Source: Reyranella sp.
GTDB taxonomy: Bacteria > Pseudomonadota > Alphaproteobacteria > Reyranellales > Reyranellaceae
Length of the DNA: 64,000 nt
Reading direction: 5' to 3'
NCBI RefSeq assembly: GCF_004297405.1
Contig: NZ_SCVC01000007.1
Span: forward strand, 62,001-126,000
Positions 1-64,000 of this stretch are shown here, one piece after another. The position numbers and the translations under genes were made by a program. Below the pieces are notes generated by a model. That model was not told the origin of the DNA, did no database searches, and saw only the letters and a program-made list of their open reading frames with translations. The first letter of the stretch is position 1. Each line of letters starts with the position of its first letter.

Positions 1-230
1 CGCTGGGCGTCGTGCTGGGCACTCTGGTGATGCGCTTCTACGAACGCTCGCTGGTCTACTATCTCGAAAACGTCGGTGTTCCCTTTCTCTGGCTCGATAC
101 GCCACGCATGGTCGCCGTGGCTGTCGGCGCCATCGTCCTCGCGACTATCATCGGTGCGCTGGGGGCGCTCTATCCAGCGTGGCGTGCCAGCCGGAGCGAT
201 CCCTACGATCTCGTGCGCGGCGAGGGCTGA
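1..230 (+). CDS. ABC transporter permease, FtsX/MacB-like, C-terminal fragment
   Basis: The reading frame is open from the window edge and stops at 228-230, so only about 75 C-terminal residues are visible; the gene starts outside. The visible part has a hydrophobic helix (MVAVAVGAIVLATIIGALGA), then the short cytoplasmic end LYPAWRASRSDPYDLVRGEG. The pattern YPAWRASRxDPxxxLR is the usual C-terminal signature of FtsX-domain permeases of the MacB/LolC type, which drive lipoprotein or macrolide export or periplasmic mechanotransmission. The ATPase gene follows after 3 bases, supporting an ABC operon. Substrate cannot be told from this fragment. Confidence 0.8.
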   Translation, partial: LGVVLGTLVMRFYERSLVYYLENVGVPFLWLDTPRMVAVAVGAIVLATIIGALGALYPAWRASRSDPYDLVRGEG

Positions 231-233
231 GAC

Positions 234-914
234 ATGCTGTCCTGCCTCGGTCTGCGAAAGGATTACGTTACCGAGCGCGGCGCGGTCGCGGCCGTGGCCG
301 GCATCGACCTCCAAGTAGCAGCCGGCCGCTTTGCCGCGATCATCGGCCGTTCGGGGTCGGGCAAGTCGTCGCTGATGGCGATGATCGGCGGCCTCAGCCG
401 GCCATCCGCGGGTAGCGTCGTGGTCAACGGCACAGACATCTGGGACCTGACGGAGAACGAACTCGCGGCCTTCCGCAATCGCCGGATCGGCTACGTCTTC
501 CAGTTCGCGAGCCTCCTGCCGACTTTGCGCCTGATCGACAATGTCGCCCTACCGGCGATGCTGAGCCGGGGCCCGGGCAGGAACGGCGACGCCGGCGACA
601 CCTATGCACGCGCCTCGGCCCTCCTGGCGCAGATGGGGCTCGGCGATCACCTCGACGCCTATCCGTCGGAAGTCTCGGCCGGCGAGCAGCGCCGCGCCGT
701 GATCGCACGCGCCCTGATCAACGATCCTGCAATGATCCTGGCCGACGAGCCGACCTCCGATCTCGACGAGCAGACCGAGATCGAGATCATGGACGAGCTG
801 CTCGCAGTCAACCGCGAACGCGGGACGACCCTGATCCTGGTCACGCACAATCTCGCTCTGGCCGAGCAGGCGGAGCAGATCATTCACATCGCCCGCGGCG
901 AGATCGTCGAATGA
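234..914 (+). CDS. ABC transporter ATP-binding protein (LolD/MacB-like)
   Basis: 226 residues, a normal single nucleotide-binding domain. Walker A is GRSGSGKSS at about 38-46, the Q-loop lies in YVFQFASLLPT near residue 90, and Walker B is MILADEPTSDLD near 166-177, followed by the H-loop in LVTHN. The signature reads VSAGEQRR (about 147-154) instead of the usual LSGGQ/LSGGE, a mild deviation. It would energise the FtsX-type permease encoded just upstream. Its stop overlaps the next start (ATGA at 911-914), so the three genes are translationally coupled. Export of a lipid-linked or periplasmic substrate is inferred from the family, not shown. Confidence 0.9.
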   Translation: MLSCLGLRKDYVTERGAVAAVAGIDLQVAAGRFAAIIGRSGSGKSSLMAMIGGLSRPSAGSVVVNGTDIWDLTENELAAFRNRRIGYVFQFASLLPTLRLIDNVALPAMLSRGPGRNGDAGDTYARASALLAQMGLGDHLDAYPSEVSAGEQRRAVIARALINDPAMILADEPTSDLDEQTEIEIMDELLAVNRERGTTLILVTHNLALAEQAEQIIHIARGEIVE

Positions 915-1777
915 GCAAGCGGCCGACGACTCCTGCGAAGCCCGCAGAGGCCAACAAGGATGCGTTGATCGCCGACCTGCGCCGCCAGCTTGCCGCTGCC
1001 CAGTCCGAGGCTCGGCTGCTGAAGCGCCGGCTGGAGACCGCACGTCCGGCTGATCAGCCTTCGAGCAGGGAGCAGCCGCGCGAATTGCTCGACGAGTTAC
1101 GCGCTGCCGCGCCGCGCAAGACGGCGGCACCCACGGCAAACGTCGCCGTGAAGCTCGGTCGCCGGCTGGGCTTCTGGCGTTCGCCCATGGTGGTGGGCGT
1201 CGCCGCGGTGATGCTGGCGGCCTTCGCGGTCGATGCCGGGGTCGGCTGGTACCAGGCACGCGCCCTGAAGGAAGCCCGTCAGGCGCGACTGCTGCTCGAG
1301 AACACCGCGATGCGGTCGCTCTATGTCGAGTTGAAGCGCATCGCCTACGAGCCGGACGGCAAGTCGTTCCGCATGACCCTCTTCCTGCAGAACACCAGTC
1401 CGGCCGGCCCTCTCTACGTCATGCTGAACGCCGTCGGTGTCTATGTTCAGTCGGGCATGAACTGGCTGCAGGTGCCCTCACGGCCGGCCGAGGGCGTGAC
1501 CTGGGGCGTCGTGAAGCTGGTCGACGGCTACTCCTACGACGTCGTCTTCACGCCGGAGGTCGCCAACTGGGCCGAACTGATTCCAGGCTACATGCACGTC
1601 CGCATCCAGTCGGACCTTCTGGTCAGCGAAAGGGCGCAGCCGGGCAACGACGTGGTCGAACGTCGCACACCTTTCTATGTTTACCTGAAACCGCATGGCG
1701 CCAACGACGAGGACATCAAGGCCAGGTCGCGCATGTCGGGCGTCCCGCCGATTTTCATTCCGATGCCGCCGCACTGA
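911..1777 (+). CDS. Hypothetical coiled-coil, single-pass membrane protein
   Basis: 288 residues of no family I recognise. The N-terminal ~60 residues are charged and predicted coiled coil (DALIADLRRQLAAAQSEARL). One membrane segment lies at about 92-113 (VVGVAAVMLAAFAVDAGVGW), followed by a probable periplasmic domain of ~170 residues with beta-rich stretches such as SFRMTLFLQNTSPAGPLYVML. The topology (cytoplasmic coiled coil, one helix, periplasmic domain) and the 4-base overlap with the ATPase gene suggest an accessory subunit of this ABC system, comparable in layout to a membrane fusion or regulatory partner. The partner role is inference. Confidence 0.75.
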   Translation: MSKRPTTPAKPAEANKDALIADLRRQLAAAQSEARLLKRRLETARPADQPSSREQPRELLDELRAAAPRKTAAPTANVAVKLGRRLGFWRSPMVVGVAAVMLAAFAVDAGVGWYQARALKEARQARLLLENTAMRSLYVELKRIAYEPDGKSFRMTLFLQNTSPAGPLYVMLNAVGVYVQSGMNWLQVPSRPAEGVTWGVVKLVDGYSYDVVFTPEVANWAELIPGYMHVRIQSDLLVSERAQPGNDVVERRTPFYVYLKPHGANDEDIKARSRMSGVPPIFIPMPPH

Positions 1778-1787
1778 CGGCTGCCGA

Positions 1788-2171
1788 TTACTTCTTGCGG
1801 CTTGCCTTCTCGGCGATGCCCGACAGGCCCTCGCGGCGCGCCAGCTCGGTCCATACGGCGGCCGGCTTCACGCCGGTCGCTGCCCAAAGGGTCAGCAGGT
1901 GATAGAGCATGTCGGCGCTTTCGCCGATCAGCTTGGGCTTGTCGCCGCGGATGCCCTCGATCAACGCTTCGACCGCTTCCTCGCCGAGCTTCTTGGCGAT
2001 CTGCTGACGGCCGCGGCTGAACAGGCGGGCGGTGTAGGACGTCTCGGGGTCGGCGCCCTTGCGGCTGTCGATCACGACATAGAGGCGGTCGAGCACATGC
2101 TCGTCGACGCTCGCGACACCGTCATTGCGCTTGGACTTGGGTGCCTTCTTCGCTTTTTTCTTCTTGGCCAT
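1788..2171 (-). CDS. hisE: Phosphoribosyl-ATP pyrophosphatase
   Basis: 127 residues. HisE hydrolyses phosphoribosyl-ATP to phosphoribosyl-AMP, the second step of histidine synthesis. The core matches the all-alpha MazG-like fold: SYTARLFSRGRQQIAKKLGEE, then EAVEALIEG and ESADMLYHLLTLW carry the metal-binding Glu and Asp residues. It has a Lys-rich N-terminal extension (MAKKKKAKKAPKSKR), making it about 20 residues longer than minimal HisE. It lies 106 bases downstream of hisF on the same strand, with a perfect palindrome in the gap at 2228-2239, so it may be part of the his operon or have its own signals. Confidence 0.93.
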   Translation of the reverse strand: MAKKKKAKKAPKSKRNDGVASVDEHVLDRLYVVIDSRKGADPETSYTARLFSRGRQQIAKKLGEEAVEALIEGIRGDKPKLIGESADMLYHLLTLWAATGVKPAAVWTELARREGLSGIAEKASRKK

Positions 2172-2277
2172 CCGGGGGAGAACTCCGCCGCCCGTTGGAA
2201 TATGGGCGATCGATTTTTTGCAAACGCCTCGTCGACGAGCGTTCTTGAATCACTAAGACGACAACTTTACGCCAAAA

Positions 2278-3051
2278 TCAGGCCGCGCGCGAGATTTGTC
2301 GTACCGGAACGCCCGCTTGCGCGAGATGTTCCTTCGCTTGAGCGATGGTGAACTCGCCGAAGTGAAAGATCGAAGCCGCAAGCACCGCCGAAGCGCCACC
2401 GCGAGTCACGCCATCGACCAGATGATCGAGCGTGCCGACACCTCCCGACGCCACGACCGGTACGGGCACGGCATCGGAGACGGCGCGCGTCAGCTCGAGA
2501 TCGAAGCCGGACTTGGTGCCATCGCGATCCATCGACGTGAGCAGGATTTCGCCGGCGCCGTGCTCGGCCATGCGCCGCGCCCAGTCGACGGCGTCGAGGC
2601 CGGTGCCCTTGCGGCCGCCGTGCGTGAAGACTTCCCATTTGCCCGGGCCGACGCTGCGCGCATCGATCGCCACGACGATGCACTGATCGCCGTATTTCTT
2701 GGCCGCTTCGCGCACGAACTCCGGCCGCGTCACGGCGGCGGAGTTGATCGAGACCTTGTCGGCGCCAGCTAGTAACAGGCGGCGGATATCCTCGACCTGG
2801 CGCACGCCACCGCCCACCGTCAGGGGCATGAAGCACTGTTCTGCGGTGCGGCCGACGACATCGAGGATGGTGTCGCGGTTCTCGTGGCTGGCCGTGATGT
2901 CGAGGAAGGTGAGTTCATCGGCGCCAGCGGCATCGTAGACGCGGGCCTGTTCGACCGGATCGCCGGCATCGCGTAAGCCGACGAACTGCACACCCTTCAC
3001 GACGCGGCCGTCCTTGACGTCGAGGCAGGGGATGATGCGGACCTTCAGCAT
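2278..3051 (-). CDS. hisF: Imidazole glycerol phosphate synthase, cyclase subunit
   Basis: 257 residues, full length for HisF. A (beta/alpha)8 barrel that uses ammonia from HisH to convert PRFAR into imidazole glycerol phosphate and AICAR. The N-terminal strand [15 protein letters not shown] carries the catalytic Asp11; the second catalytic Asp is in [10 protein letters not shown] (about 130). Phosphate-binding loops are seen in [11 protein letters not shown] and [11 protein letters not shown]. The gene starts 4 bases after the hisA stop, so the pair is cotranscribed. hisH, the glutaminase partner, is not in the window. Confidence 0.97.
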
Positions 3052-3055
3052 GCCG

Positions 3056-3784
3056 CTACTCGCCCTTCAGCACGCGGATGGCGTCGGGCACCGTCACGCG
3101 GCCGTCATAGAGCGCGCGGCCGACGATGGCGCCGACGATGCCGAATTCCTCGTTGGGCCTGAGTTCGCGCAGATCGTCGAGCGAGCTGACGCCGCCCGAG
3201 GCGATCACCGGCGTGGTGAGATGCTGGGCGAGAGTCACCGTGGCGTCGACATTGACGCCTCCCATGGCGCCGTCACGGTCGATATCGGTGTAGATGATGG
3301 TGGCGACGCCGGCGTCTTCGAAGCGCAAGGCGAGGTCGAGGGCGCGCACGGTGCTCTGCCGGGTCCAGCCATCGACAGCCACGACGCCGTCGCGGGCATC
3401 GATGCCCACCGCGATCTTGCCGGGCCACTGCTTGCACGCCGCCTTGACGAGCCCAGGCTCCTTCACGGCGACTGTGCCCAGGATCACCCGATGCACGCCG
3501 GCCTCGATCCACTGCGCGATGCTCTCGATGGTGCGGATGCCGCCGCCGAGCTGGGTCGGCACCGTCACTTCTTTCAGGATCTCCTGGACCGCGGCGCGGT
3601 TCACCGGATGGCCCTCGACGGCACCGTTCAGGTCGACCAGATGCAACCATTCGCAGCCGGCATTGGCGAAGACCTTGGCCTGTGCAGCCGGGCTGTCATT
3701 GAACACCGTGGCTCGTGCCATGTCGCCGCGCAGCAGGCGCACACACTTGCCGTCTTTGAGATCGATAGCGGGAAACAGAATCAT
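3056..3784 (-). CDS. hisA: ProFAR isomerase (HisA)
   Basis: 242 residues, standard length. HisA isomerises ProFAR to PRFAR, feeding HisF. It is a half-barrel-duplicated TIM barrel: [16 protein letters not shown] holds the catalytic Asp8, VGIDARDG the second Asp, and QLGGGIRT and [11 protein letters not shown] are the two phosphate loops. It is the first gene of the visible hisA-hisF-hisE run; the upstream neighbour is divergent, so the his promoter should lie in 3785-3911. hisB and hisH, normally adjacent upstream in many proteobacteria, are absent here, meaning the pathway genes are split. Confidence 0.97.
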
Positions 3785-3860
3785 GGCGGCCGGGGTTTAG
3801 CGCGGCGGGCAGGACGGCGCCACCCCTGCGCCCATCCGGCGCGTCGCCGGGCAATGGGTG

Positions 3861-3888
3861 TTCACGGGGCCCCGACTCCGGCTAGTCT
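3861..3888 (+). promoter_or_regulatory. Possible sigma-70 promoter for the M20 amidohydrolase gene
   Basis: TTCACG at 3861-3866 and TAGTCT at 3883-3888 are separated by 16 bases in the divergent hisA/M20 gap. Match is only moderate (4/6 and 3/6). A Shine-Dalgarno-like GAAAGGA at 3897-3903 follows, then ATG at 3912. Weak call by eye. Confidence 0.28.
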
Positions 3889-3911
3889 CATCACGCGAAA
3901 GGATCCAACAC

Positions 3912-5105
3912 ATGACCCGCTTCACCGCCGATCTCCTGGCCGCCGACCAGGCCGACCTCACTGCCATCCGACGCGACATCCATCGCCATCCCGAGACGGC
4001 GTTCGAGGAGGAGCGGACTTCGCAGATCGTCGCCGACAAGCTCACCTCCTGGGGCCTCAAGGTGCATCGCGGGCTGGCGACGACGGGAGTCGTCGGCACG
4101 CTGAAGGGCAACCGGCCGGGCCAAAAGACGATCGGGCTGCGCGCCGACATGGACGCGCTGCATCTGCAGGAAAAGAACGAGTTCGACTACGCTTCTTCGA
4201 TTCCCAACAAGATGCATGCCTGCGGCCATGACGGCCACACGACCATGCTGCTGGGCGCCGCCAAGCAGCTCGCGGCCGCGCCGGACTTTGCGGGCACGGT
4301 GCACTTCATCTTCCAGCCCGCTGAAGAAGGCCTAGGGGGCGCGCGGGTGATGATCGAGGAAGGCCTGTTCGACAAGTTCCCCTGCGATGTCGTCTACGGC
4401 ATGCACAACATGCCGGGCTTTCCGGTCGGCCACTTCGCCATCCGTCCCGGTGCGATGCTGGCCTCGTCCGACAGCTGGGAAGTCACGTTCAAGGGCACCG
4501 GCGGGCATGGCGCGATGCCCGATCGCGGCACCGATCCAACTTATGTCGCGGCACAGTTCATGGTGGCGATCCAGGGCATCATCGGTCGCAACGTGCCGCC
4601 AAGCCAGGCGGCCGTGCTGAGCGTCGGCCATATCGCGGCGGGAACGGCCGGGTCGCCCAACGTCATTCCGTCGGAGGTTCTGGTCAAAGGCACCGCGCGC
4701 AGCTTCTCACCAGCCGTTCGCGAGTTGCTGGAGCGTCGCCTTGCGGAAGTCGCTGGGGGCATAGCTCAGGCCGGAGGCTGCGAGGCTATCACCAAGTATT
4801 TCCGCCGCTATCCGGCCCTGGTCAACGCGGCCGAGCAGACCTCGATCGCGGTCGAGGCGGCGGCCTTGACCGTCGGTCGCGAGAATGTCGAGCCGAACAC
4901 GTCACCGATTGCCGGCGCCGAAGACTTCGCCTTCATGCTGGAGAAGAAGCCCGGCGCCTACATCATGATCGGCAACGGTGGCACAGGCGAAGGCGGCTGC
5001 CAGAACGTGCATTCGCCGCTCTACGACTTCAACGACAAGATTCTGACGACCGGGGCGGCCTACTGGATGAATCTCGTCCAGCTCGAACTGGGTGATGCCG
5101 CTTAG
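3912..5105 (+). CDS. M20 family metal-dependent amidohydrolase (hippurate hydrolase-like)
   Basis: 397 residues from ATG 3912; an in-frame upstream start exists at 3858 but GAAAGGA at 3897-3903 fits 3912. This family hydrolyses N-acyl amino acids (hippurate, N-acetyl amino acids, indole conjugates) with two divalent metals. Metal ligands are visible: CGHDGHTT near residues 101-108, QPAEEG near 135-140, and the conserved late motif GAEDFAFM. RADMDAL is the typical M20D motif. The protein is cytosolic, with no signal peptide. Divergent from hisA. The exact substrate cannot be set from sequence; cysteine-conjugate or auxin-conjugate hydrolases look alike. Confidence 0.9.
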   Translation: MTRFTADLLAADQADLTAIRRDIHRHPETAFEEERTSQIVADKLTSWGLKVHRGLATTGVVGTLKGNRPGQKTIGLRADMDALHLQEKNEFDYASSIPNKMHACGHDGHTTMLLGAAKQLAAAPDFAGTVHFIFQPAEEGLGGARVMIEEGLFDKFPCDVVYGMHNMPGFPVGHFAIRPGAMLASSDSWEVTFKGTGGHGAMPDRGTDPTYVAAQFMVAIQGIIGRNVPPSQAAVLSVGHIAAGTAGSPNVIPSEVLVKGTARSFSPAVRELLERRLAEVAGGIAQAGGCEAITKYFRRYPALVNAAEQTSIAVEAAALTVGRENVEPNTSPIAGAEDFAFMLEKKPGAYIMIGNGGTGEGGCQNVHSPLYDFNDKILTTGAAYWMNLVQLELGDAA

Positions 5106-5108
5106 ACT

Positions 5109-5549
5109 TCAGCCGTGGTGGTCGTACGACCACTCCGCTGCGCTTTGCTCCCAGCTCAAGCCGTCGTGCAGATGAACGACGGCATGGCTGTCGGCGCCGA
5201 AATCGTAGATCGCCGCGATGTCGTGAGCCGCACCCGTCGCTTCGTCGGTGGCAGGCAGCAACAGCGCGTCGGAAAGATCGCTCAGCGTGACCAGTACGTC
5301 CGCGCCGATCGGCGGCAGGGGATCGCCGGCAGTCGAGCCCACCACGCCATCGATGAAGACGGGATCGGGCTCGCCGAACAGCCGGTCGAGCGGCGCGCCA
5401 TAGGCGGCATCGTCGATGCAAGCTTCCGCCCAGCGCGAGTCAGGCGTCTGGTAGATCGGCAGGTCGCGGCGATCGAATTCGACGAGGTCGGCGCCGACGA
5501 TGAACGGTGCGTCGATGGCCGAGCTCTCGGAGGGGACCGATTGGCTCAT
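5109..5549 (-). CDS. Hypothetical acidic protein
   Basis: 146 residues from ATG 5549; a TTG two codons earlier (5555) is an alternative. Strongly acidic with several Asp-rich stretches (IDDAAYGAPLDRLFGEPD, HDIAAIYDFGADSHAVVHL) and no membrane segment or signal peptide. I do not recognise a family. It converges on the M20 gene with 3 bases between the stops, and its start faces an AT-rich gap shared with the thiamine-diphosphate enzyme gene. An ordered alpha/beta fold looks likely. Function unknown. Confidence 0.65.
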   Translation of the reverse strand: MSQSVPSESSAIDAPFIVGADLVEFDRRDLPIYQTPDSRWAEACIDDAAYGAPLDRLFGEPDPVFIDGVVGSTAGDPLPPIGADVLVTLSDLSDALLLPATDEATGAAHDIAAIYDFGADSHAVVHLHDGLSWEQSAAEWSYDHHG

Positions 5550-5555
5550 GGGCAA

Positions 5556-5753
5556 AAAAATCTTTTGTTCTTACGAGTTCAAATGAATGCTCAGATAATC
5601 ATTCAAGTTTACTGAATAAATCGTTGAGAATAAAGAAAGAACATCTGAGGCATAAATTTCGCAAGCAATTGCAAGCACTTGGGTTCGGCCCGGCTCTGGC
5701 CTAGGGTGCCGCCCACTTTTGTGATTTTCAGTCGATTGAGCGTTTCGGGGGAC
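5556..5753. other. AT-rich divergent intergenic region with short repeats
   Basis: 198 bases between divergent genes, visibly richer in A and T than anything around it, especially 5556-5660. It holds a weak inverted repeat TGAATG (5584-5589)/CATTCA (5600-5605) and two adjacent 10-base repeats, GCAAGCAATT (5661-5670) and GCAAGCACTT (5671-5680). These are compatible with a two-way promoter region with operators, but no clean -35/-10 pair is obvious. Confidence 0.5.
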
Positions 5754-5756
5754 ATG

Positions 5757-7301
5757 ATGAACGGAGCAGAGAGTCTGGTTCGGACCTTGGTGAAGGGCGG
5801 CGTCGAGGTCTGCTTCGCCAATCCCGGTACCTCGGAAATGCACTTTGTCGGCGCGCTCGATCGCGTCGAAGGCATGCGCTGCGTGCTGGGCCTGTTCGAA
5901 GGCGTCTGCAGCGGGGCGGCCGATGGCTACTACCGCATGACCGACAAGCCGGCATCGACCCTGCTGCATCTCGGTCCCGGCCTCGCCAATGCGGCGGCCA
6001 ACCTGCACAACGCCAAGAAGGCGGGCTCCGGCATCGTCAACATCGTGGGTGAGCATGCGCTCTATCACATCAAGTACGACACGCCGCTCACCGCCGACAT
6101 TGAAGGCATCGCGCGGCCCTTCTCCCATTGGGTGAAGACTTCGCCGACCTCCAAGACCGTGGCGGCGGATGGCGCCGCGGCGATCCAGGCGGCGCGCGTT
6201 GCGCCGGGTCAGATCGCGACCCTGATCCTGCCGGCCGACACGGCCTGGACCGAGGCCGACGGTGTCGCCGAGACGCCCGCGACCCCGGCGCCGCCGGCAC
6301 CGTCCAGCGAGACGGTCGTGGCGGCCGCCAAGGCGCTGAAGCAGCCCAATGCGATGCTGTTCATCGGTGGCCGGGCGCTACGTGCCCGCGGCCTCGAGCT
6401 TGCCGGCAAGATCGCGGCGAAGACGGGCTGCAAAGTGCAGGGTGCAGGTGGCACGGCCCGCATCGAGCGCGGCGCCGGTCGTATTCCGGTCCTGCGTCTG
6501 CACTTCGTCGTCGAGAACGCACTGGCCCAGCTCAAGGGCACGAAGCAGATGGTGCTGTGCGGCGCCAAGGCGCCGTTCGCCTTCTTCGCCTATCCCGGCA
6601 AGCCCTCGGTTCTGTCGCCCGACGATTGCGAGATCAGCACGCTCTGCCCGGTCGAAGGCGACCCCATCGTCGCGCTCGAAGCGCTGGCGGCGGAGCTCGG
6701 CGCGCTGAATGAAAAGCCCGCCGGCATTGCCCAGCCCAGCCGTCCGGAGCGTCCGACCGGCAAGTTCACGCTCGATGGTCTCGGCCAGGCACTTGGCGCC
6801 ACGATGCCGGAGGGCGCCATCGTCGTCGACGAATCAGTTACGACGGGCCGCGGCTTCTTCCCGTTCAGCGCCGGTGCGCCGCCGCACGACTGGCTGAACA
6901 ACATGGGTGGCTCGATCGGCTTCGGGGCGCCCGTGGCTGTCGGCGCCGCCGTCGCCTGCCCGGATCGCAAGGTCATCTGCATGATCGGCGACGGCAGCTC
7001 GATGTATACAATCCAGTCGCTGTGGACGATGGCGCGCGAGAATCTCGACGTCTGCGTGATGATCTTCTCGAACCGCTCCTACAACATCCTCTATAGCCAG
7101 CTTGCCGATGTCGGTGCCGCTAATCCCGGCCCTCGTGCCATCGACATGCTGACTCTCGACCGGCCGACGCTCGACTTCGCGATGATGTCGAAGAGCATGG
7201 GCGTGCCGAGTGGCCAGGCGACGAACCTCGAGGAGCTCACCAAGCAGCTCACCTACGCCATGTCGCAGAAGGGCCCGTATCTGATCGACGTGATCATGTA
7301 A
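5757..7301 (+). CDS. Thiamine diphosphate-dependent enzyme, acetolactate synthase large-subunit-like
   Basis: 514 residues from ATG 5757 (a tandem ATG lies at 5754; GGGGG at 5746-5750 gives normal spacing). Domain order is TPP Pyr domain, central domain, TPP PP domain. The cofactor-activating Glu is in LGLFEGVCSGAADGY near residue 47. The PP-domain motif begins GDGSSMYTIQSLWTMAREN near 411 and continues to SN, binding Mg-TPP. Family members decarboxylate 2-oxo acids or carboligate them; relatives include acetolactate synthase and benzoylformate decarboxylase. It is shorter than housekeeping IlvB (~570-590) and no ilvN neighbour is present, so a catabolic or side role is likelier than branched-chain synthesis. 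Confidence 0.85.
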   Translation: MNGAESLVRTLVKGGVEVCFANPGTSEMHFVGALDRVEGMRCVLGLFEGVCSGAADGYYRMTDKPASTLLHLGPGLANAAANLHNAKKAGSGIVNIVGEHALYHIKYDTPLTADIEGIARPFSHWVKTSPTSKTVAADGAAAIQAARVAPGQIATLILPADTAWTEADGVAETPATPAPPAPSSETVVAAAKALKQPNAMLFIGGRALRARGLELAGKIAAKTGCKVQGAGGTARIERGAGRIPVLRLHFVVENALAQLKGTKQMVLCGAKAPFAFFAYPGKPSVLSPDDCEISTLCPVEGDPIVALEALAAELGALNEKPAGIAQPSRPERPTGKFTLDGLGQALGATMPEGAIVVDESVTTGRGFFPFSAGAPPHDWLNNMGGSIGFGAPVAVGAAVACPDRKVICMIGDGSSMYTIQSLWTMARENLDVCVMIFSNRSYNILYSQLADVGAANPGPRAIDMLTLDRPTLDFAMMSKSMGVPSGQATNLEELTKQLTYAMSQKGPYLIDVIM

Positions 7302-7321
7302 GGGACGCTGCGGAAGATATC

Positions 7322-8050
7322 ATGGAAGAAGCCCGCCGACGCACGCTGCATGGTCGTCGTCGGGGCAAGAAGCTGCGTGCCGGGCAACAGTCGTTGCTCG
7401 ATACGCTGCTGCCGCGCCTCGCCCTCGACTTGCCCGCCGAACCGATCGTCACGCCCGAGGCCGATGTCACCGAGAGCGCGGCGAAGATCGACCTTGCGCG
7501 CCTCTTTGGCGGCACGCTGCCGGCCGACGGCGTGTGGCTCGAAGTTGGGTTCGGGGCTGGCGAACATCTGGTTTGGCAGGCCGAGCATCATCCGACGGTT
7601 GGGCTGATCGGCTGCGAGCCCTTTATCAACGGCGTCGCCAAATGCCTGGCTCATATCGAACGCACGGGCGTCACCAACGTGAGGCTGTTCACCGACGATG
7701 CGCGTTTTGTCATGGCAGCGCTGCCGCCGGCATCGCTGTCGCGCGCCTTCGTGCTTTTTCCCGATCCGTGGCCCAAGACGCGCCATCACAAGCGCCGCTT
7801 CGTGCAGCGCGACAACCTCGACGTGCTGGCCCGTTTGCTGCGGCCGGGGGCGGAGCTGCGCCTGGCCACTGACGATCCGAGCTATCTGCCCTGGATGGTC
7901 GAGCACGCCTGTCTGCACCCGTCGTTCGAGTGGCTGGCCGAGGGGCCGGCGGACTGGCGCGGTCGACCGGAGGATTGGCCCGGCACACGCTACGAGAAAA
8001 AAATGTTGGCCGGTCACAAACCGGTGTTCCTGCGACTTCGACGGTGCTGA
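7322..8050 (+). CDS. trmB: tRNA (guanine-N7)-methyltransferase
   Basis: 242 residues. TrmB makes m7G46 in the tRNA variable loop using S-adenosylmethionine. The SAM-binding motif is EVGFGAGEHLVWQ, and the family signature FPDPWPKTRHHKRRF lies near residue 146; catalytic Asp and substrate Arg/Lys are in this block. It begins 20 bases after the TPP-enzyme gene, so readthrough is possible. It is followed by a separate promoter for rimP at 8112-8140. Length and motifs are normal. Confidence 0.96.
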   Translation: MEEARRRTLHGRRRGKKLRAGQQSLLDTLLPRLALDLPAEPIVTPEADVTESAAKIDLARLFGGTLPADGVWLEVGFGAGEHLVWQAEHHPTVGLIGCEPFINGVAKCLAHIERTGVTNVRLFTDDARFVMAALPPASLSRAFVLFPDPWPKTRHHKRRFVQRDNLDVLARLLRPGAELRLATDDPSYLPWMVEHACLHPSFEWLAEGPADWRGRPEDWPGTRYEKKMLAGHKPVFLRLRRC

Positions 8051-8111
8051 GGGCAGGCCCACTACATATAGCGGGAACATCCAATTCCCCCATAGGAAGT
8101 GCCGGATTTTC

Positions 8112-8140
8112 TTGCCAGTTGGCGGGGGGAAGACTATATC
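8112..8140 (+). promoter_or_regulatory. Sigma-70 promoter of the rimP-nusA-infB operon
   Basis: TTGCCA (8112-8117) and TATATC (8135-8140) are spaced by exactly 17 bases. Hexamers match consensus 5/6 and 4/6. Transcription would begin near 8147, leaving a leader of about 108 bases to the GTG start of rimP that contains the hairpin at 8179-8207. Confidence 0.6.
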
Positions 8141-8178
8141 CGCGCCATCCTCATCGGGTTCGCGGGACGAACCAAACA

Positions 8179-8207
8179 AAAAGAGTGGGCCAAAAACCCG
8201 CTCTTTT
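8179..8207 (+). promoter_or_regulatory. Leader hairpin with U-tract before rimP, attenuator-like
   Basis: AAAAGAGTGGG (8179-8189) pairs with CCCGCTCTTTT (8197-8207), 11 bp with one G-U pair and a 7-base loop CCAAAAA. The 3' arm itself ends in a T-run, as in an intrinsic terminator. It sits in the leader of the operon that encodes NusA, a protein that modulates pausing and termination, so autoregulation by attenuation is plausible. That regulatory role is inference. Confidence 0.6.
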
Positions 8208-8254
8208 CATTTGGCACAACTCCAGCGACCCAAATCGTCGAGAAGCCCAACCGC

Positions 8255-8761
8255 GTGACCGATCTGCTGCGTCGCATCGAAGACATCGTCGCCCCGACCG
8301 TTGTCGGCATGGGCTTCGAGGTGGTTCGTGTCGCCATGAGCCGCGGCGGCACCCTGCAGATCATGATCGAGCCCGCCGACGGCCGGCCGATGGATGTCGA
8401 GGACTGTGCCACGCTTTCGCGCGCTCTTTCGGCGGTGCTCGATGTCGAGGATCCGATTTCTGAGGCCTATACGCTCGAGGTGAGCTCACCCGGCATCGAC
8501 CGGCCGCTCACGCGCCCCAAGGACTACGTCCGCTGGGCCGGCCATCTCGCCCGGATCGAGACGACACTGGCGGTCGAGGGCCGCCGTCGCTTCAAGGGCA
8601 CGCTGCTCGGACTGGAGGATAGCGTGGTCCGGCTGCGCCTCGATGATGGCAAGGAAGCCGCAGTGCCATTCGACGCGATATCGAAGGCCAAGCTCGAACT
8701 GACCGACCGGCTGATCGAAGAACACCGCCTGGCCCACGAAGGGGCCGGGCAGACTCACTGA
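8255..8761 (+). CDS. rimP: Ribosome maturation factor RimP
   Basis: 168 residues from GTG 8255. The frame is open upstream to 8099, but that stretch contains the leader hairpin and does not look like RimP; family homology begins at VTDLLRRIEDIVAPTVVGMG. RimP is needed for 30S subunit maturation. The N-terminal RimP domain carries VSSPGIDRPLTRPKDYVRW, the hallmark motif, and the C-terminal Sm-like domain follows (RRRFKGTLLGLED, then AVPFDAISKAKLE). First gene of the conserved rimP-nusA-ylxR-infB operon. Confidence 0.93.
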   Translation: MTDLLRRIEDIVAPTVVGMGFEVVRVAMSRGGTLQIMIEPADGRPMDVEDCATLSRALSAVLDVEDPISEAYTLEVSSPGIDRPLTRPKDYVRWAGHLARIETTLAVEGRRRFKGTLLGLEDSVVRLRLDDGKEAAVPFDAISKAKLELTDRLIEEHRLAHEGAGQTH

Positions 8762-8789
8762 ACGGACTGGGTAGAAGAGGGACATAGAC

Positions 8790-10340
8790 ATGGCGACGAC
8801 TGCCGATATCCCGCGCCTTGAAATGCTGCAGGTGGCCGACATGGTCGCTCGTGAAAAAGGCATCGAGCGCGAGGAAGTGCTCGAGGCGATGGAGCAGGCC
8901 ATCCAGAAGGCCGGCCGCGCCAAGTACGGGCTCGAGCACGACATCCGCGCCGAGATCGATCGCAAGACCGGTGAGATCAAGCTGCTGCGCTACATGCAGG
9001 TCGCCGACCCGATCGAAAACGAGAGCGTGCAGGTGCCGCTCGTGGAGGCCCAGCGCCGCAATCCCGAGGCGCAGGTCGGCGACTTCCTGACCGACGAGCT
9101 GCCGCCGATCGACTTCGGCCGCGTCGCCGCGCAGACCGCCAAGCAGGTCATCACCCAGCGCATGCGTGAAAGCGAGCGCAAGCGTCAGTACGAGGAATTC
9201 AAGGATCGCGTCGGCGAGATCGTGTCGGGCGTGGTCAAGCGCGTGGACTACGGCAACATCACCGTCGACCTGCAGCGCGCCGAAGGCGTGATCCGCCGCG
9301 ACGAGACGATCCCGCGCGAGAGCCTGCGCGTGAACGACCGCGTGCGCGCCTATATCTTCGACGTGCGCGAAGAGCCGCGCGGCCCGCAGATCTTTCTGTC
9401 GCGCAGCCATCCGCAGTTCATGGCCAAGCTGTTCACCCAGGAAGTGCCGGAAATCTACGACGGCATCATCGAGATCAAGGCCGTCGCCCGCGATCCCGGC
9501 AGCCGCGCCAAGATTGCCGTGCTCAGCCACGACAGCTCGATCGATCCGATCGGCGCCTGCGTCGGCATGCGCGGCAGCCGCGTCCAGGCGGTGGTGCAGG
9601 AGCTGCAGGGCGAGAAGGTCGACATCATCCCGTGGTCGGGCGACACCGCCAACTTCATCGTCAACGCGCTCGCGCCGGCCGAGGTCAGCAAGGTGCTGAT
9701 GGACGAAGAGAAGAACAAGACCGAGGTCGTGGTTCCCGACGACCAGCTCAGCCTCGCGATCGGCCGCCGCGGCCAGAACGTGAAGCTCGCCTCGCAGCTC
9801 ACCGGCTGGGAAATCGACATCATGACCGAGGCCGAAGAGAGCGAGCGCCGCCAGAAGGAAACGCGCGAGCGCACCGAGCTCTTCAAGGCGACGCTCGACG
9901 TCGATGACGTCATCGCCCATCTGCTGGTGGCCGAGGGCTATGCCTCGGTCGAGGAAGTGTCCGACGCCGCGGTCGAGGATCTGGCCGGAGTCGAGGGCTT
10001 CGACGAGGAGATCGCCACGGAGCTGCAGCGGCGTGGCCGTGAATACATCGAGAAGCGCGACGCCGAGCTGGCGCAGCGCCTCGAGGAGCTGGGCGTTTCC
10101 GAGGATGTGCGGTCGGCCGAGGGTCTCACCCTGGCGATGCTGGTCGCGCTGGGCGACGCCGGCGTGAAGACGCTCGACGACCTGGGTGACCTTGCGTCCG
10201 ACGAACTGCGCGAGATCGTCGGCGAGAGCACCATGGATTCCGAAACGGCGAACGCCATCATCATGAAGGCGCGCGAACACTGGTTCCCGGCTGACGAAGC
10301 AGCAGCCCAGGGATCAGCGGGCGACGTCGCAAAGGCCTGA
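8790..10340 (+). CDS. nusA: Transcription termination/antitermination factor NusA
   Basis: 516 residues. Binds RNA polymerase and nascent RNA, controlling pausing, termination and antitermination. Domain order: N-terminal RNAP-binding domain (1-~130), S1 (~135-200, EIVSGVVKRVDYGNITVDL), two KH domains (~230-350, CVGMRGSRVQAV and SLAIGRRGQNVKLA), then two acidic helix-hairpin-helix repeats (~365-500, including VEEVSDAAVEDLAGVEGFDE and LDDLGDLASDELREI), the long form usual in alpha- and gammaproteobacteria. AGAGGGA at 8776-8782 supports the ATG. 28 bases after rimP. Confidence 0.98.
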   Translation: MATTADIPRLEMLQVADMVAREKGIEREEVLEAMEQAIQKAGRAKYGLEHDIRAEIDRKTGEIKLLRYMQVADPIENESVQVPLVEAQRRNPEAQVGDFLTDELPPIDFGRVAAQTAKQVITQRMRESERKRQYEEFKDRVGEIVSGVVKRVDYGNITVDLQRAEGVIRRDETIPRESLRVNDRVRAYIFDVREEPRGPQIFLSRSHPQFMAKLFTQEVPEIYDGIIEIKAVARDPGSRAKIAVLSHDSSIDPIGACVGMRGSRVQAVVQELQGEKVDIIPWSGDTANFIVNALAPAEVSKVLMDEEKNKTEVVVPDDQLSLAIGRRGQNVKLASQLTGWEIDIMTEAEESERRQKETRERTELFKATLDVDDVIAHLLVAEGYASVEEVSDAAVEDLAGVEGFDEEIATELQRRGREYIEKRDAELAQRLEELGVSEDVRSAEGLTLAMLVALGDAGVKTLDDLGDLASDELREIVGESTMDSETANAIIMKAREHWFPADEAAAQGSAGDVAKA

Positions 10341-10359
10341 ACGAAGGAGACCGACACTC

Positions 10360-10968
10360 TTGGCACTTGCCCTCACGATGTCTGAACCCCATCTCTCGGT
10401 CCGCACCTGCATCGCGACCGGCGAGGAGGCTGCGCCGGAGCGGATGATCCGCTTCGTCGTCGGTCCTGAGGGAGATGCCGTGCCCGATCTGGCGCGGCGT
10501 CTGCCGGGGCGTGGTATGTGGGTGCGAGCGGAGCGGGCGGCGCTCGAACGGGTCCTCGCGAAGAACTTGTTCTCGAAGGCCGCACGCGCATCGGTGAAGG
10601 CAGCGGCTGATCTGCCCGATCGGGTCGAGCGGTTGCTGCTGGAGCGGGCGCTCGACGATCTCGGCCGTGCGCGTCGTGCCGGCCGTGCGGTCGCAGGCTT
10701 CGTGAAGGTCGAACAGATGGTTGGTCAGCGTCGGGCTGGCCTTCTCATTGTGGCCAACGAGGCCGACGGCGACGGACTTGCCAAGCTGCAGGCGACGGGC
10801 CTGCCGATCGAGAAGCTGGGCGACGCCGCGTCGCTTGGTGGGATTTTTGGCCGCGAACAAGCGGTCTACGTGGCGGTCGCTCGCGATGATGCGGGTGGCG
10901 CCTTCATTCAACGGATTGCGGTCGGGGCGGCGCGGTGGCGCGGGTTCCGATTGAACGGCGCCGGTTGA
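10360..10968 (+). CDS. YlxR (DUF448)-L7Ae-like RNA-binding fusion protein
   Basis: 202 residues from TTG 10360. AAGGAGA at 10344-10350 is 9 bases before this TTG and 27 before the next ATG (10378), so TTG is the better start. The N-terminal ~85 residues are a YlxR domain ([19 protein letters not shown], then LPGRGMWV). The C-terminal ~100 residues look like an L7Ae/YlxQ fold ([19 protein letters not shown]). YlxR-type proteins bind RNA or RNase P and sit between nusA and infB in most bacteria; fusion of the two parts is common in alphaproteobacteria. Its 3' end reaches 33 bases before the infB ATG. Confidence 0.88.
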
Positions 10969-11000
10969 CGGGCCGAGACGGACCAAGGACAACAGCCGAC

Positions 11001-13823
11001 ATGACGGAACAGAAAGAAGAGACCAAGTCGACCAAGCCGCTCAGCCTCTCGACGACGGCGCGTACCGGCGCTGCGGCGAAGGCGGACGCGACCCAGGTGC
11101 GCCAGAAATTTTCGCACGGTCGCACGCGCGCAGTGACGGTCGAGGTCAAGAAGCCGGTGAAGCGCCCGGTTGGCGCTGCAGCGCCAGTGCCAGCGGCAAC
11201 GCCGGCACCCGCTGCTGCTGCCCCCACGCCGGCACCCGCAGCGGCAGCCCCTGCTGCGGCAGCTCCCGCACCGGCGCCGCAGGCACCGAAGCCGGCGGCA
11301 GTTGCTGCGCCTGCGCCTGCGCCTGCCCCCGCGCCCACTCGCACCCTCAAGATTGGTGGCGCCCCGGCTCCCGCGCCGACGAGTGCTCCGCCGTCGCGCC
11401 CGCCCAGCCGCTCCACGATGCCATCACGTCCGACCGGTCGTGATGGTGGCCGTGGCATCGTGCTGCGCACGCTGACCGAGGAAGAGAAGGAAGCGCGCGC
11501 TCGCGCCCTGGTCGACGCCAACCGCGACGCGGAAATCGCTCGCCAGCGCGCCGCCGAGGAGGCGGTGCGCCGTGCCGCCGAAGAAGAGGTGCGCAAGAAG
11601 GCCGACGAGGAGCACAAAAAGCGCCTCGCCGAGGAAGAGGCGCGCAAGAAGACCGAGGAAGAGGTCAAGCGCAAGGCCGATGCCCAGGTCCAGAAGCGTC
11701 TCGACCAGGCCGCTACCGCTCCGCCGCAGGCGCCGATCGCGCGCCAGGCTCAGGAGATCAGGCCGCCGGCTCCGGCTGCCACTCCTGCGGCTCCCTCCGC
11801 GCCGATCCGTCGTCCCGTCGGTGCCGCGCCGACCGGTGACGCGCTGCGTCGTCCGCCGCCGCGCCTGCCGATCGTCAACAAGCGTCTGCCGCCGCCGTCG
11901 GGCGCTCGTCGAGAGGCGCCGAAGCGCCGCAACGACAAGGTCGACGTTGGCCGCGCCGTCGCGGGCGAGAACGATTTCCGCAGCCGGTCGGTGGCGCAGC
12001 AGCGCCGCCGCCTGGAACGCGAGCGCCGCCAGCAGTTCGGCAGCGAGCCGCAGCAGAAGGTCTATCGTGAGGTCACGATTCCCGAGACGATCACCGTCCA
12101 GGAACTCGCGGCCCGCATGACCGAGCGGGGCGCTGACGTCATCAAGACGCTGATGCGCATGGGCGTGATGGCGACGATCAATCAGGCGATCGATGCCGAC
12201 ACCGCCGAGCTGGTCGTCACCGAAATGGGTCACCGCTCCAAGCGTGTGGCCGAGGGTGACGTCGAAACCGGCCTGACCGATCTGGTCGACGCCGAAGAGA
12301 ACATGCTGCCGCGGCCCCCGGTCGTCACGATCATGGGCCATGTCGATCACGGCAAGACCTCGCTGCTCGACGCGCTGCGGGCCACTGACGTGGCGGCGCA
12401 CGAAGCCGGCGGCATCACGCAGCATATCGGCGCCTACCAGGTGACTCTGCCGTCGCAGCAGAAGATCACCTTCCTCGATACGCCGGGCCACGAGGCCTTC
12501 ACGGCCATGCGCGCCCGCGGCGCCAAGGTGACGGACATCGTCGTGCTGGTGGTGGCCGGCGACGATGGCGTCATGCCGCAGACCAAGGAAGCGATCGCCC
12601 ACGCCAAGGCGGCGGGCGTGCCGATCATTGTCGCCATCAACAAGATGGACAAGCCGGGCGCGGATCCGAACCGCGTTCGTACCGAACTGCTGCAGGACGA
12701 GATCCAGGTCGAGCAACTGGGCGGCGACGTCCAGTCGATCGAGGTCTCGGCGACCAAGAGGATTAACCTCGACAAGCTCGAGGAAGCGATCCTCCTGCAG
12801 TCGGAAGTGCTGGAACTCAAGGCCAACCCCGACCGACCTGCCGACGGTGTCGTGGTCGAAGCCAAGCTCGATCCGGGCCGTGGCTCGGTGGCGACCGTTC
12901 TGGTGCAGCGTGGCACGCTGAAGGTCGGCGACATTCTCGTTGCCGGCTCGGTGTGGGGCCGCGTCCGCCGTCTCGTCGACGACCGTGGCAACGCGATCGA
13001 GAACGCAGGTCCGGCCTTCCCGGTCGAGATCCTGGGTCTCGACGGCACGCCGCAGGCCGGTGACGAGTTCCATGTCATGGACAGCGAGGCGCGGGCGAGA
13101 GAGATCGCCGACTTCCGCGCTCGCCGTGACCGCCAAGCCCAGCTTGCCCGCGCCGCGGGCGGCCGCGGCACCCTCGAGGAGATGATCAAGGGTATCCGCG
13201 AGGGCACGGCCAAGGAGCTGCCGGTGCTGATCAAGGCCGACGTGCAGGGCTCGGCGGAGGCGCTGGCCGGTGCGCTGGCGCGGCTGTCGACCGACAAGGT
13301 CGCGACCCGCGTGGTCTACAGCGGCGTCGGTGGCATCAGCGAAGCCGACATCACGCTGGCGAAGGCGTCGGGTGCGTTGCTCATCGGTTTCAACGTGCGT
13401 GCGAACCCGCAGGCCCGTGAGATCGCCAAGCGCGACAAGATCGACATCCGCTACTACAGCATCATCTACAAGGTCACCGAGGACATTCAGGCTCTGATGG
13501 TCGGTCTGCTCGACCCGACCTACAAGGAGACCTTCCTCGGCAACGCCCAGATCCGCGAAGTCTTCCGCATCACCAAGGTCGGCAACGTTGCCGGCTGTAT
13601 GGTCACGGAAGGCCAGGTCAAGCGCGGCGCCAAGGTTCGCCTGCTGCGCGACAACGTCGTGATCCACGAAGGCACGCTGAAGACGCTGCGCCGCTTCAAG
13701 GAGGAAGTCCGCGAAGTTCAGCATGGCTTCGAATGCGGTATGGCGTTCGAGAACTACGACGACATCAAGGTCGGCGATGTGATCGAATGCTTCGACGTCG
13801 TGGAAGTTACGCCGACGCTGTAG
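11001..13823 (+). CDS. infB: Translation initiation factor IF-2
   Basis: 940 residues from ATG 11001 (AAGGA at 10985-10989); an upstream in-frame start at 10935 would overlap ylxR and adds no conserved sequence. GTPase that places initiator tRNA on the 30S subunit and drives subunit joining. Order: Ala/Pro-rich linker (~56-140), charged helical segment rich in Glu/Lys/Arg (~160-235), IF2_N domain (~355-410), G domain with GHVDHGKT at ~445-452, DTPGHEAF and NKMD, then domains II, III and IV. The Ala/Pro tract is simple-sequence coding DNA, typical of alphaproteobacterial IF2. Confidence 0.98.
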
Positions 13824-13830
13824 TCATCCA

Positions 13831-13956
13831 ACCTCCCCCGTCATCGGGGGAGGTGTCGTCGTCTTGCGACGACGGAGGGGTCAAAAGTCGCAAAGGCATT
13901 GCGGCCGGTGACCCCTCCGCCCGCTTCGCGGGCACCTCCCCGTTTGAATGGGGAGG
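13831..13956. repeat. Composite palindromic intergenic element between infB and rbfA
   Basis: Nearly the whole gap is nested hairpins. ACCTCCCCCG (13831-13840)/CGGGGGAGGT (13845-13854), perfect 10 bp; GTCGTC (13858-13863)/GACGAC (13868-13873); GGAGGGGTCA (13874-13883)/TGACCCCTCC (13909-13918), perfect 10 bp; GCCCGC (13919-13924)/GCGGGC (13928-13933); CCTCCCC (13935-13941)/GGGGAGG (13950-13956). The outer CCTCCCC/GGGGAGG units mirror each other, as in dispersed REP-like palindromic elements of alphaproteobacteria. It lies inside an operon and could stabilise or process the mRNA. Confidence 0.75.
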
Positions 13957-13974
13957 AAAAGAAGGAGGAACGCC

Positions 13975-14379
13975 ATGTCCCGGCGTAGCTCATCCGACAA
14001 AGACAATCGTGCTCCCGGCCAGCGTCAGCTTCGCGTCGGCGAGGAACTGCGCCATCTGCTGGCGGAGCTGTTTGAGCGCGGCGACATGCGCGACCCCGAT
14101 CTGCGCGGCGCCTCGATCACGGTGACTGCGGTCGACATTAGCCCCGATCTGCGCAACGCCACCGCCTTCGTCATGCCGCTCGGCGGCCAGGACGAGAAGC
14201 GGCTGCTGGCGGCCATGCGCCGGGCAGCGCCCTGGTTCCGTGCCCGGGTCGGCGAGCGCGCCGGCCTGCGCCACGCCCCCGAAATCCGCTTCGAGATCGA
14301 TCGGACCTTCGACGAAGCCGACAAGATCGGCGCTCTGCTGCGCCGGCCCGACGTCGCGCGCGATATCAAGGACGATTGA
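13975..14379 (+). CDS. rbfA: 30S ribosome-binding factor RbfA
   Basis: 134 residues from ATG 13975, with a strong GAAGGAGGAA at 13961-13970. RbfA binds immature 30S subunits and is needed for 16S 5'-end processing and cold adaptation. Family features: RQLRVGEELRHLLAELFERG at the start and ITVTAVDISPDLRNATAFVMPL in the KH-like core, ending FDEADKIGALLR. The gene follows the palindromic element and its last 14 bases overlap the convergent end of the MFS/spermidine-synthase-like gene. Confidence 0.95.
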   Translation: MSRRSSSDKDNRAPGQRQLRVGEELRHLLAELFERGDMRDPDLRGASITVTAVDISPDLRNATAFVMPLGGQDEKRLLAAMRRAAPWFRARVGERAGLRHAPEIRFEIDRTFDEADKIGALLRRPDVARDIKDD

Positions 14380-16588
14380 GGTAATACTCGTCGCGCGGAA
14401 AGAAATCGGTATTGGGTGAGGCCGCAGCCACCACCTGGCCGTTGTTCAGCGGCTCGACCTTCTTGTCCGCGAACCATTTCTGCAGCTCATCGCGATTGAT
14501 CCGCGCCGCTTTGAGATGGGCGGCGATCTCCGGCTGTGTCAGCAGCGCCAGCACCTTCTCACGCGCGTAGGGAATGGGCCGGTCGCTGCCCATCAGGGCC
14601 GGATGCACCATGGTCACGTAGGGAAAGACCGAGCGAAAGGTTTCGATCGAGCGTTCGGTCGGTGCCCATTGGACGTAGATGCCGCCCGGCGCCAGCTTGG
14701 AGCGCACCTGACGGAAGAATTCCTGCGAGTTCAGAAGTCCCGAGAGCGCCGTCTTGGGCAGGATCGCGTCGGCTTCGATCACATCGTAGAGGGTCGGGTC
14801 GAGAGCCAGCGCATGCCGCCCGTCCGCTACGAGGACCTCGAAGCGTTTGCCGGCCAGCAGTTCGTCGACGCCCGAGCGGCCGCCTTGCGTAAGATAGCTG
14901 CGCAGCGTCTCGATGACCGGCGCCACGATTTCGATGACGCGGACCTTCTCGGTCGCGGGATGCAAGCCGGCCGCATAGGGCGTACCGCCAGTGCCCGAAC
15001 CGATCACCAACACGCGCTTGGGTGCTTCGTGGACCAGCGGGCCGATGGCACCCAGGAAAGCGTGCACCGTGTCGAAGGCCAGGCGGCTTTGCGAATGGCC
15101 CTGGATGTAAAGCCGGCCATTTTCACGGTCCGACATCTTCAGCAAGCTGAGACCGGTCTTGTCCTCTGCAACGATGGCCGTTTCGGTCGTGAGCCCGTGC
15201 AAGCGCCGCCAGAAGGCATCGCCCCCCGGAAAGAACAGCAGGCCGGCCACCAGCACGGCGGCCGGCAGATAGGCCCAGCGCGTCGCCCGCGGCCCGGCGA
15301 GTTGCAGAACGGCGAAGGCGAGCCCGATTGCCACCAGGAGTTTCAAGGTGCCGGCGGTGCCCGCCAGGTCGAGCAACAGAAGCCCCGCCACCAGGCTGCC
15401 CATGCTGTTGCCCACGATGTTGGCGAGCTGCACCAGGCCGACGCGGCTGCCCAACCGGTCGAGGTCACGCTGCACGGCCTTCTGCACGACCGGGAAGGAG
15501 AAGCCCATGATGAAGGACGCCGGCAACACGACGACGGCGACCAGCAGGACGATCAGCGCAATGTCATCGGCGCGGCCACTCATGATGTCGTGATCGACGA
15601 AAGTCGAGGGCAGCAGGCCCACGCCAATGGCGAGGTAGACGAACCAGGCGCCCGCCAAGGCCAGCGCCGTCGCCACGCCCTGCATCAGGAAGAAGAAACG
15701 CCGTGGATCGGAAATGCGATCGATCGTGCGTGCGCCGACCAGCAGGCCCGCGGCGTCGCCCAGCAGGAACACGGCGAGCACGAGCGAGAAGCTGTAGCCG
15801 TTCGACTGCAGCAACACGCCGATCAGGCGATACCAGACGATCTGCAAGGCCACGATCAGGAAGCCGCTGATGAAGACCAGCAGCGACCAGCGCCAGACGA
15901 TGCCGTCGCGGCCGATTTCGGCGGTGCTTGTCGTGGCCCTTGAAGGCGCGCCACCCTGCATGTCGAGGCCGCGCGCCAGCAGAAGGCCGCCGGCGGCGAC
16001 CACGAGATTGAGCGCAGCGGCCAGATAAATGGCCTTGTCGAAGCCCAGGGAGCCGATCAGGAACCAGCCGCCTAGAAAGGCACCGATGCCGGCCCCCAGC
16101 GTGTTGAGTCCGTAGAGCCAGCCGATCAGCTTGGCCGACCCGGCGATCTGGCTGACCACGGCCTTGGAGAGAAAGGGCAGGGAGCAACCCATCAGGAAGG
16201 TCGGCCACAGCAGGCCGGCGAACACGATGCCGAAGATCACGCCGCGCGAGGCCGATAGCGGCAGGAGTTCGCGATAGATGACGTCGTAGTAGAGCCATGG
16301 GCTCAGCACGGCGAAGACGGCGATGCCCACCTCACAGAGCGCGAAGGCGAGCAGCGCGCCATGCCGCGACAGCCGGTCGGCGTAGAGACCGGCCGCGAGG
16401 CTGCCGATGCCGAGGCCTAGCAGAAAGGCACCGACCACCAAGGCGGCGGCGATCGTGTCGGCGCCGGCGAACAGGCCCAGCAATCGATGCCAGGCTGTCT
16501 GGTAGATCAGGGCTGCAGCGCCTGAGAGAAAGAACAGTCCGAAAAGCGTGGATTGCCGGACGCGATCCGACCGTAGCCCTGATGTCAT
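14366..16588 (-). CDS. Fused MFS-like membrane protein and spermidine synthase-like domain
   Basis: 740 residues from ATG 16588 (a TTG at 16624 is an alternative). The N-terminal ~480 residues contain about a dozen hydrophobic helices, opening GLFFLSGAAALIYQTAWHRL, a phrase typical of spermine/spermidine-synthase-associated membrane proteins. The C-terminal ~250 residues form a class I SAM/decarboxylated-SAM-binding fold (RVLVIGSGTGGTPYAAGL, then VLVADGRHAL and DVIEADAILP). Such fusions may make or move polyamine-like compounds, but many lack synthase activity. It is an opposite-strand insert in the rbfA-truB run. Function is uncertain. Confidence 0.82.
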   Translation of the reverse strand: MTSGLRSDRVRQSTLFGLFFLSGAAALIYQTAWHRLLGLFAGADTIAAALVVGAFLLGLGIGSLAAGLYADRLSRHGALLAFALCEVGIAVFAVLSPWLYYDVIYRELLPLSASRGVIFGIVFAGLLWPTFLMGCSLPFLSKAVVSQIAGSAKLIGWLYGLNTLGAGIGAFLGGWFLIGSLGFDKAIYLAAALNLVVAAGGLLLARGLDMQGGAPSRATTSTAEIGRDGIVWRWSLLVFISGFLIVALQIVWYRLIGVLLQSNGYSFSLVLAVFLLGDAAGLLVGARTIDRISDPRRFFFLMQGVATALALAGAWFVYLAIGVGLLPSTFVDHDIMSGRADDIALIVLLVAVVVLPASFIMGFSFPVVQKAVQRDLDRLGSRVGLVQLANIVGNSMGSLVAGLLLLDLAGTAGTLKLLVAIGLAFAVLQLAGPRATRWAYLPAAVLVAGLLFFPGGDAFWRRLHGLTTETAIVAEDKTGLSLLKMSDRENGRLYIQGHSQSRLAFDTVHAFLGAIGPLVHEAPKRVLVIGSGTGGTPYAAGLHPATEKVRVIEIVAPVIETLRSYLTQGGRSGVDELLAGKRFEVLVADGRHALALDPTLYDVIEADAILPKTALSGLLNSQEFFRQVRSKLAPGGIYVQWAPTERSIETFRSVFPYVTMVHPALMGSDRPIPYAREKVLALLTQPEIAAHLKAARINRDELQKWFADKKVEPLNNGQVVAAASPNTDFFPRDEYYLNRP

Positions 16589-16668
16589 GCTTGCAGCCTG
16601 CCTGAAGCGACGGCTGGCGCGCAACGATTAGTCGGCTTAAACGAGCGCTCCTCGAACGAGGTCATGGG

Positions 16669-17574
16669 ATGGCGCGCAGGCGAAAAGGCGACAAGGTTGA
16701 TGGATGGGTGGTGCTCGACAAGCCGGTGGGGCTGGGGTCGACACCGGCGGTCAGTCGTGTGCGCCGTCTGTTCGGCGCGCAGAAGGCGGGCCATGGCGGT
16801 ACCCTCGATCCGCTGGCCAGCGGTGTGCTGCCGATCGCGCTCGGCGAGGCGACCAAGACCGTGCCGTTCGTGATGGATGGCCGAAAGGAATACCGATTCA
16901 CGCTCCGCTTCGGAGAAGCCCGTTCGACCGAAGACAGCGAAGGCGAAGTCACGGCCACGAGCGAGGTTCGGCCCGAAGACGCGGCGATTGCCGCAGCGCT
17001 TCCGGCCTTCCTGGGCGAGATCGAGCAGATGCCGCCGGTCTTCTCGGCCCTCAAAGTCGACGGCCGTCGGGCCTATGATTTGGCCCGGGCGGGTGAGACG
17101 GTCGAGCTCAAGCCACGCCGCGTCCTGATCGAGCGCCTGGAATTCCTCGCCCGGCCGGACAGGGACCATGCAGATTTCGTGGTCGGTTGCGGCAAGGGCA
17201 CCTACATCCGGTCCCTCGGGCGCGACTTGGCACAGGCTCTGGGCACCGTCGGACACCTGTCGATGCTGCGTCGGACCGCCGCCGGACCCTTCCGGGAGGC
17301 GGCGGCCATTTCGCTTCCCAAACTGGAGGCCCTCGGGCATATTCCCGCGCTCTTCGGGGCCCTGGCTCCCGTTGCAACCGCGCTGGACGACATCCCGGCG
17401 CTGGCCGTGACGGAAGCCCAAGCGGACCGGTTGCGCCAAGGCCAACCTGTACTCTTGACCCGGGACGCACCGCCGTCCGGCGCACTGGTTCGCGCCGAGC
17501 TCGGCGACAGGCTCGTGGCACTTGTCCGTTCGGACGGTGTCGCTCTCCAGCCGGTGCGCGTGTTCAACCTTTAA
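16669..17574 (+). CDS. truB: tRNA pseudouridine-55 synthase
   Basis: 301 residues. TruB converts U55 of the tRNA T-loop to pseudouridine and acts as a tRNA chaperone. Motif I GWVVLDKPVGLGST, catalytic block KAGHGGTLDPLASGVLPIALG with the nucleophilic Asp, and the later GKGTYIRSLGRDLA motif are present. The C-terminal ~60 residues fit a PUA-like tail (LALTEAQADRLRQG-like region with VRAELGDRLVAL). It is divergent from the MFS fusion, with a 80-base gap to the fusion's ATG, and 17 bases before rpsO. Confidence 0.97.
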   Translation: MARRRKGDKVDGWVVLDKPVGLGSTPAVSRVRRLFGAQKAGHGGTLDPLASGVLPIALGEATKTVPFVMDGRKEYRFTLRFGEARSTEDSEGEVTATSEVRPEDAAIAAALPAFLGEIEQMPPVFSALKVDGRRAYDLARAGETVELKPRRVLIERLEFLARPDRDHADFVVGCGKGTYIRSLGRDLAQALGTVGHLSMLRRTAAGPFREAAAISLPKLEALGHIPALFGALAPVATALDDIPALAVTEAQADRLRQGQPVLLTRDAPPSGALVRAELGDRLVALVRSDGVALQPVRVFNL

Positions 17575-17591
17575 GATTATGGAGATGACCG

Positions 17592-17861
17592 ATGTCGATT
17601 ACAGCCGCGCGCAAGGCGGAGCTGATCAAGACCTATGCCCAAGCAGAGGGTGATACCGGTTCGCCGGAAGTCCAGGTCGCGATCCTTAGCGAGCGCATTT
17701 CCAACCTCACCGAGCACTTCAAGGGCCACGCGAAGGATCACCATTCGCGCCGTGGTCTGCTGAAGCTCGTCGGCCAGCGCCGGCGTCTGCTCGACTACCT
17801 CAAGGACAGGGACAACAAGCGCTACGACTCGTTGATCGAGCGCCTGGGTCTCCGCCGTTGA
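17592..17861 (+). CDS. rpsO: 30S ribosomal protein S15
   Basis: 89 residues, exactly the usual size. S15 binds the 16S central domain early in assembly. Recognisable sequence: [21 protein letters not shown], shortened here as [13 protein letters not shown], then [20 protein letters not shown] and [12 protein letters not shown], ending [18 protein letters not shown] at 17581-17585 lies before the ATG. It is followed by a strong intrinsic terminator. The rpsO-pnp order is conserved across bacteria. Confidence 0.98.
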
Positions 17862-17866
17862 ACCTC

Positions 17867-17907
17867 AGGCCCCGCTCCCCTCTTCCAAAGATGGGGCGGG
17901 GCCTTTT
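17867..17907 (+). terminator. Intrinsic terminator after rpsO
   Basis: AGGCCCCGC (17867-17875) pairs with GCGGGGCCT (17896-17904), 9 bp, extended inside by CCC/GGG after one bulged T, then TTTT. It begins 5 bases after the rpsO stop and would separate rpsO from pnp or make partial readthrough. Confidence 0.85.
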
Positions 17908-17962
17908 CGCGTCGTGTCGTCCGGTCCCCGTGAGTTCGGCCGGCTGACGCGACATCGCAGTA

Positions 17963-18001
17963 ACCGGGAAGGCAGGGGCGAGAGCAAACGTCTATCCCGG
18001 T
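17963..18001 (+). promoter_or_regulatory. Possible stem-loop in the pnp leader
   Basis: ACCGGGA (17963-17969) can pair with TCCCGGT (17995-18001) around a 25-base loop. Leader stem-loops before pnp are RNase III targets used for autoregulation in enterobacteria; whether this one serves that role is inference. Confidence 0.3.
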
Positions 18002-18077
18002 CCTGTCGGCGCAAGGGCGTCGGCGGGCGGTCGTTGCCAAACGGGGGCGAACGGCCGTGATGGAAAGGATGAATGAG

Positions 18078-20225
18078 ATGTTCGAAGTTTTTCGCAAAGA
18101 GATCGATTGGGCCGGGCGCAAGCTCGTGCTCGAGACCGGCAAGATCGCGCGTCAGGCCGATGGAGCCGTGATGGCGACCTACGGCGGCACCACGGTGCTG
18201 GCCGCTGTCGTGTTCGAGAAGAAGCCGAAGCCTGGCCTCGACTTCTTCCCGCTGACCGTGAACTACCAGGAGAAGGCTTTCGCGGCGGGCAAGATCCCCG
18301 GCGGCTTCTTCAAGCGTGAGGGCCGTCCCAGCGAGAAGGAAATCCTGACCTCGCGCCTGATCGATCGCCCGATCCGTCCGCTGTTCCACGAGAGCTATCG
18401 CAACGAGACGCTGGTCGTCGTCACGACCTTGGCGCACGACATGGAGAACGATCCCGACATTCTGGCGATGGTCGCCACGTCGGCGGCGCTCACCATCTCG
18501 GGCGTGCCCTTCATGGGCCCGATCGGCGCGGCGCGCGTCGGCTATCTCGACGGCAAGTTCGTCGTGAACCCGACCCTGGAGCAGACCGAGGCGAGCTCGC
18601 TCGACCTCGTGGTCGCGGGCACCAAGGAAGGCGTGCTGATGGTCGAGTCGGAAGCCAAGGAGCTTTCCGAGGAAGTCATGCTGGGCGCCGTCATGGAAGC
18701 CCATCGCTCGTTCCAGCCGGTGATTGATGCGATCATCCAGCTCGCCGAGCATTGCGCCAAGGAGCCGCTGCCGCTCACCGATCCGTCGGAAGCGTCCAAG
18801 ACCGTGGCCGAGAAGCTGAAGGCCGACATGCGCGGTAAGTTGGTCGAGGCCTTCGCCGAGACCCAGAAGCAGGCTCGTCAGGCCAAGATCAGCGCCGTGA
18901 AGACCGAGGCCAAGAAGCTGTTCGAAGGTAACGACGAGGCGCTCGCCGCCTTCGGCGAGCAGTTCGGCAACCTCGAGGCCGACGTGGTGCGTACCGCCAT
19001 CCTCGACACCGGCAAGCGCATCGACGGTCGTGACACCAAGACCGTCCGTCCGATCGTGGCGGAAGTCGGCGTGCTTCCGCGCGCTCACGGTTCGTCGCTG
19101 TTCACCCGCGGCGAGACGCAGGCGCTGGTCGTGGCCACGCTGGGCACCGGCCAGGACGAGCAGATCATCGACGCGCTCGAAGGCGAGTACCGCGAAAACT
19201 TCATGCTGCACTACAACTTCCCGCCCTATTCGGTCGGTGAAGTGCGCCGCATGGGGTCGCCCGGCCGCCGCGAGATCGGCCACGGCAAGCTCGCTTGGCG
19301 CGCGATCCGCCCGATGCTGCCCGGCAAGGACAAGTTCCCGTACACGATCCGCATCGTGTCGGAGATCACCGAGAGCAACGGCTCTTCGTCGATGGCCTCG
19401 GTGTGCGGCGGCTCACTGTCGCTGATGGACGCCGGCGTTCCGATGGAGCGTCCGGTGGCCGGCATCGCCATGGGTCTGATCAAGGAAGGCGAGCGCTTCG
19501 CCGTCCTGACGGACATCCTGGGCGACGAGGATCACCTCGGCGACATGGACTTCAAGGTGGCTGGCACCGAGAAGGGTATCACGTCGCTGCAGATGGACAT
19601 CAAGATCACCTCGATCACCGAGGAGATCATGAAGGTGGCACTCGGCCAGGCGAAGGACGGCCGCATCCACATCCTCGGCGAAATGGCCAAGGGTCTGGGC
19701 GGCGCCCGTGACTCGGTCAGCCAGAACGCGCCGCGCATCACACAGTTCACCATTCCGAAGGACAAGATCCGCGAAGTGATCGGCACCGGCGGCAAGGTGA
19801 TCCGCGAGATCACCGAGACGACCGGCACCAAGATCGACATCGAGGACGATGGCACGATCAAGGTCGCCGCCGTCGACGCCAAGCAGGGCCAGGCCGCGAT
19901 CGACTGGATCAAGGGCATCGTGGCCGAGCCGGAAGTGGGCGTGATCTACAACGGCAAGGTCGTGAAGACCGTCGAGTTCGGCGCCTTCGTGAACTTCCTG
20001 GGCGCCCGTGACGGCCTCGTCCATATCTCGGAGCTGGCGCCACGCCGCGTCGCCAAGGTCACCGACGTCGTCAAGGAAGGTGACCAGGTCAAGGTCAAGG
20101 TCCTGGGCGTCGACGACCGCGGCAAGGTCCGCCTCAGCATGAAGGTCGTCGACCAGGAGACGGGCGAGGACATCACGAACAAGCCGCGCGAAGAGGCTCC
20201 GGCCGCTCCTGCGGCAGGCGAGTAA
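18078..20225 (+). CDS. pnp: Polyribonucleotide nucleotidyltransferase (PNPase)
   Basis: 715 residues from ATG 18078; GTG/ATG codons from 18057 are in frame, but GGAAAGGA at 18062-18069 is correctly spaced for 18078 and the family begins MFxxxRKEIxWxGRKL. It degrades RNA phosphorolytically 3' to 5' as a trimer. Order: RNase PH domain 1, helical linker (~210-310), RNase PH domain 2, KH (~557-615, [16 protein letters not shown]), S1 (~621-695, [18 protein letters not shown]). [19 protein letters not shown] is part of the catalytic second RNase PH domain. Own 216-base leader after the rpsO terminator. Confidence 0.98.
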
Positions 20226-20244
20226 GCCCTTTCAACGAAAACGG

Positions 20245-20274
20245 AAACGGCGGCCCGTATGGGCCGCCGTTTTT
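20245..20274 (+). terminator. Intrinsic terminator after pnp
   Basis: AAACGGCGGCCC (20245-20256), loop GTAT, GGGCCGCCGTTT (20261-20272) followed by more T. Perfect 12-bp stem. The A-run on the left means it could also terminate the convergent gene ending at 20292. Confidence 0.92.
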
Positions 20275-20291
20275 GTTTGTGCGTCGATCGA

Positions 20292-20735
20292 TCAATAGGC
20301 CGTGAAATCTTTGAAGGGTCGGCGCATGACGAGCGGCATGCTGAAGCTGCCTTCGAATCTGTAGTAGCTCTTCTCGACGTCGCGCGCCCTGCACTCCGTC
20401 TCCAACGCCGGGTCGTCGGTACCTGGCGTGGGAAAGCGCACGTTGGCCAGCACGGCCTGGACCAGTTCGGCGTTCTGTTGTGCACTGCTGCCGGCGCCGC
20501 GCAGTTTGACGAGCGCGTCCTGAAGCTCGGCATGGACGATGAAATAGGTGAAGGGCGCCATCTCGGTGTTGTGGCGCAGGCAATAGAAGACCAGCGTGCG
20601 GTCGGCGGCGTAGGTCTTGGCCGACTCGAGCGCGGCCTGAAAGCTGATGGGCGTCAGCAGCTCGGCCGCAGCGGCACCCGGGAGAGAGCAACAAGCCAGG
20701 GCGCCGGCGAGATATCTCGGGAGGATCGGGCGCAT
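20292..20735 (-). CDS. Hypothetical secreted protein
   Basis: 147 residues with a clear Sec signal peptide (RYLAGALACCSLPGAAAAE, cleavage likely after AAA near residue 23). The mature ~124 residues have two Cys (YCLRHN and ETECRA) that could form a disulfide. No family recognised. It lies downstream of fabI on the same strand after a 41-base gap and ends near the shared pnp terminator. Periplasmic location is inferred; function unknown. Confidence 0.7.
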   Translation of the reverse strand: MRPILPRYLAGALACCSLPGAAAAELLTPISFQAALESAKTYAADRTLVFYCLRHNTEMAPFTYFIVHAELQDALVKLRGAGSSAQQNAELVQAVLANVRFPTPGTDDPALETECRARDVEKSYYRFEGSFSMPLVMRRPFKDFTAY

Positions 20736-20776
20736 GGCCCGATCATAGCACGGTGCGAGAGGCTATTCGGTGCCCG

Positions 20777-21679
20777 TTACTCGCTGCCGGGCGTCACGCT
20801 GCCATCGTGCGGCAGGCCGATGACATGGTAGCCGGCATCGACGAAGTGCACCGTGCCGGTGACGCCCGCGCTCAGGTCCGAGAGCAGGTAGAGCGCCGCG
20901 CCGCCCACATCGGTGAGCTCGACATTGCGGCGCAGCGGCGAGGCTTCGCGCGAGACGCGATAAACGTAGCGGGCACCGCCGATCACTGCGCCCGCGAGCG
21001 TGCGCATGGGGCCGGCAGAGAGGGCGTTCACCCGCACGCCCTGCGGGCCGAGATCGGCCGCGAGATAGCGGACGCTGGCTTCGAGTGCGGCCTTGGCTAC
21101 GCCCATCACGTTGTAGGAGGGCATCACGCGCGTGGCGCCCTCATAGGTCAGCGTGATCATGCTGCCGCCTTCATTCATCAGCGGCAGGGCGCGCCGCGCG
21201 ATATCGGTGAAGGAATAGCAGGAGATGGTGAGGCTGCGCTGGAAGTTGGACTTGGTCGTGTCGACGTAGCGACCCTTCAGCTCCTCCTTGTCGGAGAAGG
21301 CGATGGCATGGACCACGAAGTCGAGCCGGCCCCAGTCCTTCTCCAGCGTCTCGAACAGTCGGTCGAGGCTCGCCTCGTCCTCGACATCGGCCTCGACGAT
21401 GACAGTCGAGCCGAGCTTCTGCACCATGGGCAGCACGCGCTTACCGAAAGCCGCGCCCTGATAGGTGAAGGCGAGTTCGGCGCCGGCGGCATGCAGCGAC
21501 TGCGCGATGCCCCAGGCGATCGAGCGGTCGTTGGCAACGCCCATGATCAGGCCGCGCTTGCCGGCCATCAGCTTGGGAACGTCAGGCAGCGTCGCGGGCT
21601 TGGCGCCTGATGCCGGAGTCGCTGCCGCACCGCTGCCCGAGGCATCGGGCGCGGCGGAGAGGGTCCTTTCGGTGGACAT
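20777..21679 (-). CDS. fabI: Enoyl-[acyl-carrier-protein] reductase (NADH)
   Basis: 300 residues from ATG 21679; the frame stays open to 21814, but that runs into fabB. FabI reduces trans-2-enoyl-ACP in the last step of each fatty acid elongation cycle. The nucleotide-binding motif is GKRGLIMGVANDRSIAWGIA; the catalytic Tyr/Lys pair is in SYNVMGVAKAALE (Y-x6-K). A ~38-residue low-complexity N-terminal extension rich in Ala, Ser and Pro precedes the fold and is unusual; an internal start near MAGKRG is an alternative. Last gene of fabA-fabB-fabI, 10 bases after fabB. Confidence 0.92.
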   Translation of the reverse strand: MSTERTLSAAPDASGSGAAATPASGAKPATLPDVPKLMAGKRGLIMGVANDRSIAWGIAQSLHAAGAELAFTYQGAAFGKRVLPMVQKLGSTVIVEADVEDEASLDRLFETLEKDWGRLDFVVHAIAFSDKEELKGRYVDTTKSNFQRSLTISCYSFTDIARRALPLMNEGGSMITLTYEGATRVMPSYNVMGVAKAALEASVRYLAADLGPQGVRVNALSAGPMRTLAGAVIGGARYVYRVSREASPLRRNVELTDVGGAALYLLSDLSAGVTGTVHFVDAGYHVIGLPHDGSVTPGSE

Positions 21680-21689
21680 CGGATCCTTC

Positions 21690-22925
21690 TCAGTGATCGT
21701 AGCGGGAGAAGAGCAGGCAGGCGTTGGTGCCGCCGAAGCCGAAGCTGTTCGACAAAACGGTTTGCAGGCCGGCGTTGTCGATGCGCTCGCGGGCGATCGG
21801 ATAGCCCTCCGCACCAGGGTCGAGGTTTTCGATGTTGGCCGATGCGGCGATGAAGTCTTCCTTCATCATCAGGAGCGAATAGATCGCCTCGTGCGCGCCG
21901 GTGGCGCCCTGGCTGTGCCCGGTCAGCGATTTGGTCGAACTGACCGTCGGAAGCTTGTCGCCGAACACCTTGCGGATCGCATCGAGCTCGGTGATGTCGC
22001 CGACCGGCGTCGAGGTGCCGTGCGTGTTGATGTAGTCGACCGGCAGGTTGCGCCGGGCACCGCCGTCGAAGCCTTCGAGGGCCAAACGCATGCAGCGCAG
22101 TGCGCCTTCACCCGAGGGGGCCACCATATCGGCGCCGTCCGAGGTCGCGCCGTAGCCGATCACTTCGGCGTAGATCTTGGCGCCGCGCGCCTTGGCGACC
22201 TCCAGTTCTTCCAGCACGAGGATGCCGCCGCCACCGGCGATGACGAAGCCGTCGCGGTCCTTGTCGTAGGCGCGGCTCGCACGCTGCGGCGTGTCGTTGT
22301 ACTTCGCCGACATGGCGCCCATGGCGTCGAACAGTACAGACAGGGTCCAGTCGAGCTCTTCGCCGCCACCCGCGAACATGCGGTCGGCCTTGCCGAGCTG
22401 GATGCACTCCACGGCATTGCCGATGCAGTGCGCTGACGTCGAGCAGGCGGAGCTGATCGAATAGCTCAGCCCCTTGATCTTGTAGGCAGTCGAGAGGTTC
22501 GCCGAGACCGTGCTCGACATGGCGCGCGGCACCTGGAAGGGGCCGACCCGCTTGGGGCCCTTCTCCTTGGCGATGATCGCGGACTGCACGATGGCGCCGG
22601 TCGTCGGGCCACCCGAGCCCGCTACCAGGCCGGTCCGTTCGTTGGAAATTTCCGCCTCGCCGAGGCCTGCATCTGCGATCGCCTCCTTCATGGCGAGGTA
22701 GGCGTAGGCGCCGCCGTTACCCATGAAGCGCATGAGGCGCCGGTCGACCAGCTCCTCGACATTGAGTTTGAGTGTGCCGGCGATCTGGCTGCGGAAGCCC
22801 AGTTCCTTGTACTGCGGGACGAACTCGATACCCGACTTGCCGTCCTTCAACGATTTCGTCACCTCGGCGGCATTGTTGCCGATCGGGGAGACGACGCCGA
22901 GGCCGGTGACGACGACGCGCTTCAT
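21690..22925 (-). CDS. fabB: 3-oxoacyl-[acyl-carrier-protein] synthase I
   Basis: 411 residues from ATG 22925; the longer open frame to 23216 is antisense-free extension through fabA. FabB elongates acyl chains and is essential for unsaturated fatty acid synthesis. Catalytic triad residues: Cys in [18 protein letters not shown], His in [14 protein letters not shown], His in [15 protein letters not shown]. The C-terminus [12 protein letters not shown] is canonical. Its start overlaps the fabA stop (ATGA), so the two are translationally coupled, matching their joint role in the anaerobic unsaturated fatty acid pathway. Confidence 0.97.
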
Positions 22926-23455
22926 CAGCCCGCCGCTGCGGCCGGCGCCGCGTCCTGGAACAGGCCGACTTTCAGGCCGCTCACCTCGAAGACCTGCTCG
23001 CCGTCGGCATGAACGACACCGTCGCCAATGCCCAGGACCAGCTTTCGCAGGATCACGCGCTTGAGATGCACGTGATAGGTCAGCTTGCGCACCGTGGGGA
23101 CGATCATGCCCGTGAACTTGACTTCGCCGACGCCCAGCGCCCGGCCACGACCCGGCGCCTTCATCCAGCCGAGGAAGAAGCCCAGCATCTGCCACAGCGC
23201 GTCGAGGCCGAGGCACCCCGGCATCACCGGGTCGCCCTTGAAATGGCAGGCGAAGAACCAGAGGTCGGGCTTCACGTCGAGCTCCGCCACGATCTCGCCC
23301 TTGCCGTACAGGCCGCCCTTGTCATCGATCTTGACGATACGATCGAACATCAGCATCGGCGGCAGCGGCAGCTGGGCGTTGCCCGGGCCGAAAAGGTGCC
23401 CCTTGGCGCACTCGATCAGGTCTTCGAAGGTATAACTATGCTTCTGCTCGCTCAC
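22925..23455 (-). CDS. fabA: 3-hydroxydecanoyl-[ACP] dehydratase/isomerase
   Basis: 176 residues from GTG 23455, close to the ~172 of the family; a GTG two codons earlier (23461) is possible, but AGGA spaced 8 bases away favours 23455. FabA dehydrates 3-hydroxydecanoyl-ACP and isomerises the product to the cis-3 form, the branch to unsaturated fatty acids. The active-site His is in [20 protein letters not shown], nearly identical to the enterobacterial motif. First gene of fabA-fabB-fabI. It is divergent from irr. Confidence 0.96.
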
Positions 23456-23496
23456 TTTCACCGTCCTGCGGCCACCCCACGCGGGCGTCGGGCGGC

Positions 23497-23525
23497 AGAA
23501 TAGGGATGCCGGACGCCCGGCGCAA
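23497..23525 (-). promoter_or_regulatory. Possible promoter of fabA-fabB-fabI
   Basis: On the minus strand TTGCGC (23525-23520) and TATTCT (23502-23497) are 17 bases apart. The -35 is weak (3/6) and the -10 fair (4/6). A start near 23490 would give a ~35-base leader. Confidence 0.35.
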
Positions 23526-23590
23526 ACCACCCCAAAACGCCCCTTCCGCCTTGTCTTAGGGGGCAAACAGGGTGAACAACAGCCCTTTTC

Positions 23591-23618
23591 TTGTCCTTTT
23601 CTCCTGCTTACATATGAT
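23591..23618 (+). promoter_or_regulatory. Candidate promoter of irr
   Basis: TTGTCC (23591-23596) and TATGAT (23613-23618), 16-base spacer; hexamers match 4/6 and 5/6. A start 7-8 bases downstream falls at 23625-23626, the A of the ATG at 23626, implying a leaderless message. Confidence 0.45.
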
Positions 23619-23625
23619 TGCAACG

Positions 23626-24033
23626 ATGTCTGGCAATAGCCTCGACTTCCCCGCCCGCCTCCGTGCGGCCGGCCTGCGCCCGACGCGGCAGCGGGTGGCG
23701 TTGGCGCGCGTGCTTTTTGAGGCCGGCCATCGCCATGTCACGGCCGAAAGCCTGCATGCCGAGGTCAAGGCGAGCCGCATGTCGGTATCCCTGGCCACCG
23801 TCTACAACGCGCTGAACCAGTTTCGCGATGCCGGCTTGCTGCGCGAAGTGGTGGTGGCGCCCGGCCGGTCCTATTTCGATACCAACACCGGCCACCATCA
23901 TCACTTCTACATCGAGCCGGATGGCGAACTGCACGACTTCCCCTCGGAGAAGGTGACCATCGCCGGCCTGCCGACACCCCCCAAGGGCACGCGCCTGTCG
24001 CGCGTCGACGTGATCGTCCGCGTCCGCCGCTGA
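23626..24033 (+). CDS. irr: Iron response regulator Irr (Fur family)
   Basis: 135 residues from ATG 23626; ATG 23614 and an earlier start are also in frame, but 23614 lies inside the probable -10 element. Winged-helix N-terminal domain ([18 protein letters not shown], then [20 protein letters not shown]) and a dimerisation/metal domain with the His cluster GHHHHFYIE, a hallmark of Irr. Irr senses haem status and controls iron genes under iron limitation in alphaproteobacteria. The haem regulatory motif (GCPx) of the Bradyrhizobium type is absent, as in several other Irr proteins. An Irr-box lies 46 bases downstream. Confidence 0.88.
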
Positions 24034-24078
24034 ACGACGCGTGTCTGTAATCTAAGGCTTGCGAATCGTTTGCAAGTT

Positions 24079-24093
24079 TTAGAATAGTTCTAA
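24079..24093. promoter_or_regulatory. Irr-box / iron control element upstream of rubrerythrin
   Basis: TTAGAA (24079-24084), TAG, TTCTAA (24088-24093), a perfect 6-3-6 inverted repeat preceded by TT. It agrees with the TTTAGAA-N3-TTCTAAA form of the iron control element bound by Irr. It lies just upstream of a -35-like TTGACG (24099-24104) and between irr and the rubrerythrin gene. Confidence 0.7.
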
Positions 24094-24098
24094 TCTTC

Positions 24099-24128
24099 TT
24101 GACGGTATCGCCGCCGGAATCCTAAATC
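24099..24128 (+). promoter_or_regulatory. Possible rubrerythrin promoter
   Basis: TTGACG (24099-24104; 5/6) and TAAATC (24123-24128; weak) with an 18-base spacer. It lies immediately after the Irr-box and ends 44 bases before the ATG. Confidence 0.4.
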
Positions 24129-24172
24129 CTCGGTGAGATTGGCGGATGGGCCGATCGCATAGGAGGAAGACC

Positions 24173-24592
24173 ATGGCGAACCTCAAGGGATCCAAGACCG
24201 AAGACAATCTGAAGGCCGCCTTCGCGGGCGAGAGCCAGGCGAACCGCCGCTACCTGTACTTCGCTCAAAAGGCCGACGTCGAAGGCTACAACGATGTCGC
24301 GGCCGTTTTCCGTTCGACCGCTGAAGGCGAGACCGGCCACGCGCACGGTCATCTCGAGTTCCTCGAGGTGAGCGGCGACCCGGCGACCGGCCTGCCGATC
24401 GGCGAGACCACGTCGAACCTCAAGGCCGCGATTGCGGGTGAGACGCACGAGTACACCGACATGTACCCGGGCATGGCGCGCACGGCGCGCGAAGAAGGCT
24501 TCGCCGAAATCGCCGACTGGTTCGAAACGCTGGCGAAGGCCGAGAAGAGCCACGCCGGTCGTTTCCAGAAGGCGCTCGACACGATGGCCTGA
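24173..24592 (+). CDS. Rubrerythrin (erythrin type, no rubredoxin domain)
   Basis: 139 residues from ATG 24173, with AGGAGGA at 24161-24167. A ferritin-like four-helix bundle with a diiron site, reducing hydrogen peroxide or holding iron. Ligand motifs: [46 protein letters not shown] and [10 protein letters not shown]. The C-terminal CxxC rubredoxin domain of classical rubrerythrins is missing, so an external electron donor is needed; the Fe-S protein encoded next is a plausible one. Probable Irr control through the element at 24079-24093. Confidence 0.93.
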
Positions 24593-24609
24593 GCCTTCCG
24601 GGCTCTCGA

Positions 24610-24637
24610 AAGGGGACCCCGCACGGGTCCCCTTTTT
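24610..24637 (+). terminator. Intrinsic terminator after rubrerythrin gene
   Basis: AAGGGGACCC (24610-24619) pairs with GGGTCCCCTT (24625-24634) over a 5-base loop, and the T-run continues to 24637. It separates the rubrerythrin gene from the Fe-S gene, so downstream expression needs readthrough or another promoter. Confidence 0.85.
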
Positions 24638-24690
24638 CGTCTAGCTTACCGATCAAACCCCGCTACCCGCCGGCAGCAGAGCACCACACC

Positions 24691-26049
24691 ATGCGCGAAG
24701 GCAGCCTCGAAGCCCCGATCCGACACGCTCTCGATTGGCAGAACCCCTGGTTCTGGGACGAGAAGGCGCTCGAAAAGGAGATGGAGCGGGTCTTCGATAT
24801 CTGTCACGGCTGCCGACGCTGCTTCAACCTCTGCGATTCCTTCCCGCGTCTGTTCGACCTGATCGACAACGGTCCGACCGGCGAACTCGACGGCGTGAAG
24901 AAGGAGGACTACGCGCAGGTCGAGGAAGCCTGCACGCTCTGCGACATGTGCTTCATGACCAAATGCCCCTACGTGCCGCCGCACGAATGGGCGCTCGACT
25001 TTCCGCACCTGATGCTGCGCCATCGCGCGGTCCAGGCGCGCAAGAACGGCGTCGACTTCGTGGCGCGGCAGCTCGCCGACACCGATCGCATGGGCCGGCT
25101 CGGCACCTTCACTGCCACGGCGGCGAATTGGGTGACCGACGAGCACAACACGACCATGCGCAAGAGCATGGAAAAGTTCGCGGATATCCATCACGGCGCG
25201 CGCCTGCCGCGCTATGCCGGGGAAACCTTCGAAATCCGCGCGCGTCGCGAAGGCGCTGAACTGAACGAAGCCGCACCCGCCTTCGGCAAGCGCAAGGCCG
25301 TGCTCTACGCAACCTGCTTCGTGAACTTCAACAATACCGACATCGGTGCCGCCGCGCGTGCGGTGCTGGCGAAGAACGGTGTCGAGACCGAGGTCGTGCA
25401 TCCCGCCTGCTGCGGCATGCCCAAGCTCGAACTGGGCGACATCGAATCGGTCGCTGCGGCGGCCCACAATGTTTCGGCGGCGCTGCTGCCGTGGGTCGAC
25501 AAGGGCTACGATATCGTCGCGCTGACGCCGTCCTGTGCGCTGATGCTGAAGTTCGAATGGCCGCTGATCTGTCCCAAGGATCCCGCCATCGAACGCCTGA
25601 GCAATGCGACCTTCGACCTCTCCGAATATATCGTCGACATCGCCAAGAAGAACGGGTTGGCGCCGGGCCTCGAACCCCTGGAGGGAGGCGTCAGCGTCCA
25701 TCTCGCCTGCCATGCGCGGGCACAGAACATGGGCGCCAAGGCGGCCGAAATGCTGCGCCTCATTCCCAAGACACGCGTGGCGGTAATCGAACGCTGCAGC
25801 GGCCATGGCGGCATCTGGGGCGCGCGCACCGAGAATTTCGAGACGGCGGTGAAGGTCGGCAAGCCCGCGGCGCAGACCGCCCTCAAGAACGACACCAGCT
25901 TCGTTGCTTCGGAATGCCCGCTGGCCGCCGATCATCTCATGCAGGTGATGGAAATCACGGCCGGCGAACAGAAGCCCAAGCCCTCGCGTGCCGATCATCC
26001 GATCGAGCTGCTGGCGCGCGCTTACGGTATCGGAAGGCAGGAAGCATGA
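24691..26049 (+). CDS. GlpC/heterodisulfide-reductase-like Fe-S protein
   Basis: 452 residues. Two ferredoxin-type motifs bind [4Fe-4S] clusters: CHGCRRCFNLC near residue 38 and CTLCDMCFMTKCP near 80. Two CCG-type modules follow, the first ending PACCGMPKLE near 240. The second ends ERCSGHGG near 369, where CSG replaces CCG, so one ligand is lost. Related proteins are electron-transfer subunits such as GlpC. No signal peptide or clear membrane segment. Its stop overlaps the DUF3501 start (ATGA), and the rubrerythrin gene precedes it, a set seen in many proteobacteria. A role in feeding electrons to rubrerythrin is inference. Confidence 0.85.
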   Translation: MREGSLEAPIRHALDWQNPWFWDEKALEKEMERVFDICHGCRRCFNLCDSFPRLFDLIDNGPTGELDGVKKEDYAQVEEACTLCDMCFMTKCPYVPPHEWALDFPHLMLRHRAVQARKNGVDFVARQLADTDRMGRLGTFTATAANWVTDEHNTTMRKSMEKFADIHHGARLPRYAGETFEIRARREGAELNEAAPAFGKRKAVLYATCFVNFNNTDIGAAARAVLAKNGVETEVVHPACCGMPKLELGDIESVAAAAHNVSAALLPWVDKGYDIVALTPSCALMLKFEWPLICPKDPAIERLSNATFDLSEYIVDIAKKNGLAPGLEPLEGGVSVHLACHARAQNMGAKAAEMLRLIPKTRVAVIERCSGHGGIWGARTENFETAVKVGKPAAQTALKNDTSFVASECPLAADHLMQVMEITAGEQKPKPSRADHPIELLARAYGIGRQEA

Positions 26050-26633
26050 CCCCGCGCAAGATCGATGCCTCGATGATCATCCCGCTGGCGGAGTATGTCG
26101 GCCAGCGTGCCGAGCGCCGCAAGCGGATCGCCGAGATCAAGAAGAGCCGCCGGCTCGAGGTCGGGCCGTTCGCGACCTTCTACTTCGAGTCCTACGATAC
26201 GATGCTGCACCAGGTGCACGAGATGCTCTTCATCGAGAAGGGCGGCGCCGAACAGCTCGTCGACGAACTCGCGGCCTACAATCCATTGATCCCACAGGGC
26301 AGCGAGCTAGTCGCTACGGTGATGTTCGAGATCGACGATCCGCTGCGCCGCGCGCGCGTCCTCGCCACGCTCGGTGGCGTCGAGCAGCGTGCGTTCATCC
26401 GCATCAACGGCGCGACAGTGCGTGGCGTGGCGGAAGACGATCAGGAGCGCTCGCGTGAAGACGGCAAGGCCTCGGCCGTGCAGTTCATCCGCTTCCCCTT
26501 CACTGCTGCCGAGAGCGCCGCCTTCAAGAGCGGTGCGGGCGACGTCGTGGTCGGCTTCGACCATCCCAACTACGGCCACATGGCCGTGATGCCTGAGGCC
26601 GTTCGTCAGGCCCTCTCGGCCGACTTCGCCTGA
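26046..26633 (+). CDS. DUF3501 family protein
   Basis: 195 residues, cytosolic, no membrane segment. Opens KIDASMIIPLAEYVGQRAER and contains GPFATFYFESYDTMLHQVHE and RFPFTAAESAAFKSG, which I recognise as DUF3501. No catalytic motif is evident. It is translationally coupled to the Fe-S protein (4-base overlap), and the rubrerythrin-FeS-DUF3501 order points to a shared redox or iron-stress function that has not been defined biochemically to my knowledge. Confidence 0.82.
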   Translation: MTPRKIDASMIIPLAEYVGQRAERRKRIAEIKKSRRLEVGPFATFYFESYDTMLHQVHEMLFIEKGGAEQLVDELAAYNPLIPQGSELVATVMFEIDDPLRRARVLATLGGVEQRAFIRINGATVRGVAEDDQERSREDGKASAVQFIRFPFTAAESAAFKSGAGDVVVGFDHPNYGHMAVMPEAVRQALSADFA

Positions 26634-26643
26634 CCTTCAAGGT

Positions 26644-27684
26644 CTATCGCATCCCGTAGTTCATCGGCAGGATCAGCACGATCGGGTCGCCGAGCATGCC
26701 GCTCGGCACCGGTGGCAGCGGCATGGCACGGCGGATGGCGGCAAGTTCGGCAGCATCGATGATGGGCCAGCCGCTCGACCGCTCGACTTTGGCGTCGACG
26801 AGCTGGCCGTTGCGATTGATCGTGACGCGCGTCACCACGCGGCCCGACTGGCGGTTCTCGCGCGCGCTCGGCGGATAAACGCGGTACGGCTCGATGTGGC
26901 GGAACACGCGCGACAGGTAATCGTTGCGCATCCCGCCCTGTCCGGCTGCCAGGTCCGAATTCGAGGCCCCAGCGGCTGACGATGACAACAGGCTGGCGGT
27001 CGATTGCTGCTCGCCCACCGATGACGATGAAGACGATGCAGCGGGCGGCGGCGGTGCTGGTCGCGGCGGGGCAGCCGTCTGCGCGCGCTGCACGGGTCGC
27101 GGTGGCGGCGCGGCGCGTTGCGGCTTTGGAATGTCGCGCGAGGTCGGCGGCGGTGGCGCTTCTGGCGGTGGCAATGCCTCCTCGAAGGTTACCTGCGGCT
27201 TCCACGCCGACGCGTCGGTCTGCCAGGTCGCCTGCGGATCGGCTTCAGCGGGAGGTGACGGTTCCACCGCTTGTGCTGCTTGCTGCTGGGGCTGTTGCGG
27301 CTCCCGCTGCGGTTCGGCTTGAGGCGGCTGAGGCTGCGTCGGCGCTGTCTGCGGCGGCGTTGGTGCCGTCGCGGTTTCCATCGTGGGCGTGGAGGTGGAG
27401 GCACTGGAGGCCGGCGCGCCCCCGGCGGAGGCCGCGCTGTTCTGGGCTCCCGTGCTCGACCCGCCGAGCGGTTCGGGCTCGACCGAGACCATGATCGGCG
27501 TTTCGGCGTGATCGTCGGAGTGCAACGGCGAGATCCACCACAGCGCCGCTGCGATCCCGACATGCAAACCAATCGCCAGGGTGAGCGCCGCCGGCGACAT
27601 GCGTCCGGATTGCGACACACCGGCGGGCAACGCCCCGCTGGGCAACGCCCCGCCGGGCGAAGGAAGGATGCTGTCGTGGGTCAC
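26644..27684 (-). CDS. TonB-like energy transducer / TonB C-terminal domain protein (copy 2)
   Basis: 346 residues from GTG 27684; ATG 27600 is an alternative, but the paralogue upstream begins with a matching GTG and HD motif, and the DNA before both starts is similar. One N-terminal membrane helix (LTLAIGLHVGIAAALWWISP), a ~180-residue Pro/Ala/Gln-rich spacer, then a TonB C-terminal domain (RVYPPSARENRQSGRVVTRV, then IDAAELAAIRRAMPLPP). TonB proteins span the periplasm and energise outer-membrane receptors with ExbBD. No exbBD or receptor is adjacent. Product of a tandem duplication with the next gene. Confidence 0.85.
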   Translation of the reverse strand: MTHDSILPSPGGALPSGALPAGVSQSGRMSPAALTLAIGLHVGIAAALWWISPLHSDDHAETPIMVSVEPEPLGGSSTGAQNSAASAGGAPASSASTSTPTMETATAPTPPQTAPTQPQPPQAEPQREPQQPQQQAAQAVEPSPPAEADPQATWQTDASAWKPQVTFEEALPPPEAPPPPTSRDIPKPQRAAPPPRPVQRAQTAAPPRPAPPPPAASSSSSSVGEQQSTASLLSSSAAGASNSDLAAGQGGMRNDYLSRVFRHIEPYRVYPPSARENRQSGRVVTRVTINRNGQLVDAKVERSSGWPIIDAAELAAIRRAMPLPPVPSGMLGDPIVLILPMNYGMR

Positions 27685-27752
27685 GGCACCACTTGTTCTA
27701 CGACCCGTGCGGATCAGGGGCCAGCCGGAACGGCAGCCCTTGTGCGGTCGGC

Positions 27753-28967
27753 TTAGCGCTGCTCGTTGTAGCGGAAGCTGACCGGCAGCATGAATGTATG
27801 GCTGGCGCCGGGAATTTCACCGGGCAACGGCGGATAGGGCGACGCTTTTCGGATCGTCTCCATCACACCGGCATCGAGCGAGGCCAGTCCGCTCGACTTT
27901 TCCATGACGACATTCATCAAACGGCCGTCCCGCGCGATGGTTACGCGCGTCAGCACCGTTCCTTCTTCACGGATCGTGTTGGTATTTTTGGGCACGTACG
28001 GGAACTGCGCGATGCGGCGCATGACCGACCAGAGATACTGCTCCTGTGCACGCTTGTTGCCGAAGTTATCGGCTGGATTGCGGAAGGTCGGCGCCGGTTC
28101 GGCGGCGGCCTGGCGGTCAGCCGGCGCACGCTGTTGCGGCGCCTGGCCGAGCGGCGAGGGCCGCAGGGCCTGCTGCTGTTGCGGCGGCGGGTGCTGGGGA
28201 GGCGGATGCTGCACCGGTGGCGGAGGAGGAGGGCGCGTCGCCTGCGGTGCTGGGGGCTTCGGTGCGGGCGGAGGCGCGGGCGCCGGCCGTGGCACCTCGC
28301 GCTCGGTGACGGGAGGCGGTGGCGCTTCGAGCGGTGGTAGCGCCGCCTCGAGCGATGGTGGTGGAGGCTGCGGCGCCGGTGTGGGCTCAGGTTGCGGCTG
28401 CGGTTGAGCGGCTGCCTGCTGCACCTCCGGCGGCTTGGCCGGCTCTGGCGGTGGCTCCGGCGTCTCCGCCTTGGCGGTCTCTTGTTGAGGGAGGGGCGGC
28501 TCTTCCTTCGCCGGCGGCGGCGTTTCAGCCGGTTTCTCGGCTGTCGTCTCGGTTCCCGGCTTGGCCTGGGGATCGGTCGTCGTGCCCACAGGCGGCAGGC
28601 CGAGCCGCTGTACCGGTGTGCGCGATTGCTGGGGGGGCTGCTGGGGTGCTTGCTGGGGCGGCTGTTGAGGCGGCGGCTGGACGGCCGCCGTCGGCACCGT
28701 CGTGGTAGGGGGCGTGGCTGGTGGCGGTGTCGGCGCAGGCGTGGGGGCCGGTTCTGGTTCAGCGGCGGCCTGCGGCGGTGGCGCAGGCTCCGGCGGCGCA
28801 TCCATCGTGATGTTGATGGCGTCCTCGAAATGGTCGACCGGCCGCAGCGGCGAGATCCAGAAGAGCGCCATGGCGACCAGCACATGCAGCGTCGTCGTCA
28901 GCAGGATCGCCGACGGGGGCATGCGGTCGAAGTGGTGGGCGCGGGTGAAACTTACGTCGTGGGCCAC
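27753..28967 (-). CDS. TonB-like energy transducer / TonB C-terminal domain protein (copy 1)
   Basis: 404 residues from GTG 28967. Same plan as its neighbour: N-terminal helix (ILLTTTLHVLVAMALFWISP), a very long Pro-rich spacer (about residues 45-290, rich in PPPP, QPPP and PEPP runs), and a TonB-type C-terminal domain (REEGTVLTRVTIARDGRLMN, then ETIRKASPYPPLPGEI). The spacer is ~60 residues longer than in copy 2. ISPL after the helix and the GTG-xHD start are shared. 68 bases separate the two genes. Target receptor unknown. Confidence 0.85.
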   Translation of the reverse strand: MAHDVSFTRAHHFDRMPPSAILLTTTLHVLVAMALFWISPLRPVDHFEDAINITMDAPPEPAPPPQAAAEPEPAPTPAPTPPPATPPTTTVPTAAVQPPPQQPPQQAPQQPPQQSRTPVQRLGLPPVGTTTDPQAKPGTETTAEKPAETPPPAKEEPPLPQQETAKAETPEPPPEPAKPPEVQQAAAQPQPQPEPTPAPQPPPPSLEAALPPLEAPPPPVTEREVPRPAPAPPPAPKPPAPQATRPPPPPPVQHPPPQHPPPQQQQALRPSPLGQAPQQRAPADRQAAAEPAPTFRNPADNFGNKRAQEQYLWSVMRRIAQFPYVPKNTNTIREEGTVLTRVTIARDGRLMNVVMEKSSGLASLDAGVMETIRKASPYPPLPGEIPGASHTFMLPVSFRYNEQR

Positions 28968-29030
28968 GGCGATGCTCGTTCTACGGTCCGATACGCCTGG
29001 CCGCCAGCGCCGTTGCAGTCGCGCGGCAAG

Positions 29031-29576
29031 CTAGTTGATGGGTTCCGACTTGTAGACGCCCCACATGCCGGTCCGTTCGATCCAGCCACTGACGCCAGAC
29101 ACTTTGACGCGGCACCAATCGCCGGCGCAGGAGCGGATCTCGCCCATCACCTCGGGCTCGAGCCTGGCGATCACCTCCGCCGACGAGGCCGGTGTCTTGT
29201 GTACGCTGGCGGCCTTGGTGGCGATGATGAAGCTCCGCTTGCCGGTCAGCAGGCTCTGGTGGACCCAGCCGCTGGCGCCCTGCCAGTCGCGGATTTTCCG
29301 CCAGTTCTCGAATTCCGCGACGATTTCGACCGGCATGGCCTTGCGCTTGAAGACCCAGTCGACCGGATAGCGCGAGCCGGGGCCGGTTCGGACGTTGACC
29401 TCGTCGGATCGCAGCGACGCGAAGCGCGGAATTGGCAGGCCCGACCCCTTGCGCTGCAGGGCCAGAGGCTTGCTGCCTGCCTGGGCTGAGGCCGTCGAAG
29501 CGGAAAGGAAGGAGGCCCCAGCCCCTGCCAGGGCAACGGACAGCAGGCAAACCAGGAGCGGCAATCGACTTCCCAT
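29031..29576 (-). CDS. Secreted bacterial SH3 domain protein
   Basis: 181 residues with a signal peptide (LPLLVCLLSVALAGAGASFL, cleavage near ASA). Two SH3-like modules: the first has EVNVRTGPGSRYPVDWVF and WQGASGWVHQSLLTG; the second ASVHKTPASSAEVIARLEP and VSGWIERTGMWGVY. Such proteins act in the periplasm, often binding peptidoglycan or peptides. It is 63 bases upstream of the TonB copy 1 gene on the same strand. A pairing of this SH3 protein with the divergent hydroxyacid dehydrogenase is common in alphaproteobacteria as I recall it. Confidence 0.85.
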   Translation of the reverse strand: MGSRLPLLVCLLSVALAGAGASFLSASTASAQAGSKPLALQRKGSGLPIPRFASLRSDEVNVRTGPGSRYPVDWVFKRKAMPVEIVAEFENWRKIRDWQGASGWVHQSLLTGKRSFIIATKAASVHKTPASSAEVIARLEPEVMGEIRSCAGDWCRVKVSGVSGWIERTGMWGVYKSEPIN

Positions 29577-29587
29577 CGACGCCTATA

Positions 29588-29637
29588 TACCTGAAATCTT
29601 CATATCGATCGACAAGTACCTGAAAAAGCGCGCTTTT
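29588..29637. repeat. Direct repeat and perfect palindrome in a divergent gap
   Basis: TACCTGAAA occurs at 29588-29596 and 29617-29625, 29 bases apart, and AAAAGCGCGCTTTT (29624-29637) is a perfect 14-base palindrome. They lie between the divergent SH3 and dehydrogenase genes, where operators are expected. The regulator is unknown. Confidence 0.45.
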
Positions 29638-29740
29638 CCGCCGCGCACGCCCAGAAAGCCGCCTGCTGGACAAAACGCGCGAGGAATTGCTAATCGGGCT
29701 ATCGTCTTCTCCCGCGCGAGCCTCCGGTCCCCATCTGCCT

Positions 29741-30736
29741 ATGCCGTCCAGTTCCAACAAGAAACCGCTGGTGATCGTCACCCGGAAGCTGCCCGACGCC
29801 ATCGAGACGCGGCTGATGGAGCTTTTCGAGACGCGCCTCAATGCCGACGACAAGCCGCTCACAGCTGCCCAGCTCATTGAGGCGGTAAAGGCCGCGGATG
29901 TGCTGGTGCCGACGGTGACCGATCGCATCGACAGCCGCATACTCTCGCAAGCCGGCCCGAAGCTGAAGCTGATCGCCTCGTTCGGCACCGGCGTCGACCA
30001 TATCGATCTCGACACGGCACGGCAGCGCGGCATCACCGTCACCAACACGCCGGGTGTGCTGACCGAAGACACTGCCGACATGTCGATGGCGTTGGTGCTG
30101 GCCACCGCGCGACGCATGGGCGAGGGCGAGCGTCTGGTGCGCGAGGGCAAGTGGGCGGGCTGGAGCCCGACCTCGATGCTGGGCGCACGGCTGCAGGGCA
30201 AGCGCATGGGCATCGTCGGCATGGGCCGTATCGGCCAGGCGCTGGCGCGTCGCGCGCGCGGCTTCGGGCTCGCGATCCACTATCACAACCGCAAGCGTGT
30301 CCACGGCGAGATCGAGCGCGAGCTCGAGGCGACCTACTGGGAAAGCCTCGATCAGATGCTGGCGCGCATGGACATCGTCTCGGTGAACTGCCCGCACACG
30401 CCGGCGACCTTCCACCTCCTGTCGGCGCGCCGCCTCAAGCTGATGAAGCCCACGGCTATCATCGTGAACACTGCGCGCGGCGAAGTGATCGACGAGAACA
30501 CCATGGTGCGCATGCTGAGGGCAGGCGAGCTGGCGGGCGCCGGCCTCGACGTCTACGAGCACGAGCCGCAGGTCAATCCCAAGCTGCTCGAACTCGACCG
30601 TGTCGTGCTGCTGCCGCACATGGGCTCGGCTACGCTCGAAGGCCGCATCGAGATGGGCGAGAAGGTGCTGATCAACATCAAGACCTTCGCCGACGGCCAC
30701 AAGCCGCCGGACCGCGTGCTGGCGACGATGTTCTGA
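29741..30736 (+). CDS. D-isomer-specific 2-hydroxyacid dehydrogenase (glyoxylate/hydroxypyruvate reductase-like)
   Basis: 331 residues from ATG 29741; an upstream in-frame start at 29687 adds non-conserved residues. NAD(P)H-dependent reduction of 2-oxo acids. The Rossmann motif is GKRMGIVGMGRIGQALARRA; catalytic Arg is in NTARGEVID, Glu in LDVYEHEP, His in LLPHMGSATLEG. GTGVDHIDLDTARQRGI is the usual substrate-domain end. GyaR-like glyoxylate reductase is the closest match by eye, but formate or phosphoglycerate dehydrogenase relatives share these motifs. Confidence 0.9.
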   Translation: MPSSSNKKPLVIVTRKLPDAIETRLMELFETRLNADDKPLTAAQLIEAVKAADVLVPTVTDRIDSRILSQAGPKLKLIASFGTGVDHIDLDTARQRGITVTNTPGVLTEDTADMSMALVLATARRMGEGERLVREGKWAGWSPTSMLGARLQGKRMGIVGMGRIGQALARRARGFGLAIHYHNRKRVHGEIERELEATYWESLDQMLARMDIVSVNCPHTPATFHLLSARRLKLMKPTAIIVNTARGEVIDENTMVRMLRAGELAGAGLDVYEHEPQVNPKLLELDRVVLLPHMGSATLEGRIEMGEKVLINIKTFADGHKPPDRVLATMF

Positions 30737-31030
30737 TCTCCTGCTGCTGTCCTGACCAGCAGCCACGTGCCGACTTTTTCTGGGTGGATTCCCACGCGAG
30801 GCCATCACCTGCCGCTGCCGCAGGGGATGCTAACTCTCTGAAATACGATCCCTTTGGCGGCATTCAACGATGCCGTGCGGCGGCTGGCCCGGGATCGTCG
30901 GCTTTCCCGATTCCCTTGACAGGCATCGTCCCGGACTCGCAACTATCGGTTCTTCGTCCGCCGCCGGTTCGCGACAAGTGCGCGAGCCTGGTCCGTTCGA
31001 ACACCTACCATTCCGAGCCCGCGAGGACCG
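30737..31030. other. Gene-free gap before the SapC-like gene
   Basis: 294 bases without a convincing gene. A small hairpin GCTGCTG (30743-30749)/CAGCAGC (30757-30763) just after the dehydrogenase gene is followed 12 bases later by TTTTT, a weak terminator candidate. A perfect TTGACA lies at 30916-30921, but no good -10 stands 16-18 bases downstream. GAGGA at 31022-31026 precedes the SapC-like ATG. Confidence 0.4.
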
Positions 31031-31816
31031 ATGACCACCGCCGCTTCCCCGACTGCCGCTGCCGCCGGCCTGCCGCTCTTCTACCGCACGCCCGTCGTGC
31101 TGCGCTTCGAGGATCACCGTCGCGCCGGCCTCGGCAGGGCTCAGGAATTCAGCTTCACGCGCGAAGCCACCGCCGTGCCGCTCATGATCGGCGAGTTCAT
31201 GCCGGCGCTGCGTCACTATCCGATCGTCTTCGCCGATGCCGAACGGCCGGTGCCGCTGGCGGTGCTGGGCCTGAAGCAGGGGCGCAACCTGTTCCTGGAG
31301 GACGATGGCTCCTGGCGCGCGGGCTACTATGTGCCGGCCTACGTGCGCCGCTATCCCTTCATCATCACCGAGACGCCCGATCCCAACACGCGGCTGCTCA
31401 GCATCGACTCAGCCTCCGAGCGGTTCATCGAGACGCTGGGCGAGGACGCCGCCGGCGATCTGCTGTTCGAGAGCGGCGGCGGGCCGACCCAGGCGACGCG
31501 CGCGGCCATGGAGTTCTGCCAGGCCATGCACGAAGACCATCTCCGCACCGTCGCCTTCGCCGACGCGCTGCGTGGGGCGAATCTCCTGACCTCCAACCGG
31601 GCCGAAATCACCTTCCCGGATGGCGAGCGCTATACGCTCGACGGCTTCCTCACGATCGACGAGAAGGCCTATCGCGCCCTGGCAGCCGACAAGCTTGCCG
31701 AGTTGCACAAGGCGGGCTGGCTCGATCTCGTCTCGCTGCATCTCGCCTCGCAGCGTAACTGGGAGGTTCTGCTCGACCTCAACGCCAAGGCCACGCCGCA
31801 GGGCGCCAAGAACTGA
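31031..31816 (+). CDS. SapC-like protein
   Basis: 261 residues, no signal peptide. It matches the SapC family seen near S-layer genes in Campylobacter and widely in proteobacteria: FYRTPVVLRFEDHRRAGL, then PLMIGEFMPALRHYPIVFAD, GRNLFLEDDGSWRAGYYVP and RRYPFIITE. The family has no proven biochemical activity; in some strains it sits with TonB-dependent receptors or S-layer genes. Here it follows a dehydrogenase and has its own ~290-base leader region. Confidence 0.82.
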   Translation: MTTAASPTAAAAGLPLFYRTPVVLRFEDHRRAGLGRAQEFSFTREATAVPLMIGEFMPALRHYPIVFADAERPVPLAVLGLKQGRNLFLEDDGSWRAGYYVPAYVRRYPFIITETPDPNTRLLSIDSASERFIETLGEDAAGDLLFESGGGPTQATRAAMEFCQAMHEDHLRTVAFADALRGANLLTSNRAEITFPDGERYTLDGFLTIDEKAYRALAADKLAELHKAGWLDLVSLHLASQRNWEVLLDLNAKATPQGAKN

Positions 31817-31833
31817 CCGCAACGGAGCGAGGG

Positions 31834-32703
31834 CTAGAGATCGCCCTCGACCATTTCGCGCGCGCGATTTTCGATCAACACATCGCGCGTCGCGCGGCCG
31901 ACCTGGGCGCCGATCAGGATCGTGAGCGAGGTCCAGTACATCCAGACCATGATGGCGGCAAAACCCGCCGTGGCGCCGAAGGCCGAGGTGAGCTGCGTCA
32001 CCTCGAAATAGTAAACCAGGGCGCGGTTGCCGGCGGCGAACAACAGCGCGTTCACGGCGCCGCCGATCAGCGCGTATCGCCACGGAACGCTGCCGGTCGG
32101 CAGCCACTTGTAGATCAGCGTGAAGAAGCCGGCGAGCAGCCCATAGTGCACCGTGGTCGAGAAGGCCGGGCCGATCCATTCGCCCAGGATCGGAAACCGT
32201 TGCAATGCGCCGGCATAGGCCGAGACCAGAACGCTGGCCAGGATGACCGCGATCAGCACCACGCCCAGCACCACCATCAGCGCCAATGCCAGCAACCGCG
32301 ACTGCAGGCTGGCCAGCACGGGATGCAGAGCCCTGGCTTTGGTATCTCGCCAGATGGCGTCGATACCGTCGTCCAGCTCCACGAAGACACGCGTGCCCGT
32401 GTAGAGCAGCACCACGGCGCCGACGATTGCGGCGAGGCCGCCGCCCTTGAACAGATCTTCCGAGGCGAAGCGGCGGATGCTCTGAAGCTGCTCGGGCGCT
32501 ACGACGGTGCTGAGTGCACTGAAGATCGCTTCCTGCGCCATCAACCGGCCGACGATCGGCTCGGCAATAGCGATGACGAAGATCATGATCGGGCCCAGCG
32601 CGAACATCGTGTAGAACGCCATGGCCGCGGCTGAAGTCGAGAGCCGGTTGGTGAAGTAGCCCTCACCGGCCTCGTAGGCGATACGCCAGATCGTGTTGAG
32701 CAT
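31834..32703 (-). CDS. YihY/virulence factor BrkB family membrane protein
   Basis: 289 residues from ATG 32703; the longer open frame to 33240 is a shadow of the MAPEG gene. Six or so hydrophobic helices, starting STSAAAMAFYTMFALGPIMI, with GGLAAIVGAVVLLYTGTRVF, GIDAIWRDTKARAL and WRYALIGGAVNALLFAAGN. These are typical of the YihY family, once mis-named RNase BN. Inner-membrane protein of unknown activity. It lies 41 bases after the MAPEG gene on the same strand and converges on the SapC-like gene. Confidence 0.87.
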   Translation of the reverse strand: MLNTIWRIAYEAGEGYFTNRLSTSAAAMAFYTMFALGPIMIFVIAIAEPIVGRLMAQEAIFSALSTVVAPEQLQSIRRFASEDLFKGGGLAAIVGAVVLLYTGTRVFVELDDGIDAIWRDTKARALHPVLASLQSRLLALALMVVLGVVLIAVILASVLVSAYAGALQRFPILGEWIGPAFSTTVHYGLLAGFFTLIYKWLPTGSVPWRYALIGGAVNALLFAAGNRALVYYFEVTQLTSAFGATAGFAAIMVWMYWTSLTILIGAQVGRATRDVLIENRAREMVEGDL

Positions 32704-32744
32704 GATCGCCGTTCGACTCCGCCCGTCGTTCGCCGCCCAGCGCC

Positions 32745-33131
32745 TCAGTATTGCTTCAGGCCGAGACCTGCCAACGCCAGCAACACCGAAGCGACGCCCA
32801 AGGTCGCAGTGGTGACCATCGCACCGACCGCCCGGCCGTATGGAATGAAGCCCAGCATGCCGCCGGCATGCAGGGCACGCGCCGCCAGCAGCACGACCGA
32901 CAGGATCGCCACGATGCGAAAACCGTAGAAGTCGCTGGCCATGTAGATCACGAGCAAGGTGAACGGCACGATCTCCAACAGGTTGCCCTGCGCGCGGATC
33001 GCGGCCTGCATCTCGGCATCGCCGCCATCGCCCAGCGAGATCTTCTTGCGCCCGCGCATCAGGCCGACATTGATGGTGAGGACCACCGCCAGGAGGCCGA
33101 GCAGGCCGGCGCAGACGAAAAACACGGGCAT
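32745..33131 (-). CDS. MAPEG family membrane protein
   Basis: 128 residues from ATG 33131; the frame continues to 33290 but family similarity begins at MPVFFVCAGLLGLLAVVLT. Four hydrophobic helices and the conserved glutathione-binding block AAIRAQGNLLEIVPFTLLV (R-x3-N-x2-E-x2-P), as in microsomal glutathione transferases and related eicosanoid enzymes. The bacterial members are mostly uncharacterised. Divergent from msrA, with which a detoxification theme could be shared. Confidence 0.88.
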   Translation of the reverse strand: MPVFFVCAGLLGLLAVVLTINVGLMRGRKKISLGDGGDAEMQAAIRAQGNLLEIVPFTLLVIYMASDFYGFRIVAILSVVLLAARALHAGGMLGFIPYGRAVGAMVTTATLGVASVLLALAGLGLKQY

Positions 33132-33220
33132 CGGAAGCCTCTCCCCCTCGATTCGGCGGCATTGTATGGCCATATTGATGACAGGCAAATTGAGTGGGTG
33201 ACAGCAAGAGGAGCCGCGCC

Positions 33221-33883
33221 ATGTGGCAGATTTTGCGCAAGAAGACCGAGATGCCGACGGCTGACCGGGCCCTGCCGGGTCGCGCGTCACGTCCGTTCGA
33301 GGTGCCGGCCGAGCACTACGTCAACGGCAACAGGATCCAGCCGCCGTTTCCCGCCGGCCTCGAACAGGCGATGTTCGGCCTGGGCTGCTTCTGGGGAGCG
33401 GAGCGGAAATTCTGGGAAGCGCCAGGCGTCTACGCCACGGCCGTCGGCTATGCCGCGGGTCCGACGCCCAACCCGACCTACGAGGAAGTCTGCTCAGGCT
33501 ATACCGGCCACAACGAAGTGGTGATGGTCTGGTTCGATCCGACCAAGACCTCCTATGACGCGCTGCTGCGCGTCTTCTGGGAAAGCCACGATCCGACCCA
33601 GGGCATGCGCCAGGGCAACGATGTCGGCACGCAATATCGCTCGGGCATCTACACCTGTTCGCCCGAGCAGAAAGCCCAAGCCGAAGCCTCGCGGACGCTG
33701 TTCCAGAAGGAGCTCGCCAAGAAAGGCTACGGCGCCATCACGACCGAGATCCTCGAGGCGCCGGTCTTCTACTACGCCGAGGACTATCACCAGCAGTATC
33801 TCGCCAAGAATCCGGGCGGCTACTGCGGTCTCGGCGGCACCGGCGTTTCCTGCCCCATCGGGCTTGGTGTCGCGGCGGAGTAG
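33221..33883 (+). CDS. msrA: Peptide methionine sulfoxide reductase MsrA
   Basis: 220 residues from ATG 33221, with AGAGGA at 33207-33212. Repairs the S-epimer of methionine sulfoxide using thioredoxin. The catalytic Cys is in [14 protein letters not shown] near residue 55, with [20 protein letters not shown] and [19 protein letters not shown] downstream. The C-terminal [13 protein letters not shown] holds the recycling Cys pair. No export signal, so the enzyme is cytosolic. Length is normal for the long MsrA type. Confidence 0.96.
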
Positions 33884-33912
33884 CCGCCAGATTCACACCA
33901 GGCTCGCGCCGG

Positions 33913-34980
33913 CTACACGGGCGGTGCGGCCGTCTCGTAGCCGAACTCCTTGTCGAGGGCGGCGATCTCCTTGCGGAAAGCCATCCTGAGAGCGGCCTTG
34001 TCGCTCTCATGCAGCCACGAGCCTTCGACCGAGTTCAGACTGAATTTGCGGGCCATGTCCGGTCCCCAGCCGACCGACTCGAACAGGGTCGTGAAGCCGT
34101 GGCCGAGATTGGTCCCGAACATTGCCGGGTCGTCGGTGTTGATCGTAACGTTGAGGCCGGCCTCTGCCATGCGCCGGATACGCTGCGGCCGGTGGGGCCG
34201 GTTGTGCAGCAGGCTCGTCCAGGCGCAGGGCGTGAAGTAGAGCCCGTCGCGCCGTGCTTCGGCCATCACGAAGTCCGACGCCAGCATGTTGTAGCCGTGA
34301 TCAATGCGGTCGCACCTCAGCACGTCGCGGCAGATCAGGTAGTTCGTGGGCGGCGCCTGCAGCGGCGTCAGATAGTCTTCGCAACAATGCGCCGTGCATT
34401 TCAGGCCGCCCTTCTTCGCGAGCGCATAAGCCTCGGCATAGAGTGCGGGAGGCCCGACACTTTCGTTGCCATCGAGCCCGATACCCACCACGAGTTCGTG
34501 GCGGTGCGCGAGTGCCGTCTCGACGATCTCGACTGCCTGGGCGCCGTTGTTGAGCGAGCGGTCGATGCAGCAGATGAGCAGGCCGGTCACGCCGAAGCGC
34601 TCCTTGGCCTGACGGAGGCCCTCCACCATCCCGGCGACTTGAGAGGGGTAGTCGATGCCGTTGGGGTAGAAGTAGTCCGGGTTGAAGAAGAACTCGACGT
34701 GCTTGAGGTTGCCGTCCCGCACGGCGTCCTCGATGTATTCGTAGACTGCCCGCGTGAAATCGGCAGGGGTGCGCAACACCGCGGCAGCGATGCGCAGGAT
34801 CTCCAGGAACCCGTCGAAGTCGGGCCATTGGTAGAGTGTTTCTGCCGGCCGGGGCAGGGTCATTCCATACCGCTTCGCCAGCTCGGCGACCGTGGTGGCC
34901 CGGATCGTGCCGGCCAGGTGGCAATGCAGTTCGGCCTTGGGAATGCGCCGCAGATAATCGTCGGCAACGGCTTTCGCCAT
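33913..34980 (-). CDS. Adenosine deaminase-like amidohydrolase with altered motifs
   Basis: 355 residues, an amidohydrolase-superfamily TIM barrel. Zinc ligands fit the adenosine/adenine deaminase group: KAELHCHLAGTI (H-x-H) near residue 20, CDRIDHGYNM and NTDDPAMFGTNL. The substrate-binding HAGE block is changed to HCCEDYL, and HxHLDG to HCHLAG, so the substrate may not be adenosine. It is the last gene of a minus-strand operon with a binding protein, a class V aminotransferase and a carboxymuconolactone-decarboxylase-like protein, suggesting a catabolic amidohydrolase for an imported compound. That is inference. Confidence 0.82.
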   Translation of the reverse strand: MAKAVADDYLRRIPKAELHCHLAGTIRATTVAELAKRYGMTLPRPAETLYQWPDFDGFLEILRIAAAVLRTPADFTRAVYEYIEDAVRDGNLKHVEFFFNPDYFYPNGIDYPSQVAGMVEGLRQAKERFGVTGLLICCIDRSLNNGAQAVEIVETALAHRHELVVGIGLDGNESVGPPALYAEAYALAKKGGLKCTAHCCEDYLTPLQAPPTNYLICRDVLRCDRIDHGYNMLASDFVMAEARRDGLYFTPCAWTSLLHNRPHRPQRIRRMAEAGLNVTINTDDPAMFGTNLGHGFTTLFESVGWGPDMARKFSLNSVEGSWLHESDKAALRMAFRKEIAALDKEFGYETAAPPV

Positions 34981-34991
34981 GACGGGAATCC

Positions 34992-36575
34992 TTACTTCTT
35001 CTCGATGTTGTAGAGCAGCATCACCGGCGACTTCAGCACGCCGTCGAGGCTGTTGCGCCAGGCCGACGGTGTCGTGAACTGCGACAGCGGCAGGTAGAGC
35101 ACCTGCTCGTAGGCGCGGACCTGGATCTCGGTGGCGATGGCCTTGCGCGCAGCTTCGTCGGGTGCGGTCGCAAACTTCAGGCGCAGCTCGTCGGTCTTGG
35201 GATCGGTCGGCCAGCCCCAGGCGGCGGCCGGCGGACCGGACGCCACCAGGAACGGATTGCTGAGCGGATTGCCCTGGTCGGGCACGGAGTTGGTGGTGTG
35301 GGCGAGGTTCCAGCCACCCTGCGCGACGGGGCCGGTGTTGAGCCGGCGTGTGGCGAAGGTCTGGAAATCCATGGACACCATGTCGACCTTGAAGCCGAGA
35401 TCGACCAGCACCTGACGCGTCACGTTGCCCAGCGCGGCGATGCCCGGCGCGTTGGCGACGTGCAGCATCACCAGCGGCTTGGACATATCGACATTGGCCT
35501 CCTTGAGGAGCGCCTTGGCGCCGGCGACGTCGCGCGCCGGAATGCCGTCCTTGCTTTCGTACGGCATGCCACAGCCGAAGATCGCCGCGCAGTCGGTGGC
35601 GAACTGCGGATCGCCCGCCACAACAGCCGCGTACATCGACCGGTCGATCGCCTTGGCGATGGCCTGCCGCACCTTCACGTTGTCGAACGGCGGCTGCAGG
35701 TGGTTCATGCGCATGATGGCCTGGAAGCCATACTTGCTCACCACTTCGGCCTTGGCGCCCGACTTGGCGTCGAACAACGGCAGCAGGTCGGCCGGCACGC
35801 GCTCGAGATAATCGACTTCGCCGCGGATCAGGGCGCTCACCTGGGTCTGTGCGTCGGGCATGCCCAGCATCTCGACCTTGTCCAACTTGGCGATCTTGGC
35901 GCCGGAGGCCCAGTTGGGTGGCTCGCTGCGCGGCTTGTAGTCGGCAAACTTCTCCAGGACGATCTTCACGCCGGGCTCATGCAGGTCGGCGCGGAACTTG
36001 TAGGGTCCGGAGCCGATGATCTCCTTCACCTGCTCGCTGCCCGGCGTCTTGGCGATGCGCTCCGGCATCATGAAAGGCACCGGTGCGCCGATCTTGCCGA
36101 GACTGTCCAGCACCAGACCATAGGGCTCCCGCAGCACCAGCTTGATCGTGTTGGCGTCCGTGGCTTCCAGCGATGTCATGAACTTCGCCAGGGTCTGGCC
36201 TATGCTGTCGCGCGATGCCCAGCGCTGGATCGAGGCGACGCAATCGCCCGCCGTCACCGGCTGGCCGTCATGCCATTTGAGGCCGGGCCGCAGCACGAAC
36301 GTGTAGGTGAGCTTGTCGGGGCTGACCGTATAGCTGCCGACCATTTGGGGCTGCGGTTCGAACTTGTCGTTCATCGCGAACAACGTGTCGTAGATCAGGT
36401 AGCCAAGGTCGCGAGTCGTGAACGACGTCGTGAAATGCGGATCGAGCACGCGGCTCAGCGTTTCGGGCGCCACGCGCAAGGTCGATTGCGTCTGACCGGC
36501 CGCGCCGAACGGCACGGCAGCCGACAACGCCATGGCGGCTACCGCCGCCAGCGTCCATGTGTGACGAACGGTCAT
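34992..36575 (-). CDS. ABC transporter substrate-binding protein, peptide/nickel (family 5) type
   Basis: 527 residues from ATG 36575. Signal peptide LAAVAAMALSAAVPFGAAGQ, then a DppA/OppA-like fold: TLRVAPETLSRVLDPHFTTS at the start, LTYTFVLRPGLKWHDGQPVT with the hallmark KWHDG motif, and IIGSGPYKF. It binds a peptide or similar solute in the periplasm. No permease or ATPase genes are next to it, so it must work with a transporter encoded elsewhere. 11 bases before the amidohydrolase gene and 51 bases after the aminotransferase gene. Confidence 0.9.
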   Translation of the reverse strand: MTVRHTWTLAAVAAMALSAAVPFGAAGQTQSTLRVAPETLSRVLDPHFTTSFTTRDLGYLIYDTLFAMNDKFEPQPQMVGSYTVSPDKLTYTFVLRPGLKWHDGQPVTAGDCVASIQRWASRDSIGQTLAKFMTSLEATDANTIKLVLREPYGLVLDSLGKIGAPVPFMMPERIAKTPGSEQVKEIIGSGPYKFRADLHEPGVKIVLEKFADYKPRSEPPNWASGAKIAKLDKVEMLGMPDAQTQVSALIRGEVDYLERVPADLLPLFDAKSGAKAEVVSKYGFQAIMRMNHLQPPFDNVKVRQAIAKAIDRSMYAAVVAGDPQFATDCAAIFGCGMPYESKDGIPARDVAGAKALLKEANVDMSKPLVMLHVANAPGIAALGNVTRQVLVDLGFKVDMVSMDFQTFATRRLNTGPVAQGGWNLAHTTNSVPDQGNPLSNPFLVASGPPAAAWGWPTDPKTDELRLKFATAPDEAARKAIATEIQVRAYEQVLYLPLSQFTTPSAWRNSLDGVLKSPVMLLYNIEKK

Positions 36576-36626
36576 CGAGTTTCCCTTCCCCAAAATCAAC
36601 GCCGCTGCAGCAAACCCCATGCCACG

Positions 36627-37808
36627 CTAGCGTCGGATCAAAGAGTCGAGCGCGGCGGCAAACCGGTCAAGCTCGTCTTCCGTATTATAGACATGCACCG
36701 AGGCGCGCATGACATCGCGTAAGCCACGGCCCTTGAGATCAAGACGCGAGGAAAACTGCGTCGATACCGACACGTTGATGCCCTGGCCGCGCAGCGCCGC
36801 CTTGAGCGTCGTGTGATCGGCGTCCTTGACCGCGAAGGTCACGATGGCGCCCTTCACCACGCCGAGGTCCGTGAGCGTCACGCCGTCGAGCTTCGCCAGG
36901 CGGGCGCGCAGGCCATCGGCCAACGCGCGCAGACGCGCCCATACGGCCTCCATGCCGAGTTCGTTGGCCTGGTCGGCCGCGACCTTGAGGCCGATGACAC
37001 CGGCGAAGTAGCGCTCCCAATTCTCGAAGCGCTTGGCGTCGCCGAGCACGGTGTACTCTTGGTCGCCAGTCCAGCGGGCAGCGTGGTTGTCGAGGAAGAT
37101 CGGTTCGATCTGCGAAGTGCTGCGGGTGCGGGCGTAGAGGAAGCCCGTGCCGCGCGGGCCGCGCATGTATTTGCGGCCGGTGGCGGAGAGGAAGTCGCAG
37201 CCGATCTTCTTGACGTCGATGGGCATCATCCCGACCGACTGGCACGCATCCAGCAGGTAGAGGACGCCGGCATCGTTCACGATCTTGCCGACCGCTTCGG
37301 CCGGCTGCACGAGCCCGCCCTGGGTCGGGATATGTGAGATGGAGACGAGCTTCGTGCGCTTGTCGATGGCGCGCTCCAGGGCGGCGAGGTCGATCTGGCC
37401 GTGCTTGTCGTCGGGTACCACGACGATCTCGGCGCCGGTCTTCTTCGCCACCTGCAGGTAGGAGATGTAGTTCGAAGAATACTCGCTGACGCAGGTCAGG
37501 ATGCGATCGCCCGGCTTGAAGTCGAGTGAATAGAAGGCGAGATCCCAGGCGCGCGTCGCATTCTCGATGAAGCCGATCTCGCCGGCTTCGGCGCCGATCA
37601 GGCGCGCGATGGACGGGTAAAAGCCATCCAGCGTGTCCCGGGCCTGGTCCGCGGCCTCGTAACCGCCGATCTCGGCTTCGAGCTTCAGGTGATCGAGCGT
37701 CGCGTCGAGCGTGCGCTTGCTCGGCAGGGACGAGCCGGCGGCATTGAGGTGCAGGACGCGGGCACAGCCCGGCGTCTCGGCGCGAATGCGGGCAAGATCG
37801 AGGCTCAT
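36627..37808 (-). CDS. Class V PLP-dependent aminotransferase/lyase
   Basis: 393 residues. Fold type I PLP enzyme of the cysteine desulfurase/isopenicillin-N-epimerase/kynureninase group. Motifs: NATRAWDLAFYSL, VLYLLDACQSVGMMPIDV with the PLP-pairing Asp and Gln, and SATGRKYMRGPRGTGFLYAR with the Schiff-base Lys. The family spans desulfurases, transaminases and epimerases; no catalytic Cys loop of NifS/SufS type is evident, so desulfuration is less likely. Stop is 50-odd bases before the binding protein start, and its start is 1 base after the CMD gene stop. Confidence 0.88.
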   Translation of the reverse strand: MSLDLARIRAETPGCARVLHLNAAGSSLPSKRTLDATLDHLKLEAEIGGYEAADQARDTLDGFYPSIARLIGAEAGEIGFIENATRAWDLAFYSLDFKPGDRILTCVSEYSSNYISYLQVAKKTGAEIVVVPDDKHGQIDLAALERAIDKRTKLVSISHIPTQGGLVQPAEAVGKIVNDAGVLYLLDACQSVGMMPIDVKKIGCDFLSATGRKYMRGPRGTGFLYARTRSTSQIEPIFLDNHAARWTGDQEYTVLGDAKRFENWERYFAGVIGLKVAADQANELGMEAVWARLRALADGLRARLAKLDGVTLTDLGVVKGAIVTFAVKDADHTTLKAALRGQGINVSVSTQFSSRLDLKGRGLRDVMRASVHVYNTEDELDRFAAALDSLIRR

Positions 37809-37809
37809 G

Positions 37810-38205
37810 TCAAAACTTCCCCTGTTCCTTCAGCACTTCCTCGGCGACCCGCAGGGCGTCGATGGCGGCCGGGAAACCGCAATAGGCGATCGCGTGGGTG
37901 AAGATCTCGCGGAGCTCGGTCTTACTGCAGCCGTTGTTCAGGGCACCCACGAGGTGGATCTTGAGTTCATGCGGGCGGTTGAGGGCGCAGAGCATGGCCA
38001 CGGTGATCATGCTGCGCTGCTTCTTGTCGAGACCGTCGCGGGTCCAGAGGGAGGCGTAGGCGAACTCCTCGGAGAAGGCGCGGACGGGAGCCCAGAAATC
38101 GTTGTTGGTCGCATCGCGCCGCGCGAGATAGGATTCGCCCAGCACCTCGGCCAGTACCTTGCGTCCGGCGTCGCTCAGCGTCTTGTGCGCCTGTTGTTCG
38201 CTCAT
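37810..38205 (-). CDS. Carboxymuconolactone decarboxylase family protein
   Basis: 131 residues from ATG 38205, with the strong GAGGAGG on the minus strand. All-alpha AhpD/CMD-like fold: EEFAYASLWTRDGLDKKQRS, VAMLCALNRPHELKIHLVGA, LNNGCSKTELREIFTHAIAY. It lacks the CxxC of AhpD, so a decarboxylase or lyase role fits better, close to PcaC-type enzymes of protocatechuate breakdown. No other pca gene is present. First gene of the four-gene minus-strand operon, 16 bases from the divergent metalloprotease gene. Confidence 0.88.
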   Translation of the reverse strand: MSEQQAHKTLSDAGRKVLAEVLGESYLARRDATNNDFWAPVRAFSEEFAYASLWTRDGLDKKQRSMITVAMLCALNRPHELKIHLVGALNNGCSKTELREIFTHAIAYCGFPAAIDALRVAEEVLKEQGKF

Positions 38206-38221
38206 CCTCTTTCCCTCCTCG

Positions 38222-38965
38222 ATGTCATCCTGGTTCAGTCGTCTCCTGCCTAAAACGCTGCCCGAGCCCGAGCAACTGACCATTGCTCATGCCGGAGATA
38301 CGCTGCCCGTCACCTTCGTGCGCAACGCCCGGGCGCGGCGCGCGTCGCTGCGTGTCGATCCGGCCAATCGGCGTATCGTGCTGACGGCGCCGCTGCGCAT
38401 GGCCCGCGGCACGGCGGTGGACTTCGCCGAGGCACAGGCCGGCTGGATTGCTGCCCGACTCGATCGCCTGCCGGAGCGGCGGCCGTTCTGCGATGGCGCC
38501 GAAGTGCCGCTGTTCGGCGTGCCGCATGTGATCCGCCACCGCGCCGGCCAGCGCGGCACCGTCTGGCGGGAAGGTGCGGAAATCCATGTAGCCGGCAGGC
38601 CGGAACATCTGCCGCGCCGCGTGCGCGACTGGCTGATGGCGGAGCTCAAGGCGCGGCTGGTGCCGCTGGTCCATGCCAAGGCGCAGCGGGTCGAGCGGCC
38701 GGTGAAGCGCATCACCTTGCGCGACAGCCGTTCGCGCTGGGGGAGCTGCGGGCCGAATGCCGCGATGTCCTTCTCCTGGCGGCTGGTCTTCGCGCCGCCG
38801 GAGGTGCTCGATTATCTGGTGGCGCACGAGGTCGCCCATCTCGTGCACCTGAACCATGGGCCACGCTTCTGGGAACTGGCTCGAGCCCTCTGCGACAGTC
38901 CCATCGAGGGGCCGCAGACCTGGCTCAAGAAGAACGGCGAGACCTTGCTCCAGTATGGGGCTTAG
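38222..38965 (+). CDS. YgjP-like SprT/M48-type metalloprotease domain protein
   Basis: 247 residues from ATG 38222. The zinc motif HEVAHLVHLNHGPRFW (HExxH plus downstream His) is that of the DUF45/YgjP family, preceded by RITLRDSRSRWGSCGPNAAM, the family signature. N-terminal ~100 residues hold a small beta-rich domain (RARRASLRVDPANRRIVLTA). No signal peptide. Substrate unknown. Its start is only 16 bases from the start of the divergent CMD gene, so their promoters must overlap each other's 5' regions. Confidence 0.88.
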   Translation: MSSWFSRLLPKTLPEPEQLTIAHAGDTLPVTFVRNARARRASLRVDPANRRIVLTAPLRMARGTAVDFAEAQAGWIAARLDRLPERRPFCDGAEVPLFGVPHVIRHRAGQRGTVWREGAEIHVAGRPEHLPRRVRDWLMAELKARLVPLVHAKAQRVERPVKRITLRDSRSRWGSCGPNAAMSFSWRLVFAPPEVLDYLVAHEVAHLVHLNHGPRFWELARALCDSPIEGPQTWLKKNGETLLQYGA

Positions 38966-39029
38966 GGGAGCGTCCGGCGTGTTTGGTCCAGTCGAGTCCG
39001 GAGGGGCTCTGGGCTAGGATGCGAGGACG

Positions 39030-39905
39030 ATGAATTCGCTCCTGGCGATCGCCCATTCGATCGGTGCCCATCCGCTCACCCGCGACGCCCAGCTCGGTGC
39101 CTGGGCAAGGTTCGCCACATGGCAAGTCAGGAGCCGTCTCAACCGGGAAGTGGTCATGCCCTGGATCGGCGGCCAGAGGCTGATCGTTCGCCGGGGAATG
39201 ACCGGCGCGACAGGCAATCTGTACTTTGGCCTGCACGAGTTCATGAGCATGGGGTTCGTCCTGCATTTTCTGCGGGAAGGCGACCTCTTCCTCGATGCCG
39301 GCGCCAATATCGGCTCCTACACCTTGCTGGCCTCCGGCATCTGCCGCGCCACGACGCTGGCGATCGAGGCCGATGCCGAAACCAGCCATGATCTCGCACG
39401 GAATATCGAGATCAACGGACTGGCGAGCTTGGCGAAAGTTCTGACCGTGGCGTTGGGACCGAGCGATGGAGAAGCCTTCTTCACGACCGGGCATGGCGCC
39501 ATGAACCAGGTCGTTTCGACATCGGGCGAGAATGTCCGCGTCGTTCCGCAAAGATCGCTCGACAGTATTGTCGGAGACGATGAACCCGCGATGCTCAAGC
39601 TGGATGTCGAGGGCTTCGAAGAGCAGGTGTTGAGCGGTGCGCCGCGCCTGCTGAAGAAGCCGGGTTTCAAGGCGATCCTGTTGGAAGGGACGTCGCCCCA
39701 AACCCTGAAGCTCTTCCAGACGCACGGCTTCGAGCGGGCGTTCTACGATCCGTTCACGCGCCTGCTGCAGCGTGCGCCCAATGAGCTGGCCTTCTCCAAC
39801 GGCCAATGGACGCTTTCCAACGAGTTTTTCGTCAAGGATTGGGATTTCGTCGAGAATCGCGTGGCGACCGCCAAACCTGTAACGATCTTCGGCCGGAAGA
39901 TTTAG
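39030..39905 (+). CDS. FkbM family methyltransferase
   Basis: 291 residues, cytosolic. SAM-binding motif is REGDLFLDAGANIGSYTLLA with the acidic loop LAIEADAETSHDLARNIEIN; the FkbM signature PAMLKLDVEGFEEQVLSGAP is clear. FkbM enzymes O-methylate polyketides, sugars or polysaccharides. Single gene between a metalloprotease and a convergent GFA gene, with no glycan or polyketide genes nearby, so the substrate is open. Start GAGGACG-ATG has a close but acceptable SD. Confidence 0.88.
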   Translation: MNSLLAIAHSIGAHPLTRDAQLGAWARFATWQVRSRLNREVVMPWIGGQRLIVRRGMTGATGNLYFGLHEFMSMGFVLHFLREGDLFLDAGANIGSYTLLASGICRATTLAIEADAETSHDLARNIEINGLASLAKVLTVALGPSDGEAFFTTGHGAMNQVVSTSGENVRVVPQRSLDSIVGDDEPAMLKLDVEGFEEQVLSGAPRLLKKPGFKAILLEGTSPQTLKLFQTHGFERAFYDPFTRLLQRAPNELAFSNGQWTLSNEFFVKDWDFVENRVATAKPVTIFGRKI

Positions 39906-39928
39906 CACCCGCAACCCGGTGAGCGGCG

Positions 39929-40351
39929 TCAGCCGGAACCAGCAGGCGTCGGCATGTGTTCGTCGTACTGCGGCAGGTCATCGGTGATGGTGAACCACGG
40001 CGCCTTGGAGCCGACGAAGATATGCGCGGTCGGCCGGATGGCAGGGGCATCGACCAGCGTGCCCATGGTTACATGAACATACATGCCGTCGCGAACGACT
40101 GAATAGAGAAGCGAGCCGCAGACCTTGCAATGCGCGTCGTGGGTCTTCTCCTTGCCGAAGATCAGGAGCTTGTCGCAGCCTTCGGTGACCGCGAACTTGT
40201 CGCGCGTGATGCCGGCGAAAGGCTTGAACGCGGAGCCTGTCGTGCGCCGGCAGTTGGAGCAGTGGCAGTTCAGCGCGTAGGTGAAGGCATCGGCCACGGC
40301 ATACTGCACAGCACCGCAAAAGCATTTCCCAGCAAGCATGCGCGTCGTCAC
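39929..40351 (-). CDS. GFA family zinc protein (glutathione-dependent formaldehyde-activating-like)
   Basis: 140 residues from GTG 40351; ATG 40339 is an alternative. Four zinc Cys motifs: KCFCGAVQY, NCHCSNCRRTTGSAF and CKVCGSLLY, matching the GFA/CENP-V fold. Such proteins bind zinc and sometimes glutathione; enzymatic activity is proven for few. The GTG overlaps the stop of the upstream D-amino-acid dehydrogenase gene (GTGA), so translation is coupled and the GTG start is favoured. Confidence 0.87.
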   Translation of the reverse strand: MTTRMLAGKCFCGAVQYAVADAFTYALNCHCSNCRRTTGSAFKPFAGITRDKFAVTEGCDKLLIFGKEKTHDAHCKVCGSLLYSVVRDGMYVHVTMGTLVDAPAIRPTAHIFVGSKAPWFTITDDLPQYDEHMPTPAGSG

Positions 40352-41592
40352 CCAAAACGACCCGGATCACAGGCTTTCAGCGCGTCGGGCAGTTCCTCGC
40401 CCTCCATCTGACGGGCGATCAGCCGACCGGTTGCGGTCGCCAGTGTCAGGCCGAGATGTTGATGGCCATAGCCGCAATAGACATTGGCGAGACGCGGCGC
40501 GCGGCCGATGGCCGGGCGATAGTCGGGCAGGGTTGGGCGCTCGCCGATCCAGCGGCTGCGTTCCTCACCGCCGACACCGGGGAAGATCGCCTTGAGATGC
40601 TTGATCAGCAGATCAGCGCGATGCCAGGAGGGCGGCTGGTGCGGGGCGGCAAGCTCGACCGTGCCCGCGAGACGCAAGCCCTCGTCCATGGGCGTGAAGA
40701 AGAGGCCGCGATCGGGCGGGCTGACCGGCAGATCGAAGCGCACATTGTCGGGCGCCAGCATCACGTGATAGCCGCGTTCAGCGACCAGCGGCGCATTGAA
40801 GCCGAGCAGCCGCGTCAACTCGCCCGAGGCACGGCCGGCGGTGATCATGACGGCCTTTGCGGGCAGTTCGGCGTCGGTGAGCTGGACGGCCGTCACGCGA
40901 TCGCCGTCGCGGCGAAATCCGCGTACCCGACCACGCATCACGGTGCCGCCTTCGGCCGCGAAGCGTTCCGCCAGGGTTGCCACGACCTGGTAGGGGTTCA
41001 CCGTATGACTGCCACGTGGATAGTAGATGCCGCGCACGATGTGCGGGCTAAGGCCCGGCGCCAGTTCGCGCGCACGGTTGCCGTCAACGATCTCGAACTC
41101 CGTACCCTTGCCGGCCTGCAGGCCGCGCATCTCGTCGGTGCCCTGGAACGAGGCCTCGCTTTCGTAGACATAGAGCGCGCCCTTGGTCCGGAAGAGTTCA
41201 CCGAGACCCGAGGCCTGGATCTCCGCCTTCCAGGCAATATCGGCCTCCAGCATCAGCGGCTTGAAGGCAGCCTTGCCCTTGTCGACCTCTGCGGTGCTGA
41301 GCGCCGCCAGGGCGAAACGCGCCATCCAGGGCAGCAAGGTCGGGATGCTCGGCCGGTGCAAAGTGAGGGGGCCGTCACGGTCCATCAGCATCTGCGGCAC
41401 CTTCTTCAGGGTCGCAGGTCTGGCCAGCGGAATGAGGCTGTCGAGTGACAGGAAGCCGGCATTGCCGAAGGACGTCGCCTTGCCGGGCTCGGCGCTGTCC
41501 AGGAGGGTGACGCTATGGCCGGCGCGTTGCAGGGCGCGGGCGGTGGCGGTGCCGACGATGCCGGCGCCAATGACGATGACGGGGTCGCTCAT
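40348..41592 (-). CDS. D-amino-acid dehydrogenase-like FAD oxidoreductase
   Basis: 414 residues. DAO/DadA family flavoenzyme oxidising D-amino acids to 2-oxo acids. N-terminal FAD motif VIVIGAGIVGTATARALQRA, the DadA-like PGKATSFGNAGFLS, GIYYPRGSHTVNPYQVVATL, and the C-terminal NVYCGYGHQHLGLTLATATG. No signal peptide; likely a peripheral inner-membrane enzyme passing electrons to quinones. It precedes the GFA gene in a two-gene operon. Substrate (D-alanine, D-proline or other) not determined. Confidence 0.9.
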   Translation of the reverse strand: MSDPVIVIGAGIVGTATARALQRAGHSVTLLDSAEPGKATSFGNAGFLSLDSLIPLARPATLKKVPQMLMDRDGPLTLHRPSIPTLLPWMARFALAALSTAEVDKGKAAFKPLMLEADIAWKAEIQASGLGELFRTKGALYVYESEASFQGTDEMRGLQAGKGTEFEIVDGNRARELAPGLSPHIVRGIYYPRGSHTVNPYQVVATLAERFAAEGGTVMRGRVRGFRRDGDRVTAVQLTDAELPAKAVMITAGRASGELTRLLGFNAPLVAERGYHVMLAPDNVRFDLPVSPPDRGLFFTPMDEGLRLAGTVELAAPHQPPSWHRADLLIKHLKAIFPGVGGEERSRWIGERPTLPDYRPAIGRAPRLANVYCGYGHQHLGLTLATATGRLIARQMEGEELPDALKACDPGRFG

Positions 41593-41632
41593 GGGCTGAC
41601 GTTAGCACGGCCTCTGCGGGCATAGATGCGCG

Positions 41633-41660
41633 ATTGATTTGTGCCCCCAAATGCCTATTT
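41633..41660 (+). promoter_or_regulatory. RpoH (sigma-32)-type promoter of hslVU
   Basis: ATTG (41633-41636), 17-base spacer, CCTATTT (41654-41660). The -10 matches the alphaproteobacterial heat-shock form CCTATNT exactly and the -35 matches CTTG in 3/4. It directly precedes hslV; a start about 7 bases downstream falls at the ATG (41668), giving little or no leader. Confidence 0.6.
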
Positions 41661-41667
41661 AGGGCGC

Positions 41668-42231
41668 ATGTCTTCCGCACAATCAGACAGTTCCGCCGGT
41701 CCGGGCTGGCATGCCACGACCATCCTTTCGGTGCGCAAGGGCGATCAGGTCGTCATGGCCGGCGACGGCCAGGTGTCGATGGGCCAGACCATCGTCAAGG
41801 GCAACGCCCGCAAGGTCCGCCGCATCGGCAATGGCCAGATCGTCGCTGGCTTCGCCGGTGCTACGGCTGATGCCTTCACCCTGTTCGAGCGGCTGGAAAC
41901 CAAGCTGGAGCGCCATCCCGGCCAGCTCCTGCGCGCCTGCATCGAACTCGCCAAGGACTGGCGCACCGACCGCTATCTGCGTCGTCTCGAGGCGATGATG
42001 GCGGTGGCCGACAAGGATGTGTCGCTGCTGCTGTCGGGGACCGGCGATGTACTGGAGCCGGAAGGTGGCATCATCGCCATCGGCTCGGGTGGCAATTATG
42101 CGCTTTCCGCGGCGCGCGCCCTGATCGATGTCGACGGCATGGATGCCGAAGCGATCGCGCGCAAGTCGATGAAGATCGCCGCCGACATCTGCGTCTACAC
42201 CAACCACAATCTGGTCATCGAGAAGCTCTAA
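41668..42231 (+). CDS. hslV: ATP-dependent protease HslVU peptidase subunit
   Basis: 187 residues from ATG 41668 (GTG 41641 upstream would overlap the promoter). HslV is a proteasome-like double-hexamer protease. The N-terminal nucleophile Thr follows a ~15-residue propeptide: mature start [39 protein letters not shown] and [18 protein letters not shown] are typical. 6 bases before hslU. Probable heat-shock control. Confidence 0.97.
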
Positions 42232-42237
42232 AAAATC

Positions 42238-43548
42238 ATGAGCAACGACTTTTCCCCCCGCGAGATCGTTTCCGAACTCGACAAGCACATCGTCGGCCAG
42301 CAGGACGCCAAGCGCGCCGTCGCCATCGCGCTGCGCAACCGCTGGCGCCGCCTGCAATTGCCCGAAGGGCTGCGCGAGGAAGTGCTGCCCAAGAACATCC
42401 TGATGATCGGCCCGACCGGCTGCGGCAAAACGGAGATCGCACGGCGCCTCGCCAAGTTGGCCAACGCACCATTCCTCAAGGTCGAGGCCACCAAGTTCAC
42501 CGAGGTGGGCTATGTCGGCCGTGACGTCGAGCAGATCGCGCGTGATCTGATGGAAGCCGCTCTCGAGATGGCGAAGGAGCGTCTGCGCAAGGACGTGCGC
42601 GCCAAGGCCGAGATGGCTGCCGAGGATCGTGTCATCGATGCGCTGTGCGGCCCCAATGCCAGCGAGGAGACGCGGCTGCGCTTCCGCCACAAGCTGCGCA
42701 ACGGCGAACTCAACGACCGCGAGATCGAGGTCGAAGTGGCCGATTCCGGCTCGCCCATGCAGTTCGAAGTGCCGGGCCAGCCCGGCGCGTCGGTCGGCAT
42801 GATCAATATCGGCGACATGCTGGGTAAGGCGTTCGGCGGCCGGACCAAGAAGCGCAAGATGACCGTGTCCGAAAGCCACGAGACGCTGATGCGCGAGGAG
42901 AGCGACAAGCTCCTCGATCAGGAGCGCGTGGTGCGCGAAGCGCGTGACATGGTCGAGCAGAACGGCATCGTCTTCATCGACGAGATCGACAAGATCACGG
43001 CGCGCAGCGAGTTCCGCGGCGGCGGTGACGTGAGCCGCGAAGGCGTGCAGCGCGACCTGCTGCCCTTGATCGAAGGAACGACGGTGAACACCAAGCACGG
43101 GCCGGTGAAGACCGACCATGTGCTGTTCATCTGCTCCGGCGCCTTCCACCTCGCCAAGCCCTCGGACATGCTGCCCGAACTGCAGGGCCGCCTGCCGATC
43201 CGCGTCAGCCTGGCCTCGCTCAACCAGGAGGATTTCCGCCGTATCCTGACCGAGCCGGAGGCCAGCCTGGTGAAGCAGTACAAGGCGCTGCTCGGCACCG
43301 AGAAGGTCGAGCTCGAATTCAAGCCCGACGCCATCGACGAGCTGGCACGTCTGTCGGCCGAGATTAACGAGACGGTCGAGAATATCGGCGCCCGCCGTTT
43401 GCACACCGTGATGGAGAAGCTCCTCGAGGAGATCAGCTTCACCGCCTCGGACAAGCCCGGCCACAAGGTCGAGATCGACGCCGCCTATGTTCGCGAGCGC
43501 GTGAGCTCGCTCGCCAAGAACGCCGACCTCTCGAAGTTCGTGCTGTGA
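42238..43548 (+). CDS. hslU: ATP-dependent protease HslVU ATPase subunit
   Basis: 436 residues. AAA+ unfoldase that feeds substrates to HslV. Walker [18 protein letters not shown] near residue 58, [15 protein letters not shown] pore motif, an intermediate I domain (~residues 110-235), Walker [12 protein letters not shown] near 242, sensor region [11 protein letters not shown], and the C-terminal end [14 protein letters not shown] that inserts into HslV. Length normal. Operon with hslV. Confidence 0.98.
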
Positions 43549-43557
43549 TGTCTCGGA

Positions 43558-43578
43558 CCGGCGTGGTGTCTACGCCGG
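43558..43578. terminator. Small hairpin between convergent hslU and the 331-residue orphan
   Basis: CCGGCGT (43558-43564) and ACGCCGG (43572-43578), 7 bp with a 7-base loop, overlapping the stop of the minus-strand gene. No T-run follows on either strand, so termination efficiency would be modest. Confidence 0.35.
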
Positions 43579-44565
43579 CTTGAGCGTCGCGGTTACGACC
43601 CAGCGAGAAGCCTTGTTGTCGGTCACCGTCTTCTTGAGTTCGGGAAGATTGATGGCCATGGAATAGCCGCCGGCCACGCTGTCCAGCGTCGGCGGAGCCA
43701 TGTCGCCGTCATCCGTCATGCCGAGTGCTTCTATCGGTTCGTCGCCCCAGCTCCAGAAGGCGAGCTTGGTGCCGTCGTTTCTGACGACGGGGACGATATG
43801 TCGGCCGGGTCTGTTGAACTTCGGAACGAAGTTGAGGCCGGCGATGAAATAGGACATGGGCGCCACGAGCAGTATGTCCTGCTCCGAGGACGGCGCGATC
43901 AGCGCCTGCACGGCGGCATCCGTGTCCGAAGGATTGATCTTGGTCACGGTCACTGATGCGTAGATGCCACTGGCCAGCATCAGGTTCTTGGTGGGCGTGA
44001 GATCGTCGATCGGAGGGGCGGCGTTGTAGTCATCGATCGGGCCATCGAACTCGATGATTCCGTCCATCTCGTGACTGCAAAGCCCCGCCATCAACATGAA
44101 ATCGACGGCCTGCGCATAGTGGGTCTTGCCGTTGGGCGGCTTCTTGTCCAGTTCCCGGCGCAGATATCGCGCGACATCGAAGGCGCGCAGGTCGGAGGAT
44201 ACTTCGCCGGTGATCCTTCCGAGGCTGATCCTGCCGGTATTGTAGAGTTTGAGAGCATAGTTCACGACCCCCGATGGGTCGCGCCGCAACAGGCACATCA
44301 GCACCGACGCGTAGGTGCACCAGGGGTAGCCGCTTTGGGCCAGTTTGTACGGCGCTTCGACCAGCACTTTGAGGCGTGCCGCGAAAGCGTCAGGCTCCAT
44401 GTGCCATTCTTTTTTCGCAGATGACGAACGGAGCCACGCCTCGATTGCGTCCAGGGCGATGGATCTGCTTCCGCTTTCCTGCAGTCGTCGGGCCCGTGCT
44501 TCCGGTGTTTCCGCAGGCACCTGGCCGGGCAGATTCAGCAAGGCGATGATCAATCCCATCGTCAT
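43570..44565 (-). CDS. Hypothetical protein, 331 residues, second gene of an orphan cassette
   Basis: No family recognised. ATG 44565 (another ATG at 44559). The N-terminal ~20 residues (GLIIALLNLPGQVPAET) are mildly hydrophobic but lack a proper signal peptide charge pattern. The middle is helical (SVLMCLLRRDPSGVVNYALK, FDVARYLRRELDKKP), and the last ~130 residues look beta-rich, with LLVAPMSYFIAGLNFVPKF and VPVVRNDGTKLAFWSWGDE. It starts 4 bases after the stop of the giant gene and is surely cotranscribed. The two proteins probably work together; nature unknown. Confidence 0.65.
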   Translation of the reverse strand: MTMGLIIALLNLPGQVPAETPEARARRLQESGSRSIALDAIEAWLRSSSAKKEWHMEPDAFAARLKVLVEAPYKLAQSGYPWCTYASVLMCLLRRDPSGVVNYALKLYNTGRISLGRITGEVSSDLRAFDVARYLRRELDKKPPNGKTHYAQAVDFMLMAGLCSHEMDGIIEFDGPIDDYNAAPPIDDLTPTKNLMLASGIYASVTVTKINPSDTDAAVQALIAPSSEQDILLVAPMSYFIAGLNFVPKFNRPGRHIVPVVRNDGTKLAFWSWGDEPIEALGMTDDGDMAPPTLDSVAGGYSMAINLPELKKTVTDNKASRWVVTATLKPA

Positions 44566-44569
44566 GGGG

Positions 44570-47500
44570 CTATGCTCCCGGCTTGGGTGTGGGTTGCCGC
44601 ACGCCGGCGGGCGGGTGCTTCAGCTTCACTCCTGCGGGAAGAGCAGCCATGAGCGTGGTTCGCTTTGTCACGCCGCGATCGATGATCGCCTTCTTCTGCG
44701 CGGCGACTGTTTTCAGTCGATCCTTCTTCGGAGGGAGCGCGAACTTGCCGGCGATCTTCTGTGGCGTGAGATCGCGGATGTTGCGCGGTTTCTTCCGTGG
44801 CAGGCGGCTCTCACCCGGTTTCGGCTTGGTCGGTCGGACAGGCGCGGCTTCGACGAAGAACACGCACGATGCTTCGACGCGCTGCCCTCCCGGCGGCGTG
44901 ATCGACACGATCAGCGTGTTCATGCCTTCCTCGAGTCGGACGGCGGGGACCGTGCACGACAGCACGATGCCGGCCGGTGACAGTGCCGTGAGGCGGTCGA
45001 CCTGAGTCACCGTGAGGGGCGCCCCAAAACGCCGTTCACCGCGCCGCGGCGGCGGCGCTGTCGGCTCAGGCTGCTTGGGTGCAATCGACCGTCCTCGCGC
45101 TCCTCCCGGTACGGCCACAGTGGCGAGAGCCGCTATCCGATTGCCTCGGGTGTTGGCCAGAGCATTGGCGCCCGACATGGTGAACGAGAACTTGTCGGTT
45201 TTGCGCGATTGGCCCTTCACCAAGCTCGCGTCCAGTGCCCGCAGCCCGCCGCGCGGCGTACCTTTCACACCGACCTTGTCCAGCTTTGAAGCGGCCCAAT
45301 GCGGGCGCAAGGTCAGGTCTGCACGCGGATCGAACCGGCCTGCCTTTCGGACAACCTCGGAAGTGGCTTCCGATGTTGATCCGAGATCGGCGACGGAGAA
45401 GGACTTCAGCGGCAGTTCCTGGCCGTTGAGAAAGACATGGACCGAGTCGGGTCGATCGTCCTCATCGAGCACGGCCTCGCGCGACAGGCCCTGGATTTCG
45501 ATCCGCACGCGCACTTCGCCGTGCGCCACGGTCCCTGGCGTTGGCGAGAGGATCCTCACGCCGCGCGGAGCGGCTTCGAGGGCTGTCCGTTGCCGGCTGA
45601 GACGCTCGCGCTTTGCGCCGACATCCGCCCGTTCGGCCTCCGCTTCCTGAAGTATGGCCTCCTTGGTGAAGGCCGAGGACAGCGACCGGGCTGCGTCGCG
45701 GACAGCATCTTCGAAGGCATCGAGTTCGCGTACGGCGCGACGCAGCCCATCGACGATCGCCTCCACCGGGACGTCCACGCGGCCCAGGGAAATCCGGTGA
45801 CGGACCCCCAGGACATTGACGTCGAAGGCGACTCGGATATGCGGATCACGACCGAGATTGTCGTAGATCGCGTCGGTGAGCCGGTTGATCAGCAGATTGC
45901 CGATCTGCTGCGCGAGATCGCGATCGGGGTCGAGTTCGCGGACGTCGTCCATGATCGAGTCGAGCTCTTCCGCCAGTTCGCCCACGATATCGAGCACACC
46001 GTCGATCACGTCGTTGTCGAGCGCATCCTCGACGGCGTCACGCGCCATGCCCCGCATCGCCCGCTTCAAATCCGGCGGTGCGAGCGTGCGATAGACGTGA
46101 TTGTCGGTCAGCACGGCCAGCGCCTGGTCGACGATTTCGGCCGCCAGCTTCGACTTGAACTTGCGCCGCCCCGAGCTTGTCGCCAACGGCGTGAGCGCGC
46201 CCAACAGGCTTTCAGCGGCCTGGTCGAACTGGTCGGCAACCTCTCGGGCGAGCCGCTCGATATCGGCCAGGAGCTGGCCTAGCTGTCGCTGCATGTCTTC
46301 GAGCGCCTGCTGCGCGTCGTCGACCCATTGCTGCACCTGGCGTTGCGCGGCCTCGAGCACTTCGGCCAGCTCTTCCAGGATCTTGGTGCCGATCAGTTCG
46401 ATCAGCTTCGTGACGAACTGCAGGAAACGTTCGCCCCCGACGGCCGCCAGTTCGGTCGCCAGCGCCATCATGGCGTCGCTGTTGGGGATGAAGGCGCCGT
46501 CGCCGAGTTCCTGCAGGAAACCGGCGCCGGCCGTGCTCGGCAGAGGATCGATGACCTCGTACATCAGCGAGCGGATCTTTGCCCGTTGGGCCTCGTCGAG
46601 CGGTCCCAGTACCTCGGCGCCGATGCGCAGTGCATCGGCCGTCAGCTCGGCGATCTCGTTCACCGGGACCGGCAGGTTGGCGGCCTTCGAGAGCTGCTTC
46701 ACGATCCCGTTTGGCGCGTCGACGTTGTCGGCGAGGCCGTTGAGGATGCCGTGCATCTGCGCCTGCGCAGTGGCCAGCATGATATCGGTCGTGACGACGA
46801 GGCTGCGCCCGACCAGCTTCATCAGCACGCCAGAGAGAGCCTCTTTCAGCGCCTCACGGTCGGCGCCGCGTCGTGGCCAGTCGAGGACGATGCCGAACAC
46901 CGTTTCCATCGTGAAGTCGGTCGTCGGCAGGAAGACTTCGTCGAAATAGCTCTTGAGGTCAGGACGCGATGCCAGCCGATCCCGCAGGACCGGCGCGAGC
47001 TCGTCGTGGATCTGGTCGGACATGAATGTCCGTAACCCGCCGGCGATCGCCGCGAGGGTGGCCTGCGCATCGGGCTGGCCGGAGCCACTGGCGATCACGC
47101 TGCCGATGTTGCGCAGGATCGTCCGTCCGACGTCGTTGGCCGCGGCGCCGAGCGGGCCGGTCATGGCCGACAGAAAGCGGTCCACGCCGGGTTGGTGCTG
47201 CCGCAGGAAATCGAGGGCGGCGTCGGCGGCGAGGAATTCGACGACGTGATCGAGCTTGAGGGAGCCGGCAGCAGGCGGTGACGGCAGGGAGCTGCGGATG
47301 TGATCGCGCACCAGCGCCGGTGGCTGTGTCGTCAGGTTGCCGGAGAAGGCGGCCTTGGCTTGGCGCGGCGGCTGACCGATGACACTGAGGCGGGCATCGG
47401 CGCGGATCACCCGGCGATTGGCGATCAACGCGAGCTGCGAGGCCGACCACAACACGGAGACGAAGCGTTGGGTCTGGACATCGACCGTGCCGCCCAGCGC

Positions 47501-48598
47501 GGCGGTGGTCAGATCGACCAGGCGAGCGACCAGCGTGTTCCAGTAGGTTTCGTTTGCCGGCGTGCCCTCGAACGGCTCTGCAGGAAATGCCTGCAAGTGG
47601 CTCGCGAGGGCGCGCCGGGCCGATAGGGTCCGATCCCATTGGGCCTGCGAGAGGGTCGCCACCCAGGTTCGGAGCGTGGCTTCGAGCGCGGTAAACCCCG
47701 CGTCGGTCAGGCCTTTCAGCAGGAAGCGCTGACCTTCCTCCAGGGCCACCTGGGCACAGCGCAGCGCGACATCCTGGGCGCCTGCAGCCGTTGCCGCGGG
47801 CGCATTCAAGGCGAGGTACTCGCCCAGCTCGTAGGAGGTACGGAGCACCGTCTTGAAGAGCGGCCGCGCCGCGTCGAGCAGCATCCTCGGCGCTACGCTG
47901 TCCGACGGCAGGTTATCCTTGAGCTCATCGCATGCCTTTTCGACCAGCACGTCGACCGAGCGCGCGACGAACCGACTGAAATCGTCGATCTCCATCGCGG
48001 CGAACACGCGGAATCCGGCGCCGGCCTTCAGCCCCACACCGGCACCGGCGACGATGTTGAAGCCGGGCTTGATGTTCTTCCCGGGCTGCGCGATGGCGGT
48101 GCCAGTGACGACGAGTTGAGCGTAGGCCTGCGCGGTCAGGGCGGCCTTGGCGTAGACGCCGGCCTTGATATTGACCTCCGACAGGAACACCCGCAGCAAG
48201 TCTATCGGCAGACCACGCATCTGCTGATCCCGCTCCGCCAGCTCGAGGAAGTCGCCGATCTTCAGGCCAAGGCCGACCTGGACCGCTGCCGCCAGCTCGG
48301 CGATCGCCTGCAGGCGGACGGCGAAGCCGATCTCCTGGAACAGGTTCATCGGCGCCTGGATCTGCGCCGTCACGGACGCGGACGCGCTGGCCTGCCCCGA
48401 GACTTCGGCGCTCAGGAACTTGCCGACGCTGGCGTCGACACTGGCCAGCGCCTGGATGCCGAGGTCGAGATTGAGGCCGCGTCGGACCTGAGCTCCCGCG
48501 GCTATCGAGACCTGGGCGTTGCCACCGGCCTGTGCCCAATCGGTGGCGACCGTCCCGCCCGCGGCGAAGACATCCTGATCCAGTCGTGCTGTCGGCAT
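44570..48598 (-). CDS. Giant hypothetical protein, first gene of an orphan cassette
   Basis: 1342 residues from ATG 48598 (GGGGGG nearby); an in-frame ATG at 48634 adds 12 residues. No signal peptide, no membrane helix seen. Residues 1-~220 are Ala/Gly/Val-rich with repetitive beta-like phrases (SAEVSGQASASASVTAQIQA, FNIVAGAGVGLKAGAGFRVF). ~230-730 are mainly helical. ~740-805 is a strong coiled coil (VLEAAQRQVQQWVDDAQQAL). ~1010-1070 and ~1190-1255 look Ig-like (HGEVRVRIEIQGL; NTLIVSITPPGGQRVEASCV). The last ~90 residues are Lys/Pro-rich and basic. Size and layout suggest a structural, scaffold or effector protein, but nothing proves it. Function unknown. Confidence 0.7.
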   Translation of the reverse strand: MPTARLDQDVFAAGGTVATDWAQAGGNAQVSIAAGAQVRRGLNLDLGIQALASVDASVGKFLSAEVSGQASASASVTAQIQAPMNLFQEIGFAVRLQAIAELAAAVQVGLGLKIGDFLELAERDQQMRGLPIDLLRVFLSEVNIKAGVYAKAALTAQAYAQLVVTGTAIAQPGKNIKPGFNIVAGAGVGLKAGAGFRVFAAMEIDDFSRFVARSVDVLVEKACDELKDNLPSDSVAPRMLLDAARPLFKTVLRTSYELGEYLALNAPAATAAGAQDVALRCAQVALEEGQRFLLKGLTDAGFTALEATLRTWVATLSQAQWDRTLSARRALASHLQAFPAEPFEGTPANETYWNTLVARLVDLTTAALGGTVDVQTQRFVSVLWSASQLALIANRRVIRADARLSVIGQPPRQAKAAFSGNLTTQPPALVRDHIRSSLPSPPAAGSLKLDHVVEFLAADAALDFLRQHQPGVDRFLSAMTGPLGAAANDVGRTILRNIGSVIASGSGQPDAQATLAAIAGGLRTFMSDQIHDELAPVLRDRLASRPDLKSYFDEVFLPTTDFTMETVFGIVLDWPRRGADREALKEALSGVLMKLVGRSLVVTTDIMLATAQAQMHGILNGLADNVDAPNGIVKQLSKAANLPVPVNEIAELTADALRIGAEVLGPLDEAQRAKIRSLMYEVIDPLPSTAGAGFLQELGDGAFIPNSDAMMALATELAAVGGERFLQFVTKLIELIGTKILEELAEVLEAAQRQVQQWVDDAQQALEDMQRQLGQLLADIERLAREVADQFDQAAESLLGALTPLATSSGRRKFKSKLAAEIVDQALAVLTDNHVYRTLAPPDLKRAMRGMARDAVEDALDNDVIDGVLDIVGELAEELDSIMDDVRELDPDRDLAQQIGNLLINRLTDAIYDNLGRDPHIRVAFDVNVLGVRHRISLGRVDVPVEAIVDGLRRAVRELDAFEDAVRDAARSLSSAFTKEAILQEAEAERADVGAKRERLSRQRTALEAAPRGVRILSPTPGTVAHGEVRVRIEIQGLSREAVLDEDDRPDSVHVFLNGQELPLKSFSVADLGSTSEATSEVVRKAGRFDPRADLTLRPHWAASKLDKVGVKGTPRGGLRALDASLVKGQSRKTDKFSFTMSGANALANTRGNRIAALATVAVPGGARGRSIAPKQPEPTAPPPRRGERRFGAPLTVTQVDRLTALSPAGIVLSCTVPAVRLEEGMNTLIVSITPPGGQRVEASCVFFVEAAPVRPTKPKPGESRLPRKKPRNIRDLTPQKIAGKFALPPKKDRLKTVAAQKKAIIDRGVTKRTTLMAALPAGVKLKHPPAGVRQPTPKPGA

Positions 48599-48664
48599 CG
48601 TCGCCCCCCGGCTCCCCGCGCCAATGTCGAGCATTGTGCGCGGGTCGAGCCTAGCGACTCTGGA

Positions 48665-48802
48665 TCACAGACAATAGGCCGCGATCAGGTCCACGAGATA
48701 TGCAGGCCCGTTCATGCCCCACAGGACGAACGAGACGGCGGTCGCGGCCACGACGAGGCTGGCGGAAGCCCAGAGCAGCAGGGCTTGCCAGCTCACGCTC
48801 AT
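48665..48802 (-). CDS. 45-residue single-pass membrane microprotein
   Basis: ATG 48802, stop at 48665. One hydrophobic helix (ALLLWASASLVVAATAVSFV) followed by WGMNGPAYLVDLIAAYCL. Its start overlaps the stop of the MFS gene (ATGA), arguing strongly for translation. It could be a small regulator or partner of that carrier. No known family. It is too short for most gene callers. Confidence 0.6.
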   Translation of the reverse strand: MSVSWQALLLWASASLVVAATAVSFVLWGMNGPAYLVDLIAAYCL

Positions 48803-50049
48803 GCCGGCTGCGGCACGGCCATCGCGGGCCGCGTCAGCCGCTCCTCGACGATCGGGTAGTGTAGCGCCGCCGAAACCAGGCCGAGCGCGATCGAGATCCA
48901 CCACATCAGGTCGTAGTTGCCCTGCAGGTCGAAGATGCGGCCACCGCCCCAGCCGCCGAAGAAGCTGCCGACCTGATGGCCGAAGAAGACGATGCCGTTC
49001 AGCATGGTGAGATGCACCGGGCCGAAGATATAGCCGACCAGAGATGTGGTGAGCGGCACCGTGCCCAGCCACAGGAAGCCTAGTGCCGCGGCGAAGGTCA
49101 GCACCGAAGCCGCCGACAGCGGCGCCAGCACGAAGCCTAGGAAGACCAGCGAGCGCAGCAGGTAGAGCAGCGACAGTAGGTTCTTGCGCTTGTACCTGGC
49201 GCCCATCGAGCTCCACAGGATGGCGCCGGCGATGTTGAACAGGCCAACCATGCCGATCGCCCAACCGCCCAGCTCTGCGGGCGAGAGCTTCATGCCGAAC
49301 AGCGAGAGGCCGATCCCCTTGTCGGAGATGTAGGCCGGCAGATGGCCGCCCACGAAGGCGACGTGGAAGCCGCACACGAAGTAGCCGATCACCAGCAGGA
49401 TGTAGCTCTTCTGCGCGAAAGCCTCGGAGAGCGCCGCACCAGTGGTCTGGTTGCCGCCGCCGGCCTTCTTGCTGGCCGCGATCTCCTTGCTGTCGTTCAG
49501 GCCGACGGCCAGGAGCATCATCAGCACGGCAATGCCGGTCAGCGCCCACATGGTGGGGCGCCAGTCGCCGAAATAATTCTGCAGCACGGCGGCCAGCGGC
49601 ACGATGAAGAACTGGCCGAACGAGCCGCCGGCAGAGCAGATGCCCACGGCGAGCGCGGCCTTGGCCGGCGGCGCCACGCGCAGGATCACGCCCAGCACTG
49701 GTCCGAAGCTCGCGGCCGAGAGGCCGACGCCGACCAGGATGTTGCCGAGGATCAGCATGAACCCGTCATGCATGACCGCCGTCACGACCATGCCCGCCAC
49801 GTAGAGAGCGGCACCGCCGGCGATCGTCGGTGCCGACCCGAAGCGGTCGCAGAGCCGGCCGGCGAAGGGCGCCACGGCGCCCATCAGCAGCATGGAAAGC
49901 GCGGTGCCGAAGGAGAAGAGTTCGCGACCGACATTCAATTCGGCCGAGACGGGCTTGAGGAAGATGCCGAAGCTCTGGCGGACGCCGAGCCCGATGGTGA
50001 GGACGAGGAAGCCGCACCAGACGGCGGTCCAATATGAGCGGGAGGTCAT
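48799..50049 (-). CDS. MFS transporter, oxalate/formate-antiporter or monocarboxylate type
   Basis: 416 residues from ATG 50049; ATG 50109 is in frame but would leave almost no room for a promoter towards the divergent hydrolase. Twelve hydrophobic segments, starting AVWCGFLVLTIGLGVRQSFG. MLLMGAVAPFAGRLCDRFGS contains the MFS loop 2-3 motif, and GKGIGLSLFGMKLSPAELGG-type sequence lies in the second half. Substrate probably a small organic anion. Translationally coupled to the microprotein downstream, and on the same strand as the orphan cassette. Confidence 0.85.
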   Translation of the reverse strand: MTSRSYWTAVWCGFLVLTIGLGVRQSFGIFLKPVSAELNVGRELFSFGTALSMLLMGAVAPFAGRLCDRFGSAPTIAGGAALYVAGMVVTAVMHDGFMLILGNILVGVGLSAASFGPVLGVILRVAPPAKAALAVGICSAGGSFGQFFIVPLAAVLQNYFGDWRPTMWALTGIAVLMMLLAVGLNDSKEIAASKKAGGGNQTTGAALSEAFAQKSYILLVIGYFVCGFHVAFVGGHLPAYISDKGIGLSLFGMKLSPAELGGWAIGMVGLFNIAGAILWSSMGARYKRKNLLSLLYLLRSLVFLGFVLAPLSAASVLTFAAALGFLWLGTVPLTTSLVGYIFGPVHLTMLNGIVFFGHQVGSFFGGWGGGRIFDLQGNYDLMWWISIALGLVSAALHYPIVEERLTRPAMAVPQPA

Positions 50050-50156
50050 GACCGGCAAAGTGAGGCGGGGCGGTCGGGCTGGCAAGATGTTCGCCGGCAT
50101 CCCTTCCATAGAATTACTTCATGCCGTCACAAGCCACGATGTGGCAGAACATAGCC

Positions 50157-51680
50157 ATGGCGCGATTGCGGTTCCTGTGCGGTCTGGCAGCATTTCTGCT
50201 CATTTTGGCAGAGAGCGCTGTCGCGGCGCCGCGCCTTGAACGCGAGCGCTGCACCTTCAAGCCGCCGCGCGGCGACAGGGTCGAATGCTTCGTGCTGATC
50301 GTCCCGGAGAATCGCGAGCAGCCGCAGGGCCGCGAGGTCAAGCTGAAGGTCGCCGTCCTCAAGGCCAAGCGCACGGCCGGTGTCGAGCCATTGGTCTATC
50401 TCTCGGGCGGGCCGGGCGACGCGCCGCTGGTCGCTTCGAGTCCCGGCGCCGATGCGCTGGCCGAAGGCGATTGGTGGAACGAGACGGCCGTGATTCGCCG
50501 CAAGCGCGACGTGATCATCCTGAGCCAGCGCGGCGCCGGTGGTTCGACGCCCAATCTCGACTGTTTCGATACCCGGATGACAGAGCCCGCCAAGGCGCGC
50601 CGCCGCGCCGTCACCGAACAGCAAGAGAAGGAGATCCTGGCGCGCTGCCGGGCCAACCTCGATCGCCGCAAGATCGACCTCACGATGTACAACACACCCG
50701 TGCTGGCCGACGACGTGGCCGATCTGGCGACAGCGATGGGATTGAGCCGCATCAACATCTACGGCGTGTCCTACGGTACGCGCTGGGGTCTCGAGGTGAT
50801 GCGCCGGCATCCCAGTTTGGTGCGTGCGGCCGTCTTCGACGGCGTCTACCCGCCGCAGATCAACGGCGAGCAGAACGAGCCTGCGATCGTGCGCCGTGCC
50901 TTCGAGCAGCTCTATGCAGACTGCGCCGCCGATGCGCTTTGCCGTGAGCGGCAACCCGACCTGCGCGCCACGGTCGAAGGCGTGATCGAGGCCGCCGATC
51001 GCAAACCTCTCGACCTTACGCTTGCCCTGGAAGACGGACCGCAATCCGTGCAGCTCGACGGCACCAAGCTCCTGATGGTGCTGCTGAACATGATGCGTGA
51101 GGGCGAGGCCGCATCCATTCCCGAAACGGCGGCCGCCGTGAAGCGCGGCGATCTTCGCCTGGTGCGCCTCTTTGCCGAAGATCTCGAAAGCAACGATGGC
51201 GGCCTGCTCGAGCAGAACGCGCAGCAGTTCGACGGGCTCTACAACAGCATCGAATGCCGCGAGACCTGGCCGACGGTCGATCGTGCGGCGCGCCGCAACG
51301 CGATCGAGGAGAACGGCGTCTATGGCCTGAACGCCAGGGCCAGCAAGTCACCGACCTTCTGCCCGGCGTGGCGGGTGGCGGCCGCGCCGGCCGCCGATCG
51401 CCAGCCGGTGAAGTCATCTGTGCCAACCTTGCTGTTGAGCGGCACCTTTGATTGGCTGACGCCGCCCATTTGGGCGCGCGAGGCCGCGAAGACGCTACCT
51501 GCGTCGCGCAATGTCGCGTTCCGTGCCCAGGGCCATGGTGTCGTCGTGCAGGACCCGTGCGCGGCCCGCCTGCGCGATACCTTCATCGAGGATCCCGACC
51601 CGAAGAAGGCATTGCCCTGCCGCGCCGACACGCCGCCCAATTTCACCGCCGCCTGGGAACGCGCGCGCAATATGCCTTGA
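50157..51680 (+). CDS. Secreted alpha/beta hydrolase, TAP/proline-iminopeptidase-like
   Basis: 507 residues from ATG 50157; in-frame ATGs at 50139 and 50121 exist, but 50157 starts a clean signal peptide (LRFLCGLAAFLLILAESAVA). Oxyanion region YLSGGPGDAPLV, nucleophile Ser in NIYGVSYGTRWGLEVM, acid Asp in LLSGTFDWLTPPIWARE, His in FRAQGHGVVVQD: a full catalytic triad plus a TAP-like C-terminal domain. It has several Cys (CRANL, CAADALCRE, CRETW, DPCAAR), fitting disulfides in the periplasm. Peptidase or esterase; substrate not set. Confidence 0.88.
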   Translation: MARLRFLCGLAAFLLILAESAVAAPRLERERCTFKPPRGDRVECFVLIVPENREQPQGREVKLKVAVLKAKRTAGVEPLVYLSGGPGDAPLVASSPGADALAEGDWWNETAVIRRKRDVIILSQRGAGGSTPNLDCFDTRMTEPAKARRRAVTEQQEKEILARCRANLDRRKIDLTMYNTPVLADDVADLATAMGLSRINIYGVSYGTRWGLEVMRRHPSLVRAAVFDGVYPPQINGEQNEPAIVRRAFEQLYADCAADALCRERQPDLRATVEGVIEAADRKPLDLTLALEDGPQSVQLDGTKLLMVLLNMMREGEAASIPETAAAVKRGDLRLVRLFAEDLESNDGGLLEQNAQQFDGLYNSIECRETWPTVDRAARRNAIEENGVYGLNARASKSPTFCPAWRVAAAPAADRQPVKSSVPTLLLSGTFDWLTPPIWAREAAKTLPASRNVAFRAQGHGVVVQDPCAARLRDTFIEDPDPKKALPCRADTPPNFTAAWERARNMP

Positions 51681-51699
51681 AATCACAGGAAGGAAACAG

Positions 51700-52635
51700 A
51701 TGAACCGAGTGCTCGCCCATACCGGCGTCAAGTATCCCATCGTGCAGGCGCCGATGGGCTGGATCGCGCGCAGCCAGCTCGCGTCGGCGGTCTCCAATGC
51801 CGGCGGACTCGGCATCATCGAGACCTCGAGCGGTGAGGTCGATGCCTGCCTCGCCGAGATCGAGAAGATGAAAGAGCTGACTGACAAGCCGTTCGGCGTG
51901 AACTTGCCACTGCTCTTCATCCGCGAGCCACGCATCGTCGATCTCGTGGCAAAAAGTGGCGTGAAGTTCGTCAGCACCTCGGCCGGCTCGCCCGCCAAGC
52001 TGTTGCCGACGCTGAAGGCCGCAGGCCTTACCGTCTATCACGTCGTGCCCAACCTCTCCTCGGCACTGAAGGCGGTCGAGGCTGGCGTCGACGGGCTGAT
52101 CGTCGAAGGCGGCGAGGGTGGCGGCTTCAAGAACCCTGACGACGTCTCGACCCTGGTTCTGCTGCAGGCGGTGCGGGAGAAGACCGACGTGCCGATGATC
52201 GCTGCCGGTGGCATCTGCGACGGTCGCGGCATGGCCGCCGCCTTTGCGCTCGGCGCGGAAGGCATCCAGATGGGCACGCGCTTCGTAAGTGCCGCCGAGA
52301 GCCCGGTGCATCACAATTACAAGCAAGCCATCGTCGACGCCGACGATACCGGCACCGTGATGCTGAACCGCAAGTCGACGCCTTGCGTGCGTGCGTTGAA
52401 GACCGAGCGTGCCAAGGAGATCGACCGCGCCGGTTCGTTCGATCGCGCGATCTTCGGCAAAGTGAAGGACGTGTATTTCGGCGGCGACATGGAAGCCTCG
52501 CTGGCGCTCGCCGGCCAGACGGTCGGCCTGATCCACGAGGTGCTGCCGGTGGCCGAGATCATCGGGCGTACGGTCGATGGCTTCCATGCCATTCGCCGCC
52601 AGCAGGGCGAACGTTCGCAGTCAGGCGGGTTCTAG
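51700..52635 (+). CDS. Nitronate monooxygenase (2-nitropropane dioxygenase-like)
   Basis: 311 residues from ATG 51700 with AGGAAGGA just before; the frame is open upstream to 51511 inside the hydrolase gene. FMN-dependent TIM barrel: PIVQAPMGWIARSQLASAVS, AGGLGIIETSSGE, GLIVEGGEGGGFKNP and the flavin-phosphate loop AAGGICDGRGMAAAFALGAE with GIQMGTRFV. It oxidises alkyl nitronates such as propionate-3-nitronate; related enoyl reductases have the same fold. Probably cotranscribed with the hydrolase gene 19 bases upstream. Confidence 0.9.
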   Translation: MNRVLAHTGVKYPIVQAPMGWIARSQLASAVSNAGGLGIIETSSGEVDACLAEIEKMKELTDKPFGVNLPLLFIREPRIVDLVAKSGVKFVSTSAGSPAKLLPTLKAAGLTVYHVVPNLSSALKAVEAGVDGLIVEGGEGGGFKNPDDVSTLVLLQAVREKTDVPMIAAGGICDGRGMAAAFALGAEGIQMGTRFVSAAESPVHHNYKQAIVDADDTGTVMLNRKSTPCVRALKTERAKEIDRAGSFDRAIFGKVKDVYFGGDMEASLALAGQTVGLIHEVLPVAEIIGRTVDGFHAIRRQQGERSQSGGF

Positions 52636-52684
52636 GGCGAAGTCGGTGTCGACCGATGATCGCGCACGATGAGACTCGCGCGTC

Positions 52685-53710
52685 TTAGCGCATCGGCAGG
52701 GGGTACATCAGACCGCCGTCACGCCACAGTGCGTTCTGACCGCGCGCCAGCTTGAGCATCGAGCGGGCGCCGAGATGGCGCTCGAAGCTCTCACCGTAGT
52801 TGCCAACCTGCAGGATGACGTTGAACGCCCAATCCTCGTCCAGGCCGAGCGCCTTGCCATTGCCGGGAGTCACACCGAGGAGATGCCGCACGTCGGGATC
52901 GTTCGACCGGCGCTCGCTTTGCACATTGTCGCGGCGGAGGTCGAGATCCTCGGCCGCGAGCATCGCCTGGAAGGTCCAGCGCACGATGTTGGCCCACTGG
53001 TCATCGCCACGACGCACGTAAGGTCCGAGCGGTTCTCGCGAAATCATCTGCGGCAGGATCGAGTAGTCGGCTGTCTTGTTGCGCACGATCAGTGCCGATG
53101 CGAGCGCCGATGCGTCGAGTGTTGCGGCCATGCATCGACTGGCGAAGAAGGCGTCCAGCATGGCGTCGTTGGTGTCGAAGCTCACGAGATCGATCCGGTT
53201 GCGCCGCGCCCGAAACCAGGCCGTGGCGTTGTCCTCGTGCGTCGTGCCGCGCACCGTGCAGACCTTGCCGCCGCTCACCTGCGAGAGGTTCTGGATTGCG
53301 AGCTTGTTCGGTACGACGAAGGCCTGACCGTCGTAGAAGTTGACCGATACCGCCTCCACTCCATCGGCCAGTCGCCGCAGCGTGACCGTCGAGTTTCGGA
53401 CCAGCAGGTCGATCCTGCCATCGGCCAGTTCCTTGAAGCGTTGCTGCGCCGTGAGCGGGGTGTAGGTTACCTTGGTGGCGTCGCCCAGCGTCGCGGCGGC
53501 GACCGCTTTGCAAAGGTCGACGTCGAAGCCGGCCCAGCCGACGGGTTCACTCTGCCAGGAGAAGCCGCGCAACTGACCGTTGATGCCGCAGTTGAGCGTG
53601 CCCCGCTGTTTCACCATTTCGAGCGTCGATTGTGCCGCCGCGGACGACGCCATGGAAATGGCCATCGGTGCCGCCAGAACCGCAAGGCCGTGCAAGATTT
53701 TGCGGAACAT
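52685..53710 (-). CDS. Amino-acid ABC transporter substrate-binding protein, AapJ-like
   Basis: 341 residues from ATG 53710 (an ATG at 53722 is 4 codons earlier). Signal peptide LHGLAVLAAPMAISMASSAA. Family 3 binding protein for general L-amino acids: RGTLNCGINGQLRGFSWQSE, then FDVDLCKAVAAATLGDATKV, DLLVRNSTVTLRRLADG and KVCTVRGTTHEDNATAWF. C-terminal end AFNVILQVGNYGESFERHLG is typical of AapJ/BztA. No aapQMP permease genes here, so it is an orphan binding protein. Confidence 0.92.
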   Translation of the reverse strand: MFRKILHGLAVLAAPMAISMASSAAAQSTLEMVKQRGTLNCGINGQLRGFSWQSEPVGWAGFDVDLCKAVAAATLGDATKVTYTPLTAQQRFKELADGRIDLLVRNSTVTLRRLADGVEAVSVNFYDGQAFVVPNKLAIQNLSQVSGGKVCTVRGTTHEDNATAWFRARRNRIDLVSFDTNDAMLDAFFASRCMAATLDASALASALIVRNKTADYSILPQMISREPLGPYVRRGDDQWANIVRWTFQAMLAAEDLDLRRDNVQSERRSNDPDVRHLLGVTPGNGKALGLDEDWAFNVILQVGNYGESFERHLGARSMLKLARGQNALWRDGGLMYPLPMR

Positions 53711-53796
53711 CGTCGTTCCCATCTGCAACAAATGGTAGTGGAACCTATCTCTTGTGCAAATCCGTAACAAGTTGTTCGCTCTAGCGTATCGGCGAT

Positions 53797-55116
53797 CTAC
53801 TTCAGCAGCTCCGGTGCGATCAGGCGCGGAAGGAACAGGGCGATGTCGGGCCAGACGATCATCGCCGCCAGGACCACGATCATCGGCACCAGCATGATCA
53901 TCGTGTCCTTGAGCGCATAGCGCAGTGGCACACCGGCGACCGCACAAGAGATCATGAGGCAGAGGCCGTAGGGTGGCGTCACCAGGCCGAAGGCCAGCGA
54001 CACGATCGAGACGATCGCGAAGTGGACGGGGTCCATGGCGACAGATTTGGCGAGCGGCTGCAGGACCGTGCCGACAATGATGATCGCCGGGATGGCGTCG
54101 AGGAAGCAGCCCACGACGAGGAATACGAAGGCGATGAAGAAGCCGACGCCGATCGGGCCCAGGCCCCAGCTCGTGACGTTGGCCAGCAGCTCCTGCGGGA
54201 TGCGGTAATAGGCCAGCAGCCAGCCGAAGGCCGACGCTGTTCCGATGCAGAATAGCGCCACCGAGGCGAGTTTGCCGGTATCGACCAGTGCTCGATAGAG
54301 CTCCTTCGCTCCCATCTCGCGATAGACCACGATCGACAACACCGCCGAGTAGAGCACGGCGACGCAGGCCGATTCGGTCGCTGTGAACCAGCCCAGCAGG
54401 ATGCCGCCCACGATGATGACCGGAGTCATCAGCGCCGGGATCGACACCCAGATCGAGCAGAGGAGCTGACGGAACGACGAGCGCGGGTAGGTCGGATAGC
54501 CGCGCTTCACCGCGTAGACATGAACCGTGGCCATCTGGGCGCCGGCGATCAGCAGGCCGGGTACGACGCCCGCAAGATAGAGCGCGCCGATCGAGGTCGA
54601 GATGATACCACCCCAGACGATCATCAGGATCGATGGCGGGATGATGACGGCTAGCACGGCCGAGACGGCGGTGATGGCGATCGAGAAGGAAAGGTCGTAG
54701 CCCTCCTTGGTCTGGGCATCGATGAAGATCTTGCTTTGGCTCGCCGCATCGGCGGTCGAGGAGCCGGAGATGCCGGCGAAGAACACCGAGAGCACGACGT
54801 TGATCTGCGCCAGCGACCCCGGCCAGCTTCCGACGATGGCGCGCGACAACGCCACCAGCCGGTCGGTGATGCCGCCGACGCTCATCAGGTTGGCCGTCAG
54901 CAGGAAGAACGGCACGGCGAGCAGGATGAAGGAGTTGTAAGCGTTGAAGGTTTCCTGCGCGAGCATCATCGTCCCGAGCCGTGGCTCCAGGTAGAAGAGC
55001 GGCAGGCAGGCGAGCCCCAGCGCGAAGGCCACGGGCACGCGCAGCACCAGCAACACGAAGAAGACGCCGAACAGGATCGAGGCGGCTTCGCCGGCCGAGA
55101 ACAGAGCGCCGCTCAT
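53797..55116 (-). CDS. dctM: TRAP transporter large permease subunit
   Basis: 439 residues, about 12 membrane helices. DctM carries the solute path of sodium-coupled TRAP carriers for C4-dicarboxylates, sialic acid, keto acids and others. Motifs: FFAGISGSSTADAASQSKIF near residue 110, ITAVSAVLAVIIPPSILMIV, and FIAFVFLVVGCFLDAIPAII, with the P-P and D pattern of the TRAP-DctM family. Start overlaps the dctQ stop by 4 bases (ATGA). Last gene of dctPQM. Confidence 0.95.
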   Translation of the reverse strand: MSGALFSAGEAASILFGVFFVLLVLRVPVAFALGLACLPLFYLEPRLGTMMLAQETFNAYNSFILLAVPFFLLTANLMSVGGITDRLVALSRAIVGSWPGSLAQINVVLSVFFAGISGSSTADAASQSKIFIDAQTKEGYDLSFSIAITAVSAVLAVIIPPSILMIVWGGIISTSIGALYLAGVVPGLLIAGAQMATVHVYAVKRGYPTYPRSSFRQLLCSIWVSIPALMTPVIIVGGILLGWFTATESACVAVLYSAVLSIVVYREMGAKELYRALVDTGKLASVALFCIGTASAFGWLLAYYRIPQELLANVTSWGLGPIGVGFFIAFVFLVVGCFLDAIPAIIIVGTVLQPLAKSVAMDPVHFAIVSIVSLAFGLVTPPYGLCLMISCAVAGVPLRYALKDTMIMLVPMIVVLAAMIVWPDIALFLPRLIAPELLK

Positions 55117-55628
55117 GGGACGCTCCAGCCGAACAGGATGCGGACCTCGTCGTAGAACTGCTCGCCTAAGAAGATGAGCCAGGTGACGCCGGCTACCGGC
55201 CAGGCGATGTGGATCATCCAGAGCGGCAGGTCGGCGAGCTCGGAGGTGCGATACCAGGCGAAGCGCGTGAACTCGATGCCGCCCACCACGAAGACCAGTG
55301 CCGATGCCAGGATGCCGAGCCGCGCGGCAATGCGCACGGCTGCCTCTCGGCGTCGCGAGAGGGTTGGCCAGACGTCGACCTCGAAGTGCGAGGCTTCGCG
55401 CACGCCGATCATGGCGCCGATCATGATCATCCAGATGAACAGGAAGCGCGCCATCTCCTCCGTCCAGATGTAGGGCGGGATCAGATCGGTGTAGCGCGAC
55501 ACCATCTGCAGGGTGACAGGGACGACGATGACGGCGACGGAGAAGGCGAGAAGGCCGGTCAGGAATTGGGCGTAAGCCGCCGTGAACCGGCGCCAGAGAC
55601 TGCGCGGTTGAGCTTCAGAGGAGGGCAT
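55113..55628 (-). CDS. dctQ: TRAP transporter small permease subunit
   Basis: 171 residues, four membrane helices with the family block PYIWTEEMARFLFIWMIMIG (E-E-x-A-R). DctQ is the small membrane partner of DctM. A further conserved stretch is GVREASHFEVDVWPTLSRR. Overlaps dctM by 4 bases and follows dctP after an 82-base gap with a strong hairpin. Confidence 0.94.
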   Translation of the reverse strand: MPSSEAQPRSLWRRFTAAYAQFLTGLLAFSVAVIVVPVTLQMVSRYTDLIPPYIWTEEMARFLFIWMIMIGAMIGVREASHFEVDVWPTLSRRREAAVRIAARLGILASALVFVVGGIEFTRFAWYRTSELADLPLWMIHIAWPVAGVTWLIFLGEQFYDEVRILFGWSVP

Positions 55629-55674
55629 CGGGGAATCCGTTCAGGAGAAAACGCCCGGTGAGGAGCCGGGAGAA

Positions 55675-55704
55675 AGCGCAGCGGAGGGGCTGCTCCGCTG
55701 CGCT
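55675..55704 (-). promoter_or_regulatory. Stem-loop between dctP and dctQ
   Basis: AGCGCAGCGGA (55675-55685) and TCCGCTGCGCT (55694-55704), perfect 11 bp with an 8-base loop. On the coding strand it follows the dctP stop by 6 bases and has only a short T-tract, so partial termination or 3'-end stabilisation of dctP mRNA is more likely than full termination, giving more binding protein than membrane subunits. Confidence 0.6.
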
Positions 55705-55710
55705 TACGCA

Positions 55711-56706
55711 TCAGTTGGTAGCAACGATCTGGCTGAAGATGCCGTCTACGCCGATCTCCTTGGCGTAGGCCGCCATCACCGGATCGACCAGCTTCTTCAT
55801 CTCGGCGCGATCCTTGAAGGGAATGCGCTTCAGCTTGCCGGCCTTCTCGAGCGCGACGAGCTTCTGCTCGTCCTCCGAGCTCTCGACCTGACGGCCATAG
55901 GCGCCGGCTTCCTTGCCGGCCTTCAGGATCGCTTCCTGCAGGTCCTTCGGCAGGGTCTTGAAGGTCTTGCCGGAGAAGCAGATCGGCCGGATCGTGATGG
56001 CGTGCTCGGTCATCGCGAGGTTGGGCGCCACTTCGTAGAACTTCATGGTCTCGACGCCGGCCGCTTCGTTCTCACCGGCCGAGATCACGTTGTTCTGGAT
56101 GGCGTTGTAGACCTCGTTGTAGGCGATGACCGTCGGCGACATGCCGGCTGCGGCAAAGGTCTTGGACCAGATCGGCGCGCCCTGGACGCGGACCTTCAAG
56201 CCCCTGATCTCCGCCAGGTTCGACACCGGCTTGTTGACGAAGATGTTGCGCACGCCGCCGCCAGCATAGCCGATCAGCATGACATCGGCCTTCTGCGCGA
56301 TCTCGTCGGCGACCGGCTTCAGCAAGTCGGCCTCGAGCACCTTGTTCCATTGCGCGAGGTCGCGGAACAGGAAGGGCGCGTCGATGAACGGCGCGGCCTT
56401 GGAGAAGGTCGACATGTGGGCCGGCGAGACGATGCCGTAATCCACGGCTTTGCCCTGCGCCATGTACTCGAAATACTGCTTCTCGAGGCCGAGCGAAGAA
56501 TTGCGGTGCAGGGTGAAGTTGATCGGCTTGCCGTAATACTTCTTCACCAGCTCCTCGAACTTGAGCAGCGTCTTGTTGAAGGCGTGGTCGTCGTTGAACT
56601 GCACCGCGCCGTTCAGGGTCAGCGGCGCCTGCGCGCTCGCCGAGCGGATAAAGGGAGTAGCGATCGTCGCGGCGGCCAGGCCGCCGACCAGGTGTCTGCG
56701 CTTCAT
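55711..56706 (-). CDS. dctP: TRAP transporter substrate-binding protein
   Basis: 331 residues from ATG 56706 with GGAGGAAAG before it. Signal peptide with a Tat-like twin Arg: MKRRHLVGGLAAATIATPF, then ASA cleavage. DctP fold motifs: NFTLHRNSSLGLEKQYFEYM, ISPAHMSTF-like region, the family helix LRDLAQWNKVLEADLLKPV, and GLKVRVQGAPIWSKTFAAAG, whose Arg (LKVRVQ) binds carboxylates. The motif supports an organic-acid ligand. First gene of dctPQM; a GntR-like palindrome lies 87-97 bases upstream. Confidence 0.95.
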   Translation of the reverse strand: MKRRHLVGGLAAATIATPFIRSASAQAPLTLNGAVQFNDDHAFNKTLLKFEELVKKYYGKPINFTLHRNSSLGLEKQYFEYMAQGKAVDYGIVSPAHMSTFSKAAPFIDAPFLFRDLAQWNKVLEADLLKPVADEIAQKADVMLIGYAGGGVRNIFVNKPVSNLAEIRGLKVRVQGAPIWSKTFAAAGMSPTVIAYNEVYNAIQNNVISAGENEAAGVETMKFYEVAPNLAMTEHAITIRPICFSGKTFKTLPKDLQEAILKAGKEAGAYGRQVESSEDEQKLVALEKAGKLKRIPFKDRAEMKKLVDPVMAAYAKEIGVDGIFSQIVATN

Positions 56707-56791
56707 GGTCTTTCCTCCGGGGCCCTGTTTTGTGGTTCTGCGACCGGGACCTGCACGGACTATGCATGGGAATGGCGGCGGATGCGACAAA

Positions 56792-56804
56792 GTTGTCAGA
56801 CAAC
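56792..56804. promoter_or_regulatory. GntR/FadR-like operator palindrome upstream of dctP
   Basis: GTTGTCAGACAAC is a perfect 6-1-6 palindrome containing TTGTCAGACAA, which fits the TnGTnnnACnA consensus of FadR-subfamily GntR regulators. These often control TRAP and organic-acid genes. No gntR gene is in the window. Confidence 0.5.
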
Positions 56805-56900
56805 ATGCGAGAACCGTAGGCGAGCCCACGAAACTGGTCCTTGCTCGCGACCGCACGGAGGCGTTAGGCTTGGGTAAGTAGTACACAAATTTTTAGTTAA

Positions 56901-58610
56901 ATGTCCGTCGACGTTCCTTCCCCGGCGCTGTTTGCGCCCAAGCTGGTCACCGTGCTGCGGGAAGGCTACGGGCTCGCGGCCTTTCGGGCCGACGCCATCG
57001 CGGGGCTGACCGTCGCTATCGTGGCGCTGCCGCTCTCCATGGCGATCGCCATTGCCTCGGGCACGGGACCGGAGCGTGGGCTTTTCACGGCCATCATCGG
57101 CGGCTTTCTGATCTCGGCATTGGGCGGCAGCCGCTTCCAGGTCGGCGGCCCGGCCGGCGCCTTCATCGTGCTGGTGGCAGCCTGCGTCGAACGGCATGGC
57201 GTCGACGGCATGTTGCTGGCGACCCTGCTGGCCGGCGTCTTCCTCACGGCTGCCGGCGCCCTGCGGCTCGGCACCTTCATCAAGTTCATCCCCTATCCGG
57301 TGACGGTCGGTTTCACGGCGGGTATCGCGGTCATCATCTTCGCGAGCCAGCTCAAGGACCTCCTGGGCCTGACCCTCGACGGCAAGGAGCCCGGCCCGTT
57401 CGTCGCCAAGCTCGAAGCGCTGGCGCCGGTCCTCGACACGATCAATCCGGCCGCCGTTGCGCTGGCGGTGCTGGTCATCGGCCTGATCCTGGGGCTGAAG
57501 CGGCTGCGACCACATTGGCCCGGCATGCTGATCGCCGTCGTGGCAGCCTCGGTCGCGGCCGGGCTGCTCGGGCTTCCGGTCGAGACGATCGGCAGCCGCT
57601 TCGGCGGCATTCCCTCGATGCTGCCGGCGCCGCGCCTGCCCGACATGTCCTGGGCGAAGATCGAAGCCATCCTGCCCGACGCGGTGGCCTTTGCGCTGCT
57701 GGGCGCCATCGAATCGCTGCTGTCGGCCGTCGTCGCCGATGGCATGACCGGCCGCCGTCACCGCTCGAACTGCGAACTGGTGGCCCAGGGCATCGCCAAT
57801 ATCGGCGCGGCCTTGTTCGGCGGCATCTGCGCCACCGGCACCATTGCGCGCACCGCCACCAATGTCCGTGCCGGCGCGCGCAGCCCGGTCGCCGGCATGC
57901 TGCACTCGGCGTTCCTGCTGGGCTTCATGCTGCTGGCCGCCCCGTTGGCGGCTTACATCCCGCTCGCCGCCCTGGCCGGCGTGTTGGCGATCGTCGCGTG
58001 GAACATGGCCGAGAAGCACGAGTTCGCCACCCTGCTGCGCTCGTCGCGTGGCGACGCGACGGTCCTGTTGGCGACCTTCCTTCTCACCGTGTTCCGCGAT
58101 CTGACCGAAGGCATTGTCGTAGGCTTTGCCCTGGGTGCGGCGCTGTTCATCTATCGGATGTCGACTGCCTCCGGCGTGGAGGAGCGCGTGCCGCTGGTGC
58201 CGGCGGACCGCGCCGACACCGCGGTTCCGCGCGCCCCCTACGATCCGGCACTGGCGATGGACCGTGATGTCGTCGTCTATCGTCTCTCGGGTGCTTTCTT
58301 CTTCGGCACGGCATCGACCGTCGGCGCCGTGCTCGACCGTATCGCCGACGAGCGCAAAGCCTTCGTGATCGACGTCTCGGCGGTGCCGTTCATCGATTCG
58401 ACCGCCGCCAACGTCATCGCCGGCATCGGCCGCAAGGCAGGCCGTCACGGTATTCGCGTCTTCGTGACGGGAGCTGTTCCCGTCGTGCGTCACGCGCTGC
58501 TGCGGGCGGGGGCCGGCCGGCCGGACGTCCGCTACCTGCCACGCATCGAAGACGCGGTACGCGTCGCGCACGCTCTTGCCGGGCACGCAGATCTCGACAG
58601 TATCGGCTGA
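56901..58610 (+). CDS. SulP family anion transporter with STAS domain
   Basis: 569 residues. About 12-14 membrane helices beginning GLTVAIVALPLSMAIAIASG, with the SulP hallmark GGFLISALGGSRFQVGGPAG and GLFTAIIGGF. The cytoplasmic STAS domain covers about residues 450-560: VVVYRLSGAFFFGTASTVGA, VIDVSAVPFIDSTAANVIA. Family members carry sulfate, bicarbonate, nitrate or dicarboxylates. No sulfur-assimilation or carbonic-anhydrase gene neighbours, so substrate is open. Divergent from the TRAP operon. Confidence 0.92.
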   Translation: MSVDVPSPALFAPKLVTVLREGYGLAAFRADAIAGLTVAIVALPLSMAIAIASGTGPERGLFTAIIGGFLISALGGSRFQVGGPAGAFIVLVAACVERHGVDGMLLATLLAGVFLTAAGALRLGTFIKFIPYPVTVGFTAGIAVIIFASQLKDLLGLTLDGKEPGPFVAKLEALAPVLDTINPAAVALAVLVIGLILGLKRLRPHWPGMLIAVVAASVAAGLLGLPVETIGSRFGGIPSMLPAPRLPDMSWAKIEAILPDAVAFALLGAIESLLSAVVADGMTGRRHRSNCELVAQGIANIGAALFGGICATGTIARTATNVRAGARSPVAGMLHSAFLLGFMLLAAPLAAYIPLAALAGVLAIVAWNMAEKHEFATLLRSSRGDATVLLATFLLTVFRDLTEGIVVGFALGAALFIYRMSTASGVEERVPLVPADRADTAVPRAPYDPALAMDRDVVVYRLSGAFFFGTASTVGAVLDRIADERKAFVIDVSAVPFIDSTAANVIAGIGRKAGRHGIRVFVTGAVPVVRHALLRAGAGRPDVRYLPRIEDAVRVAHALAGHADLDSIG

Positions 58611-58658
58611 TATTGCGTCTCCCCTTCACGGCGCGCACGGGGCCGCGCAGAATGCGGC

Positions 58659-59531
58659 ATGGTTGACCTCGTTTCGATATCGGACTCCGCGCTCAGCGCC
58701 CAGATTTCCGCCGCAGGGGCAGAGCTTCAAAGGCTACAGGACCGTGACGGTTCGGACCTGTTGTGGAGCGGCGATCCCGCTGTGTGGGCCGGTCGTGCGC
58801 CCCTGTTGTTCCCGCTGGTCGGCGAGACCAAGGACAAGAAGATCAGGGTCGAAGGCAAGATCTACGAGATCCCGCGCCACGGCTTCACGCGCACCTCGCG
58901 CTTCGCGCTGGTGACGGCGGAGAAGACACGCTGCGTCTGGCGGCTCGAAGCCAGCGAGGCAACGCGCCGGCAGTATCCGTTCGAGTTTCGCCTCGATGTC
59001 ATCTACCGGATCGAAGGCGGCGCGCTGCAGATGACCGCCGAAGTGACGAACAAGGGCGATAGAGCCATGCCAGCGTCGTTCGGCTTCCATCCGGCCTTGC
59101 GCTGGCCGCTGCCATCCGGTGCGCCGCGCGAGGCACACGAAATCGTCTTCGAGCGCGATGAGCCCGCGCCGGTGCGCCGGCTCGCCAACAACCTGCTGAG
59201 CCCGGTCCTGCATCCGACACCCGTCCGGGGCCGGCGGCTCGCCTTGCGTGATGAGTTGTTTCGCGACGATGCGCTGATTTTCGACAGGCTGGAAAGCCGT
59301 AGCCTGGTCTATGGCGCACCGGGCCATAGCTCTCTCCGGGTGAGCTTCCCGCGCATGCCGCATCTTGGCATCTGGACCAAGCCCGGCGCGGGTTATGTCT
59401 GCATCGAGCCTTGGCAAGGCTATGCCAGTCCCGAAGCGTTCGACGGCGAACTGGCGGACAAACCCGGCATGGTCTCGATCGAGCCGGGAGCGACGGAGCG
59501 CTTCGAGATGTCGATCGCGCCGGAGGGTTGA
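58659..59531 (+). CDS. Aldose 1-epimerase family protein (LacX-like)
   Basis: 290 residues, cytosolic galactose-mutarotase fold. Motifs: LSAQISAAGAELQRLQDRDG, RHGFTRTSRFALV, ASFGFHPALRWPLPSG with a catalytic His, and IWTKPGAGYVCIEPWQGYAS. LacX-type proteins interconvert sugar anomers or hexose-6-phosphate epimers; specificity here is unknown. Single gene, 48 bases after the SulP gene, then a metal-efflux operon begins. Confidence 0.87.
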   Translation: MVDLVSISDSALSAQISAAGAELQRLQDRDGSDLLWSGDPAVWAGRAPLLFPLVGETKDKKIRVEGKIYEIPRHGFTRTSRFALVTAEKTRCVWRLEASEATRRQYPFEFRLDVIYRIEGGALQMTAEVTNKGDRAMPASFGFHPALRWPLPSGAPREAHEIVFERDEPAPVRRLANNLLSPVLHPTPVRGRRLALRDELFRDDALIFDRLESRSLVYGAPGHSSLRVSFPRMPHLGIWTKPGAGYVCIEPWQGYASPEAFDGELADKPGMVSIEPGATERFEMSIAPEG

Positions 59532-59553
59532 CAGTCATCTGGTAATGGTTGAA

Positions 59554-59579
59554 CAGATATTCAAATGTATGAATATCTG
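59554..59579. promoter_or_regulatory. ArsR/SmtB-like operator upstream of the metal-efflux genes
   Basis: CAGATATTCA (59554-59563), 6-base spacer, TGAATATCTG (59570-59579): a perfect 10-6-10 inverted repeat. ATATTCA/TGAATAT half-sites are typical of ArsR/SmtB metal-responsive repressors. TTGAAC at 59549-59554 could serve as -35, placing the repeat in the promoter. No arsR gene is visible in the window. Confidence 0.6.
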
Positions 59580-59607
59580 CGCTCAACAATCCTGCATGCG
59601 ACAATTC

Positions 59608-60012
59608 ATGTCTCCTGTCGTGTTGACGGGGCGTCGGTCCTCGCGTTCACTCCGCGCCGTGAGCAGTAGCGTCTCCTCGCTTGGTGTCATGGTGCAGCCC
59701 GCAGCCTTGCTGCGGCTTCTCTGCGCTTTGATGGTGGCGCTGGTCACTGTGTTTCATGTTTGTGGCACCGCCTCGGCCCGCGAGATCGGGCCCGTCGCCG
59801 TCGTTCTCGACGTCACGGGCGATGATGGTTCGGCCGACGATGTCGGCATGACCGTGGAGCAGTGCCACTTCTGCTCCGTTGTTCCACTGCTGGCGACGGC
59901 CTCTGCGATCATGCTGCCGCATACGCCTCATGTCGTGCCGGCGGCCGTCGTGGCAGGCCTCCTGCCGTTCTCCCCGCACGCAGACTCTCCACCTCCTCGA
60001 GCCCTGACCTAG
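59608..60012 (+). CDS. Small membrane-anchored or secreted protein with CHFC motif
   Basis: 134 residues from ATG 59608; other in-frame ATGs are 59569 (inside the operator, unlikely), 59596 and 59689, and no SD decides. One hydrophobic segment (LLRLLCALMVALVTVFHVCG) ending near ASA may be a signal peptide or anchor; from 59689 it would be an N-terminal signal of ~25 residues. After it comes the metal-type motif EQCHFCSVVP and a His/Pro-rich tail. Proteins of this layout (DUF2946-like) often sit at the head of metal-efflux operons. 66 bases before the TolC-like gene. Confidence 0.6.
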   Translation: MSPVVLTGRRSSRSLRAVSSSVSSLGVMVQPAALLRLLCALMVALVTVFHVCGTASAREIGPVAVVLDVTGDDGSADDVGMTVEQCHFCSVVPLLATASAIMLPHTPHVVPAAVVAGLLPFSPHADSPPPRALT

Positions 60013-60078
60013 TCGTTCCTCTCCTTGCCGCCTGCTGAGAAGGCGGCACGTCGAACACTGGTCCTTTGGGTTTCGTCG

Positions 60079-61359
60079 ATGACAATTCGTGCCATCTGGG
60101 CGCTTCTTGCGGCGTGCGCCGTCGCATGGTCGTGGCCTGCGCTGGGTCAAAATCAGGGGCAGGGCCAAAAGGCCACTGGTCCGCTGACCCTGCAGCAAGC
60201 CCTGCAACGCGCTGCCAACGCCAATCCGCGCATCGCCGTGGCCGACCGGAACATCGGCATGGCCGATGGTCGGCGCGAGCAGGCGAACGCCCTGCCGAAT
60301 CCCACGGTCGGCGTCGAAGTCGACAATTTCGGCCAAGGCCAGAGCAGTTTCACCGGCACGCCCGAGATGACGCTGATGCTGAGCCAGCTCATCGAATTGG
60401 GAGGCAAGCGTGGCGCGCGCGTCCAGGCCGCGTTGGGCGATTACGACGCCGCCCGCTGGGAGCGCGAAGCGGCGCGCCTCGAACTCCTCTCAGAGACGAC
60501 GATTGCCTTCGTCGAGGCCTTGTCGGTGCAGCGCCGCATCCAGCTCCTCGAACGGCAGGCCGGCGCCCTGGAAAAACTGGTGCCGCTTATGCAGCGACGG
60601 GTCGAAGCCGGCGCTTCCTCACCCTCCGAAGTCTCGCGCACTCAGGCCGCCGTCGGCCTCGTGCGTTTCGAACGCGAGCGCGCGCGAACCTCGCTGGCCG
60701 TGGCGCGGCGGGACCTTGCTGCCCTCATGAGCCTGGACCAGCCGACTTTTGCCACTGTCGCTGGCGATTTCGGCCGTCTCGTCAGGCCGGCGCCGCTCGA
60801 TACGCTCATTCGCGCCATCGAGGACAATCCGCAGCTCATGCGCTGGTCGGCGATACGTGCCCAGCGCGACGGCGATTTGCTGTCGGCGCGCCTGAAGCCT
60901 CTGCCGGACATCACGGCCAGCGTGGCGTGGCGGCACTATACCGAGACCAACGACAACGGCGTCCGCTTCGGTGTCTCGATCCCGATCAACGTGATCGATC
61001 GTAACAAAGGCGCCATCCGCGAAGCCCAGGAATCGGTGCAGAAGACCGGCGCCGAACGCGCCATCAACCGCCTCACGCTGATCGCGATCATCGGCAAGGC
61101 GCACGACACGGCCAACGGCACGCTGCAGCAGCTCGATCTGCTGCGCAAGACGATCCTTCCAGCGGCGCGCGCCTCGTTGAAGACGATCGAAGAGGGCTAC
61201 GGCCAGGGCCGCTTCACCCTGCTCGAAATCCTCGATGCCTACCGCACCGTCGCCGATGCCGAGCTTCTGGAGCACGAAGCGCTGGCGAGCTTTCACACGT
61301 CCATCGCGACCATCGAAGGGTTGATCGGCAGCCCCGCAAACCAAGGGAGGGCGCGATGA
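60079..61359 (+). CDS. TolC-family outer-membrane efflux protein (CzcC-like)
   Basis: 426 residues from ATG 60079. Signal peptide AIWALLAACAVAWSWPALGQ. Two TolC repeats: LTLQQALQRAANANPRIAVA at the start of the first and long helices with QNxQ/ERxx patterns; VGVEVDNFGQGQSSFTGTPE is typical of CzcC relatives. The second repeat carries GYGQGRFTLLEILDAYRTVA. It forms the outer-membrane channel of a tripartite heavy-metal pump. Overlaps the CzcB start by 4 bases (ATGA). Confidence 0.9.
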   Translation: MTIRAIWALLAACAVAWSWPALGQNQGQGQKATGPLTLQQALQRAANANPRIAVADRNIGMADGRREQANALPNPTVGVEVDNFGQGQSSFTGTPEMTLMLSQLIELGGKRGARVQAALGDYDAARWEREAARLELLSETTIAFVEALSVQRRIQLLERQAGALEKLVPLMQRRVEAGASSPSEVSRTQAAVGLVRFERERARTSLAVARRDLAALMSLDQPTFATVAGDFGRLVRPAPLDTLIRAIEDNPQLMRWSAIRAQRDGDLLSARLKPLPDITASVAWRHYTETNDNGVRFGVSIPINVIDRNKGAIREAQESVQKTGAERAINRLTLIAIIGKAHDTANGTLQQLDLLRKTILPAARASLKTIEEGYGQGRFTLLEILDAYRTVADAELLEHEALASFHTSIATIEGLIGSPANQGRAR

Positions 61360-62321
61360 TAAAGGCGCTGAGAATTCTCCTCGTTGCCGTGGTTTGCGTC
61401 GCGGCCCTGGGAGCGTCGGCCTACTACGTTTTCGGCGCGAAGTTCGGTCAGGCGGCAAAGCCTGTCGCGTCCAAGGGCCACGAAGAGAAAGGCCACGGGC
61501 ACGACGAAGAGGGCGTGAAGCTCAGCGATGCGCAAGTCGCGGCCGCGGGCATCGAGCTTCTCCAGGCGGGTCCGCGCGAGCTGCGTGAAGTCCTGAGGCT
61601 GAACGGCATCATCCAGCCCAACCAGGAGACCCTGGTGAAGGTGACGCCGCGTTTCCCCGGTGTCGTGCGCAGCATGCGCAAGCGACTGGGCGACAAGGTG
61701 AAGAAGGACGAAGTGCTGGCCACCGTCGAAAGCAACCAGAGCCTCACGACCTACGAACTGAAAGCCCCGATCGACGGCACAATCATCGATCGCGACGGCA
61801 CCCTGGGTGAGTTCGCTTCGGAAGCCCGACCGCTCTTCACCATTGCCGACCTCTCGACCATGTGGATCGACTTCGCCGTCTATCGCCGCGACTTCGCGCG
61901 GGTGCGGGTGGGCGACCCCGTCGCCATCGACGTCGAGGATGGCGGTTCGACCATCGAGTCCAGGATCGACTACGTCTCGCCGCTGGGCACCAGCGACACG
62001 CAGTCCTCGGTTGCCCGCGCCGTCGTGCCCAACGACGGCCGGCTGCGGCCGGGCCTGTTCGTCGATGGCCGTGTCGTGCTCTCCGCGACGCCGGTCGATG
62101 TCGCCATCAAGTCGAGTGCGATCCAGACGCTCGAGGGCAAGACCGTGGTCTTCGTCCGCGAGGGCGAGACGTTCACAGCCCGCGAGGTCGAGCTGGGAGG
62201 GCGCGATGCCGACTGGATCGAGGTCAAGTTCGGCCTGATGGCAGGCGACACCTACGCTGCGAAGAACAGCTTCGTGATCAAGGCCGAGATCGGCAAGGGC
62301 AGCGCGGCCCATGAGCACTGA
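61356..62321 (+). CDS. CzcB-like membrane fusion protein of a heavy-metal RND pump
   Basis: 321 residues. N-terminal helix IKALRILLVAVVCVAALGAS, then a His/Glu-rich metal-binding stretch (KGHEEKGHGHDEEG), typical of CzcB adaptors. Lipoyl/barrel-sandwich domain halves are SMRKRLGDKVKKDEVLATVE and YELKAPIDGTIIDRDGTLGE, followed by a beta-barrel (FAVYRRDFARVRVGDPVAID) and a C-terminal domain. AAGGGAGG precedes the start. It bridges CzcA and the TolC-like channel. Genes are coupled to the upstream CzcC-like gene. Confidence 0.93.
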   Translation: MIKALRILLVAVVCVAALGASAYYVFGAKFGQAAKPVASKGHEEKGHGHDEEGVKLSDAQVAAAGIELLQAGPRELREVLRLNGIIQPNQETLVKVTPRFPGVVRSMRKRLGDKVKKDEVLATVESNQSLTTYELKAPIDGTIIDRDGTLGEFASEARPLFTIADLSTMWIDFAVYRRDFARVRVGDPVAIDVEDGGSTIESRIDYVSPLGTSDTQSSVARAVVPNDGRLRPGLFVDGRVVLSATPVDVAIKSSAIQTLEGKTVVFVREGETFTAREVELGGRDADWIEVKFGLMAGDTYAAKNSFVIKAEIGKGSAAHEH

Positions 62322-62345
62322 GGGCGTGAGCTTGGGAGCAGGGCA

Positions 62346-64000
62346 ATGATCGACCGTATCCTTGCCTTCTCGATCCAGAACCGCTGGCTGGTCATCATCG
62401 CGGCCATCGCGGTGGGTGCGCTGGGTGCCTGGAACTTCACGCGCCTGCCGATCGACGCCGTGCCGGACATCACCAACGTCCAGGTGCAGGTCAACTCGCT
62501 GGCGCCGGGCTACTCGCCGCTAGAGGTCGAGCAGCGCATCACCTTCCCGCTGGAAACGGCGATGGGCGGCCTGCCGAAGCTCGAGTACACGCGTTCCCTG
62601 TCGCGTTATGGCCTCAGCCAGGTGACGGTCGTCTTCAAGGATGGCACCGATATCTACTTCGCCCGGCAGCTCGTGAATGAGCGCATCCAGCAGGCCAAGG
62701 ACAAGCTGCCGCCCGGCACGGAGACCTCGATGGGTCCGGTCTCCACTGGCCTGGGCGAGATCTACATGTACGCCGTCGAGGCCAAGCCGGATGCGAAGAA
62801 GCCCGACGGCGAGCCCTATACGGCGACCGACCTGCGCACGATCCAGGACTGGATCATCAAGCCTCAGCTTCGCACCGTGCCGGGCATCGTCGAGGTCAAC
62901 ACCATCGGTGGTTACGAGAAGCAGTTTCACGTGCTGCCCGATCCCGCGAAGCTGATGGCCTACAAGCTCACCTTCCGCGACATGATGGCGGCGCTGGTGA
63001 CGCACAACGCCAATGTCGGTGCGGGCTATATCGAGCGTAACGGCGAGCAGTATCTGGTGCGCACGCCGGGCCAGGTGAGCAACCTCGAGGAAATCCGCAA
63101 CATCGTCGTGGGGTCGCGCGGTGGCGTGCCGATCCGCGTCGGCGATATCGCCGAGGTCAAGGAAGGCACGGACCTCCGGACCGGTGCGGCGACGCTCGAC
63201 GGCAGGGAAGCCGTGATCGGCACCACGATGCTGCTGATCGGCGACAACAGCCGCACGGCCGCGCAGCGCGTGGCCGCCAAACTGGAAGAGATTGGCCGGT
63301 CGTTGCCCGATGGCGTGGTGGCACGTGCGCTCTACGACCGCACCAAGCTCGTCGACGCGACCATCTGGACGGTCGAGAAGAACCTGCTCGAAGGCGCCCT
63401 GCTGGTCGTCGTCGTGCTGTTCCTGATCCTGGGCAACTTCCGCGCCGCCTTCGTGACGGCCTGCGTCATTCCCCTGTCGATGCTCTTCACCATCACCGGC
63501 ATGGTCGAGAACAGGATCAGCGCCAACCTGATGAGCCTCGGCGCCATCGACTTCGGCATCATCGTCGACGGGGCGGTGATCGTGGTCGAGAACTGCCTGC
63601 GGCTTCTGGCCGAGGAGCAACATCGGCGAGGTCGCATCCTCACGCGAACAGAACGTTTCGCGACGATTCTGGCCGGCGCCAGGGAAGTCATTCGGCCGAG
63701 CCTGTTCGGAACGCTGATCATCGGCGTCGTCTATCTGCCCATCCTCACCCTGACCGGTGTGGAAGGGAAGATGTTCACGCCCATGGCGATCACGGTGCTG
63801 ATGGCGTTGCTGGGCGCGGCGATCCTCTCCATGACCCTGGTTCCGGCCGCCGTCGCGCTGCTGGTGACTGGTCGCGTCTCGGAGAAGGAGAACTTCTTCA
63901 TGCGCGGTGCGCTCCGGCTCTACGCGCCGGTGCTCGAACAGGCGATCCGCCTGCGCTACGTGATCGTGGGCCTTGCTGCCTTGCTGGTCGTGGTGAGCGG
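62346..64000 (+). CDS. CzcA-like heavy-metal RND efflux pump, N-terminal 551 residues (runs off the window)
   Basis: The frame from ATG 62346 is open to the window edge, so the ~1040-residue protein is truncated by the window. First helix IQNRWLVIIAAIAVGALGAW, periplasmic porter domain beginning NVQVQVNSLAPGYSPLEVEQ, family motif FPLETAMGGLPKLEYTRSLS. In transmembrane helix 4, GAIDFGIIVDGAVIVVENCL carries the Asp/Asp/Glu proton relay of heavy-metal RND pumps, of the Co/Zn/Cd (CzcA) rather than the Cu/Ag (CusA) pattern. Exact metal cannot be fixed. 24 bases after the CzcB-like gene. Confidence 0.95.
   Translation, partial: MIDRILAFSIQNRWLVIIAAIAVGALGAWNFTRLPIDAVPDITNVQVQVNSLAPGYSPLEVEQRITFPLETAMGGLPKLEYTRSLSRYGLSQVTVVFKDGTDIYFARQLVNERIQQAKDKLPPGTETSMGPVSTGLGEIYMYAVEAKPDAKKPDGEPYTATDLRTIQDWIIKPQLRTVPGIVEVNTIGGYEKQFHVLPDPAKLMAYKLTFRDMMAALVTHNANVGAGYIERNGEQYLVRTPGQVSNLEEIRNIVVGSRGGVPIRVGDIAEVKEGTDLRTGAATLDGREAVIGTTMLLIGDNSRTAAQRVAAKLEEIGRSLPDGVVARALYDRTKLVDATIWTVEKNLLEGALLVVVVLFLILGNFRAAFVTACVIPLSMLFTITGMVENRISANLMSLGAIDFGIIVDGAVIVVENCLRLLAEEQHRRGRILTRTERFATILAGAREVIRPSLFGTLIIGVVYLPILTLTGVEGKMFTPMAITVLMALLGAAILSMTLVPAAVALLVTGRVSEKENFFMRGALRLYAPVLEQAIRLRYVIVGLAALLVVVS

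Follow-up and report, generated by a model that had tools for sequence, protein, structure and literature searches.

Organization of the irr-rubrerythrin locus

The window, by which we mean the whole 64-kb stretch of DNA under analysis (64,000 nucleotides; G000:C14:62001-126000), belongs to a genome assembly of 6,464,269 bases (6.46 Mb) in 50 contigs, the nearest named relatives of which include Reyranella species. It holds a gene for a Fur-family regulator of the IrrA type, divergent from fabA and followed by a rubrerythrin gene and two further genes that presumably belong to the same operon (Table 1). The regulator scores 196.5 bits against the NCBIfam model NF045678 (IrrA; cut-off 150) and 181.7 bits against NF045677 (cut-off 170). 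There is no cysteine among its 135 residues, and as such it carries neither the N-terminal GCPWH heme motif, which is of the Bradyrhizobium type, nor a Cys4 zinc site; to our knowledge, the GCPWH motif is not needed in every Irr protein. A HHHH stretch is present, which contains the HXH pattern that has been named as the heme motif of Irr (PMC7762939).

A preliminary description of this DNA had called the downstream gene rubrerythrin, which stands insofar as the product is of the rubrerythrin type, but not as regards the classical kind: it has no rubredoxin domain, and reaches only 141.8 bits against the NCBIfam model for classical rubrerythrin, for which the cut-off is 200. Together with the GlpC-like Fe-S oxidoreductase (RFO) and the DUF3501 protein it constitutes an aerobic-type rubrerythrin cluster, as this cluster was defined, and RFO named, by Cardenas, Quatrini and Holmes (2016, PMC5114695). 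A ribosome site (AGGAGG) occupies positions 24161-24166, and transcription of the operon is predicted to start near 24134.

Table 1. Features of the irr-rubrerythrin region, in window coordinates.
Feature	Position	Strand	Basis
fabA, 3-hydroxyacyl-ACP dehydratase, divergent from irr	22925..23455	-	TIGR01749, 284.2 bits (cut-off 238)
irr, Fur-family iron/heme regulator (IrrA type), 135 aa	23626..24033	+	NF045678, NF045677
Further conserved dyad TGCGAATCGTTTGCA, Fur-like, separated from the downstream Irr box by 4 bases	24060..24074	.	genus alignment
Irr box / iron control element TTAGAA-TAG-TTCTAA	24079..24093	.	motif, rarity, conservation
-35 element TTGACG, rubrerythrin promoter	24099..24104	+	CTTGACG in 42/42 aligned genus loci
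Probable -10 element CTAAAT, 17 bases past -35	24122..24127	+	position, partial conservation
Rubrerythrin without rubredoxin domain ("aerobic-type"), 139 aa	24173..24592	+	PF02915, 107.3 bits
GlpC-like Fe-S oxidoreductase (RFO), presumed operon gene 2	24691..26049	+	PF02754; NF008369 under cut-off
DUF3501 protein, presumed operon gene 3	26052..26633	+	PF12007, 184.6 bits

A perfect Irr-type palindrome before the rubrerythrin promoter

The consensus of the Irr element is a palindrome of the type TTAGAA-N3-TTCTAA, and the gap between irr and rubrerythrin contains an exact instance of it, TTAGAATAGTTCTAA (TTAGAA-TAG-TTCTAA). This perfect inverted repeat begins 46 bases 3' of the end of irr, and the -35 hexamer begins 5 bases past it; the preliminary description had likewise placed it 46 bases past irr and just before a -35-like TTGACG. 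At up to two mismatches it is the sole match within the window (shuffle expectation 0.10), and a genome-wide scan with the pattern returns two perfect copies in the assembly, where 0.004 are expected from the dinucleotides of the window. When two mismatches are allowed across the whole genome, the pattern is rarer (18 matches) than its backwards control (44), so that loose genome-wide matches are uninformative and near-perfect ones were used. Shuffling of the 139-base gap 20,000 times produced no perfect box and a single one with one mismatch.

Conservation of the box at irr-rubrerythrin loci

Rubrerythrin is present in 80 of 101 genomes, counting the source genome. Within the genus, 42 of the 43 main rubrerythrin loci fetched were aligned (L047, at a contig end and with no box seen, was excluded), and they share a consensus that reads TGCGA.tCgtTTgCA, 3-5 bases, TTAGAANNNTTCTAA, 5-6 bases, TTGACG, and then a -10-like element. 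The box is perfect in 38 of these loci and has one mismatch in the remaining four, while its three central bases take 14 different forms; the arms, in other words, are nearly invariant and the spacer is free.

Beyond the alignment, named records supply 80 irr loci, of which 74 have rubrerythrin directly downstream of irr, and the box is present there at up to one mismatch in 55 of the 74 and at up to two in 63 (shuffle means 0.01 and 0.23, respectively). It is also promoter-proximal, with TTGA[CT] located 3-7 bases downstream in 61 of the 63 boxed loci. For loci that are not Reyranella-like, a box with at most two mismatches occurs in 23 of 34, all of them among the 27 with a rubrerythrin identity of 78% or more; the Thalassospira loci, with a divergent rubrerythrin (55-59%), have no box before this gene. 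Absence of the box before homologous genes had been named beforehand as grounds for abandoning the proposal, and what we find is a box kept across many Irr-bearing families.

Two departures from the usual arrangement were seen. At L051 (G061) the region upstream of rubrerythrin reads CTGGAA-CGG-TTCCAG, a palindrome that is again perfect, both arms having changed together, and that still lies 4 bases before TTGACG. Furthermore, some genus genomes have divergent rubrerythrin copies (L071-L074; 62-75% identical) with CTAGAA-N3-TTCTAR about 92 bases upstream; these boxes have one or two mismatches, and the stretches fetched around them contain no irr.

Genes that carry the box

Among 61 genomes of the genus there are 96 perfect boxes, distributed over 58 genomes, against one match of the backwards control, and 94 of the 96 lie at genes for rubrerythrin, catalase, KatG or AhpC. 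Targets were named by tblastn with proteins of the same loci, and by Pfam and NCBIfam searches of representatives. Fifty boxes precede rubrerythrin, and a further two, located past irr where the contig ends (G009, G043), were scored as rubrerythrin sites by position alone; 15 precede katG and 12 are flanked by katG and a lutA-like gene; two precede a monofunctional catalase gene and another two lie between such a gene and the lutA-like gene; and 11 precede a gene for an AhpC-type peroxiredoxin. The last two are found in G011, between a lutA-like gene and an Nramp-type gene, and in G035 (L189), where no target was identified. With this one box of the 96 left without a target, the 61 genomes yielded no perfect box at genes of iron uptake, iron storage or heme metabolism. 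The iron-storage role that the preliminary description had assigned to the box is thus not borne out.

The other perfect box of the source genome (L001:1501-1515, G000:C11:43104-43118) lies between genes for a monofunctional catalase and a divergent lutA-like protein (CCG domain), and in other species katG replaces catalase beside this same lutA-like gene. At the G011 site (L367:2094-2108, G011:C12:295693-295707) the neighbor of the lutA-like gene is the gene of an Nramp-type (manganese) transporter, and there is no catalase.

In 47 Irr-positive families elsewhere in the class, 25 of 33 perfect boxes are at genes for rubrerythrin (11), KatG (4), peroxiredoxins (5, one of them 167 bases off) or Dps-type ferritins (5). 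One of the five Dps-type proteins is over the Dps cut-off, and the other four have the Dps model as their best match, below cut-off. The remaining boxes are at Fe-S genes (3), irr itself (1) and other genes (4). The Fe-S sites are nearer to the classical iron-sulphur targets of Irr: among loci L191, L368 and L353, G083 has boxes before an NfuA-like gene and before a gene for an Rrf2-type regulator (which is followed by a cysteine desulfurase-like ORF), and G130 has a perfect box beside a cysteine desulfurase-like ORF.

Two candidates in the source genome were set aside. The first, a site with one mismatch in the ahpC-oxyR gap (L003:1501-1515, G000:C11:93380-93394), resembles an OxyR site: the ahpC gaps of the four nearest relatives keep TTAG-N7-CTAA and not the right Irr arm (two mismatches each), for which a LysR/OxyR dyad is the better fit, and two further orthologues have five mismatches. 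The second was autoregulation of irr, for which the best match in the fabA-irr gap has six mismatches; in the 80 named irr loci the 200 bases preceding irr contain a perfect box once, and G065 also has one.

Co-occurrence of the box with Irr

The distribution of the box was compared with that of Irr across 94 families of the class, each represented by a single genome (94 of 96 were used, as two genomes of the genus were excluded). Families were counted as having Irr when a protein exceeded the IrrA cut-off (47 families) and as Irr-less when none was present or the score was below 68 bits (38 families). The former contain 33 perfect boxes against 8 matches of the backwards control, and the latter 10 against 43 (Fisher P about 2e-9), i.e. 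enrichment of the box is confined to the families that have Irr. Nine families with intermediate Irr scores (86-147 bits) have 8 boxes against 7 control matches, and the ratios still stand at 33:8 and 18:50 when these families are scored as Irr-less. Possession of Irr does not entail a perfect box, which 25 of the 47 Irr-positive families lack. G067 and G081, two genomes in which Irr gave no match, carry rubrerythrin orthologues (81% and 85%) that lack the box. In two genomes counted as Irr-less, perfect boxes are found no more than a few hundred bases from Fur-family genes that score only about 62 bits to IrrA (G122:C43, G149:C39); these genes perhaps encode divergent Irr proteins.

A second dyad upstream of the box

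The genus alignment contains a further conserved dyad, TGCGAATCGTTTGCA, which scores 15.6 of 28.0 bits on a matrix built from nine TGCGAATNATTCGCA-type sites of the source genome, a value reached by none of 1,000 shuffles. Six of those nine sites precede genes for proteins with a sigma-70 region 2 domain; we take these proteins to be of the FecI type and the TGCGAATNATTCGCA site to be a Fur box. The dyad differs by two bases from TGCGAATCATTCGCA, the form found at the sigma-70 region 2 genes of the source genome, and the difference in its right arm is consistent (TTGCA, as compared with TCGCA in the Fur box of the genus).

The variant TGCGAATNNYTTGCA has 34 matches in 37 genus genomes, of which 24 are at rubrerythrin (12, one of them by its position after irr) or ahpC (12). 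Single matches precede genes for an FTR1 iron permease, a TonB-dependent receptor, a nitroreductase, a PNPOx-family protein and an aminotransferase-family protein that by eye is 5-aminolevulinate synthase-like; of the rest, three are near a RecF-like ORF and two have no target name (G011, G031). The presence of an iron permease, a receptor and a possible heme gene in this list favors Fur as the probable reader of the dyad. Of 15 distinct genus genomes examined at ahpC, 13 have the dyad at a distance of 21-22 bases upstream of the Irr box (from a set of 21 loci, in which two were not orientable, two came from other families and two repeated a genome), so that the rubrerythrin and ahpC promoters have a two-dyad design in common. 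A second metal input, mediated by the Fur-like dyad, probably acts at both. The pairing is claimed for the genus only: as a class-wide feature it was rejected, given that 16 of the 20 loci scored besides that of the source genome miss P <=0.005, the four that reach it being L052, L055, L058 and L061.

Discussion

From the motif, the adjacent irr gene, the conservation of the box and its co-occurrence with Irr, we infer that Irr binds at this site. Direct control of rubrerythrin by Irr, which the preliminary description had predicted, is well supported by these comparative lines, though the framing of rubrerythrin as an iron-storage target calls for revision. We consider it likely that the box is the operator of a peroxide-defense regulon, at which Irr acts most likely as a repressor that is released by heme or peroxide. 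An Irr dimer produced from the adjacent upstream gene would bind TTAGAA-N3-TTCTAA beside the -35 element and, most likely, block the promoter of the rubrerythrin-RFO-DUF3501 operon under conditions of limiting heme or iron and little peroxide; heme or peroxide would then disable Irr, and the operon would be turned on. The regulon would be small and directed mostly toward peroxide defense, comprising rubrerythrin, a catalase or katG (sometimes from a box shared with the divergent lutA-like gene) and ahpC, to which Dps-type ferritins and another peroxiredoxin would be added in other families.

The sign of this regulation is suggested by the geometry of the other targets and by the behavior of a related system. 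In most of the katG, catalase, ahpC and Dps-type loci the box is 20-76 bases from the start codon, and by eye the promoter elements overlap it, which suits repression. In Rhodobacter sphaeroides, Irr binds the ccpA region, where the start lies about 40 nt past the box, a similar geometry; ccpA is restrained by Irr under iron limitation, being about 2-fold up in the irr mutant under this condition and not at normal iron (PMC3413700). The reverse reading, that Irr activates the operon from the same box when iron or heme is short, is unlikely, yet has several points in its favor. The box at rubrerythrin lies upstream of the -35 element and not over the -10 element, its center falls about 48 bases short of the predicted start of transcription, and the 3-7 base spacing to the -35 element is kept in nearly all boxed loci, all of which would permit activation. 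Irr can activate depending on the position of its box (PMC7762939), and the abstract of the R. sphaeroides work reads Irr mainly as an activator (PMC3413700). In Pelagibacter, rubrerythrin mRNA is reported to rise 1.57-fold under iron limitation (PMC2864753), which, should a box stand there too, would fit activation better than repression.

As for the signal, release by heme is a known behavior of Irr (PMC7762939), and the target set, along with three further observations, suggests that peroxide releases it as well. The protein aligns with Bacillus subtilis PerR (2fe3) such that all five PerR metal ligands match, Irr protein is reported to be lower under oxidative stress in D. shibae (PMC8007024), and the irr mutant of R. 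sphaeroides is peroxide-resistant (PMC3413700). That most targets are peroxide genes argues that Irr here fills the role that PerR has in Gram-positive bacteria, and suggests a peroxide-defense switch rather than mainly an iron switch. It is distinctly improbable that we are dealing with an ordinary Irr iron regulon of the rhizobial type, with rubrerythrin as an iron-storage target. Such a regulon has precedent in the Irr boxes at bfr and the rubrerythrin-like blr7895 of B. japonicum and at mbfA of R. sphaeroides (PMC3413700), and the three Fe-S sites among the 33 boxes elsewhere are of a classical Irr kind. Against it stand the 94 of 96 genus boxes at peroxide-defense genes and the lack of any found at iron uptake, storage or heme genes (one box of the 96 having no target), and the occurrence of Fur-type boxes before sigma-70 region 2 genes suggests that iron uptake is in the charge of Fur here.

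The identity of the reader deserves comment, because the source genome has five Fur-family genes, three of which (L016, L017 and L018) pass no curated cut-off. It is nonetheless very unlikely that a Fur- or Mur-like protein, either of the Fur-like paralogues or a PerR of another kind reads the box in place of Irr: box and IrrA co-occur over the 94 families, irr is the gene next to the box, an element of such sequence is known for Irr, and the Fur-type boxes of this genome differ from it in sequence. The chance of a fortuitous palindrome is negligible, the gap being AT-richer than the window yet yielding no perfect box in 20,000 shuffles, and conservation in the genus alignment and at named irr loci, with a free spacer in dozens of species, rules it out.

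It is useful to compare the proposed system with those already described. The PerR regulon of Bacillus and others includes catalase, AhpC, Dps, rubrerythrin and the regulator's own gene. The target classes here are alike, the regulator's own gene is boxed in one genome (G065), and the five metal ligands (which we take to be H37, D85, H91, H93 and D104) align; unlike PerR, the regulator is IrrA by family scan and without the Cys4 zinc site, and the box is of the Irr type. Irr may work here like PerR, though it is not filed as PerR, as four PerR models give 35.7-68.1 bits against cut-offs of 180-250. Irr is the heme-sensing iron regulator of rhizobia, and in Bradyrhizobium and Rhodobacter its box is likewise of the TTAGAA-N3-TTCTAA type and near the promoter of a rubrerythrin-type gene. 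There, however, the gene is mbfA, whereas here it is a soluble, short rubrerythrin beside irr, and the other targets here are catalase or katG and ahpC (and Dps-type genes in other families), not heme and iron genes. In R. sphaeroides, Irr binds the mbfA region as well as that of ccpA (PMC3413700). The cluster of Cardenas et al. has in common with ours the three genes and the missing rubredoxin domain; the words Irr, Fur and PerR are absent from the main text of that paper (PMC5114695), and a regulator and operator are proposed for the cluster here.

Irr boxes, and control of a rubrerythrin-like gene by Irr (blr7895, mbfA), are already known. As far as open papers show, the aerobic-type rubrerythrin cluster adjacent to irr is new as an Irr target, as are the near-exclusive peroxide target set in the genus, the extension of this set to many families and the pairing of the dyads; in the open-licence literature we recognised no description of Irr boxes at katG, ahpC, dps or the rubrerythrin-RFO-DUF3501 cluster. 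Irr is reported to be common in lineages whose iron control is attributed to Fur (PMC3751524), for which we found little on Irr targets in the open literature, and the census gives it a concrete target in peroxide defense. Further related work includes PMC5459824 and PMC12912731 (both on Magnetospirillum) and PMC3251581.

More tentatively, and with the odds a little short of even, we would extend this proposal to suggest that in alphaproteobacteria outside Rhizobiales and Rhodobacterales, for which Fur is regarded as the iron regulator, Irr is the equivalent of PerR, sensing peroxide through oxidation of metal or heme and controlling rubrerythrin, catalases, AhpC and Dps. The iron role in rhizobia would then reflect the later recruitment of a peroxide sensor, and a Fur-like protein and Irr would share composite metal/peroxide operators at rubrerythrin and ahpC. 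Whether Irr was a PerR-like sensor at the start becomes testable through the census.

Two minor features remain to be recorded. L017 and L018 (G000:C7, C42) are two Fur-like paralogues below the curated Fur, PerR and Irr cut-offs, and L018 adjoins a sigma-70 region 2 gene that bears a TGCGAATNATTCGCA site. Past the rubrerythrin cluster, the window holds at 26644-28967 two proline-rich ORFs on the minus strand with TonB C-terminal domains.
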